Position numbers and translations under genes: made by a program. The notes under the pieces are model-generated. The model was given only the letters and a program-made list of their open reading frames with translations, did not search any database and was not told the DNA's origin. A DNA stretch of 40,535 nucleotides from Vicinamibacterales bacterium (GTDB lineage Bacteria; Acidobacteriota; Vicinamibacteria; Vicinamibacterales; Fen-181), in the NCBI GenBank assembly GCA_036504215.1, contig DASXVO010000089.1:1-40535 (forward strand), in the 5' to 3' direction. This document shows, one piece after another, positions 1 through 40,535 of this stretch; position 1 is the first letter of the stretch, and each line of letters opens with the position of its first letter.

Positions 1-1
1 G

Positions 2-580
2 ATCAGCCCCCATTTCCTGTTCAATACGCTCAACTCGATCGCCTCACTCACCCGGTCGCAGCCCGAAACGGCACGCATCCTCATCGGGAAGCTGGCGAAC
101 CTGCTGAGACAGCGCCTGAAGAGCCGCGACCACTTCCTGACACTGCGCGAGGAACTCGAGGCCATCGACCAGTACCTGGACATCGAGGTGGTCCGCTTCG
201 GCCCGCAGCTCCACGTCGTGAAGCAGATCGCCCCCGAGACACTCGATGCGACGGTGCCGGCGATGATTATCCAGCCGCTCATCGAGAACTCGATCAAACA
301 CGGGCTGTCACTCAAGATCGGTGGCGGCACCGTCACGATCCGCAGCTTCCGCGGCTCCGACCTCACGGTCATCGAGGTCGAAGACGACGGGCTGGGCATG
401 ACCGACGAGCAACTGCGGAATGCGTTCACCGCCGGCATCGGCCTCAGCAATGTGAACGAGCGGTTGAGCGTGACCTACGGCGCGAACTACGGCCTGAAGC
501 TCACGAGCGTCCGGGGCCAAGGCACGTGCGCGCGGATCGAGATTCCCGAGATGACCGCCGCCGAGCGGTTGACGGCATGA
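2..580 (+). CDS. Sensor histidine kinase, LytS/YehU type (C-terminal part)
   Basis: The gene is cut by the left edge; 192 codons remain, in the frame that starts at base 2. It opens with PHFLFNTLNSI, the His_kinase (PF06580) signature in which the His is the autophosphorylation site. It continues with an N-box-like LIENSIKHG, a DDGLGM ATP-binding loop and a GIGLSNVNERL G2 box, and so covers the dimerisation/phosphoacceptor and HATPase_c parts. The missing N-terminus would normally carry the sensor and membrane segments. Four bases separate its TGA from the response regulator at 585, so the two form one transcription unit. The family pairs with LytTR regulators, as here. The signal it senses cannot be told from this fragment. 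Confidence 0.93.
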   Translation: MSPHFLFNTLNSIASLTRSQPETARILIGKLANLLRQRLKSRDHFLTLREELEAIDQYLDIEVVRFGPQLHVVKQIAPETLDATVPAMIIQPLIENSIKHGLSLKIGGGTVTIRSFRGSDLTVIEVEDDGLGMTDEQLRNAFTAGIGLSNVNERLSVTYGANYGLKLTSVRGQGTCARIEIPEMTAAERLTA

Positions 581-584
581 GCCG

Positions 585-1355
585 ATGATGGATCTTCGTG
601 CACTCATCGTGGACGACGAACAGTTGGCGAGGGAGGAACTGAGTTTCCAGCTCGACCGGGTCCCGGGCGTCGAGGTCGTGGGCCAGGCCAGCAACGGCCT
701 CGAGGCCATCGACGCGCTGGAACGGCTGCGGCCGGAAGTGGTTTTCCTCGACATCCAGATGCCGGGCCTCGGAGGATTCGAGGTCGCTCGACGTGTGGTG
801 AGCCTCGGCCTGCCGACACACGTCGTCTTCGTGACGGCGTTCGACCAGTACGCGCTCGAGGCGTTCGAGGTCAATGCCATCGATTACCTCCTCAAACCGA
901 TCGACCCGGCTCGCCTGGATCAGGCCATCCAGCGGGTCCGCCGGCGCCTCGACACGGACGGCCCGCTGAACGAGCACCTCGAGAAGATCGTCAAACTGGT
1001 TGGTGACCGGCAGCAGCGACGGGGCCAGATTGCGGTTAAGATTGGGGAACGGTTTTTGCTGGTTCAGGCCGACGACGTGATCTATGCGTCTCTAAATGGA
1101 GATACCATATCCATAGTGACGGGGCAGGTCGTCGGAACGTCGAATTATCGGACACTCGACGAACTGCAGGCGCGCCTGGACCCGGACGTGTTCTGGAGAG
1201 TCCACCGGTCGCACCTGGTCAACATCAACAAGATCAAGGAGATAGTCCCCTGGTTCAGCAGGAATTACATCCTCAGGATGAAGGACGGGAAAGGGACGGA
1301 GATCCCGGTCAGCCGGTCGCAGACCAAGCGACTCCGGGAGTACCTGAAGCTGTAG
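585..1355 (+). CDS. LytTR-family response regulator
   Basis: The 256-aa protein has a receiver domain (about residues 5-120) with acidic pocket D10/D11, phospho-acceptor D56 in FLDIQMPG, a T/A switch in FVTAFDQYA and Lys in LLKPID. A C-terminal LytTR DNA-binding domain (about 150-252) has the typical WRVHRSHLVNINKI block. This is the AlgR/LytR architecture: once phosphorylated by the adjacent kinase, such proteins bind paired direct repeats upstream of their targets. The ATG at 585 is immediately followed by a second ATG; either start leaves the domain intact. No target operator could be identified in the window. Confidence 0.95.
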   Translation: MMDLRALIVDDEQLAREELSFQLDRVPGVEVVGQASNGLEAIDALERLRPEVVFLDIQMPGLGGFEVARRVVSLGLPTHVVFVTAFDQYALEAFEVNAIDYLLKPIDPARLDQAIQRVRRRLDTDGPLNEHLEKIVKLVGDRQQRRGQIAVKIGERFLLVQADDVIYASLNGDTISIVTGQVVGTSNYRTLDELQARLDPDVFWRVHRSHLVNINKIKEIVPWFSRNYILRMKDGKGTEIPVSRSQTKRLREYLKL

Positions 1356-1393
1356 CGGCGGCGGAGACGACGCCAGCCCAGGCCGCCCCGATC

Positions 1394-2047
1394 GTGCCCG
1401 AGCCCTGGTTGCCCTGGTCGGCCGCCACGTCGAGCGACCATCAGCACCCCAGCTTCGCGCCCACGCAGCCCGCCGCTCGCCCGGCCACCGTGGGCGCCGA
1501 GGAGAGGCGGCATCGGCGCGCGGCCACGATGGCCCACGTGCGCGACGAAATCGCCGCCTGGGTGAAGACCGTGGCGTCGGCCGCCGTGTACGCCACGCTC
1601 ATCGTCACCTTCGGTTTCCAGGTTGCCCGCGTCGAGGGCATGAGCATGGCGCCGACCCTGGAGGACCAGGATCGCCTCATCGTCAACAAGCTGATCTACC
1701 GCCTCAGCTCCCCGCGGCGTGGCGATATCGTGATGTTGTACTACCCGGTGAACCCCGACAAGTCGTTCGTCAAGCGGGTCATTGCGGAGGAAGGCGACCT
1801 GGTTCGGATCGTGGACGGGCGGGTGTATGTCAACGACGTGCCGATCCAGGACGACTACGTGCCAAGCGAGTTCCGGAGCCACGACGACTGGGGCCCGCAG
1901 GTGATCCAGGACGGCTACTACTTCGTGATGGGCGACCACCGGAACAACAGCTCCGACAGCCGACACTGGGGACTGGTCCCGAAGAAATACATCATCGGCA
2001 GGGTCCAGGTCAGGTGGTGGCCGCTGCCGGAAGCCAAGGTGTTCTAG
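1394..2047 (+). CDS. lepB: Signal peptidase I
   Basis: This is a type I leader peptidase (S26) that cuts signal peptides from exported proteins at the outer face of the inner membrane. One membrane segment lies at about residues 57-78, followed by box B with catalytic Ser84 (EGMSMAPTL), box D with the general-base Lys127 (FVKRVIAEEGD) and box E (MGDHRNNSSDSRHWG). The GTG at 1394 gives 217 aa with a Pro/Ala-rich N-terminal extension. An in-frame ATG at 1529 gives 172 aa with a more usual short cytoplasmic lead, and may be the real start. It lies 38 bases after the LytTR regulator on the same strand. Its TAG overlaps the stop codon of the convergent acyl-CoA ligase within a CTAG. Confidence 0.95.
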   Translation: MPEPWLPWSAATSSDHQHPSFAPTQPAARPATVGAEERRHRRAATMAHVRDEIAAWVKTVASAAVYATLIVTFGFQVARVEGMSMAPTLEDQDRLIVNKLIYRLSSPRRGDIVMLYYPVNPDKSFVKRVIAEEGDLVRIVDGRVYVNDVPIQDDYVPSEFRSHDDWGPQVIQDGYYFVMGDHRNNSSDSRHWGLVPKKYIIGRVQVRWWPLPEAKVF

Positions 2048-3852
2048 CCCGCGTAGATCCCGTCGATGAGCAGCCGCCACCGCTGTTCGACCACTTGGCG
2101 TCTGACCTTCATCGTCGGCGTCAGTTCGCCGCGCTCCATGGTGAACTCGGTCGGCAGCAGCGCAAACCGCTTCACGCGCTCGAACTGTGCGAGGCTGCCG
2201 TTCAGCCGGTCCAGCACGTCCTGGTAGAGCCGCAGCACTTCCGGATGGCGCACGAGTTCCTCGCGGGATGCCACCCGCAGCTTCAGCGCCTCGATTCGCG
2301 CCTCCAGCTTCACGAAGTCCGGCACCAGCAGCGCCGCCGGGAACTTCCGCTGCTCGCCGATCAGGACCGCCTCCGAGATGAGAGGGTCGGCCTTCAGCAG
2401 GTTCTCCAGCGGCTGCGGCGCGATCTTCTTGCCGCCCGATGTGACGATCAGATCCTTCTTCCGGTCGGTGATCGTCAGGTAGCCGTCGGTGCTCAACTCG
2501 CCGATGTCACCGGTGTGCAGCCAGCCCCCGGCGAGCGTTTCGGCCGTCGCCTCGGGGCGCTTGTAGTAACCCCGCATGATGTTCGGGCCGCGCACGAGGA
2601 TCTCGCCGTCGGATCCAATCTTCACCTCGACACCCGGGAACGGTTTCCCGACCGTGCCCAGACGCGGGGCATCCGGCGGATTCGCCGTAATCCCCGGCGA
2701 ACTCTCGGTCAGGCCGTAGGCTTCGAGGATCGGCAGGTTGATCGCGAAGAAGAACTCCGCGATCTTCGGCATGAGCGGAGCGCTACCCGAGATGAGGAAG
2801 CGCAGCCGCCCACCCGTGCGCTCGCGGACCTTCGCGAACACCAGGCGGTCGGCGAGTCGGTGCTTGAAGGCCAGCAGGCCCGGCGGTGGCGCGCCGCCCA
2901 TCCACGTGCGGGCGTACTCGTACCCGACGCCAATCGCCCAGGCGGACAACGCCTTCTTCGCGCCGGTCAGTTTTCCCAGGCCGTCATGGATGGCGCTGTG
3001 AAACTTCTCCCATGCGCGCGGGACGCCGGTCATCACGGTTGGTTTGGTTCGCACGAGGTCGCGGGCGACCGACGTCATTGTCTCGGCAAAGTAGACGCTG
3101 ACGCCGTCGTACAGGCACCGGAACAACACCACCCGTTCGAACACGTGGCTGAGCGGCAGGAACGAGAGCAGCCGATCGGCCGATGACAGGCTGATCCACG
3201 ATCTGGTGGCCACCACATTCGACACGATGTTCCGGTGGGTCAGCATGACCCCCTTCGGATCGCCGGTCGTGCCCGAGGTGTAGACGATCGTGGCCAGGGA
3301 CTCGGGATCGATCGCCTGCGCCGTCTCCCGGTACCGGTCAGCCGCGCCGGCGTCGGCATCGAGCGCGGCCTGGCCGCGCTTGGACACGTCCGCCATCGAC
3401 AGCACGCGGAACCGTTCGCCGTCGCCATCGCCGTCCATGACGATGACGGCTTCGAGCGCGCCGGCTCCGGTCGATCCTTCCATGATCTTCGCCACCTGCG
3501 TCGCGTTCGACACGATGGCAAAGCGGGCGCTGCTCTCGGCCAGGATGAACCAGATCTGCGGCGCGGACAGCGTCGGATAGATCGGCACCGTGACGGCACC
3601 GGCCGTCAGGACGGCAAGATCCGAGATCACCCACTCGGGACAGCTGTCACTGATCAGGGCGACGCGGTCGCCCTGTTGGAGGCCGAGCGACGACAGGCCG
3701 AGGCTGAGCGTCCGAATGGAATCGAAGAACTGCTGGCTGGACAACCGGCGGTCGTTCGGCTCCTCGCACCGGCAGACGAGATCCGGTTTCTGGAAGAGCT
3801 CGAGACTGCGAAACGGTAGGTCAGCCAGGGTGAGCTGGTCCGTGGTTTTCAC
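2044..3852 (-). CDS. Long-chain fatty-acid--CoA ligase (AMP-forming)
   Basis: A 602-aa member of the ANL adenylating superfamily that activates fatty acids through an acyl-AMP to acyl-CoA. It shows the P-loop YTSGTTGDPKG (191-201), the A5 motif YGLTES (379-384), GWLHTGD (443-449) and the hinge/A8 region DRKKDLIVTSGGKKI (463-477). The length and the long insertion around residues 295-335 match the FadD15/FACL type found in actinobacteria and acidobacteria. Translation starts at a GTG (3852) with no ribosome-binding site, but a TAGAAT box sits nine bases upstream, which suggests a leaderless mRNA. It is transcribed alone and converges on lepB with overlapping stops. The chain-length preference cannot be read from sequence. 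Confidence 0.94.
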   Translation of the reverse strand: MKTTDQLTLADLPFRSLELFQKPDLVCRCEEPNDRRLSSQQFFDSIRTLSLGLSSLGLQQGDRVALISDSCPEWVISDLAVLTAGAVTVPIYPTLSAPQIWFILAESSARFAIVSNATQVAKIMEGSTGAGALEAVIVMDGDGDGERFRVLSMADVSKRGQAALDADAGAADRYRETAQAIDPESLATIVYTSGTTGDPKGVMLTHRNIVSNVVATRSWISLSSADRLLSFLPLSHVFERVVLFRCLYDGVSVYFAETMTSVARDLVRTKPTVMTGVPRAWEKFHSAIHDGLGKLTGAKKALSAWAIGVGYEYARTWMGGAPPPGLLAFKHRLADRLVFAKVRERTGGRLRFLISGSAPLMPKIAEFFFAINLPILEAYGLTESSPGITANPPDAPRLGTVGKPFPGVEVKIGSDGEILVRGPNIMRGYYKRPEATAETLAGGWLHTGDIGELSTDGYLTITDRKKDLIVTSGGKKIAPQPLENLLKADPLISEAVLIGEQRKFPAALLVPDFVKLEARIEALKLRVASREELVRHPEVLRLYQDVLDRLNGSLAQFERVKRFALLPTEFTMERGELTPTMKVRRQVVEQRWRLLIDGIYAG

Positions 3853-3861
3853 AGGAAGCGA

Positions 3862-3890
3862 ATTCTACCGAAAAGCCCGCCCATTCCAAA
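3862..3890 (-). promoter_or_regulatory. Putative leaderless promoter of the acyl-CoA ligase
   Basis: On the minus strand a TAGAAT box (5/6 to TATAAT) lies 17 bases after a weak TTTGGA. The box ends nine bases before the GTG start, which leaves no room for a Shine-Dalgarno sequence. Inference from spacing only. Confidence 0.35.
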
Positions 3891-3897
3891 GCACAAC

Positions 3898-4869
3898 CTA
3901 GTACCCGCTCTCCTTGTCCACGACGTTCACCAGCGCCTCACCGCGCTCGAACCGGCGCAGGTTCTCCGCGAACAGGTCGACAGCGAGCGTCCAGTAGTCG
4001 GAGCGGAACGCCGACGTGTGGGGCGTGATGACGACGTTCGGCAGGTCCCAGAGCGGGCTGGCCTGGTCGAGCGGCTCGTGCTCGAACACGTCGAGCGCCG
4101 CCCCTCCTATCGTCCCGGACGACAGCGCGTTCACCAGGCCCGCCTCGCAGACGAGTTTGCCGCGCGCCACGTTCACGAGGATCGCGTCGGACTTCATCCG
4201 CGCCAGTTGCGCGGTGCCGATCAACCCTCGCGTATCGCCGGTCAGCGGGGCCGCCAGGACCACGACGTCCGACATCGCCAGGACCTCGTCGAGACCTGAT
4301 GGCGGATACACGGCGGAGACCGACGATGGCCGCGGCGCGTCGGGGTGCCGGCGTACGGCCACGACTTCCATCCCCATGGCCGCCGCCTTGTCCGCAATGG
4401 CGCTGCCGATCGCACCGAGGCCGACGACGCCCATGCGCCGCCCCCGGAGCGTTCGGAACGTACCGATGCTGTCCTTGACCCACGTGCGAGCGAGTTGCCG
4501 ACCAATCGCGTGGTGGATCCGCCGGAACAGCACGATGACGAGGCCGATTACGTGCTCGGCCATCGCCTCACCGTGAATGCCCCGCGCGTTGGTCAGGACC
4601 ACCGGGCTCGCCCGCAACTCGGGAAACATCAGGCTGGCCACGCCCGCGGCGGGACTCTGGATCCACTTCACACGTGACGCGAGCAGGAACTCGTCCGGCT
4701 TCAGCTGCGACAGGAACAGGACGTCCGCGTCCGGCAGCTCACGCAGGCGCGCCTCGCGACTCGATGCGGTCACGACATCGTGGTGCGGGAACAAGAGCCG
4801 GAGCCGCTCGCCCTGCGACACCGGCAGCGACCAGGCGGGATCCGAGAAGATCGAGACCACGATCTTCAT
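3898..4869 (-). CDS. D-isomer-specific 2-hydroxyacid dehydrogenase
   Basis: This is a 323-aa NAD(P)-dependent oxidoreductase of the D-2-hydroxyacid dehydrogenase family (D-3-PGDH/formate DH fold). The Rossmann motif GLGAIG is at 150-155, and the catalytic triad is R236 (VNVARGK), E265 (FEHEP) and H284 (TPHTS). I chose the ATG at 4869 because it overlaps the moaC stop as ATGA, a common coupling arrangement; a GTG at 4881 would add four residues. It is the last gene of the minus-strand rex-moaC unit. Its substrate is not evident; glyoxylate/hydroxypyruvate or phenylpyruvate-type acids are typical. Co-transcription with the NADH sensor Rex would fit an NADH-linked enzyme, but that is inference. 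Confidence 0.9.
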
Positions 4870-5360
4870 CCGCGCGTCCACTCTCCGGACCGGCCGCCGC
4901 GCTTCTCCATTAGCCGAATCTCGCCGATGACCATTGTCTTGTCGACCGCCTTGACCATGTCGTAGATGGTCAGCGCCGCCACCGACACGGCCGTGAGCGC
5001 CTCCATCTCGACGCCGGTCCGAGCAGTGGTCTTCGCGGTGGCCTCGATCTCGTACCCGGTCGTCGTCGCGGTCAGCGTGATGTCGACGTGGGAGAGGGGC
5101 AACGGATGACAGAGCGGAATCAGGTCGGCGGTGCGCTTGGCCGCCATGATGCCGGCGACCCGCGCGGTCTGCAGCGGATCACCCTTCGCGATGGCGCCGC
5201 GACGGATGAGCCGCAAGGCCGCCGGCGCGATTCGGATGTGGCCCCGAGCGACGGCGACACGAACCGTCGTCGCTTTGTCGGAGACATCCACCATGCGCAC
5301 GCGTCCACCGGCGTCCACGTGCGAGAGGCGCCGAGGCTTCGGCTTACCTCGATTTGGCAT
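4866..5360 (-). CDS. moaC: Cyclic pyranopterin monophosphate synthase
   Basis: This enzyme converts 3',8-cyclo-dihydro-GTP to cyclic pyranopterin monophosphate in molybdenum cofactor synthesis, in the cytoplasm. The 164-aa protein carries the family blocks LSHVD...MVDVSDK (12-29), [18 protein letters not shown] (75-92) and [10 protein letters not shown] (118-127). The catalytic Asp134 and Lys137 lie in [10 protein letters not shown]. The ATG at 5360 lies inside the 3' end of rex (17-base overlap) and is the only start that keeps the N-terminal LSHVD block. The dehydrogenase follows with an ATGA overlap. No other moa/moe gene is in the window, so moaC is separated here from the rest of the pathway. 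Confidence 0.95.
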
Positions 5361-6015
5361 CGGCGGTGTTGGCGAGATGGAACGCCAGCCCCTCGAGAGA
5401 CACGGTGAGATCCACGTTCTTCACCTTGACACCATCGGGCGCGGCCACGGTGGCCGGCGCGAAGTTCAGAATGGCGCGCAACCCGGCCGCCACCACGAGG
5501 TTGACGACCTGCTGCGCGGCGCTGGCCGGCACCGCAATCATCGCAATCCTGATACCGTCGCGGCGCACGATGGCCGGCAGACGCCGGACATGATAGATCG
5601 GAACGCCGCCGCGCGACTGCTCGCCAACCTTGGACGAGGCCCGATCGAACAGCGCGACCGGCTCGAAGCCATCACGGGGAAAGCCGGGATAGTCGGCCAG
5701 CGCCTGCCCGAGGTTGCCGGCACCGATCACCGCGGCGCGAATCGGCTCGCCGAGGCCGAGGATCTGCCGGAGGTGGGCCGCGAGGCCGTCAACCGAGTAA
5801 CCGACGCCGCGGACGCCAAATTCGCCAAACCACGCGAGATCCTTCCGGATCTGGGCGGCATTGAGGTGAAATTGGTCGGCCAGCGACTGGGAGGACACCG
5901 TCGTCACGCCATGGGCGCGCAGATGGTCCAGACAGCGCAGATAGATCGAGAGGCGGTTGGTCGTCAGTTCGGAGACCTGGTCGGCTCCCTGACGATACTT
6001 GATCTGGGATGTCAC
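5344..6015 (-). CDS. rex: Redox-sensing transcriptional repressor Rex
   Basis: Rex senses NADH/NAD+ and represses fermentation and respiration genes when NADH is low. From the GTG at 6015 the protein has 223 aa. A winged-helix domain comes first ([10 protein letters not shown], then [20 protein letters not shown] and GVRGVGYSV), followed by a Rossmann domain with [17 protein letters not shown]. Further conserved blocks are [21 protein letters not shown] and VKNVDLT. The frame stays open upstream to 6138, but that extension runs through the heptad repeat of the gap, so I reject it. No clear ribosome-binding site precedes the chosen GTG. A single TTGTGACA half-site overlaps the start; a full Rex palindrome is not visible, so autoregulation is unproven. 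Confidence 0.92.
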
Positions 6016-6075
6016 AAGGTTAATGGGATTGTACGGAACCACTTCTGCCGAGGTCAAGTAGGGAAGATGGGGGAA

Positions 6076-6138
6076 AGTGCCAGGTGCGGGGTATACGAAG
6101 CACCCGGCGCTTGGCACCTCACACCCAGCACTTGCCAA
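6076..6138. repeat. Degenerate heptanucleotide array A
   Basis: Seven-base units run end to end between rex and the OPT transporter; the clearest five (6097-6131) follow the pattern NNNGCAC, for example GAAGCAC, TTGGCAC and CCAGCAC. Same design as the arrays at 8263, 18237, 21791, 22431, 25464 and 29075. Confidence 0.6.
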
Positions 6139-6162
6139 GGGCTCAGAACACCATCCCCGTGC

Positions 6163-6168
6163 TAAGAT
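6163..6168 (+). promoter_or_regulatory. Putative -10 box (TAAGAT) for a leaderless OPT transcript
   Basis: TAAGAT ends eight bases before the ATG at 6177. There is no purine-rich ribosome-binding site and no good -35 hexamer, so this is a weak call based on spacing. Confidence 0.3.
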
Positions 6169-6176
6169 TCGGCCTC

Positions 6177-8261
6177 ATGAACCAGCCTTCCTCCAACCAG
6201 CAAGGTCCGCCCCGTTTTCAGCCGCTCGTGCCCGATGACTCGACGATGAGCGAGTTCACGTTCCGGGCGCTGGTCCTTGGCCTCGTGATGTGCGTCGTGC
6301 TGGGCGCCGCCAACGCCTATCTGGGCCTTCGGGCAGGCATGACCATCGCGGCCACGTATCCGGCCGCCGTCATCGGGATGGCCGTGCTGCGCCTGTTCAA
6401 GGGCAGCGTCCTCGAGGAGAACTTCGCCCGGACCGTCGGCTCGATTGGCGAGTCGGTGGCGGCCGGTGCCATCTTCACGGTGCCGGCGTTCGTCATCCTG
6501 AAGCTGTGGAAGTTCGATTCGGCGCACATGATGCAGGAGTACCTCCTGGCATCGTGCCTGATGATCCTCGGCGGCATCCTCGGGATCATGTTCGTGACGA
6601 TCCTGCGGCGCGTCATGGTCGAGGATCCCGGCCTGCCGTTCCCCGAGTCGGTGGCGGCCGGCGAAATCCACAAGGCCGGCCAGAAGGGCGCCGAAGCCGC
6701 CCTGCAACTGTTCCGCGCGATGGGCGTCGGCGCGGTCGTGCGCTTCCTCGACGGATTCGGCATCTTCCGCTCGTCGAACGACTTCGCGGTGGGCATCGGC
6801 ACGCTCAAGCAGAGTTTCGTCAAGCTGGGCCTGACCGACACCGCGGTCAAGGTGCCGACCGGCGGCATCACGAGTTTCTCTGCGCCCGCCGTCACCCCCG
6901 CGTACCTGGGCGTCGGCTACATCATCGGGCCGGAACTGGGCGCACTGAACTTCGCGGGCGGCCTCCTCGCGTGGGGCCTCTTCGTCCCGCTGCTCGTCTA
7001 CTTCGTCGGACCGACGCTGATCGATCAGTACCTCACGTTGAACAACGGGAACGAGGCCGCCGCCTGGGCCGGCATCGTCGCGCACCTCTATCGCTTCATC
7101 GTCCGCCCGATTGCGGTTGGCGGGATGCTGGTGGGTGCCGGCTACACGCTGTTCAAAATGCGCAAGAACCTGATCCTCGGGATCAAGCGCGGCATCGCCG
7201 ACGTCAAGAAGACGGCCTCCGCCAAGGCAACCACGCAGCGCACGCAGCAGGACCTGTCGCTGCGGATCGTCGGCCTTGGCATCGCGATCATCCTCGCGTT
7301 GATGGTGACGCTGTACTTCTACTTCACCCAGTCGCTCCTGGCCGCGGTCGTCGCCGCCCTGGTGATGTTCATCACCGGCTTCTTCTTCGCCGCCGTGTCG
7401 GGCAACCTGGTCGGGATGATCGGCTCGTCGAACAACCCGCTGTCCGGCCTGACGCTGGCCACGGTGGTGATTGCCGCACTCACGATGGTGATCGTCGGCG
7501 CCAAGGGGACCGAGGGCGTGCTGGCGGTGCTGGCCGTCGCCGCAATCGGCTGCGTCTCGTCCGCCGTCGCCGGCGAGATGCTCCAGGACCTGAAGGTGGG
7601 ACACATCCTGGGCGGCACGCCCTGGAAGATGCAGGTGGGCGATGTCATCGGCGTCATCTTCGCCGGCGCGGTGATGTTCTTCCCGCTCTACCTGATGCAC
7701 ACGTCCGACATCGCCCAGTTCGGCGAGACGATCGGCGGCTTCGGCGGCAAGACCTACGCGGCGCCGCAGGCCGGGCTCATGGCCGCGCTGTCGCAGGGCA
7801 TCGTGGGCGGCGAGATGGCGTGGCCGCTGGTGCTCGTCGGCATCGCGATGGGGTTCTCGGTCATCCTCATCAAGGTCCGGAGCCCCATGCTGTTCTCGGT
7901 CGGGATGTACCTCCCGCTCGAGACCACGGCGGCCATCTTCGTGGGCGGCCTCGTTCGCGGGATGGTGGACAAGCTCCGCGACAAGCGCGGCTACAACGCC
8001 GCACAGAAGGCGCGGGTCGAAAACGCGGGCGTGCTGGCCGCCTCGGGGCTGATCGCCGGCGAGGCCCTCGTCGGCCTGTTCATCGCGGCCGTCGTCGGGT
8101 TCCGGACCAATCACGCGTTCTGGCAGGTGTCCGGCTTCGAATCGCTGGCACCGTGGATGGCGCTCCCGGTGCTCGCGTTCCTGGTGTGGTACCTGATCGC
8201 CGTCCCGCTGCGGAAGGCCGGCGCGGCCGACGAGCCCGCACCACCGACCGCGGTGATGTAG
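6177..8261 (+). CDS. OPT-family oligopeptide transporter
   Basis: A 694-aa polytopic inner-membrane protein with about 15 hydrophobic segments, of the OPT (oligopeptide/metal-chelate transporter) superfamily, prokaryotic type. Family features are an N-terminal region FRALVLGLVM...NAYLGLRAGMTIAATYP, the FPESVAAGEIHKAG block, long glycine-rich segments, the cytoplasmic SSNNPLSGLTLATV loop and the KVGHILGGTPWKMQ block near the middle. Members take up small peptides or metal-siderophore complexes by cation symport; the substrate here is unknown. I start at the ATG at 6177 because the region before it is the heptad repeat. It is transcribed alone and followed by a strong intrinsic terminator at 8300. 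The very long open frames overlapping it are GC-driven shadows. Confidence 0.95.
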   Translation: MNQPSSNQQGPPRFQPLVPDDSTMSEFTFRALVLGLVMCVVLGAANAYLGLRAGMTIAATYPAAVIGMAVLRLFKGSVLEENFARTVGSIGESVAAGAIFTVPAFVILKLWKFDSAHMMQEYLLASCLMILGGILGIMFVTILRRVMVEDPGLPFPESVAAGEIHKAGQKGAEAALQLFRAMGVGAVVRFLDGFGIFRSSNDFAVGIGTLKQSFVKLGLTDTAVKVPTGGITSFSAPAVTPAYLGVGYIIGPELGALNFAGGLLAWGLFVPLLVYFVGPTLIDQYLTLNNGNEAAAWAGIVAHLYRFIVRPIAVGGMLVGAGYTLFKMRKNLILGIKRGIADVKKTASAKATTQRTQQDLSLRIVGLGIAIILALMVTLYFYFTQSLLAAVVAALVMFITGFFFAAVSGNLVGMIGSSNNPLSGLTLATVVIAALTMVIVGAKGTEGVLAVLAVAAIGCVSSAVAGEMLQDLKVGHILGGTPWKMQVGDVIGVIFAGAVMFFPLYLMHTSDIAQFGETIGGFGGKTYAAPQAGLMAALSQGIVGGEMAWPLVLVGIAMGFSVILIKVRSPMLFSVGMYLPLETTAAIFVGGLVRGMVDKLRDKRGYNAAQKARVENAGVLAASGLIAGEALVGLFIAAVVGFRTNHAFWQVSGFESLAPWMALPVLAFLVWYLIAVPLRKAGAADEPAPPTAVM

Positions 8262-8262
8262 A

Positions 8263-8297
8263 CAGAAGTCGAGGTCAGGGGTCAGTAGTGAGAATGC
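8263..8297. repeat. Degenerate heptanucleotide array B
   Basis: Five seven-base units directly after the OPT stop, such as CGAGGTC, AGGGGTC and AGTAGTG. On the other strand the unit reads like the TGACCCC/GACTTCT units of the array at 25464, so these belong to one repeat family. Confidence 0.55.
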
Positions 8298-8299
8298 TG

Positions 8300-8329
8300 G
8301 GGCGGCGCAGGGGCGCCGCCCTTTTCTTT
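8300..8329 (+). terminator. Intrinsic terminator after the OPT gene
   Basis: A nine-base perfect stem GGGCGGCGC / GCGCCGCCC closes a four-base loop (8309-8312) and is followed by TTTTCTTT. It lies 38 bases downstream of the OPT stop. Confidence 0.85.
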
Positions 8330-8406
8330 CCCGGCCCCCGCCGCGTGCGAACTCCGACGGCGTTCACCGACTGATTTGGCGCAGCCTCCGGCTGACACTC
8401 CGGCCC

Positions 8407-9261
8407 TTACGGCACGATCCGGAACGCGACGAGGAGACGCCGGGCGTCGGCACCCTTGCCGACGGTCGTCTCGAGCAGGTAGTCGCCGAAGCCGAGGGGC
8501 GCCAGCACGAGTTCGCCAGCGATCGTCGTCGACCCCTTCTCGTCCCGAAGCGTGGTAACCACTGGGAGCGGCAGCGGCTTGCCGACGCGGTCGAGCAGCC
8601 GCACGACGCCTCCGCTGAAGGCTCCGGCGACCGCCACTTCCACCTTGACCCGCTCCTGGCGATGGAACCGAAGGTCGCCCGCAGGCTGCCACTCACGTCC
8701 CGTGAACGGACCGCGACGAAAGAGGAGCGGCCGGCCGGGATTCGGGGACTTCTCGTCGAAGGGTGGAACGACCACCCGCACCGTCTCCGACGTGCCGACG
8801 AGGCCGCCGACCGGCTGCGCCGATGCGTGGATGGCGTAGCCGCCAGGGGGCAGGGGATCCTGGGGCTCCAGACAGAGCAGCGCACTGCGAGCCTCCTGGG
8901 TGAGCAGGCGCCGCGGGCCCTCGAACGAGACGCCGTCCTCGCCGCTCATTGTCAGGCTCACCTCTGCTCCGCTCTCCCACCTCTCCTCATGGCCGCTGAC
9001 CGCCGGGTCGAGTTCCGCCGCCACCCAGAGCGACGGCCGCCATGTACCGTCGATCCCCTTCTGCCACTGGAATCCCGCCCGCACCCGCACAACGGCGCTC
9101 GACCGAATGCCCGCGAGCGCAGCCAGCGCCGAATCGACGGAATCGCAGGCTGCCTCGGTGCGGAAGGTCAAAGGCTGCGTTGGCGCCTGCGCCATCATCG
9201 CCACCGCCATCGCGGCTCCCAGAATCGCGGCAGCGGCCGCAACGAGAAGGCGTTGGGACAT
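8407..9261 (-). CDS. Secreted protein: stand-alone C-terminal module of the VWFA-related type
   Basis: A 284-aa protein with an apparent signal peptide (about residues 1-25, hydrophobic Ala-rich core). Its body is clearly paralogous to the C-terminal ~250 residues of the neighbouring VWFA-type protein. Shared blocks include RPLLFRRGPF, RQERVKVEV, VRLLDR.G.PL and a shared ending AFRIVP. The two genes are 14 bases apart on the same strand, so this looks like a tandem partial duplication that kept export but lost the VWFA domain. No catalytic motif is visible; the module is probably beta-rich (alternating hydrophobic/charged strands), and its role is unknown. The start at 9261 places the hydrophobic segment at the N-terminus. 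Confidence 0.8.
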   Translation of the reverse strand: MSQRLLVAAAAAILGAAMAVAMMAQAPTQPLTFRTEAACDSVDSALAALAGIRSSAVVRVRAGFQWQKGIDGTWRPSLWVAAELDPAVSGHEERWESGAEVSLTMSGEDGVSFEGPRRLLTQEARSALLCLEPQDPLPPGGYAIHASAQPVGGLVGTSETVRVVVPPFDEKSPNPGRPLLFRRGPFTGREWQPAGDLRFHRQERVKVEVAVAGAFSGGVVRLLDRVGKPLPLPVVTTLRDEKGSTTIAGELVLAPLGFGDYLLETTVGKGADARRLLVAFRIVP

Positions 9262-9275
9262 CGGGCGACTCGGCC

Positions 9276-11450
9276 TCAGGGCACGATCCGGAACGCGGCG
9301 AGCACCTTCTGCGTATTCGGACCCTGCGTGATGGTCGTCTCGAGGACGTAGTCGCCGGAACTGAGCGGCGCGAGCGTCACCTCGCCTCCGACCACGGTCA
9401 CTCCCTCCTCCTCGCGGCGCGACAAGGTCACCGGGAGGTTGAGCGGGTTCCCGGCACGGTCGAGCAGCCGGACTTCGGCCGCGCCGAACGCTCCGATCAG
9501 CGGCACCTCGACCTTCACCCGCTCCTGACGCCTGAACCTCAGGTCCCCCGCCGCGACCCACCCCGCGCCGGAGAACGGTCCACGGCGGAACAGCAGCGGC
9601 TGGCCGGCCACCGGAGCATCGCTGGTGACCGGCGGCTTCGGGACGACCACGCGAATGGTCTCGGTGCTGCCGAGTGTCGTGCCGGCCGGCTTCGAGCTGA
9701 TGCGCAGGGTGTAGTCGCCAGGCGTCACGCCGCCGGTCGGCGGCAGTTGGACGAGGAAGCTGCGGGCATCGCGCGTCAGCAGCTTCTGCAGGCCGTCCAG
9801 CGCCGCCTTGTCGGGCCCGGTGATCGTCACCGCCACATCCGCACCGGGCTTCCACTGCTCGTCCCGCGCCGCCGCTCCGGCGTCGAGTTCTCCCACCACC
9901 CACAACACGGGCACCGGCGGGCCCCCGGCGGGATTCGCACGCCACGAGTACCCGGCCCGCGCCTGGACGAAGGCCTCGGTGCGAATGCGCGCGAGCGACG
10001 CGACGGAGGCCGTTAGTGGTGATGCAGGCCGTGTGACCGACGCGGCCGTGCGCGCCTTCACCTCGGCTTCGGTGGCCGCCTTGTAGCCGCGCCTCGCCCG
10101 CACGTCCACACCCGGCCGCTTCACCCGCACTTTGATGGAACGGAACTTCCCATCGAGCTTCGAGTTCGTCGAGTAGTACCCGATCAGGTAGTAGGAACTC
10201 AGATCGTCCACGACGCGGCGCAGACCGCCATCGATGTCGTTGCTGTTGAGGATGGCCGTGCCGTCGGTGGCGCCGGCCAGCGTGCGCAGGGAATTGAGCC
10301 GCGTCCCAAGTACCAGGCTGTCAGCCGCCGGCGACAACGGCGTGTCGGGACCGATGCTGGTGTCGAACACGGGAAGGCCCCGAGGGTCGATGGGATAGAA
10401 GCTGACGTTCGCGCGGTTGGCCTCGTCCAGCAGGTCCCGGAACTGGCGCTCGTGATCCTCGAACGACAGGCGCCGCGCATCCTGCTCGCACCGGCCCATC
10501 GCGACGCCCGAGGCGCCCAGATCACCCACCCTCAGCGTGCCGTCCGGGCCCGTCCCCACGGCAGGAATCCTCGGGTTTCCTGCCAGCGTGTTGTTCTGCC
10601 GGTAGAGAACCCACCCTTCGGTGACGGCGAACACCGCCTTCCGTTCCTCACGCAAGCCGCCGAGGTGGACGATGAGATCCTCCATGGAATCGAGCGAGAG
10701 CTTCTCGCGGCGCCGGGCGATCATCTCCCGCGCCTTGGCCGACGTGGCGCCTTCACCAGCCGCTGGCGGATAGCAGGCGTCATAATCCTGCTCGATCGGA
10801 TCGCGACCCGCGATTCGGTCGCGTCGCCCCCACGTCCAGAACTTCTCCAGCAGGGCATCAATCGTCGTCGTTCGTCGAGCGAACGTGACCGCCGCGGCGG
10901 ACATCTCGGGCGTCATGATTGCCACGAGGTCGTCGGAACTCATCGTGCGATCGAGCAGGCGCACGAGCGCCCTGCGGACGTTGGCGGCGCCGTCGAGCGA
11001 GATGTGATACGTGTCGATGAACAGGACGAACAGACGCGCCCGCGGGTCGGCCGCCATCTGGCGCGATTCCCGCACGGTGTTTGGTTCGGCGCGCAGTTCC
11101 TGCGGCGTATTGCCGCGAATAACGATGTGCTCGAAGGTCCGGACCTGCTGAGGAACGCCGTCCTCCGTCAGCTCGAACTCCTCCTGGCGCAGGTCCTCGA
11201 CAGGCTTCCCGTCCGCCGTCGGATACACGTCCACGCGGACGAAGTTCGCCTCGGTCCGGAACGTCGGGCGTTGCACCTGAGGGTCGGGAGCCGGCTTGTC
11301 CTGGCCGGCGGGCTGCTGAGGCACCGGCGCGCCAGTGGTCGCCTGCTGCCCCTCCGCAAGGACCAGCGAGCCAAGCGAAGCCAGGAGCACGGCCGTGAGC
11401 AGACGGCGTGCAAAGGTGAAGGGAGACGGACGCAGGAAGCGTGAGCGCAT
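9276..11450 (-). CDS. VWFA-related acidobacterial-type secreted protein
   Basis: A 724-aa exported protein. Residues 1-33 form a signal peptide with an Arg-rich start and hydrophobic core, followed by a Gln/Pro-rich linker (34-62). Next comes a domain with FRTEANFVRVDV and DLRQEEFELTEDG, then a VWFA-like domain beginning at RLFVLFIDTYHIS (139-151). There the usual DxSxS metal-site motif is altered to D146-T-Y-H-I-S151. This order matches the TIGR03436 VWFA-related family, which is expanded in Acidobacteriota. The C-terminal ~250 residues recur as the separate gene at 8407. The ATG at 11450 begins the signal peptide. A decayed partial copy of its 5' end lies at 13875-14277. Its function is not established; adhesion or complex assembly at the cell surface is a guess. 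Confidence 0.88.
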   Translation of the reverse strand: MRSRFLRPSPFTFARRLLTAVLLASLGSLVLAEGQQATTGAPVPQQPAGQDKPAPDPQVQRPTFRTEANFVRVDVYPTADGKPVEDLRQEEFELTEDGVPQQVRTFEHIVIRGNTPQELRAEPNTVRESRQMAADPRARLFVLFIDTYHISLDGAANVRRALVRLLDRTMSSDDLVAIMTPEMSAAAVTFARRTTTIDALLEKFWTWGRRDRIAGRDPIEQDYDACYPPAAGEGATSAKAREMIARRREKLSLDSMEDLIVHLGGLREERKAVFAVTEGWVLYRQNNTLAGNPRIPAVGTGPDGTLRVGDLGASGVAMGRCEQDARRLSFEDHERQFRDLLDEANRANVSFYPIDPRGLPVFDTSIGPDTPLSPAADSLVLGTRLNSLRTLAGATDGTAILNSNDIDGGLRRVVDDLSSYYLIGYYSTNSKLDGKFRSIKVRVKRPGVDVRARRGYKAATEAEVKARTAASVTRPASPLTASVASLARIRTEAFVQARAGYSWRANPAGGPPVPVLWVVGELDAGAAARDEQWKPGADVAVTITGPDKAALDGLQKLLTRDARSFLVQLPPTGGVTPGDYTLRISSKPAGTTLGSTETIRVVVPKPPVTSDAPVAGQPLLFRRGPFSGAGWVAAGDLRFRRQERVKVEVPLIGAFGAAEVRLLDRAGNPLNLPVTLSRREEEGVTVVGGEVTLAPLSSGDYVLETTITQGPNTQKVLAAFRIVP

Positions 11451-11820
11451 AGTGTCCTCAGAGAGCGACGGATCGCCTCGATCTTAGCAAGGCATGCACA
11501 TACGGGACCATTAGCGGGGTTTCGACGGCCGGGTAACGGAATACGCCTTATCGGACACCAGCCGGTTCGCCGCCACAGCATGTACGAGTTCAGCTACCCG
11601 GAGGTGCTGCAGGCCTTCATGCGACTGGCGACTCATGCACACCCCACGCTGGCTCGAGGACCGACGACGTGATTCACGCCACACTAATGTCGCGGCCGTC
11701 GAGTGTCAAAGAGATTCGCGGCGAGCAGGCCGACGGTCGCTCGGATCCCCGGCGGCATCGGGCCGGTGGACGCGCGCCGGCAAATTGCGAGATAAGTACT
11801 GTCGATGAGGAGGACCTGCC
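11451..11820. other. Intergenic region with a shared upstream segment and gene debris
   Basis: Bases 11451-11510 are the upstream region of the VWFA gene and recur, partly deleted, at 14240-14277. A short remnant resembling a PIN-domain gene lies at 11580-11672. The rest shows no convincing gene. A good ribosome-binding site (GAGGAGG) for the serine hydrolase sits at the right end, just before the GTG at 11821. Confidence 0.5.
11580..11672 (+). pseudogene. Possible PIN-domain (VapC-like) remnant
   Basis: A 30-codon open piece contains EVLQAFMRLATHAHP followed by LARGPTT. It resembles the mid-domain segment of many VapC/PIN toxins (a pattern like LLGFLRLATHP..F.RPLT, from memory). Neither the N-terminal acidic residues nor the rest of the fold is present on either side, so at most this is debris of a lost toxin gene. 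Chance similarity is possible. Confidence 0.3.
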
Positions 11821-12951
11821 GTGACACGAACGCGTTCGTTCCGACCGCTCCGCGCGGGAATCCTGGCCGCCGCATCCACGATGGTGCTGGCGCCCGGCAG
11901 TCTGTGGACACAGAACCTCGATGATGCGGCCGTGAAGCTGGCCGTGTCGTCGCGGGTGGCGGCACTCGGTGCCACGGGAGAGTTCTCGGGGATCGTGATT
12001 GCCGCCCGCGGCACCGCGCATCTCGCCGTCGTTACGGCCGGCTACGCCGATCGCGCCCGGAAGGTCCCCTTCACTCCCGCGACGCGGTTTACCGTCGGCT
12101 CGCTCGGAAAGATGTTCACGGCCGCCGCCATCGGCCAATTGGTCGATCGTGGAACGGTCTCCTTCGAAGACGTCGTCGGCAGGTTCTTCCCCGACTATCC
12201 CAATGCGACGGTCCGCAGCAGGGTCACCGTCGGCATGCTGCTGTCGCACACCGGCGGGCTGGGCGACTTCCTGGCCAGGCGGACGCCGGCGATGATGACA
12301 GCGGGCGTGCAGCGGGCTGCCGAGTTCATGCCGCTCTACGCCGGCGACGAACCCGCGTTCGCGCCGGGCACGAAGTGGGCCTACAGCAACGCCGGGCTCG
12401 CGCTGGCGGGCGCCATCGTCGAGAAGGCCTCGGGCGAGTCGTACCCAGAGTACCTGCGCGCCCACGTCTTCCGGCTGGCCGGCATGACGGACAGCGATCC
12501 GAACAACATCCCCCGTGCGGATCCGCGGGTGGTCGTGCCGTATACGAAAGAGGCGGACCGTGGCCAGATCGCCTCCTGGCCGGAGGCGCCGCGCGACATC
12601 GGCAGCCCCGCGGGAGGAGCGATTTCGACAGCGGACGATCTCGTCCGTTTCGCCGACGCGCTGCGCGGCGGACGCCTGGTGAGCCGCGACACGTTCCAGA
12701 AGATGGTCGCCCCGCACGGGACGACGCCGCGCGGATCACGCTACGGCTACGCGATGGAAATCGCGACCGAGTCGGGACGCACCATCGTCGGGCACGGCGG
12801 CGGGTTTCCGGGCGTGAGCACCCATCTCTACATCGTGCTCGATTCGCCGTACACGGTGGTGGCGCTGGCCAACCAGGATCCGCCGGCGGCCGAATCCGGA
12901 GCGGCGCTTGCGCGCACGCTCCTCATCCAGTTGGCCGTCCAGGCGAAGTGA
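11821..12951 (+). CDS. Serine hydrolase, class C beta-lactamase family
   Basis: A 376-aa exported protein of the beta-lactamase/D-alanyl carboxypeptidase-like family (PF00144). A signal peptide (about 1-30) is followed by the active-site SxxK S94-L-G-K97. It continues with LLSHTGGLGDF (140-150), the YxN element Y188-S-N190 and a KTG-equivalent HGG (H325-G-G327 in GHGGGFPG). The set is complete, so it should be an active serine acyl-enzyme hydrolase in the periplasm. Whether it acts on peptidoglycan peptides, esters or beta-lactams cannot be told; most such chromosomal members are esterases or peptidases. The GTG start is supported by GAGGAGG eight bases upstream. It converges with the SUMF1-fold gene, nine bases away. 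Confidence 0.92.
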   Translation: MTRTRSFRPLRAGILAAASTMVLAPGSLWTQNLDDAAVKLAVSSRVAALGATGEFSGIVIAARGTAHLAVVTAGYADRARKVPFTPATRFTVGSLGKMFTAAAIGQLVDRGTVSFEDVVGRFFPDYPNATVRSRVTVGMLLSHTGGLGDFLARRTPAMMTAGVQRAAEFMPLYAGDEPAFAPGTKWAYSNAGLALAGAIVEKASGESYPEYLRAHVFRLAGMTDSDPNNIPRADPRVVVPYTKEADRGQIASWPEAPRDIGSPAGGAISTADDLVRFADALRGGRLVSRDTFQKMVAPHGTTPRGSRYGYAMEIATESGRTIVGHGGGFPGVSTHLYIVLDSPYTVVALANQDPPAAESGAALARTLLIQLAVQAK

Positions 12952-12960
12952 GCGCAATCG

Positions 12961-13719
12961 TCACCGGCGCTCGGCGACGACGCGAAACCCGAGCCGGTGG
13001 ACCGGAGCCCAGGTGTCACGAAGCGCGGCGTGAAGGAAGAATGCCGGGAGGTCCCATCCGCCTCCACGGAGCGTGTGGAATCGAGAGGTGGTGTCCTCCC
13101 ACGCGCTGCCGTCCGATGGCGCGCCCTTGTAGTCGGGATGCCAGGTGTCCTGTGTCCATTCAGGCACGTTCCCCAGCATGTCGTAGAGACCGAACGCATT
13201 CGGGCGCTTCTGGCCGACTGGGTGCGTGGTGCCGCCGGAATTTTCCATGACCCACGCGATGTCATCCGCTGGGCCGTAGGAGTCTGCCGCGCCGCCTGCG
13301 CGGCACGCGTACTCCCACTCGGCCTCGCTGGGCAGGCGGTGGCGCCACGTCCGATCACGACCGTTCAGCTTCTCGATGAAGCCTCGCGCGGCTTCCCAGG
13401 TGACCATCTCCACGGGCGCATCGAGTCCCGCGTTCTTGAAATGGGAGGGGTTGCTGCCCACCACGGCCAGCCATTGGGCCTGGGTCACCTCCGTCACCCC
13501 CAGCCAGAAGGCGCGTACCGAGACCCGGCGAACGGGCTGCTCGGGTGCCCGGATGTTGGAGCCCATGTCGAAGGATCCGGCCGGGATCTGGGCCAATCGC
13601 ATTCCAATGCTGTTGCTCGCGATGGCGGGTTCCGTTCGCCCAGCCACCGGCGGGCGTGCCCCGACCCCGGCAAGGGCCGCCAGGGCAATCGGGACGATCC
13701 AGCAGGCACGACGCGTCAT
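12961..13719 (-). CDS. Secreted SUMF1/formylglycine-generating-enzyme-fold protein
   Basis: A 252-aa protein with a signal peptide (about 1-27) and an FGE-sulfatase domain (PF03781). It shows SIGMRLAQIPAGSFDMGS, the GVTEVTQAQW block, RLPSEAEWEYACRAGG, LGNVPEWTQD, LRGGGWD and the terminal LGFRVV. The paired C-terminal cysteines used by true formylglycine-generating enzymes are absent in the LRGGGWD segment and after it. It is therefore probably a non-FGE member (a PvdO/EgtB-like or structural/binding role) and not a sulfatase activator. The ATG at 13719 has AGGGGAA upstream and starts the signal peptide; the upstream in-frame extension to 13779 lacks both. No sulfatase is adjacent. Confidence 0.85.
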   Translation of the reverse strand: MTRRACWIVPIALAALAGVGARPPVAGRTEPAIASNSIGMRLAQIPAGSFDMGSNIRAPEQPVRRVSVRAFWLGVTEVTQAQWLAVVGSNPSHFKNAGLDAPVEMVTWEAARGFIEKLNGRDRTWRHRLPSEAEWEYACRAGGAADSYGPADDIAWVMENSGGTTHPVGQKRPNAFGLYDMLGNVPEWTQDTWHPDYKGAPSDGSAWEDTTSRFHTLRGGGWDLPAFFLHAALRDTWAPVHRLGFRVVAERR

Positions 13720-13874
13720 CGCAGATTCCCCTCGGATGGATTGGACACCGCCATGGCCCGAACGGTCGCCGCGCGTCACCGGGAGAGGCGCCGCGCATCA
13801 CCGTGTTCGGCGACGGGGAGCGCCTTACTTACGTACGGGTTCGACCGATGTGCACCGATCCGACGGCCCGGACA

Positions 13875-14277
13875 CGATGAACAGGACGAACAGACGCGCC
13901 CGCGGGTCGGCCGCCATCTGGCGCGATTCCCGCATGGTGTTCGGTTCGGCGCGCAGTCCCTGCGGCGTATTGCCGCGGATGACGATGTGCTCGAAGGTCC
14001 GGACCTGCTGAGGAACGCCGTCCTCCGTCGGATACACGTCCACGCGGACGAAGTTCGCCTCGGTCCGGAACGTCGGGCGTTGCACCTGGGGGGCGGGAGC
14101 CGGCTTGTCCTGGCCGGCGGCCTGCTGAGGCACCGGCGCGCCAGTGGTCGCCTGCCGCCCCTCCGCAAGGACCAGCGAGCCAAGCGAAGCCAGGAGCACG
14201 GCCGTGAGCAGACGGCGTGCAAAGGTGAAGGGAGACGGATCGCCTCGATCTCAGCAAGTCATGCACATACGGGACCA
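13875..14277 (-). pseudogene. Decayed partial copy of the VWFA gene 5' end
   Basis: These 403 bases align collinearly with 11015-11510 (496 bases: the upstream region plus codons 1 to ~145 of the VWFA gene), with only scattered substitutions apart from two clean deletions. One removes 51 bases between CCGTC direct repeats (join at 14029). The other removes 42 bases between GACGGA repeats (join at 14239) and takes the start codon with it. Together they account exactly for the 93-base length difference. Similarity stops abruptly at both ends, so there is no C-terminal part. Both deletions are multiples of three, so a reading frame survives from an internal ATG at 14199, but the export signal is damaged. 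It is probably a non-functional duplicate. Confidence 0.85.
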
Positions 14278-14317
14278 CCGTCCCGGACGACCTGTTCCTA
14301 CCGCCAGAGCCAAGAGC

Positions 14318-15109
14318 CTATCTGAGCATCCCCTCGATCTGCGTGCGCGCCATGGCGATCAGGCGGTCGCGATCGTCAATCGTCATGCCGGTCGTGTCGA
14401 TCGGTTCGCCAATCCATACGTCAATGGTCGCCGGGCGGATGATGCGGCTTCCCTTGGTCATGGCCGCGGTCCCGCCGAGGATGGCCACTGGCACCATCGG
14501 CACCTGGGCCCTGATTGCCATGATGAAGCCGCCCTTCTTGAAGGGTAGCAGCTCGCCGGTCCGGCTGCGCGTCCCTTCAGGGAAGACGAGGAAGGAGTGG
14601 CCGTTGGCGATCGACTGCACGGCCTGATCCACCGCCTGCTGAGATTGCTCCGGGTTGTTTCGCTCGACCGGGATGAATCCTGCAACCGGTGCGGCACGCC
14701 CGAGGATGGGCATCTTCTCGAACTCGATCTTGTAGAGCAGGTGCAGGCGCGGATGGAGCAGGTGGAAGAGCAAGGGCGCGTCCACGTTGCTCGTGTGGTT
14801 GGCACAGTAGACGGCCGTGCGGTCCTGCGGGAGGCGATCCCGCCCGCGCACGCGATACCTGATCCCGGCTATCGCCATTCCCATCGCGATGCCCCCATGA
14901 GAGAGCACGAAGAGGATGCCGGGGAGCCTGAAGAGCCGGGCGATGAGGAGGCCGGGGGGGCCACAGAGGACGACGTAGACGGAGATGGCGAGGTAGGTCG
15001 CCAGGGAACGGATCGCCGCGATGACGAGCGAACGGCCGCGGAGGTGCGCGGCCGCAGGAACCACGTGGGCGGTGCCGGGGGATGCTTGGGTGTGGGGCTG
15101 AACGCTCAC
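14318..15109 (-). CDS. 1-acyl-sn-glycerol-3-phosphate acyltransferase family protein
   Basis: A 263-aa PlsC-domain protein. The catalytic N104-H-x4-D110 motif (NHTSNVD) and the FPEGTRSR block (176-183) that binds the glycerol phosphate are intact, with a further VPMVPVAI block near 210. N-terminal hydrophobic segments (about 28-58 and 62-84) anchor it to the inner membrane. It would transfer an acyl chain to lysophosphatidate, making phosphatidate for phospholipid synthesis; PlsC-like proteins can also use other lysolipids. The start is the GTG at 15109. An overlapping frame with an upstream ATG at 15122 has no family features and is rejected. A hairpin (15129-15159) separates it from carD. 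Confidence 0.92.
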   Translation of the reverse strand: MSVQPHTQASPGTAHVVPAAAHLRGRSLVIAAIRSLATYLAISVYVVLCGPPGLLIARLFRLPGILFVLSHGGIAMGMAIAGIRYRVRGRDRLPQDRTAVYCANHTSNVDAPLLFHLLHPRLHLLYKIEFEKMPILGRAAPVAGFIPVERNNPEQSQQAVDQAVQSIANGHSFLVFPEGTRSRTGELLPFKKGGFIMAIRAQVPMVPVAILGGTAAMTKGSRIIRPATIDVWIGEPIDTTGMTIDDRDRLIAMARTQIEGMLR

Positions 15110-15128
15110 GAAGCCGCATCATACACGA

Positions 15129-15159
15129 AAGGCCTGGACCGGTCGGCGATCCAGGCCTT
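15129..15159 (-). terminator. Hairpin between carD and the acyltransferase
   Basis: A perfect ten-base stem AAGGCCTGGA / TCCAGGCCTT with an 11-base loop lies 23 bases past the carD stop. The following T-tract on the minus strand is short, so it may attenuate transcription without fully terminating it. Confidence 0.6.
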
Positions 15160-15182
15160 CGGATGATGACGTCCGGCTCGCG

Positions 15183-15773
15183 CTAGGACGCGCGGACCGC
15201 TCGCCGCACGACGGGCGGAGGCACCGGAACCATCGGAGGCTTGACGGTCTTCGCGCGCGCCGCCGCTGCCACGCGAGTGCGCGTGCTCAGCGACCGGTCG
15301 AGGGCTCGGTCCACGCGCGCTTCGACGATCGGCTGGTTCTCGTGCAGCACCTCGGTGATCTCGGAGACGACCAGGAACCGCGCGCGGTCGAGCATCCGCT
15401 TCTCGCGGAACGACAGGTTCTTCGACTTGCTCAACAGCGTCAGGCTCTTGAGCACATCGGCCACGTCATAGATGGACCCGCTGCGCATCTTCTCGGAGTT
15501 GTCCTTGAAGCGGCCTTTCCAGTTCTGCTGACTGTCGATCTTTCCGTCGGCGAGAATTCGGAAGAGGCGATCGACCTCGGTGCCGACAATGGCGCGACGC
15601 AAGCCCACGCTATCGGCGTTGCCGACCGGCACGAGTACCGTCGTTTCGTTGGCGGCGATCCGGAGGGAGTAGAAGCCGCAAGTGGTGCCGAGGATGGTCT
15701 TCTCTTCGATACGTTCGATGACGCCGAGACCGTGATTCGGGTAAATGACCTTGTCACCGATCTGGAATGTCAC
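15183..15773 (-). CDS. carD: CarD-family transcriptional regulator
   Basis: CarD binds the RNA polymerase beta subunit and stabilises open complexes, notably at rRNA promoters. The 196-aa protein begins with the RNAP-interaction Tudor-like domain (FQIGDKVIYPNHGLGVIERI). A helical DNA-binding domain follows (about 75-160) with WKGRFKDN, EKMRSGSIYDVADVLKSL and SFREKRMLDRAR. It ends in a basic, Pro-rich tail of about 30 residues not needed by the family. The GTG start has GGGGGA four bases upstream. A near-consensus promoter lies about 60 bases further up (15832-15861), consistent with strong housekeeping expression. It is followed by a hairpin and then the acyltransferase. Confidence 0.95.
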   Translation of the reverse strand: MTFQIGDKVIYPNHGLGVIERIEEKTILGTTCGFYSLRIAANETTVLVPVGNADSVGLRRAIVGTEVDRLFRILADGKIDSQQNWKGRFKDNSEKMRSGSIYDVADVLKSLTLLSKSKNLSFREKRMLDRARFLVVSEITEVLHENQPIVEARVDRALDRSLSTRTRVAAAARAKTVKPPMVPVPPPVVRRAVRAS

Positions 15774-15831
15774 GTGTCCCCCGTTCTAGGAAGGGTTTCG
15801 CATGGAGGCTGAGAGATCTCGACTGGCAACC

Positions 15832-15861
15832 AGTATACACGAATTCAGGAAAAAACCTCAA
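15832..15861 (-). promoter_or_regulatory. Sigma70-type promoter of carD
   Basis: Minus strand: TTGAGG (15861-15856), an 18-base spacer, TATACT (15837-15832). It lies in a conspicuously AT-rich stretch and predicts a leader of about 50 bases before the GTG at 15773. Best promoter match noticed in the window. Confidence 0.7.
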
Positions 15862-16116
15862 GATAAATGGCCACAAATTGCAGATATTCGCCCTTTCTTC
15901 TCTTGTCCGAAAACGCACAGTGACCGCAACTCGCCTACCCGTCACGGTTGCTTCTTGTTCTGGGATCTCGACTTATGGGCCGCCGGCGGCGCCTGCCAGG
16001 AGGCTGGCCGCACTTGTGGGCGTGTCCGGAAACGCCACAGCATCTTGCGATCCTCGCCCTTCCTCGGCTGGTGATGCCCGGCGAGTGCTCGGCGGTGGTA
16101 TCGATGGATCGACCGA
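15862..16116. other. Intergenic region, no gene seen
   Basis: AT-rich next to carD, returning to high GC toward RidA. No reading frame with family features on either strand. The only structures noticed are a GCCGCCGGCGGC palindrome near 15976 and an imperfect GATCG/CGATC palindrome near 16105-16115, just past the RidA stop. Confidence 0.5.
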
Positions 16117-16500
16117 TCAATCGGCGGCAGCGATCGCGTCCATCTCTACACGGAAGCCGTAGTGGAGCGGAGAGACGGGGACGACGGTTCGCGCCGGTGC
16201 ATGATCACCAAAGGCCTCGGCGTACAGCCGGTTGAACTCGGTCCAGTCGCCGACATTCGAGATGTAGACGGTGCACTTGAGCACGCGGGACAGATCGCTC
16301 CCCACACCCTCGAGCGCCGCGGCCACATTCCGGAGAACCTGCCGCGCCTGCTCTTCGAAGCTTGCCGTGCCCGGCAGCGGTCCGTTCTCCCCGATGGGCA
16401 ACTGCCCGGATACGTAGGCCACGCCGTTGTGCACGACGACGTGCGTGTAGTGGCCGCCTGGCTTCGACAGCGCGGGCGGATTTGTCCTGTCGATCCCCAT
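16117..16500 (-). CDS. RidA/YjgF-family protein
   Basis: A 127-aa member of the YjgF/YER057c/UK114 family; RidA hydrolyses reactive enamine/imine intermediates made by PLP enzymes to keto acids and ammonia. Conserved features are AYVSGQLPIG (28-37), EEQARQVLRNVAAALEGVG and CTVYISN. The catalytic Arg104 lies in the PARTVVPVS block, and EMDAIA at the end is also typical. The start at 16500 overlaps the upstream gene's stop as TGATG, which indicates coupled translation; a longer start at 16590 lacks support. Pairing with a PLP-dependent gene makes biochemical sense, because its products could be what this protein clears. Confidence 0.92.
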   Translation of the reverse strand: MGIDRTNPPALSKPGGHYTHVVVHNGVAYVSGQLPIGENGPLPGTASFEEQARQVLRNVAAALEGVGSDLSRVLKCTVYISNVGDWTEFNRLYAEAFGDHAPARTVVPVSPLHYGFRVEMDAIAAAD

Positions 16501-17627
16501 CACCATCCTCCAAACCGCTCCCACGTCTCGCTCACTTCGGGGGAGCCATCGATCACGTGGTATGCCGCATGTTGCGCGGCCGTCGCACACGCGTGATTCG
16601 GCAGCACGCGCAGCAACGCGCCGATGGGGAACCGGGGCCAGTCAATCGGGCCGCCGTCCCGACGCGAGATGATTCCGTGCTCCTGGTTGGCGTCGTTCAT
16701 CACCAGCCCGTCGCAGCGTCGGCCATCCAGGTCGAGCACCAGGCCATAGCCCTGGTCCACCGGCTGACTGGCCGTGCCGCGATCGCGTGACACCGCCAAC
16801 CAGCCGCCATCGGTGATGATCCAGCCTTTCTCGCGTTGGTGGCCGATGACGCTCACCAGCACCGACAGCGCGATGTCGTCCACGGCGCAGACGCCGAGCC
16901 CCGCCATGACGAGGTCCTGGAACACGAAGACCCCCGCTCGGACCTCGGTGACGCCTGAGAGGTCCTCCGCAAAAGTCGCGGTGGGCGTCGATCCGACGCT
17001 GACGATCGGGGCCGGGAACCCGGCGGCCCGCAAACGCTCCGCCGCCCGGACCACCGCTGCCCGTTCTTGTTCCGCCATGGCCGCGAGGGCCGCGACCGAT
17101 CGGCACGCGTACGACGCGCCGGCGTGCGTCATCACGCCGCGGACCGATGCTCCGCCGGTCAACGAGCCCGCCACGTCGAGCAGCGCAGGCTCGTCCGGCT
17201 TGACCCCGCCCCGGTGGTCGTCGGCGTCGATCTCGATGAGAGCGGGGATCTCGCAGCCGGATTCCGCACAGAAGGCCGACACGGCCCGGGCCGCGTCCCG
17301 ACTGTCGAGAATCACCGCCAGGTCGCAGCCCCGTGCCCGCAGATCGGCAACGTGCGCGAGCTTGCCCGGAGCGATCCCGACCGCGTAGAGGATGTCGGTC
17401 ACGCCGTGCGAGAAGAACTGCTCCGCTTCCTTGAGCGTCGAGACGGTGATCGGCCCATGGGCGAACGGCATGAGGAGCCGTGACACCTCGATGCACTTGT
17501 TCGTCTTCACGTGCGGACGGAACCCGACGCCCAGCCGGCCGAGGCGCGACCGCATCCGCTCGATATTGCGAAGCATCCTCGGTCGATCGAGCACCAGCAA
17601 GGGTGTGGAAAGCTGGTCGAGTCGCAT
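16500..17627 (-). CDS. D-threonine aldolase / D-serine dehydratase-like PLP enzyme
   Basis: A 375-aa fold-type III PLP enzyme with an N-terminal alanine-racemase-like barrel. The Schiff-base Lys41 lies in RPHVKTNK, GSTPTATF is in the phosphate-binding region, and a C-terminal metal-binding segment NHACATAAQH contains the His-x-Cys pair of the DSD1/DTA group. It should cleave or dehydrate a D-3-hydroxyamino acid; D-threonine, D-serine and D-threo-3-hydroxyaspartate are all possible. I chose the ATG at 17627 because AGGTGAT lies a good distance upstream; the GTG at 17636 overlaps that site. RidA follows with a one-base overlap. Confidence 0.9.
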   Translation of the reverse strand: MRLDQLSTPLLVLDRPRMLRNIERMRSRLGRLGVGFRPHVKTNKCIEVSRLLMPFAHGPITVSTLKEAEQFFSHGVTDILYAVGIAPGKLAHVADLRARGCDLAVILDSRDAARAVSAFCAESGCEIPALIEIDADDHRGGVKPDEPALLDVAGSLTGGASVRGVMTHAGASYACRSVAALAAMAEQERAAVVRAAERLRAAGFPAPIVSVGSTPTATFAEDLSGVTEVRAGVFVFQDLVMAGLGVCAVDDIALSVLVSVIGHQREKGWIITDGGWLAVSRDRGTASQPVDQGYGLVLDLDGRRCDGLVMNDANQEHGIISRRDGGPIDWPRFPIGALLRVLPNHACATAAQHAAYHVIDGSPEVSETWERFGGW

Positions 17628-17675
17628 GGAGATCACCTGTTCGGTTCGTCTGGGGGCCGGCCCGTGGTCGCGTGC

Positions 17676-18218
17676 CTATCGTCTGGCCTTCACCATGCTC
17701 CAGTTCAGATAGGGTGAGAACGTGCCCGGCTGTCCGGGCGGTGCGAGAGCGAAGCTCCCCTTCACCACGCCGTCAGGCGCAGCCTGATACGTGAGGCGAT
17801 ACTGCGGCGCGCCGGGGACCGGCTCGCTGGTGAACGTCACCTGGCCGACACCGCTCGTCGTGACCAGGTACCGGATGACGTGGCCCTCGTTGTCGAAGTA
17901 GTCCGCGGCGACCGCGCTTCGATCGTTCACGTAGATGACCATCAGGTCGTCGTGACGCGATGCGGGTGCGGTGGCCGTCGCCGCGACGTTGGCGAAGTTG
18001 GTCCGGATGATCACGCGATCCTGAAGACCGGCGGCAAACGAGGTCCCGCCGCTGCCTTGGCCGGGTGTGCCGGCGCCGCCTCCTTCCCAGTCGCCGAGCA
18101 GGAACGTCAGTGGTGCCAGTTCCTTGGGCAGAGTGCCCGCGCCGACCGGCGCGGGCCGGCCGACGCCGTACAGCAACGTGACGGCCGTGAGTGCCAGCGC
18201 CGTGATCTGTCTTCGCAT
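17676..18218 (-). CDS. Secreted protein of unknown function, lipocalin-like
   Basis: A 180-aa protein with a signal peptide (about residues 1-27, ending near VGAG). The mature part opens with LTFLLGDWEGGGAG, the W-containing strand typical of nitrobindin/DUF1579-like beta-barrels. It continues with alternating strands (DLMVIYVNDRSAVAADYFDNEGHVIRYL in two pieces, QYRLTYQAAPDGVVKGSF). No catalytic residues are recognisable. These small barrels bind hydrophobic ligands or haem, but the call rests on pattern only. It lies between the PLP/RidA pair and gatD on the same strand, separated from gatD by the repeat region. Confidence 0.7.
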   Translation of the reverse strand: MRRQITALALTAVTLLYGVGRPAPVGAGTLPKELAPLTFLLGDWEGGGAGTPGQGSGGTSFAAGLQDRVIIRTNFANVAATATAPASRHDDLMVIYVNDRSAVAADYFDNEGHVIRYLVTTSGVGQVTFTSEPVPGAPQYRLTYQAAPDGVVKGSFALAPPGQPGTFSPYLNWSMVKARR

Positions 18219-18236
18219 CAGCGTGCTCTCTCTCTC

Positions 18237-18285
18237 TGATCCCTGATCCCTGATCCCCGATCCGTGACGCCCGATCTCCGGCCCT
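18237..18285. repeat. Degenerate heptanucleotide array C
   Basis: Three perfect TGATCCC units (18237-18257) are followed by variants CGATCCG, TGACGCC, CGATCTC and CGGCCCT in the same seven-base register. A short CT run precedes them. It lies between gatD and the small secreted protein and merges into the duplicated gatD tail. Confidence 0.8.
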
Positions 18286-18288
18286 TAC

Positions 18289-18398
18289 TTCCAGTGCGAC
18301 AAGATGAACTCTTCGATCTCCGGCCCTTCGACTCGCCCGGCTCGCTCAGGACCAGAGATCATTTCCAGTGCGACAAGATGAACTCTTCGATCTCCGGC
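18289..18398. repeat. Direct repeat: echo of the gatD 3' end
   Basis: The last 36 bases around the gatD stop region (18363-18398, encoding PEIEEFILSHW) are repeated exactly at 18289-18324, 74 bases downstream on the minus strand. A 15-base piece, CGATCTCCGGCCCTT, is also repeated at 18272-18286 and 18314-18328. The second copy is not part of gatD. Confidence 0.85.
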
Positions 18399-19753
18399 AG
18401 GCCGCCCTGCATGATCAGATAGCCGTTGTGCGGCTCGCGGTCGGTAATCTCGTGGGAGACCACGGTCCGCATCATGCGCAGCACCTCGTCGTGATCGTCG
18501 GTGTGTGCCAGCACCCATGAGAGCTTCATCAGCGCCGTCTCGGGAAGCATGTTGTCGAGCGGCACGATGCCGATCTCGAGCAGGTCGCGGCCCGTGTCGT
18601 AGACGTACATCTGCGCGTAGCCCCAGAGCGTCTGCACGGTCATCACGACATGCACGCCCTTCTGGATGGCCTTTTTGAGGGCCGGGTACAGCGGCTTGTT
18701 GACGTGGCCGAGGCCCGTGCCCGCGATGACGATGCCCCGATAGCCCTTCTCGACGAGCGCGTCCACCAGATCCGGCGACATCCCCGGGTAGTAGTAGAGG
18801 ATCGTCGTCCGATCGTCGTACACCGCATCGATCTCGATCTGCCGCGTCATGTCGCGCTTCCGGTAGTCCTTGTTCAGGTACGTGAAGCTGTCGCGGCTGA
18901 CCGTCGCGAGCGGGATGTCGCCCACGGTGCGGAACGTGCTGCGATACGAGCTGTGCATCTTCCGGCAGCGTGTGCCGCGGTGCAGGAGGCCGTAGCGATC
19001 CGAGGTCGGCCCGAACATGCAGATCTGCACTTCCGCGATATCGGAATAGGCCGCCGACCGCACGGAGTGGATCAGGTTGAGCGCGGCGTCGCTCGACGGT
19101 CGGTCCGACGACCGCTGCGATCCCACCAGCACGATGGGCACTGGCGTGTTCTGCACCATGAACGACAGGATGGCCGCGGTATGCCCCATCGTGTCGGTCC
19201 CGTGCCCGATGACGATGCCGTTGGCGCCGCCCTCGATCTCCTCGCCAATTGCCTTCGCCAGCGTGATGTACTGCTCCTTCGCCATGTTCTCCGAGAACAC
19301 GCCGAAGAGCTTCTTCGTCGTCAGGTTGCAGATATCGGCCAGCTCTGGAACCGCGCCGTAGAGTTCGCCGGGCGTGAACGCGGGGATGACGGCGCCGGTC
19401 CGGTAGTCGAGCCGGGAGGCAATCGTGCCGCCCGTGCCGAGCAGCGTCACGGCGGGCAGGTTGGGCCGCCGCGGGAACTCCTTCTCGGGAATCTTGTACA
19501 CGGCCTCCTTGTAGCCGACCTCTTTCACCGACCGGACCCGGTCCACGTGCAGGCCGACGTTGTAGCCGTTCTTCAACTTGATGACGACGTGGAGGTCGTC
19601 GAGGGTCTCGCTGCGCGGGAGAATGACGCCCTCGAAGCGGCTGCCCGCGTCGTTGTCGACCTCGACGTCGCTCCAGACGCGCACGCCCCACCGCTCGAGC
19701 GCGGCGCGCGCCTGGCCCTTGTATCCCTTGAACGCATCTGCTGGCGTGCTCAT
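18359..19753 (-). CDS. gatD: Glu-tRNA(Gln) amidotransferase subunit D (archaeal type)
   Basis: GatD is the asparaginase-like subunit that releases ammonia from Gln or Asn for amidation of Glu-tRNA(Gln). The 464-aa protein has the GatD-specific N-terminal domain (about 1-95), then an L-asparaginase domain. Its first active-site Thr is in LLGTGGTIASRLDY (T110) and its second in GHGTDTMGHTA (T186-D187). It also has the SQRSSDRPSSDAALNL stretch and the C-terminal asparaginase subdomain (GIVIAGTGLGHV). Length and the N-terminal domain separate it from plain type I asparaginases. Its ATG overlaps the gatE stop as ATGA. GatDE is essentially archaeal, so this pair is unusual in a bacterial chromosome. 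The final 36 bases are echoed downstream. Confidence 0.93.
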   Translation of the reverse strand: MSTPADAFKGYKGQARAALERWGVRVWSDVEVDNDAGSRFEGVILPRSETLDDLHVVIKLKNGYNVGLHVDRVRSVKEVGYKEAVYKIPEKEFPRRPNLPAVTLLGTGGTIASRLDYRTGAVIPAFTPGELYGAVPELADICNLTTKKLFGVFSENMAKEQYITLAKAIGEEIEGGANGIVIGHGTDTMGHTAAILSFMVQNTPVPIVLVGSQRSSDRPSSDAALNLIHSVRSAAYSDIAEVQICMFGPTSDRYGLLHRGTRCRKMHSSYRSTFRTVGDIPLATVSRDSFTYLNKDYRKRDMTRQIEIDAVYDDRTTILYYYPGMSPDLVDALVEKGYRGIVIAGTGLGHVNKPLYPALKKAIQKGVHVVMTVQTLWGYAQMYVYDTGRDLLEIGIVPLDNMLPETALMKLSWVLAHTDDHDEVLRMMRTVVSHEITDREPHNGYLIMQGGLPEIEEFILSHWK

Positions 19754-21717
19754 TTCGATCCGATCTCCGTGCGAACGGCGTCTGCAACCTCGAGCGCCGG
19801 AACCCTGCCGCGAAGCTCGCGCATCGCAAGCCCCATCGCGAAGCGGAACAGCCGGTCGGCGCCGGGCGCGTAGAGCTTCCCGGACGCCTCCTGCACGGCC
19901 GCCGTCGCGCGATGTTGCCACCCCTCGGGCGCGGTGCCCAGCCGAAGCCCGGCCACGAGGGCAGCCACCGTCCTCTCGGGCTCCGCGGCCATCGCACGCA
20001 CGACGCGTTCCCGGGCCTCCCACAGGATCGGGCGTGCCTCGCCGAGCGTGAACAGCTCGCACCACCGTTCGTCGGTGATGCCATCGACTGCCACGCCGTC
20101 GCGGCGAAGCCCTTTCAGTTGCTCGCCGAAGAGGTGGCAGGCCTGCTTGACCGAGGCGCGACAGGCGTCGGTCACCAGGTCAACCAGGCGGGCGGCACCG
20201 CGACGAATGAGGAAGTGCGTCGTGGAAGCCTGCACGCCGGCCGCCGAGTAGCGCGCCTCGCGCTCCCACGGACGGGGCGAGAGCGCCGCCTGCAGCCGCT
20301 CGACACGTTCGCGAGTCACCCGTGTGGGCGGACTGTCGGTGTCGGGGTACATGCGGTCCGGCCCCGGGAGGATCCGCTCGAAGTCCGTCATGCCGTCTTC
20401 GAAGGGCTGGCGCGTCTCGTTCGGGATGCCGTTGATGGCGTCGATGTAGCGCAGACGCACCTCGTTGGCCGCGGTCAGCGTGTCCTCATCCGGCCCCCAC
20501 ACCAGCACGATGCCGTCCTCGGGGTTGCACCGCAGGTGCGTGCGAACCTTGCGCAATTCCTGGAGCGAACGGTGGTAGTCCGGCCACTTCTCACTGTGAA
20601 GGAGGATCGGCCGCTGATCGAGACCCGCGATCACGCGGATGCGCCCGGCCAGTTCGTGCGCGAAGATGCAGTCGGGCTGCGTCGGCCAGCCAAGCGTGCC
20701 GCCCAGCCCCTTCACGCGGATGCCGCGCACGGTGAACTTGCCGCTTCCGAGCTCGAAGCCGGGACGCCGCTGTTCGTCGCGCGTGTATTGCTCCCAACCG
20801 GCCACGGTCAGGAAGGCCGCCTCGGACGACGCAAACAGCGCCGTCACGTCCGCGCTCTCCACCGCGATGCGGTCGGGCGTCGAGAAGCCACGGTGGATCA
20901 ACTCGTCGCGCAGCTTCAGCAGGTTGACCTGTCGAATCGCTTCGCCGTGCACCAGTCCCGGCGCCCAGCCCGCCTTCGGCACACCCTTGATCTCGACGCG
21001 TCGTCCGCCGCGGACCGAGACGTTCACATCCTGTCGGCTCGCTCCGATGCCGACCCGCACGTGGCCTGTGCTGCGACAGACGCGGCCGACGAGCAGGATC
21101 GCGTCGGCCACTTCATCCGGCGTGCGCAGATCGGGTCCCGTCACGGTCTCGATGAGCGGCATGCCCAGCCGATCCGTCCGCCAGACGATCAGGTGCCCCC
21201 GATCCGACACCTCGCGACACGAATCCTCCTCGACGCTCACCTGGAGGATCGTCAACTCGCGACCCCGGAACGGCAGGCGCCCGTTCACGCCGACGATCGC
21301 GGTTCGCTGAAAGCCGGTCGGGATGGACCCGTCGAGGTATTGCTTCCGGGCGATATGGACCTCGTCCACGATGTCGCAGCCGAGCATCAGGCACTGCTCG
21401 ACGGCCACGTCCACCGCGTCCTGGTTCACGAGGAACGGCGGCGTGTCGTCCATCTCGTAGGTGCAGACGTTCTCCTTGTGCAGGAGGTAGATGATGTTCT
21501 TCCGGGTCTTGAACTCCATCAGCGCCGTGCCGTCGTATTCGCCAAGCTCCGACAGCGTCGGGCGCATGTGCCGCAGCACTTCCCCATCGTGCGTGTCGGT
21601 GTACCGGCGCGCCGGGCAGTGGCAGAACATCTTGCGCTCGGTGAAGAGTTGCTGGTGAACTTCGAGGCCGGATATGAGACCGATCTCCGCGTAGAAGTCT
21701 GGCGACTTGATGTCCAA
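19750..21717 (-). CDS. gatE: Glu-tRNA(Gln) amidotransferase subunit E (archaeal type)
   Basis: GatE is the GatB-like kinase/tRNA-binding subunit that phosphorylates Glu-tRNA(Gln) and receives ammonia from GatD. The 655-aa protein starts with the GatB/E cradle (GLISGLEVHQQLFTERKMF, CHCPAR). Blocks such as YEMDDTPPF, SVEEDSCREV, GIGASRQDVNVSV and VEIKGVPKAG follow. An AspRS-like GAD insertion (about 300-430) marks GatE rather than GatB, and the C-terminal YqeY-like tail (about 500-655) completes it. I chose the TTG at 21717: GGAGGA lies seven bases upstream and the family N-terminus begins there; the longer frame to 21834 runs back into heptad array D. A small CAGGGC/GCCCTG hairpin sits in the leader near 21742. 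Confidence 0.93.
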   Translation of the reverse strand: MDIKSPDFYAEIGLISGLEVHQQLFTERKMFCHCPARRYTDTHDGEVLRHMRPTLSELGEYDGTALMEFKTRKNIIYLLHKENVCTYEMDDTPPFLVNQDAVDVAVEQCLMLGCDIVDEVHIARKQYLDGSIPTGFQRTAIVGVNGRLPFRGRELTILQVSVEEDSCREVSDRGHLIVWRTDRLGMPLIETVTGPDLRTPDEVADAILLVGRVCRSTGHVRVGIGASRQDVNVSVRGGRRVEIKGVPKAGWAPGLVHGEAIRQVNLLKLRDELIHRGFSTPDRIAVESADVTALFASSEAAFLTVAGWEQYTRDEQRRPGFELGSGKFTVRGIRVKGLGGTLGWPTQPDCIFAHELAGRIRVIAGLDQRPILLHSEKWPDYHRSLQELRKVRTHLRCNPEDGIVLVWGPDEDTLTAANEVRLRYIDAINGIPNETRQPFEDGMTDFERILPGPDRMYPDTDSPPTRVTRERVERLQAALSPRPWEREARYSAAGVQASTTHFLIRRGAARLVDLVTDACRASVKQACHLFGEQLKGLRRDGVAVDGITDERWCELFTLGEARPILWEARERVVRAMAAEPERTVAALVAGLRLGTAPEGWQHRATAAVQEASGKLYAPGADRLFRFAMGLAMRELRGRVPALEVADAVRTEIGSK

Positions 21718-21790
21718 CGCGCGATCCTCCGTCGTGGTGGCAGGGCGGGTGCCCTGACGAACACACAAGTCTACACAATACGCGCCAAGA

Positions 21791-21825
21791 AGTGCGATGT
21801 GCTGCGTGCTCCGTGCTGAGTGCGC
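21791..21825. repeat. Degenerate heptanucleotide array D
   Basis: Five seven-base units of pattern NGTGCNN, for example CGTGCTC, CGTGCTG and AGTGCGC, fill the gap between gatE and the NarL-type regulator and touch the regulator's stop codon. Confidence 0.7.
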
Positions 21826-22427
21826 TACAGCCAACCTTTGGATCGCGCAAGCCGGGCGGCTTCGACCCGGTTCTTCGCGCCGAGCTTGCTGATGGTTTCC
21901 GACAGGTAGTTGCGAACCGTGCCTTCCGACAGCTTCAGCGCCTCGGCGATCTCCTGACCGGACTGTCCGTCCGCCGCCAGCCGCAGGACCTGCCTCTCGC
22001 GGTCGCTCAGCGGGTCATCGTCGGTCCAGGCTTCGACGGCGAGATCCGGATCGATCGCGCGCCCGCCCGCATGCACCCGGCGAATCGCATCCGCCAGTTG
22101 GTCGGACGGCGAGTCCTTCAGCAGATAGCCCGACGCTCCGGCATCGAGCGCCCGGCGCAGGTAGCCTGGCCTCGCGAAGGTCGTCAGGATGATGACGCGG
22201 GCAGGGTGCGCCACGTGCTTGAGTTCGGCCGCGAGTTCGAGGCCGCCCAGGACCGGCATCTCGATGTCGGTCAGGACGACATCCGGACGATGCTCGTGGG
22301 CGAGGGCGAGTGCGCTCCTGCCGTCACGCGCCTGGGCCACGACGGTGATGTCCCGCTCGATCTCGAGCAGCGCGGCCAGCGCACCGAGCACCATGGCCTG
22401 ATCTTCGGCGATGAGGACGCGGATCAT
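21825..22427 (-). CDS. NarL/DesR-type response regulator
   Basis: A 200-aa protein with a receiver domain (phospho-acceptor D54 in VLTDIEMP, acidic pair E8/D9, Lys in GYLLKDSP) and a C-terminal LuxR-type HTH (LSDRERQVLRLAADG, then SEGTVRNYLSETISKLGAKNR). It is the partner of the DesK-like kinase just upstream on the same strand. In this family the pair commonly controls a neighbouring ABC-2 exporter, and one lies in the same minus-strand block (25546-27215). Both its gaps, before and after, carry heptad arrays. The ATG at 22427 starts exactly at the receiver fold. Confidence 0.94.
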   Translation of the reverse strand: MIRVLIAEDQAMVLGALAALLEIERDITVVAQARDGRSALALAHEHRPDVVLTDIEMPVLGGLELAAELKHVAHPARVIILTTFARPGYLRRALDAGASGYLLKDSPSDQLADAIRRVHAGGRAIDPDLAVEAWTDDDPLSDRERQVLRLAADGQSGQEIAEALKLSEGTVRNYLSETISKLGAKNRVEAARLARSKGWL

Positions 22428-22430
22428 AAA

Positions 22431-22493
22431 TGGAACTCGGGATTCAGGAATCAGAATTCGGAATTCGGGAATCAGGGGTCGGAGGTCAGGGCC
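22431..22493. repeat. Degenerate heptanucleotide array E
   Basis: Nine consecutive seven-base units in perfect register, including CGGGATT, CAGGAAT, CGGAATT, CGGGAAT and CGGAGGT. The array covers the whole kinase-regulator gap and overlaps the last codons of the kinase gene (stop at 22486). Confidence 0.85.
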
Positions 22494-23580
22494 GACCGCT
22501 CACGACCGACAAGGGCAGGTCCACGCGCACGGTTGTGCCCGCGCCCCCGTCGTGTTCGAAGTGTCCGCCGACTTCCTCCACGCGCGACCGCATGCTGGTC
22601 AGGCCGGTTCCCGCGCGCGCCGCGCCACCCACCCCGTCGTCACACACCACGAGAGACAGGCGGCCCCGTTCCTCGCGCATCTGGACCCGGCAGGTTGTGG
22701 CGTTCGCGTGGCGGATCACGTTGGTGATCGCCTCGCGCAGCACGAGCGAGGCGACACCCTCGACCTTGGGATCCAGCCGGACCGCCGTCACGTCCGATTC
22801 CAGCGCAACCCCGCCGGCGGTCAGCGCCTGGCGGATGCCAACCAGCGATTCCTCCAGAGTGAGCTGACGGTAGCCTTCGACCGCGCGACGCACCTCGGTG
22901 AGCGCCAGTCGGGAAATCCGTTCGACGTCGCGGATCTCCGCGGCCGCCCGCGCCGGGTCGCGATCGGACAATTTCGCGGCCAGTTCGGACTTCAGAACGA
23001 TGACCGACAAGGTGTGGCCCAGCAGGTCGTGCAGGTCGCGCGCGATCCGCTCGCGCTCGGCCACCTTCGCCAGATGGGCCACCTCATCGCGCGCCAGGCG
23101 CAGCCGCGCGTCGGCGCGTCGCTTCTCCGCAAACGCGATGTTTCCGCCCCCGATGATCAACGGCAGCACGACTGCCGGGATCCACGCATCCGGCGAGAGC
23201 CGGCACACGAGGGCTTCGATGCCGGCGACCAGAACCACCGCGACGAGCCACCGGACCGCGACGCGTGGCGGTCCCGTGTCCCCTGCGTAGCCGCTCGCGT
23301 AGACGAAGAAGACGCTCGCGCCAGGGTTCCAGGGAATATAGACCGTACCGAGGGCGGTAATCGCGGCCATGATGGGCAACAGGCGCCGGCCCTCCAGCCA
23401 GAACCCGCGAAAATACAGCGGCAGGAAGACGGCAACCGCGAGCGCGTGCAACGTCCACCACAAGAGTGTCCGGCCGCCGAAGACGGCGTACAGGATGAAG
23501 AAGCTCAGGTAGACGAGCCACGAGTACGGCAGCCACCACGCGATCTCGAAGTCGGCCGGCAGGAGGCGTCGTGGGCGCAT
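22486..23580 (-). CDS. DesK-type sensor histidine kinase
   Basis: A 364-aa membrane kinase. About five hydrophobic segments occupy residues 14-150. Then comes a HisKA_3 dimerisation domain with the phosphorylated His184 in ERIARDLHDLLGHTLSV and an HATPase_c domain (REAITNVIRHA N-box, VCDDGVGGAA, GTGLTSMRSRVEEVGG). This is the family that signals to NarL-type regulators such as the next gene. DesK-like proteins often sense membrane state or envelope stress, but the ligand here is unknown. The ATG at 23580 follows the amidohydrolase stop by 14 bases, so both are likely on one transcript. The last codons run into heptad array E, so the C-terminal end may have been shaped by the repeat. Confidence 0.93.
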   Translation of the reverse strand: MRPRRLLPADFEIAWWLPYSWLVYLSFFILYAVFGGRTLLWWTLHALAVAVFLPLYFRGFWLEGRRLLPIMAAITALGTVYIPWNPGASVFFVYASGYAGDTGPPRVAVRWLVAVVLVAGIEALVCRLSPDAWIPAVVLPLIIGGGNIAFAEKRRADARLRLARDEVAHLAKVAERERIARDLHDLLGHTLSVIVLKSELAAKLSDRDPARAAAEIRDVERISRLALTEVRRAVEGYRQLTLEESLVGIRQALTAGGVALESDVTAVRLDPKVEGVASLVLREAITNVIRHANATTCRVQMREERGRLSLVVCDDGVGGAARAGTGLTSMRSRVEEVGGHFEHDGGAGTTVRVDLPLSVVSGRP

Positions 23581-23594
23581 GGGTGCCTGCGATT

Positions 23595-25451
23595 CTACCG
23601 GAAACGCACGTCGTCGATCTGGAAACGGAAGCTCGTCTGCCCCTGGCCGCCGCTGAAGAGAAACGCCTGGAGGTCACTCCCGTTGACCTGCGGTCCGAAT
23701 CCCGCGATCGGCATCACGACCTCGCGCCACTGGGGACCGGCGGTGAACGTCTGTTCGGCTGGAATCCGGCCGAGGCTCGTCGCGAACATCAGCACACGAT
23801 ACGTGCCGCCGTCGCCCTTCGTCCAGAACGTCAGCGACTTGAACCTGGAGAGATCGACGGGAGCCATCGGTGTCGGCCCAGCAAAGAACATCGGGCCGGC
23901 CCACGCATACATCGAACCCGGCTTGATGCCGCCGGTGACTTCGAGCGAGCCTCGCGACCCGCTCGCGCCGCCTGGCACGATGCGCATCGATGCCTCGGAC
24001 GTTCCCCCCATGATCTTGTCGGTCGAGATCTGCCAGCCCGCCCCGAACGCGGCCGTCGTGTCGGCCTCGAACTCGCTGACGAGCCCGTGTGTCTGCACCG
24101 GAGCCGCTGCCGTGGCCTTCGGCACGGGCCGCTCGACGACCACGCCGCCCTTCCACACCGTCGCAATCCGCCGCGTGTCGGTGATCGTCCGCGTCGGATC
24201 GCCATCGACCAGCACCAGGTCGGCGCGCAGCCCGACGTTGATGCGGCCGCGGTCGGACAGCTTGAAGATCCCCGCGGGCACCGAAGTGGCCGCGGCGAGC
24301 GCCTCGACCGGGGACAGGCCGGCGTTCACCAACAGCTGGAGTTCCTGGTGGATGCTCAGCCCATGGGCGGTGCCCGGGTTCGGCGCGTCGGTTCCGGCGA
24401 GGATCGGCACACCGGCTCGGCGCAGGTCGCCGACGAGCGCGGACGCGTTCTGCAACCCGTGACTCGCGCGAAGCCTGGATGGGAACGCGGCGTTCAGTGT
24501 CCGCCTCTCGGTCGCCGAGACATAGGTCGACAGGACGGGTTCCGCCGCGAGGACGCGCGCCGCCGCCGTGTCACCCGCCGAACTCGCAATCACCGTCAGC
24601 GTCGGCACCACGAACGAATGGTGCAGCTGCATCAGCGCCATCAGGGCCTTGTCGCTGGCCACGTCCGCCACGATGTGGGCGAGGCCATCGGCTCCAGCGT
24701 CGATCGCCTCGCGCGCGGCCTGGCTCGTGCTCACGTGCACCATCACCAGCTTGCCGCGGCGATGCGCCGCCGCCACCACGGCGTTCATCGTTTCACGGCT
24801 GAGAGCCGGCAGCTTCAGTCCGTAGCTTGCCGCATCGTCGTAGATGATCTTGATGAAGTCCGACCCCTCCGCCACCCGGGCGTCCACGAACGCCTGTGCC
24901 TCGTCGGGTCGGGTGAGCGTGGGAATGGCAATGCCGTACTCGGTCCCGTGTCCTCCGGGCGCGGTCGCGAGCGTTCCGGCCGAGACGAGGTCGGCCCGCG
25001 TGGTCACGACGCCGCGAGCCTGCTCGCTGCGCTGCGTGGCCGCGAAGCGAGCGTCGGTGAACATGTCGATCTCGGTCGTCACTCCGAACACGATCGCGCG
25101 TTGGAGGGCGTCTTCATAGGCGTGGGTGTGCGCGTCGATCAGGCCCGGCAACAGTGTCTTGCCGTAGGCGTTGACGACGGCGAACCCTTCCGGGACCTCG
25201 ACCTGCGGGCCGATCGCCTTGATCTTCCCGGACTCGACGAGCACCGTCGCCCGGTCGATCACCGACGTGCCGTCGAACACGCGAGCATCGACGATCGCAA
25301 ATGCACGCGGGGGTGCGGCGGGGACGACCTGCCGCGCCGACGCCTGCCGACCGGGCGGGGCCGTCAGCGCGCGCTGGTGCGCGACGATGCCGGCAATCAT
25401 CAATACAATGCCAACCGCGCCGAGCGCGCCTTCCAACATGCGCTGTCTCAT
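23595..25451 (-). CDS. Exported amidohydrolase fused to a CIA30-like domain
   Basis: A 618-aa protein with one N-terminal hydrophobic segment (about 8-24, signal or anchor). An amidohydrolase domain (about 50-440) of the imidazolonepropionase/prolidase-like group follows. Its metal ligands lie in LIDAHTHAYED (HxH), DFIKIIYDDA (Lys), MVHVST, GLAHIV and LAGTDAPNPG (Asp). The C-terminal ~160 residues resemble the CIA30/galactose-binding-like sandwich (FEADTTAAFGAGW, IMGGTSEASM, LTFWTKGDGG, VMPIAGFG). It would hydrolyse an amide or cyclic bond outside the cytoplasm, with the sandwich perhaps binding substrate; the substrate is unknown. It sits between an exporter and a two-component pair on the same strand, which is not the usual place for such an enzyme. 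Confidence 0.88.
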   Translation of the reverse strand: MRQRMLEGALGAVGIVLMIAGIVAHQRALTAPPGRQASARQVVPAAPPRAFAIVDARVFDGTSVIDRATVLVESGKIKAIGPQVEVPEGFAVVNAYGKTLLPGLIDAHTHAYEDALQRAIVFGVTTEIDMFTDARFAATQRSEQARGVVTTRADLVSAGTLATAPGGHGTEYGIAIPTLTRPDEAQAFVDARVAEGSDFIKIIYDDAASYGLKLPALSRETMNAVVAAAHRRGKLVMVHVSTSQAAREAIDAGADGLAHIVADVASDKALMALMQLHHSFVVPTLTVIASSAGDTAAARVLAAEPVLSTYVSATERRTLNAAFPSRLRASHGLQNASALVGDLRRAGVPILAGTDAPNPGTAHGLSIHQELQLLVNAGLSPVEALAAATSVPAGIFKLSDRGRINVGLRADLVLVDGDPTRTITDTRRIATVWKGGVVVERPVPKATAAAPVQTHGLVSEFEADTTAAFGAGWQISTDKIMGGTSEASMRIVPGGASGSRGSLEVTGGIKPGSMYAWAGPMFFAGPTPMAPVDLSRFKSLTFWTKGDGGTYRVLMFATSLGRIPAEQTFTAGPQWREVVMPIAGFGPQVNGSDLQAFLFSGGQGQTSFRFQIDDVRFR

Positions 25452-25463
25452 ATGTCCATCCCC

Positions 25464-25547
25464 CGACGCCTGACCCCTGGCTTTCCGTTCTCACTTCTCG
25501 ATTCCCACTTCTCGATTCTGACTTCCGATTTCTGGCTCCTGCTCCCT
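25464..25547. repeat. Degenerate heptanucleotide array F
   Basis: Twelve seven-base units in register, such as CGACGCC, TGACCCC, CACTTCT (twice), CGATTCC, CGATTCT and GACTTCC. The array fills the gap between the ABC permease stop and the amidohydrolase start. Confidence 0.85.
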
Positions 25548-26319
25548 ACCCGAACGTCACCCCCTCGTCTCTTCGATAGGCGAACAGTGCCAGCGCCACG
25601 GAGAAGAGTGTGAAACCAACCAGGAACAGGACATGGCTCCATGCGGGGCCGCCGCGTCCCGCCCCGACGATCGCGAGCGCGAGTTGCGCGAAGTGATACG
25701 CCGGCAGGCACAGGGCCACCTGCTTCATGACGTTCGGCAGCATTTCGATGGGCACCCACATCCCGGAGAAGAACGCCATCGGCAGATAGATCAGGTTCAC
25801 GACGGCGGGCGCCGAATTCGGCCCCAACAGGTAGCCGAGCGCGAGGCCGAACGCACTGAACGGCAGCGCTCCCGCCACGAGCACGGCCACGAGCGGAACC
25901 CATGTGCCGAGCGGCATCCGGACGTGGCCGAACAGTACGCCAAGCGTGCTGAGCACGACGACCACAGCGAGGCTGAACGCGAGGCTCACGGCCAGCTTGC
26001 CGACAATCCAGGCGCCGGGCGGCGCCGGCATCGAGCGTTTCAACAGCAACCAGCCCTGCGCCCGCTCGATCGCGAGGCTCACGCCGAAACCGAAGAGCGA
26101 GGCCCCCATCACGCCGAACGCGCCGTAGGTGGCCAGCATGTAGGTGCCGACCGACGTGCCGCTGGCCTGCCGTCCGCCGAGCGCCAGCGCGAACAGCACG
26201 TAGAAGATCGCCGGAAAGCCGATCGTGGGGAGCGCGTACGCCGGCAGCCGCAGGACCTTCAGCAACTCGGTCCACGCCTCGAGTCCGTATATGCGAAGGT
26301 CACTCACCGCGGTCCTCAT
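25546..26319 (-). CDS. ABC-2 type transporter permease
   Basis: A 257-aa inner-membrane protein with six hydrophobic segments of the ABC-2 family (DrrB/NatB-like). It includes the typical amphipathic start, the FFSGMWVPIEMLPNVMKQV block before the fifth segment, and a Cys/Pro-containing exit loop LCLPAYHF. The ATG at 26319 overlaps the ATPase stop as ATGA; the longer open frame to 26493 runs inside the ATPase gene and is rejected. With the ATPase it should form an exporter of lipids, antibiotics or other amphipathic compounds. A DesK/NarL pair in the same block suggests regulated expression. Confidence 0.92.
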   Translation of the reverse strand: MRTAVSDLRIYGLEAWTELLKVLRLPAYALPTIGFPAIFYVLFALALGGRQASGTSVGTYMLATYGAFGVMGASLFGFGVSLAIERAQGWLLLKRSMPAPPGAWIVGKLAVSLAFSLAVVVVLSTLGVLFGHVRMPLGTWVPLVAVLVAGALPFSAFGLALGYLLGPNSAPAVVNLIYLPMAFFSGMWVPIEMLPNVMKQVALCLPAYHFAQLALAIVGAGRGGPAWSHVLFLVGFTLFSVALALFAYRRDEGVTFG

Positions 26320-27215
26320 GATTCGCTCCTTCCAGTCAACGCCACGAACGCCTCCTCGAGGCCGATACCGGTGATTTGGAGGTCGGTCAGCCCGGCGTCC
26401 CGTGCGAGCAGGTGCCGCGCGAGGCCCTCGGCGTCCGACGTCAGGATGACGAGTGCGCTGCCGTCCGCCCGCACCGAGTGAACCGATGGCCATTGACGGA
26501 TCTCGGCCTCACCGACGTTCGTGATGCAGCGCACCAGGCGGCCCGCCACCTGCTGCTTGATATCCGAGGGCGACCCGTCGGCCACGATCCGCCCGCGTTG
26601 AAGGACGACGACACGGTCGGCGAGCGCGTCGGCCTCCTCGAGGTAGTGCGTCGTGAGCAGGATGGAGCGGCCGGCGGCGATGATCTGCCTGATCGCGTCC
26701 CAGAACAGGTGCCTCGCTTCGACATCGAGGCCGACGGTGGGTTCGTCGAGGAAGAGCAGTTGCGGATCGCCGCACAACGACGCCGCGAACAGCACCCGCT
26801 GCTTCTGACCGCCGGACAAATCGCCGAAGCGACGATCGGCGACGTCCGCGATGCCGGCCACGGCGAGGAGGTCGGCCATCGGTCGCGGGTCCCCGTAGTA
26901 GCTGCTGAACAGCCGCAGGTGCTCACGGGGTGTCAGCGTTTCGGGAACCCGCCCGATCTGCAGCATGGCGCCGACGCGGCTGCGGGCGGCGCGGTCGGAT
27001 GGATCGAGGCCGAAGAGCCGGACGGCCCCGGCCGTTGGCCGACTCGTGCCGAGCATCAGTCGGACCGCCGTGGTCTTGCCCGCGCCGTTCGGGCCGAGCA
27101 GGGCGGTGAGTTGTCCCGGCGCGAGCGCCAGGTCAACCCCGTCGAGGGCCGTAACGGCCGCGAACTTCTTGGAGACTTGGAGGAGTTCTGCCACCGGCGC
27201 ACGTTCGCTTCTCAT
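26316..27215 (-). CDS. ABC transporter ATP-binding protein
   Basis: A 299-aa ABC-2-type ATPase of the CcmA/DrrA group. Walker A is GPNGAGKTT (41-49), the Q-loop lies in MLQIGRVPETLT, the signature is LSGGQKQR (133-140), Walker B is LLFLDEPT (153-160), the D-loop VGLD follows and the switch His is in LLTTHYLEEAD. The C-terminal ~80 residues form the usual domain for contact with the permease. It is the first gene of a minus-strand block ATPase - permease - amidohydrolase - kinase - regulator, with a four-base overlap to the permease. The ATG at 27215 is the family start. Confidence 0.95.
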   Translation of the reverse strand: MRSERAPVAELLQVSKKFAAVTALDGVDLALAPGQLTALLGPNGAGKTTAVRLMLGTSRPTAGAVRLFGLDPSDRAARSRVGAMLQIGRVPETLTPREHLRLFSSYYGDPRPMADLLAVAGIADVADRRFGDLSGGQKQRVLFAASLCGDPQLLFLDEPTVGLDVEARHLFWDAIRQIIAAGRSILLTTHYLEEADALADRVVVLQRGRIVADGSPSDIKQQVAGRLVRCITNVGEAEIRQWPSVHSVRADGSALVILTSDAEGLARHLLARDAGLTDLQITGIGLEEAFVALTGRSES

Positions 27216-27283
27216 GAAACGATCGTGCGCCGGCGCAGCACGCTGGACCAGTGGAGGGTGTCAGGACGGCGACCTGACAAACG

Positions 27284-29053
27284 TCACTTCTTGGGATCCT
27301 TCTTCCCGTCCTTCGCCACGGGTGGCTCCTTCTTTGCCGCGGGCATCTGCGTCCCGAAAGCGCCCTGCTTCTGCAGCCAGTCGGCCGGAACCGTCCGTTT
27401 CTCCGGCGCGACGCGCGAGCCGCCGTCCTGGTAGTCGGTCACCAACTGGTCGGCCAGCGCCCACCACTTCATGTAGTTCTCCTGGGCGACGCGGTTCGAG
27501 TAGTCGCTGATGAACGCCCGCGCGCGGTCGGGATCGTTCTTGTACATCTCGAGGGCGGCCTTCTCGATGACGGGCTGCTCGGCGAACAGCTTGTCCTCGA
27601 CCTCCGTCTGTTTCGCGCGGATGTCCTGGATCATCGCGCGGTAGTTGAGATTGGACCAGTTGCCGATGAAGTTCGAAGCCCAGAACGCCGAGCCTCGATC
27701 GAACCGGTCGCGCCGGCCGATCTCGAACGCGGTGGGCACTCTGAAATTGCCCGCGTAGAACGGCGTGAAGACCGACGTCTTCGCGTCGTCTGGCGCGAAC
27801 CAGGCGAGGCTGCCGATCCACGGCGGCATGTTTCCGCGAGCCTGCAACACCGTCACGTAAGACGCCTGGTGCACGGCGATGATGCGCTCGGTGGGCGAGT
27901 AGCCCTCCGCCGGCTTGTAGTCTCGCGACAGCGACCAGCGGTTCGGCGTGCCGAAGGGGCCGGCCAGCGGACCTTTCGTCTGGTCGAACGGCGTGCCCTC
28001 GTACACGTCGCGGTGGATCGCCATCACCTGGCGCACGTTGACCTTCCTGTCCGGCTTCACCGAGAACGGCTGCTCGGGCGCCCAGGGGTCGAGGTTCAGC
28101 GACGGCGCCAGGATGGCGAGCACGCGCCACTCGCGGCGGTTCGGCGTCGGCTGGCCCGACATGCCGTAGGCGCGGTTGAACACGAACGGATCGCCCTTCT
28201 TCCACCAGCCGTTCGCCTCGGCGACCGCCCGCACGTTCTTCGACGCCATCGTCTGGTCCGGGTTGTCGTCGAGCGTCGTGATCCGCGACCGGTTGGCCGA
28301 CACACCGACCTCGCCCGCAGGGATGCGCCTGGCGGCCCACACCGCACCCACCTCCGTCGCACCCGCGCCGAAGATCTCGAACTGCCAGACCTCCTTCGCG
28401 TCGCCGACCGTGAGGCATTCGCCGCTGTCGCCGTAGCCGAACTTCTCGGCGAACTCGCCCATGATCGCGACCACTTCACGCGCCGTCGACCCGCGCTCGA
28501 GCGCCAGCCGTTCGAGTTCCATGATGTCGAACCACCCCTCGTCGTTGTAGAGTTCGCGCCGGCCGCCGATCGTCGTCTCGCCGATGATGACGCCTTTCTC
28601 GTTCATGAACGGATACGAGGCGTCGTAGCGCGTGAAGGTCTGCGTCACCTGCGGGATCTGGCCGACCTTCCGCTCCTGCCGCTCGGCGGGTTTCTCCTCG
28701 CCGAGACCGCCCCCCTTCATGACGTCGCGCTTGGCGTCGGCCGGATACGTCTTGCCGGGCACGACCTTGATGCGGATCTCGTAGCCGCCGTCGCACGAAT
28801 GGCTCGTCAGGGTACCGTCGGACGACACCTCGGGACTGACGGGCACCGACGTGCACGCCTCGCACGCGTTCTCCCACACCTCGGGCGGAACGCCCTCGGG
28901 CCGCGGATAGCCGCAGATCTTCTTGCCCTGCCACTGGTCCGACTGGAGCGCCTTCCCGGCCGTCTGCTGCGAACCAGTCGGCTGGCCGGCCGTACCGACC
29001 GTACCCGCCACGGCCACGATGAGTGCTGCGAGGATGAACTTCCGTAACCGCAT
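27284..29053 (-). CDS. Secreted C69-family dipeptidase
   Basis: A 589-aa exported peptidase. A signal peptide (about 1-23) is followed by the family block CEACTSVPVSPEVSSDGT, with C67 as the probable N-terminal-nucleophile cysteine of peptidase family C69 (PepD-like). Further family stretches are GVIIGETTIGGRREL, EFAEKFGYGDSGECLTVGD and FGTPNRWSLSRDY. These enzymes cleave dipeptides; exported forms scavenge peptides in the periplasm. The unusually early Cys-rich segment (C47, C64, C67, C87) could also form disulfides. The ATG at 29053 has GGAG six bases upstream; the frame stays open far upstream, to 30457, only because it is antisense to the aminotransferase gene. The C-terminus is Lys-rich. 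Confidence 0.9.
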   Translation of the reverse strand: MRLRKFILAALIVAVAGTVGTAGQPTGSQQTAGKALQSDQWQGKKICGYPRPEGVPPEVWENACEACTSVPVSPEVSSDGTLTSHSCDGGYEIRIKVVPGKTYPADAKRDVMKGGGLGEEKPAERQERKVGQIPQVTQTFTRYDASYPFMNEKGVIIGETTIGGRRELYNDEGWFDIMELERLALERGSTAREVVAIMGEFAEKFGYGDSGECLTVGDAKEVWQFEIFGAGATEVGAVWAARRIPAGEVGVSANRSRITTLDDNPDQTMASKNVRAVAEANGWWKKGDPFVFNRAYGMSGQPTPNRREWRVLAILAPSLNLDPWAPEQPFSVKPDRKVNVRQVMAIHRDVYEGTPFDQTKGPLAGPFGTPNRWSLSRDYKPAEGYSPTERIIAVHQASYVTVLQARGNMPPWIGSLAWFAPDDAKTSVFTPFYAGNFRVPTAFEIGRRDRFDRGSAFWASNFIGNWSNLNYRAMIQDIRAKQTEVEDKLFAEQPVIEKAALEMYKNDPDRARAFISDYSNRVAQENYMKWWALADQLVTDYQDGGSRVAPEKRTVPADWLQKQGAFGTQMPAAKKEPPVAKDGKKDPKK

Positions 29054-29074
29054 CGCGTGCTCCTTGATAGGCTT

Positions 29075-29109
29075 CAGGCTCTGAACTCTGGGCTCTGGAA
29101 TCTGGGCTG
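29075..29109. repeat. Degenerate heptanucleotide array G
   Basis: Five seven-base units (CAGGCTC, TGAACTC, TGGGCTC and variants) in the divergent gap between the dipeptidase and the aminotransferase-like gene, just upstream of the dipeptidase ribosome-binding site. Confidence 0.7.
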
Positions 29110-29245
29110 GAGGCGGACGGCTTGCGGCCGGGGGGCACCCGGATTGTCGGGAGGTTATCACGAAGCTCGCCTCGACGGCGACGAGGCAGTTGGGCGCTGT
29201 CGCGGGCGGGCAGGTCGCGCTATGATTCGACGTGAGGAGACCACC

Positions 29246-30529
29246 ATGTTCAGCTCTCGTCGCTCCTTCCTGCGGACCGCGGCGGCCGGCGCGGCTGCGC
29301 CGCTTCTCGGACCACGTGCGCTCGACGCCCTCGAACGCCGGCTCGAGGCGTTCGGCGCGCTCGACGCGCAGTCCGCCGCGACCGACGAGGAGTTCTGGAG
29401 CCGAATCCGTGCGCTCTTCCCCGTCCCGAAGGGCTACGTCAACCTCGAGAACGGGTATTCGAGCCCGCAGCCCGCGCCGACGTTCGAAGCCTTCCAGCGC
29501 CACGAAGCGATGATCAACGGCGGCGTGTCCTACTACATGCGCCGGAAGAAGGCGGACGATCTCGTCGCCGTGAAGGCCCAACTGGCGGCGCTGGCCGGCT
29601 GCCCCGTGGACGAGATCGTCATCACGCGGAACACCACCGAGTCGCTCGGCACGGTGATCCACGGCCTCGACCTCGCGCCGGCGGACGAGGCGGTGATGTG
29701 CAGCCAGGACTACGGGTCGATGCTGGAGCAGTTCCGGCAGCAGTCGCGTCGGCGGGGCCTCAAGTGCGTGGAGGCCGACCTCCCGCTCCATCCCCGGAGC
29801 GACGACGACATCGTCGCCGCGTACGAAAAGGCGATCACGCCGCGCACGCGGGTCGTGCTGCTCTCGCACATGGTCAACATCACCGGGCAGATCCTGCCGG
29901 TCCGGAAGATCGCCGACATGGCGCACGCGCACGGCGTCAGCGTCATCGTCGACGCGGCGCACTCGTTCGCGCAGATCGTCTTCACGGTGCCCGACCTCGA
30001 CGGCGACTACCTCGGCGCCAGCCTGCACAAGTGGCTCTGCACGCCGCTCGGCGCGGGCATCCTGCACATCAAGAAGGACAAGATTCGGAGCGTCTGGCCG
30101 CTGTTCGGCGAGACCAGCGTGCCCGACGACGACATCCGCAAGCTGGAACGGATCGGCACGCACCCGTCGTGGACCGTCCTTGCCATCGCGGACGCCATCA
30201 GGTTCCACCAGATGATCGGCCCCGAGCGGAAGGAAGCGCGGCTGCGATTCCTGCAGCAGTACTGGACGGACCGGGTGCGCGGCATTCCGAAGGTGTATCT
30301 CAACACGCCGACGGGGAATCGGGCGTGCGCGATCGCCAACGTCGGCATCACCGGCATGACGCCGAGCCAACTGGCAGACGCGCTGTTCGACCGGTTCAAG
30401 GTCTACACGGTGGCCATCGACACCGGGCCCGTCAAAGGGGCACGCGTCACGCCGCACCTGTACACGACCACGGCGGACCTGGACGCCCTGGTCAAGGCCA
30501 TCACGGAGTTGGCTCGAACGGGCGCGTAG
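29246..30529 (+). CDS. Tat-exported class V aminotransferase-like protein
   Basis: A 427-aa PLP-dependent fold-type I enzyme of the cysteine desulfurase/isopenicillin-N epimerase-like group. A twin-arginine signal SRRSFLR precedes an Ala-rich hydrophobic stretch (residues 4-24), so it should be exported folded with its cofactor. PLP-binding elements are TRNTTESLGTV (128-138), D236-A-A-H239 (VDAAHSF) and the Schiff-base Lys262 in GASLHKWLCTP. No desulfurase-type catalytic cysteine loop is obvious; the reaction could be an epimerisation, lyase or transfer reaction on an amino acid. The ATG at 29246 has GAGGAG six bases upstream; a TATGAT box at 29221 may be its -10. It is divergent from the dipeptidase. 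Confidence 0.9.
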   Translation: MFSSRRSFLRTAAAGAAAPLLGPRALDALERRLEAFGALDAQSAATDEEFWSRIRALFPVPKGYVNLENGYSSPQPAPTFEAFQRHEAMINGGVSYYMRRKKADDLVAVKAQLAALAGCPVDEIVITRNTTESLGTVIHGLDLAPADEAVMCSQDYGSMLEQFRQQSRRRGLKCVEADLPLHPRSDDDIVAAYEKAITPRTRVVLLSHMVNITGQILPVRKIADMAHAHGVSVIVDAAHSFAQIVFTVPDLDGDYLGASLHKWLCTPLGAGILHIKKDKIRSVWPLFGETSVPDDDIRKLERIGTHPSWTVLAIADAIRFHQMIGPERKEARLRFLQQYWTDRVRGIPKVYLNTPTGNRACAIANVGITGMTPSQLADALFDRFKVYTVAIDTGPVKGARVTPHLYTTTADLDALVKAITELARTGA

Positions 30530-30711
30530 CGACGGACAACCACAGGGTGATCGTGAAGGTCATGGCGACGATGTGAACGCGCCGGCTCTCGCTGAGTCCG
30601 GTGATGCACAAACACGGCAATGTATTTGTGCCCTCAGGACTGAGTGCTGAGCGAGCATGACCGGCCATGTGCACCGACGACCGATCGTGGCCATAGCTGC
30701 GGGTCGAAGTA
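30530..30711. other. Intergenic gap with a short heptad stretch
   Basis: Convergent gap between the aminotransferase-like gene and the peroxidase. It holds about three seven-base units (AGGACTG, AGTGCTG, AGCGAGC at 30636-30656) similar to array D. No gene or clear terminator is seen. Confidence 0.4.
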
Positions 30712-31779
30712 CTACGTCAGGTCGGGCTTCGGTGTCTTCGCGGTGCTCTTCGGCAGCGCGGGCGGCTTGATGTACTCGGGATCGATCTTGCCCGTCAGCA
30801 CACGCAGGAACACGATGATCCGCTTGGTCTCCTCGGGCGGCAGCGTCTTCCCGAGCTGATACTCCGCCATGTCGCGAACCGCCTGCTCGAGGTCGGCCAC
30901 CTTGCCGTCGTGGAAGTACGGGCCGGTCTTCTCGATGTTCCGCAGTGACGGCACCTTGAACATGTTCCGGTCGCCCTCGGTCTTGGTGACCTTGTAGCGC
31001 CCGGGGTCGGTCACCCCCGGATATGGCTTCGCCGCGCCGAGGCGTTGGTACGACGTTCCGCCGAGCAGCGCCCCGTTGTGGCACGCCTGGCATCCCGTGT
31101 CGAGGAAGGTTCGAAGCCCGACCTGCTCCTCCGGCGTGAGCGCCGTCTGGTCCCCTTTCAGCAATGCATCCCAACGAGACGGTGTCATCAGCTTCCGCTC
31201 GAACGCGCCGATGGCCCTGGCCATGTTGTCGTAGGTCACCGGCTTCCTGTCGTTGGGGAAGGCCTTCTTGAACAGGTCCGCGTATTCCGGCATCGATTCG
31301 AGCACCGCGATCACGACGGGCTCGGCGGGCATGGCCATCTCGACCGGGTTGAGGATCGGTCCCTTCGCCTGGGCCTCCACGTCCGCCGCGCGGCCGTCCC
31401 AGAACTGCGTGAAGTGCGCCGCCGCGTTGAACACGGTGGGCGCGTTTCGGTCGCCCTTCTGCCCCTTGTGACCGTCGGAGGTCGGCTGGCCGTCCACGCC
31501 GTACTTGGCCAGGTCGTGGCACGAGTTGCAGGAGATCGTCTGGCCCTTCGACAGGCGGGGCTCGTAGAAGAGCATGCGGCCGAGCGTGACCGCGTCTTCG
31601 GCCATCGCGCCCTGCGCGGGCGGTACCGAGTCGGGCAGCGGCGCGAACACTGCGAGGCGGGTCTTGTCGACCTCGGGCGCTGGCGGCAACGCTTTGTCGG
31701 TGGAGGCCTGCCAGTTGCAGGCGGCGCAGACGACGAGGACGAGGACGAGCGGCCAGCCGTGTCTGTGGGCGTTCAGCAT
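30712..31779 (-). CDS. Di-haem cytochrome c peroxidase family lipoprotein
   Basis: A 355-aa member of the CCP/MauG family. The N-terminus has a hydrophobic stretch and a lipobox-like end (VVCAAC, Cys21), so it is probably lipid-anchored on the periplasmic side. Two haem c sites are present: C84-NS-C87-H88 (first domain) and C230-QA-C233-H234 (second). The surrounding blocks LGRMLFYEPRLSKG, NAPTVFNAA, FWDGRAADVEAQAKGPI and VPSLRNIEKTGPYFHDG match bacterial CCPs. It would reduce hydrogen peroxide with electrons from small cytochromes or quinol-linked donors. A MauG-type modifying role cannot be excluded, but no partner gene is nearby. The frame starts at the ATG at 31779. Confidence 0.94.
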   Translation of the reverse strand: MLNAHRHGWPLVLVLVVCAACNWQASTDKALPPAPEVDKTRLAVFAPLPDSVPPAQGAMAEDAVTLGRMLFYEPRLSKGQTISCNSCHDLAKYGVDGQPTSDGHKGQKGDRNAPTVFNAAAHFTQFWDGRAADVEAQAKGPILNPVEMAMPAEPVVIAVLESMPEYADLFKKAFPNDRKPVTYDNMARAIGAFERKLMTPSRWDALLKGDQTALTPEEQVGLRTFLDTGCQACHNGALLGGTSYQRLGAAKPYPGVTDPGRYKVTKTEGDRNMFKVPSLRNIEKTGPYFHDGKVADLEQAVRDMAEYQLGKTLPPEETKRIIVFLRVLTGKIDPEYIKPPALPKSTAKTPKPDLT

Positions 31780-31927
31780 GGTGTCCTCCCTTGCGTACGC
31801 GGCGAGATTACCAAATCTGGACCGCGAAGGACACCATGGGTACCACGGGCACCAAGACGGTTGAGAATCGATGCGGGCGATCGGCCTCCATTCGGAATGG
31901 CCGTCTGCGATCTACCCTTCGACTCAG

Positions 31928-32022
31928 TTGTGTTGACCAACGTTTCGCGCAGGGGACGCCCGTTTCAGAGAGTGCGCGGCGCTTGATGCATGGTCAACAC
32001 AAGTGAGCTCAGGGTTTAGAAT
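31928..32022 (+). promoter_or_regulatory. Promoter with 12-base inverted repeat upstream of the phosphodiesterase
   Basis: TTGTGTTGACCA (31928-31939) and its exact complement TGGTCAACACAA (31991-32002) face each other across 51 bases. The second arm overlaps a -35-like TCAACA (31994-31999), which is 17 bases from TAGAAT (32017-32022). This is consistent with a repressor looping between two half-sites. It could instead be the ends of a very small inserted element. Confidence 0.45.
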
Positions 32023-32061
32023 GCAGTACGTGTCGTCGCCTGGATCCACTGGAGGAACTGC

Positions 32062-33177
32062 ATGCGGGCCGTGACCAGAATGGCGGTCGCCATCATCGTC
32101 GCCATCATCAGCATCGCCAGTGTCGCGTCTGCCGCGCCGCCGGCCAGGCCGGCCGTTCTTCGCGCCGCGACGCACGTGATCGTGGTGACGCTCGACGGCC
32201 TGCGCTGGCAGGAGGTCTTCCGCGGCGCCGAGCGCGAGCTGTTCGGCAAGGATGCGGAGAAGCCCGAGCCGCCGCCGGCGGTCAAGCGGTTCTGGCGCGA
32301 CACGCCCGAGGCGCGGCGCGCGGCGCTCATGCCGTTCCTCTGGAGCGTCGTGGCCGAGCGGGGCCAGGTGTTCGGCGATCCCTCGCGCAACAGCCTGTCG
32401 CACGTGACCAACGGCCTGTGGTTCTCGTACCCGGGCTATGCGGAGATGCTGTCGGGCATAGCCGACGCACGGATCGACAGCAACAAGCAGATACAAAATC
32501 CCAACGTGACCGTGCTCGAGTGGCTGAACGACCGCCCCGGCTTCCGCGGACGCGTCGCCGCATTTGGCGCGTGGGACCTGCTCCCGTTCATCCTCAACGT
32601 CGAGCGGAGCAGGTTGGTGGTTGGCGACGGCTATCCGCCCGTGCCGAAGCCGGTCACGGACCGCGAGCGGGCGATCAACGACCTCGCCGACGACCTGCCG
32701 CCGCTCTGGGACGGCGCGCCGTTCGACGCGCCGATCATGCAGGCCGCGCTCGAGTGCCTGCGGACGCGCAAGCCGCGGGTGCTCTACGTGATGCTCGGCG
32801 AGACGGACGAGTGGGCGCACGAGCCGCGATACGACCTGTATCTCGACGCGGCCTGGCGCGGCGACCGCTTCATCCGGCGCATCTGGGAAGCGGCGCAGGC
32901 GATGCCGGAGTATCGGGGCCGAACGGCGCTCGTCGTGGCAACCGACCACGGACGCGGCGCGACGCCGGCCGACTGGACCGACCACGGCCGCAAGGTGCCC
33001 GCCGCCGAGCGGACGTGGATGGCCGTGATGGGGCCGGGAACGCCGGCGCTGGGCGTTCGCGCTGGCGACACCGTGGCGACCGCCCAGATTGCGGCGACGA
33101 TCGCGGCTCTCGTGGGCGAGGATTTCCGGAAGGCCGTGCCGGCCGTCGCTCCTGCACTGCCTGGCGTGACCCGCTGA
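32062..33177 (+). CDS. Secreted alkaline-phosphatase-superfamily phosphodiesterase-like protein
   Basis: A 371-aa exported protein (signal peptide about 1-24). It opens with VIVVTLDGLRWQEVFRG, where D45 is the first metal ligand. The block NGLWFSYPGYAEMLSG probably holds the nucleophilic Ser. The remaining metal ligands are in LGETDEWAHE and in VATDHGRG with WTDHGRKVP. The motif set matches the nucleotide pyrophosphatase/phosphodiesterase or sulfatase-like branch. Whether it acts on phosphodiesters, phosphomonoesters or sulfate esters is not decided by sequence alone. GGAGGA lies just upstream of the ATG. It is transcribed from the promoter at 31994-32022 and is convergent with the cupin gene. 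Confidence 0.9.
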   Translation: MRAVTRMAVAIIVAIISIASVASAAPPARPAVLRAATHVIVVTLDGLRWQEVFRGAERELFGKDAEKPEPPPAVKRFWRDTPEARRAALMPFLWSVVAERGQVFGDPSRNSLSHVTNGLWFSYPGYAEMLSGIADARIDSNKQIQNPNVTVLEWLNDRPGFRGRVAAFGAWDLLPFILNVERSRLVVGDGYPPVPKPVTDRERAINDLADDLPPLWDGAPFDAPIMQAALECLRTRKPRVLYVMLGETDEWAHEPRYDLYLDAAWRGDRFIRRIWEAAQAMPEYRGRTALVVATDHGRGATPADWTDHGRKVPAAERTWMAVMGPGTPALGVRAGDTVATAQIAATIAALVGEDFRKAVPAVAPALPGVTR

Positions 33178-33227
33178 GTCTTCCCGCAGTGGCGGCGGGC
33201 CTCAAGCGCGAGCAGGCACGAGGCGGC

Positions 33228-33258
33228 GGGGACGCCCGGCGTCGATGGCGGGCGCCCC
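33228..33258. terminator. GC-rich hairpin between convergent genes
   Basis: GGGG-CGCCC (one A bulged) at 33228-33237 pairs with GGGCGCCCC at 33250-33258 around a 12-base loop. There is no T-tract on either side. It is placed where both the phosphodiesterase and cupin transcripts end. Confidence 0.4.
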
Positions 33259-33265
33259 CGGATTG

Positions 33266-33943
33266 CTACCGCAATTCAACCAGGATCAGCTCGAACGGCT
33301 TTCCGCCCGTGTTCTGAGGCAGGTGTTTCTGGTTGTCATTCCACAGCACCTGTCCTGGCTTGACGTCCGCGGTAGTCGTCGTGCCGTCCCCGAGCGTGAA
33401 CGTCGTCTGACCGTCGGTGAGGAAGACGGCGACGCTGGCGGGGTGCGTGTGCATGACGGACTTCTCGTTCGGTGCGTAATGGATCCGCAGGACGCGGACC
33501 CTGTCATTCTGCAGCACCACCTTGTAGTGCTTCGGATCCACGGCGACCGAATCTTCGGACGCCGGGAGCGCGGTCATGGCGGCGCCGGGCTTCGTCTTGA
33601 GTTCCACCTGGATGACCTCGCCGGCCTTGGCACTCAGGTTCTGGCTGGAATGTCTCTCAGGATCGCTCCACGTCGCCTGGCCTGCCTTCGCGTCACCCTC
33701 TCGTGCCTTTCCGTCGGCAGAGGTGAACCGCGTCTTGTTCGCGGACAGCGAAATGCTCACGAGCGCCGGGTGCTCGTGCATCGGCACCTTGTCGCCAGGG
33801 GCTTCGGCCCAGCGCAGGACGCGCACGTAGTCGTTCTCCAAGACGACCTTGCACTGGTTCGGCGCGACCGCCACGGGATCCTGAGCTGAGGCGGTAACGG
33901 CCGCAAGGCCCAACAGCGCACACACGATCAGCATTCTCTGCAC
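33266..33943 (-). CDS. Secreted double-cupin protein
   Basis: A 225-aa protein with a signal peptide (about 1-20) and two tandem cupin-like repeats of about 90 residues (27-118 and 136-225). The repeats are recognisably duplicates: KVVLENDYVRVLR against KVVLQNDRVRVLR, and MHEHPALVSISL against MHTHPASVAVFL. Each has a His-x-His pair (H56/H58, H165/H167) that could bind a metal. This resembles the small secreted cupins common in Acidobacteriota and Bacteroidota; the substrate is unknown. I chose the GTG at 33943 because GGAAGGAG lies six bases upstream; the longer frame to 34117 has no such site. Confidence 0.85.
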   Translation of the reverse strand: MQRMLIVCALLGLAAVTASAQDPVAVAPNQCKVVLENDYVRVLRWAEAPGDKVPMHEHPALVSISLSANKTRFTSADGKAREGDAKAGQATWSDPERHSSQNLSAKAGEVIQVELKTKPGAAMTALPASEDSVAVDPKHYKVVLQNDRVRVLRIHYAPNEKSVMHTHPASVAVFLTDGQTTFTLGDGTTTTADVKPGQVLWNDNQKHLPQNTGGKPFELILVELR

Positions 33944-34225
33944 AACTGTCTCCTTCCGGGACCCGAAGACGACGGGTTCCCTATCCAAACCTCCGTGGAA
34001 ACGGACGAAAGGCACCCGGCCGCACTGCACCCTGAGAACCTGGCCACACCGCGGTTCAGGGTCAGTACGGCTGCTCGACGGGTTGGCTGTTTTGTTTGCC
34101 CAAGAAGAAGCGTACACGAAAGGAGCGCAGTGGCCGAGAACATTTGCGGATGAGCAATGGGATTGTCAGCCAGGCGGGTGCGCCTGTGGTGCCTGGCGTC
34201 GTGCGCTGAGCGCCGGGGCACCTAC

Positions 34226-34254
34226 TTCAGCTCGCTGCCGGGCTCGGGTATACT
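34226..34254 (+). promoter_or_regulatory. Promoter of tRNA-Leu
   Basis: TATACT (34249-34254) lies 19 bases before the tRNA 5' end. A weak TTCAGC hexamer is 17 bases upstream of it. Confidence 0.5.
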
Positions 34255-34273
34255 GTGTATTCTCCCCTCCGGT

Positions 34274-34362
34274 GCCGGAGTGGCGAAACTGGCAGACGCG
34301 CGGGACTCAAAATCCCGTTCCCTTTACTGGGAGTGTGGGTTCGATTCCCTCCTCCGGCACCA
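34274..34362 (+). tRNA. tRNA-Leu (anticodon CAA), CCA encoded
   Basis: A full cloverleaf can be drawn. The acceptor stem is GCCGGAG/CTCCGGC. The anticodon stem CGGGA/TCCCG holds loop CTCAAAA with anticodon CAA. A long variable arm (GTTCCC...GGGAGT) marks class II tRNAs, the T-arm carries GGTTCGATTCC, and a genomic ACCA ends at 34362. It decodes UUG, the codon that also starts gatE here. The boundary between the uniform upstream genome and the lower-GC downstream strip lies right at its 3' end, a common integration point, though no second copy of the tRNA end is visible. Confidence 0.95.
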
Positions 34363-34856
34363 AACCACTCGGTAATTCAACGTGTTTACCGGTCGTGGCG
34401 CTCAGCAGAGGCGCCTCGAAATATCCCAACCGTAGTGAAACCGTAGTGAACCGAAAGGGCCGTCTCTTTGGCCGCGCGTTATCACGGTGCGGCGGCGCAA
34501 GTTGGCGGTGTCCGGCAGAGGCGGTGTCGCACATGCGCCCGCCCGTCCAGCACTGTACAGCTTCGTGATAAGATATCATCGGTGCCAAAAGGCAGTCGGC
34601 GCGAGGCGACCCCCAAAGCCCGGCGCACGGCGACTACCATTTCTCGGGTTGCACCGGTAGACGCCCCGCTCACCGCAGAAGCAACGCCTACCCGTTCACA
34701 TCGCCCGGCCCGGTTGCGCGGCGTCAATGTGGCCGCTTCTGCATGGGGCGACGATTGTCATTCTTCGTTGTCTGCACGTTCGACTGTCAAGAACGCGTCC
34801 TCAGCATTGACGACGCACCCCGTGCCTGTTTCCCGCATCACTAATGGAGCAGCAAG
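34363..34856. other. Gap downstream of tRNA-Leu, left end of the accessory strip
   Basis: About 490 bases with no convincing gene. It contains a perfect 2 x 11-base tandem repeat AACCGTAGTGA (34428-34449). AT-rich patches appear, such as GATAAGATATC at 34567-34577, that could be a promoter. Overlapping frames here (for example 34468-34995) lack family features and collide with the gene at 34857. No integrase is present. Confidence 0.5.
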
Positions 34857-35678
34857 ATGGCCGACGACGAATTCCGGTTGCCCGGGTCTAGTTACGACGA
34901 GCTCATCAAGATCATCATGGGATACGGGCACTTCGATACTGATGTCACTCCCGCCGATGTGGGCGGAATTGCCGGTGTGCACGAGACCCAGGTGAGTCGG
35001 AACAATGCGTTTCTTGTGGCTGTTGGAGTGGTCGAGGGTGGAAGGCGGAAGGTCATAAGTGCCCTCGGACGGAATCTGGCGCTCGCCTTACAGCACAACG
35101 TTCTAGAGGATGTGAGCAAGTACTGGCACCATCTCGTTGCGGCCAATTCGTTCTTTCAGAAGGTACTGGCGGCAGTACGCATCCGTCGTGGCATGGACGC
35201 GTCTACACTCCAAGCGCACGTCGCGTATTCGGCGGGCCAGAAGAAGAGCCCCGCCGTCGTAGCCGGAGCCGCGGCTGTTGTTCAGATAATGGTCGTCGCC
35301 GGGTTACTGCGGGAAGAGGACGGGAAATACGTCGCCATGGACGAAGGGTCTGCTTCAACCCCGACGCCCATTGAGGAGGCCGGAGTTCCGGACCAAGCGA
35401 CGCTGACCACTACCACTGTCACTCGCACCGCGACTCCCGTTCTTCCTCTGCCCTCGACCGCCAGTGCTGCCGCACTTGCTATCCAACTGCAACTCCGCGT
35501 TGACTGTAAGGTAGACGAACTCGACGCCATTGCGGTGAAGTTGAGAAACCTCATTCGGACGTTGTCCGAACCGTCGGAACCGAATCCAACGCCCGCAGAG
35601 GCGCAACGCCGAACCACCGAAGAGCCTGGCGCAACTTCCGCTGCTGAGGAGTCCGCTACGAGACACCCCGGCGAGTAG
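34857..35678 (+). CDS. Unknown protein with two winged-helix-like segments (operon gene 1)
   Basis: A 273-aa cytoplasmic protein that I do not recognise with certainty. Residues 10-75 (SYDELIKIIMGYGHF, VGGIAGVHETQVSRNNAFL, VVEGGRRKVISALGRNLA) and about 92-160 (NSFFQKVLAAVRIRRGM, VVAGAAAVVQIMVVAGLL, DGKYVAM) each read as a winged-helix unit. A Thr/Pro/Ala linker (165-205) follows, then a short segment ALAIQLQLRVDCKVDELDAI. That segment recalls the INIQIHI-type C-termini of DUF5343-like proteins (from memory). The tail is acidic and disordered. GGAGC precedes the ATG. Gene 2 starts 13 bases after its stop. GC is lower by eye than in the genes left of 34 kb. It could be a DNA-binding or regulatory partner for gene 2. 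Confidence 0.75.
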   Translation: MADDEFRLPGSSYDELIKIIMGYGHFDTDVTPADVGGIAGVHETQVSRNNAFLVAVGVVEGGRRKVISALGRNLALALQHNVLEDVSKYWHHLVAANSFFQKVLAAVRIRRGMDASTLQAHVAYSAGQKKSPAVVAGAAAVVQIMVVAGLLREEDGKYVAMDEGSASTPTPIEEAGVPDQATLTTTTVTRTATPVLPLPSTASAAALAIQLQLRVDCKVDELDAIAVKLRNLIRTLSEPSEPNPTPAEAQRRTTEEPGATSAAEESATRHPGE

Positions 35679-35691
35679 GAGGGCTGAGCGC

Positions 35692-36648
35692 ATGGCCCGA
35701 GATTTCTCGCCTGCTACTGCCGAACATGTTGTTTCCGTGGTCGAAGGCGTAGTCGTGAGTCAACAACCCGCGAATGTGGACTACGTGTCGAGTTTCGCCG
35801 ACCTCACTCCTGCTCTGGCGGAAGCGGCGCTAGCACTCGCCTGCGACCTCGGGTTGTTGTCCAAGGACCACTCCGACTACGCTGTAGCAAGCCCTCTCTG
35901 CCGGTTCCTGATAACGCCAAATGGTGCACAGCGGGCAGCAGTCATCCGCGTGCTGCTTGAGTCCTATCCGCCCTTCCTGACGTTCCGCGAACGGCTAGTC
36001 GGAACCGGCAGTGCCTCCACCGCTGCCGGTCAGACGAAGACCGCTCTTGACCTCACGGCACACCGCGAGGAAATCAAAGACACGTTGGTCAGTCTAGGCA
36101 CTTACAGCGATGCCCTCGTCACAGAAGGCGGTGGTCGGTTCGCGCCGCAACCCGCGAATGCTGAGAACCCGCTGGAGGTGCTAGCGTTGGCTGCCGGCGA
36201 CGGAGCTGCTGCGGAAGGACGAATTCGAGCGCAGATTGGGGAAGACGCCTGTCGGCTGGTTTCACGCGAGGACGTCATCGTACCCCTGGCTAACGCTCTC
36301 CTGCGAGCGACAGGCGGAGACCCTCGAGGAGCGGTCGTAGAGGCAGGAAACGCTGTCGAATCCTACCTTGTGGCTCTGGGTGGACGGGCGCAAGTTGAGC
36401 TAACTGGGGCAACCGGAATCAACTCGAAACTGGACAAATTCGACCGTGCGAACTGGTTAAGCAAGAAGCTGGTCTATGTCGGCAAGCACCTAGGCCACGT
36501 GCGGAACGCTGCCGACCACGGCATCGACCCTGAGGTAGGACAGGTCTGGGCGATTCGTCCTTCCACCGCACTGGAATACGTCTTTCACGCATGCTCGTTC
36601 GTGGCGTCAGTCACGACAAAGGAGTTGGGCAGGCAAGCTGAGATATAG
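35692..36648 (+). CDS. Putative HEPN/Abi_C-type protein (operon gene 2)
   Basis: A 318-aa protein. The N-terminal half (about 1-150) is helical and winged-helix-like (LAEAALALACDLGLLSKDHSDYA, split by eye), similar in style to gene 1. The C-terminal part (about 195-310) begins with an amphipathic helix VVEAGNAVESYLVALGG and contains HLGHVRNAADHG. There R271-N-A-A-D-H276 matches the Rx4-6H motif of HEPN ribonucleases and the RN..xHG segment of Abi_C (PF14355) abortive-infection proteins. A further helix, STALEYVFHACSFVASV, is in the place typical of HEPN folds. GGAGGG lies eight bases upstream of the ATG. RNase toxicity is inferred from this motif only; DNA or RNA targets are unknown. It is followed by a GC-rich hairpin. 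Confidence 0.75.
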   Translation: MARDFSPATAEHVVSVVEGVVVSQQPANVDYVSSFADLTPALAEAALALACDLGLLSKDHSDYAVASPLCRFLITPNGAQRAAVIRVLLESYPPFLTFRERLVGTGSASTAAGQTKTALDLTAHREEIKDTLVSLGTYSDALVTEGGGRFAPQPANAENPLEVLALAAGDGAAAEGRIRAQIGEDACRLVSREDVIVPLANALLRATGGDPRGAVVEAGNAVESYLVALGGRAQVELTGATGINSKLDKFDRANWLSKKLVYVGKHLGHVRNAADHGIDPEVGQVWAIRPSTALEYVFHACSFVASVTTKELGRQAEI

Positions 36649-36656
36649 AAGGACAA

Positions 36657-36681
36657 GGCGGGCGGGCCAGGACCGCCCGCC
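36657..36681. terminator. GC-rich hairpin after the two-gene operon
   Basis: Perfect nine-base stem GGCGGGCGG / CCGCCCGCC with a seven-base loop, nine bases past the stop of gene 2. There is no T-tract, so it may be only a partial terminator or an mRNA 3'-end stabiliser. Confidence 0.5.
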
Positions 36682-37006
36682 GCGCCTGCGGGGAACGTGC
36701 GCGGTGTGAGCGCAGCAACGCGTGCGAACGCTTGACCGGCACGCCTGAATATTGATGAGATCTAAGCTCCGACCACACGTCTCACATCCCGCGGACGGGG
36801 ACATCGCCGCCCACTTTGCGCGCTTTAGAGGGGCGCCGGGGCGTTCGCATCGGTGCGTGTTGCCGGTTGCCGTGCCGTGGACAGGCGGACGAAACAGCGG
36901 ACCAGACCTGCCCTCTACTGGCGGCCCATTTCAAGTCGCTCCCAGGGCCAACATTCCGACCGAAACCGAGCGTCAAAGGGCGGTTCTGAATCCGCCAGCC
37001 ACGTGG
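36682..37006. other. Gap between the operon and two opposing small genes
   Basis: About 325 bases where transcripts from both sides converge. Frames across it on both strands are rich in Arg/Pro/Ser without family features. No gene, repeat or clear regulatory site is recognised. Confidence 0.4.
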
Positions 37007-37135
37007 CTACCGTTGCCGCTTCCGGCTCTCCCACCACACACCGAACAGCTCGCCGCACACTGCCTCCAGCGGCCAACCGCAAGCCAAGCGCAACTCGGCC
37101 ACGGTCCGTGGAAGGTAGCCATGGTGCAGCGACAT
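37007..37135 (-). CDS. Small protein of unknown function (42 aa)
   Basis: A 42-codon frame whose ATG overlaps the stop of the gene upstream as TGATG. That overlap is the main reason to accept it. It begins MSLHHGYLPRTVAELRL, continues with ACGWPLEAVCGELFG and ends in a basic SRKRQR. The central stretch could form a helix-turn-helix-like pair of helices, but the protein is too short to place in a family. It may also be the truncated start of a longer lost gene. Confidence 0.4.
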   Translation of the reverse strand: MSLHHGYLPRTVAELRLACGWPLEAVCGELFGVWWESRKRQR

Positions 37136-37590
37136 CAGTCCGGGCGGCCCGTGCGTCGTCCCGCCAGGTGTGGTGGTATCCAGGTCTCGCCCGGTTGCTT
37201 TGGAGTCCGTTCGTAGGTGTATGCGGCTGTCCCCGGCGGCCGTTTGAAACCCACGCACTCCAGCCGGGGTTCCAGTTCCGCGCGAAAGCGTCTGCGCCGT
37301 CCAGCAGTGGTCTGGGGATTTGTGTCTGGAATGATTCGCGCAATCAGCAATTTCACCCGAACGTCAGACACCCACTTGACCCACTCGTGTGTCTCATGCC
37401 TGTTCACCGCCTCGATGACTCGGGCGACGAGCGGGCCGACGTCCAGACGCGCGTCTTGAGGAAAGAGCTGGCGGAAGCCGCTCTCGGCTCCCTCGGCAGT
37501 ACCCAATTCGACATTAACGTGCCACGTCTGAAGTTCGGCTCGCTTCGAACCGGCTACAACGCCTCCGTGCCGTTCAATCCGAAACGAGAT
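37135..37590 (-). pseudogene. Unknown gene, 5' end apparently removed by the IS element
   Basis: A frame of about 151 codons runs from the presumed IS end to the TGA at 37135. It reads ISFRIERHGGVVAGSKRAEL, then ELGTAEGAESGFRQLFPQD, VGPLVARVIEAVNRHETHEW and, near the end, PRLECVGFKRPPGTAAYTYE. The composition is balanced and protein-like, unlike shadow frames, and its stop overlaps the next ATG. No ATG or GTG start fits; only a TTG at 37506 lies inside. The frame stays open into the IS side, which suggests the real N-terminus was replaced by the insertion. I do not recognise the family. It lies antisense to a long plus-strand frame that I take to be a shadow. Confidence 0.5.
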
Positions 37591-37660
37591 GTCGCCGGTC
37601 GTGAAGAAACGCGGGTATTTGGACAGGTGGTCGACGGCGGGGGCGGCCGACGACCTGACG

Positions 37661-38440
37661 CTATGGGGACGAGCGACGTTTCTTCTGTACGAGTTCGGCC
37701 TCGCGGTGGCGATAGCTCTCGCCTTCGATGCGAATGATCTCGGCGTGGTGGGTGAGCCGATCCACGAGCGCGACCGCGCAGGAGGCGTTCGGAAACACGG
37801 TGTTCCAGTCTTTGAAGGCGAGATTCGTGGTCAAGACGATGGAGCGCTGCTCGTAGCGCCGGCTGACGATCTGAAAGAGGAGGTCGGCGGCGCGGGCGTC
37901 GTAGGCCAGATAGCCGATCTCGTCGATGGCCAAGACGTGCGGACGCGTGTAGGCGCGCAAGCGTCGTTCGAGGCCGCGGGCGGTGTCCTGCCCGTTCAGG
38001 TCGAGCAAGAGATCAGAGGCCGTGACGAAGAGCGCGGAATGGCCGGCCAGCACGGCCTGGTGGACGAGGTTCTTCGTCAGCATCGTCTTGCCGAGGCCCT
38101 GGTTGCCGACCAGGACGATGTTCTCGCCTTTGGCAATGAAGTCGAGCGAGAAGGCGCGGTCGACCGTGGGACGGTGCAGCTGCTTGGGCCAGTCCCATTC
38201 GAAATCCGCGACGGGCTTGAAGCGGCCGAGCCGGGCGCCGCGGAAGCGGCGTTCGAGGCGACGGCGCGCCCGGTCTTCGATCTCGGTGTGGACGAGCGTT
38301 TCGATCACGACCAGCGGACTCCAGCGTTTCTGCGTGGCGCGCGCGATGAGGTCGTTGAGGGTGTCGGCCGTGTAGGTCAGGCCCAGTCGCTGCAAGTAAA
38401 TGGTCAGTGCCGGGGTCGTCGTCGGTGTCGCTGAGTGCAT
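37661..38440 (-). CDS. istB: IS21-family helper ATPase IstB
   Basis: The 259-aa AAA+ (DnaC-like) ATPase assists the IS21 transposase and selects target DNA. Walker A is in VLVGNQGLGKTMLTKNL, Walker B in VLAIDEIGYLAYD, and sensor-type residues are in SIVLTTNLAFKDWN. The N-terminal IS21-specific domain (TIYLQRLGLTYTADTLNDLI, RRFRGARLGRFKPVADFEW split by eye) is complete and the length is normal. The ATG at 38440 fits the family start; the frame open to 38632 lies within istA. It appears intact, so it could act in trans for related copies even if istA here is dead. Confidence 0.94.
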   Translation of the reverse strand: MHSATPTTTPALTIYLQRLGLTYTADTLNDLIARATQKRWSPLVVIETLVHTEIEDRARRRLERRFRGARLGRFKPVADFEWDWPKQLHRPTVDRAFSLDFIAKGENIVLVGNQGLGKTMLTKNLVHQAVLAGHSALFVTASDLLLDLNGQDTARGLERRLRAYTRPHVLAIDEIGYLAYDARAADLLFQIVSRRYEQRSIVLTTNLAFKDWNTVFPNASCAVALVDRLTHHAEIIRIEGESYRHREAELVQKKRRSSP

Positions 38441-39902
38441 CGTAGGTCTCCAGTCGTGGTGGGGTGAGATCCAAGTCCCGGACGCCCGGGCGGTCGGGCA
38501 GGACGACCGGCAGCGGGGGGCGTTGGCCCCGCTGGCGGCGCCGGGTGTCCAGGATGTGCGCGAGACTGCCGGCGCCCAGCGCATCCCGTTCGAGCGCGAT
38601 CGCGACGGCGATGGAGCATTCGGCGGGGCCATAGTCGTCGAGGAGCGCGAGCAAGCGGTGCGTGTGGAGCCGCAAGGACTCGCCGCGGGCGGCCAGCCGC
38701 TCCAGCAGGGTCACGGTCGCGGGGACGGCGAGGCGCAGGCGATCGCGGCCGGTGTGGAGGTTCTGCTGCCGGGTGGCGGCGATCAGCCCCTCGACGTGCG
38801 CGAGGTCTTCGATCGTCTGACCGGTATCGTAGCTGCGTGCGTGCCGCGCAATCTCCTCGCCGCCATCGATGAGCCGGACGGTGGTCGCCTCGACGATCAG
38901 CGTCAGCGGACGCCGGACGTAGGCGTGCGGAATCGAGTAGCTGTTCCGGTCGAAGCGGACGTACGCGAGCTTGCCGGAGACGACGGGCCGGACGAGCGCG
39001 GTCTCGAAGGGATGCGCCGGGAGCGGCAGCAGGCGCGGCTGTTCGTCGGCGAAGACGGCCGCGACGGGGCGGTCGCGCTGCTCCGGGTGCGGCCGCTGAT
39101 GGGCGTGGGTGTCGCGCCACTGCCGGAATTGCGCGTTGAGATCGTCGACGTCGCCGAAGGTCCGCGCGGCGAAGAAGGCATCGCGCAGGTAGCGGATCTG
39201 GCGCTCGACGCGCCCCTTCTCATTCCCGCGCGCCGGCGTGCAGGGGCGGACGGCGAAGTGATAGTGGCCGGCGAGTTCCAGCAGCCGGGGATGAAAGCGG
39301 ATCGCCGTGCCCTGGCGTTCCAGCACCGCCGTCTTGAGGTTGTCGTACACCAAGGTACGCGCACACCCCTGAAACGCCTGAAACGCCTCGACGTGGCCAC
39401 GCAGAAAACTCTCGAGCGTCTGATCGAGCGTGAAGAGCGCGAAGAGGGCGCGCGAGTACTACAGGACCATCACGAAGCCGGACAGCAGGCGCGTCCCGTG
39501 ACCGATACGGACCTGCCCAAAACTGCCCCAGTCGACCTGGGCCTCCTCCGCGGCCAGGACGACGAGTCGCCGGTACAGCCGCGGCGCGAGGGACGGCCGG
39601 AGCCCGCGGACTACCCGGCGGACCTGCACGGCCGATCCGTCGTAGCCGCGCGACGTGAGCATGGCGTGCAGACGGGTGGCCCGCAGGCGCGGGTACTGCT
39701 CGAGCGTGTCACGGATGAAGGGCAGAAAGGGATCGAGCTTGGTCCGGCGACAGGAACGACACGGCAGCGCGCGCCCCTCGAGCGCGACCGCCGCGCGGAC
39801 CGTGTCATGGTGGACGCCGAGGTTGGTGGCGAAAGTGCCGACCTTCCAGTGCTCGCCGTAATAGAGGCGGCGAATCTCGGCGTGTTGCTCGGGCGTGATC
39901 AT
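38013..39902 (-). pseudogene. istA: IS21-family transposase IstA with an in-frame amber codon
   Basis: The frame begins at the ATG at 39902 (GAGGAG upstream) with an N-terminal HTH (EHWKVGTFATNLGVHHDTV). The DDE residues are D124 (AQVDWGSFGQ), D187 (LVYDNLKTAV) and probably E233 (GNEKGRVERQ). A TAG at codon 148 (39461-39459) lies between the first and second catalytic Asp, where relatives have Cys or Ser (SGFVMVL-stop-YSRALF). No frame change occurs; the sequence continues in phase to codon ~500. It then overruns the start of istB by 428 bases to a stop at 38013, unlike the short istA/istB overlap normal for IS21. Unless the stop is read through or is a sequencing error, no active transposase is made. 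Confidence 0.85.
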
Positions 39903-40284
39903 CAGGCTCCTCTCTCGACGCGCGCGGCGACCGCCAGGTCGGCAGCACCACCCAGGCACTCTGCCGACCACAGACCACGCAGCACGGCGTGGCGACGACC
40001 GGCACGGGCACGTCGGCGGTCACGAGTGTGTCCGCGGGGGGCGGCGGCGTGGAAGTCTGATCCGTCACGCGACGGCGCGCGCGGTAGGCGCGTTGGTGAT
40101 CCCGATAATCGAGCCGCCCCTCGACGCTCGCCTGATGCCGCGCCTTCGCCGCGGCGACGACGCGACGACGCCCGGCGGACCGACAGGTGTCCGAACAGTA
40201 CGCGTGGCCGCGATCACACGACACGCAGATCGCGAAGAGGGTCTGGCACGTTCGGCAGGGCCGCTGACGGAGTGGCACGTCCAT
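39805..40284 (-). CDS. IS21-associated cysteine-rich accessory protein
   Basis: A 159-aa frame. The first half has a double zinc-ribbon-like pattern: CRTCQ near residue 10, then CVSCDRGHAYCSDTC. A basic helical stretch follows (RRRVVAAAKARHQ, YRDHQRAYRARRRVT), and a CCVVC lies near residue 110. I recall small proteins of this design just upstream of istA in some IS21-like elements; their role is unknown. The frame overlaps the istA start by about 98 bases. The true C-terminus may end earlier, because the last ~35 residues are antipodal to istA coding sequence and look non-specific. The ATG at 40284 is chosen; an upstream start at 40314 is possible. Confidence 0.6.
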   Translation of the reverse strand: MDVPLRQRPCRTCQTLFAICVSCDRGHAYCSDTCRSAGRRRVVAAAKARHQASVEGRLDYRDHQRAYRARRRVTDQTSTPPPPADTLVTADVPVPVVATPCCVVCGRQSAWVVLPTWRSPRASREEPDDHARATRRDSPPLLRRALEGRHFRHQPRRPP

Positions 40285-40373
40285 GGAGCAGCAGGCGACG
40301 ACCGCTGCTGCCACTGGACGCCCGTGCCCGTTCGTGGCACAAAGGGAGCGATTGCCTTGGTCCCATGGAGCCC

Positions 40374-40420
40374 GAGGTGGTCACCGGGGGCCCGGAGTTC
40401 CAGCTCCGGGTCCCCACCTC
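40374..40420. other. Long hairpin upstream of the IS genes
   Basis: GAGGTGG (40374-40380) pairs with CCACCTC at the far end, and GGGGGCCCGGAG pairs with CTCCGGGTCCCC (11 of 12) around a six-base loop near 40398-40403. A five-base TCACC bulges on one side. There is no T-tract. It sits about 90 bases upstream of the accessory gene and may block transcription entering the IS or be part of its end. Confidence 0.6.
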
Positions 40421-40535
40421 ATCACGGCCGCCTCAGCGTACCTCGGCCGTCTCCCGCTCGCCAACGTGCCGCCGTCTGCGGGACTCACCGGGATCGCCTC
40501 CGTGTCACGGGGGGGCGCTCCGGCCTCTTCGAGGC

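Follow-up and report, generated by a model that had tools for sequence, protein, structure and literature searches.

HEPN ribonucleases do the cutting in many immune systems, which differ in the way the nuclease is switched. Combinations of a HEPN effector with a DNA-binding partner are known, and tRNA is a frequent substrate of HEPN enzymes. The predicted RNase site of HEPN domains is an Rx4-6H motif; it has also been described that divergent HEPN families can escape profiles, that HEPN domains without the catalytic motif exist and that DUF4145 is a HEPN family (PMC3710099). In the type IX retron-Kva2 one complex contains both a winged-helix protein and a HEPN RNase; the latter is released by a phage DNA-binding protein and cuts tRNA, has no canonical motif and uses the distant residues H64 and R122 instead (PMC13405049).

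The two adjacent genes presented here are located in the window, by which the whole analysed stretch of DNA (40,535 nucleotides from a Vicinamibacterales bacterium) is meant. The pair looks like an undescribed anti-virus or toxin-antitoxin module of unrelated bacteria and probably also of an archaeon, and both proteins are nameless in the databases searched. As in a type IX retron, a winged-helix protein and a HEPN protein are encoded together, but gene 2 of the window has the canonical Rx4H motif and a winged helix of its own. No reverse transcriptase was recognised by inspection among the ORFs around the pair, no known msr-msd or other Rfam RNA was found near it except the tRNA (Rfam comprises curated families only), and PADLOC returned no match for the pair. 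It can be said that the pair may represent the winged-helix and HEPN core of type IX retrons working without the retron. HEPN/MNT toxin-antitoxin systems (HepT-MntA, SO_3166-SO_3165) are alike in being two-gene modules in which the HEPN toxin carries an RNase motif and matches the C-terminus of gene 2 structurally, whereas their partner is a minimal nucleotidyltransferase and that of the window a tandem winged-helix protein. This winged-helix protein is the only conserved partner here, and the same kind of partner is met with two HEPN families. A tail-bearing tandem winged-helix protein combined with a winged-helix/HEPN protein, without retron or nucleotidyltransferase, is in none of the libraries searched, the one of papers missing most subscription journals.

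The features of the locus are collected in Table 1. Both ARAGORN and Rfam place a tRNA-Leu(caa) gene 494 bp upstream of gene 1, so that the position downstream of a tRNA gene given in an earlier sequence-only reading is correct. The same holds for the two co-directional genes with ribosome-binding sites described there: the genes are 13 bases apart on the same strand and are preceded by plausible Shine-Dalgarno sequences (GGAG for gene 1 and AGGAGG for gene 2). Both ORFs are considered real genes because homologous proteins occur elsewhere at 33-54% identity and because third codon positions differ between homologues about twice as often as second ones (0.66-0.77 against 0.32-0.41); judged by this codon comparison, gene 1 and gene 2 are under protein-level selection. 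Before gene 1 only weak operator-like inverted repeats are present, none of them common to the other loci, and a sigma-70-like promoter was sought there and not found.

Table 1. Features of the gene pair and of its surroundings (nucleotide positions refer to the window, residues to the respective protein)
Feature	Position	Strand	Basis and remarks
tRNA-Leu (caa)	34274..34362	+	ARAGORN, Rfam RF00005; likely integration hotspot upstream of the pair
Gene 1, tandem winged-helix protein, 273 aa	34857..35678	+	ORF, predicted structure, VIA-align matches, 5-sequence alignment
Gene 1, first winged helix (wH1)	residues about 12-68		predicted structure
Gene 1, second winged helix (wH2)	residues about 98-161		predicted structure
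Gene 1, C-terminal strand-helix tail	residues about 203-237		conserved in 5-sequence alignment
Gene 2, winged helix + middle + C-terminal HEPN, 318 aa	35692..36648	+	ORF, AlphaFold2 model, VIA-align matches, 6-sequence alignment
Gene 2, winged helix	residues 9-77		VIA-align matches to winged helices
Gene 2, conserved middle region	residues 78-158		alignment; low model confidence
Gene 2, HEPN domain	residues about 184-315		AlphaFold2 model and VIA-align
Codons of the Rx4H motif R271-N272-A-A-D-H276, predicted HEPN active site	36502..36519	+	sequence; 6-sequence alignment

The AlphaFold2 model of gene 2, for which an alignment of three sequences was the input, has a mean pLDDT of 69. It is confident at residues 10-70 and from about 170 to 311 (mostly 80-95 over residues 170-280, 59-88 beyond), poor between and weak at 78-158, and for this low-confidence middle no solved match is found among the VIA-align matches listed. 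The five best VIA-align rows are without exception solved HEPN domains, namely 2hsb (Z 11.8), 1wol (10.9), 1ufb (10.8), 1o3u (10.8) and human sacsin (10.5), with 113-122 aligned residues and rmsd of 3.3-4.2. The C-terminus was also matched to HEPN toxins (5yep Z 9.5, 6m6w Z 9.3, 7ae8 Z 8.2), the HepT toxins among them scoring 9.3-9.5. Taken by themselves, the Foldseek E-values for gene 2 are weak (1o3u 0.2), and among helical bundles 11.8 counts as a moderate Z, yet HEPN domains occupy each of the top five rows and the catalytic motif sits where it belongs. The HEPN motif was defined as Rx4-6H with a polar residue after the arginine, near the end of the third helix, and such a motif is carried by gene 2: R271-N272-A-A-D-H276 (Rx4H) stands at the end of helix 258-276, which is the third helix of the C-terminal bundle. 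R271, N272 and H276 are invariant in six of the six gene 2 sequences (22-54% identity, alignment of six loci), the spacing in the archaeal relative being Rx5H instead of Rx4H. According to the model and the alignment, the C-terminus of gene 2 is a HEPN fold with a canonical Rx4H motif, and the protein is predicted to be an RNase. The helical C-terminal domain with R271-N-x3-H276 had already been picked out in the sequence-only reading, where the lack of a HEPN bundle in the predicted structure and the loss of R271/H276 in homologues were named as grounds for abandoning it; the bundle is present in the model and neither residue has been lost.

Searches of Pfam, NCBIfam, PADLOC and PDB sequences gave no above-threshold family for either gene, and the profile search of PDB sequences returned nothing useful. 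No HEPN family profile of Pfam or NCBIfam exceeds its curated cut-off for gene 2. The best Pfam hint is DUF4145 (PF13643; residues 209-280, E 0.025), whose 15.1 bits lie below the cut-off of 23.1, so by the Pfam rule gene 2 is not a member; DUF4145 is also weak (E 0.029) over the HEPN region of the homologue in locus L004. Since divergent HEPN families escape profiles, the missing match limits the family name of gene 2 and not its fold. The label “Abi_C-like”, given to gene 2 earlier, has to be withdrawn, as Pfam contains no Abi_C match at E<=5. What stands of the candidate new module proposed at that time is a winged-helix/HEPN pair found in no described system searched, and what falls is the Abi_C part of its description.

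The model of gene 1 comprises two winged helices with pLDDT of about 90 over residues 10-160, a flexible or disordered linker of low confidence and a strand-helix tail, also of low confidence. The “IQLQL” C-terminal segment is conserved across the family in the alignment of five sequences, and two winged-helix units followed by a short segment of this type are what had been read from the letters. Gene 1 was matched by VIA-align to the recognition half of FokI/Nt.BspD6I and to MarR/MntR winged helices. Among the matches listed, both winged helices are covered at once only by Nt.BspD6I and the FokI recognition half (Z 10.0 and 8.4, 160-162 aligned residues, rmsd 3.7, about 11% identity), although these Z values are tied with many single winged-helix matches. 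The likeness concerns tandem winged helices over about 160 residues, whereas gene 1 is devoid of a nuclease domain. The winged-helix model and these matches support the earlier suggestion that gene 1 is likely the DNA-binding partner of gene 2. Residues 1-160 of gene 2 (window 35692-36171) give a co-linear but weak alignment with gene 1 (hhalign P 0.007), by which the genes would be partial paralogues; shared ancestry of gene 1 and the N-terminal half of gene 2 is not claimed, this value being too weak.

Membership of gene 1 in DUF5343 (PF17278; PADLOC candidate PDC-M34A) was considered and rejected: there is no Pfam match, none of five members matches in PADLOC, and the profile comparison with DUF5343 proteins is not significant. 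By eye the tail, with regard to an IxIxIxI strand followed by a helix, looks similar in the gene 1 family and in DUF5343 proteins, and the gene 1 homologue of locus L058 matches PDC-M34A over the tail (E 0.0015). DUF5343 proteins were not detected on plasmids at E 1e-5, and the names DUF5343, TIGR02391 and PDC-M34 were not found in the literature searched, which misses most subscription journals.

A genome search revealed a second genome of the window's phylum whose gene 2 is 50% identical. The contig scan returned this relative (L005, Acidobacteriaceae MAG) together with L004 (Deltaproteobacteria MAG), and L013 and L014 were added by a gene 2 profile search of 297 genomes of the phylum of L004. 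In all five independent bacterial loci, which include the window and belong to two phyla, gene 2 follows gene 1 in the same direction at a distance of 2-13 bp; two adjacent co-directional genes that travel together, as reciprocal searches indicate, are also typical of type II toxin-antitoxin systems. Gene 2 is rare and patchy (2/396 and 3/297 genomes), and in the window's class it was found in one genome of the 193 searched and in no other member. The gene 1 profile, applied to 693 genomes (396 and 297), found only genomes with gene 2, plus G450 (E 1.9e-24), and no orphan. The joint occurrence of the two families, put forward earlier as a check, is confirmed, for they are together in every genome found.

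In G450 (L058) 3 bp separate the end of the gene 1 homologue (hhalign P 4.7e-18) from the Hypoth_Ymh/TIGR02391 HEPN gene that follows it, and in L022 a Hypoth_Ymh gene is directly preceded by a DUF5343 protein whose tail is of this kind. These two arrangements indicate that the winged-helix partner stays with the HEPN gene though the HEPN family changes. DUF5343 and Hypoth_Ymh pairs are similar to the window pair in having an “IQLQL”-type-tail protein directly before a HEPN gene, and L058, with its DUF5343-type tail and TIGR02391 partner, links the two; the difference is that gene 2 is longer (winged helix, middle and HEPN) and lies outside the Ymh family. TIGR02391 genes do not generally have such a partner: six of them on plasmids are without an annotated gene-1-like neighbour. 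Two further observations concern DUF5343 proteins. At L016:778-1920 (minus strand) the protein encoded after a strong PDC-M34A/DUF5343 gene has 174 aa, an RNxxxH stretch and no HEPN family match, and is possibly an unrecognised HEPN partner. In L018, L019, L020 and L021 (window's phylum) a DUF5343 protein is flanked, always in the same order, by a SecA C-terminal gene, a protein of 156-174 aa and an SPFH-like gene; this context is housekeeping-like and without HEPN.

A relative of gene 2, 22-26% identical and with R, N and H kept, is encoded on a Haladaptatus plasmid (L003). Its convergent neighbour P0002, which overlaps it tail-to-tail, contains winged-helix-like repeats and a tail of the type seen in gene 1. 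Together with a Halobacterium relative, P0002 can be aligned co-linearly to the gene 1 family (hhalign P 6.6e-4 locally), so homology of this haloarchaeal protein to gene 1 is probable. The helicase adjoining the Haladaptatus gene was considered as a fused gene 1 and shows no similarity. On a Halobacterium hubeiense plasmid (L023:3635-6846) the gene-1-like P0004, with winged-helix-like repeats and tail, has a protein of 139 aa on one side and a DUF87 ATPase gene on the other, which is a different set of partners. G661 also matched the gene 2 profile (E 2.4e-4), through the winged helix of a methyltransferase-like protein; this match is at fold level only and was dropped. Except for one haloarchaeal plasmid, no relative was found in viral contigs, phage records and plasmids, and three of the five bacterial copies lie outside recognisable defence islands.

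The GC3 of the pair (0.65 and 0.63) differs from that of seven neighbouring genes (0.81-0.92). In a congener (L048:333-1815) and in a genome of the same family (L047:4590-5802) tRNA-Leu(caa) is directly followed by a tyrosine integrase and phage genes. The low GC3 and the prophages carried by this tRNA in relatives mark the pair as mobile, and by these sequence signs it is horizontally transferred, in agreement with the tRNA-proximal variable region assumed in the sequence-only reading. No att boundary is drawn for the window copy because no direct repeat of the tRNA 3' end occurs downstream within the window; attC sites flanking the pair were also considered and none is credible. In a third related genome a protein-kinase-like gene stands beside tRNA-Leu(caa) (L046:5486-7188).

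Taken together, we lean towards a toxin-antitoxin-like abortive-infection module, in which gene 2, the HEPN RNase effector, would be held and triggered by gene 1. This is placed ahead of direct DNA sensing, transcriptional regulation and a three-gene system, in this order. In its favour are the predicted HEPN fold, the invariant Rx4H, the tandem winged helices, the conserved pairing, the horizontal transfer and the retron-Kva2 precedent. In the proposed mechanism gene 2 would act in dimeric form, with R271 and H276 of the HEPN domain serving to cleave cellular RNA, and growth would stop. The tandem winged helices of gene 1 would bind DNA, possibly on the promoter of the operon itself, while its C-terminal tail would couple to the HEPN protein and keep it silent; the contact through the tail and the direction of regulation are guesses. 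Infection, in the form of foreign DNA or of a phage DNA-binding protein displacing gene 1, is supposed to release the nuclease and lead to abortive infection. The RNase activity, the repression and release by gene 1 and the abortive outcome are inferred. Should the pair protect against phage, it would be among the simplest DNA-sensing, RNA-cutting switches.

It is less probable that the pair is a direct DNA-sensing defence without antitoxin, where gene 1 recognises a sequence or structure of foreign DNA in a FokI-like manner and switches on a gene 2 that is non-toxic until triggered. The Nt.BspD6I/FokI recognition half as the only listed match to both winged helices, and the lack of a nuclease domain in gene 1 itself, are consistent with it, but tandem winged helices are common, single-domain MarR/MntR matches lie in the same Z range, and a self-protection feature such as a methylase was not found beside the pair. 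A broader and equally tentative idea is a minimal, undescribed immune module, common to bacteria and haloarchaea and with exchangeable HEPN families, in which a free-standing FokI-like winged-helix DNA sensor would switch a winged-helix/HEPN ribonuclease without reverse transcriptase, nucleotide messenger or guide. It seems unlikely that the two proteins are a housekeeping or mobile-element regulatory pair which controls transcription and in which the HEPN-like domain is a non-catalytic interaction module. Winged helices are present in both proteins, and there are known HEPN domains that lack the catalytic motif (PMC3710099); against this, R, N and H are invariant over six loci down to 22% identity, whereas non-catalytic HEPN families lose the motif, and the patchy occurrence (2/396 and 3/297 genomes) with foreign base composition argues against housekeeping.

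In two of the loci the pair has neighbours that deserve mention. In L005 a gene for a SLATT_4 two-transmembrane effector, which matches 2TM effectors in PADLOC, stands directly downstream of the pair (L005:2069-2623). The region L004:4665-7155 contains an integron integrase (TIGR02249, 370 bits, cut-off 265), a RelA/SpoT-domain gene ending in an attC-like hairpin and then the pair, and it is a chromosomal integron with conflict-type cassettes; being first after the integrase and followed by the hairpin, the RelA/SpoT gene looks like a separate cassette. These neighbours would fit a three-part system whose third effector varies (SLATT membrane protein or RelA/SpoT synthetase) and was lost from the window copy, which is very improbable given the separate cassette in L004, the pair standing alone in L013, L014 and the window, and no SLATT or RelA/SpoT remnant in the window. 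Further along the window, an IS21-like element is present at 37661-39971 (minus strand); its IstA part appears split across two frames (39459-39971 and 38013-39353), so the element may be inactive or may carry a sequence error.
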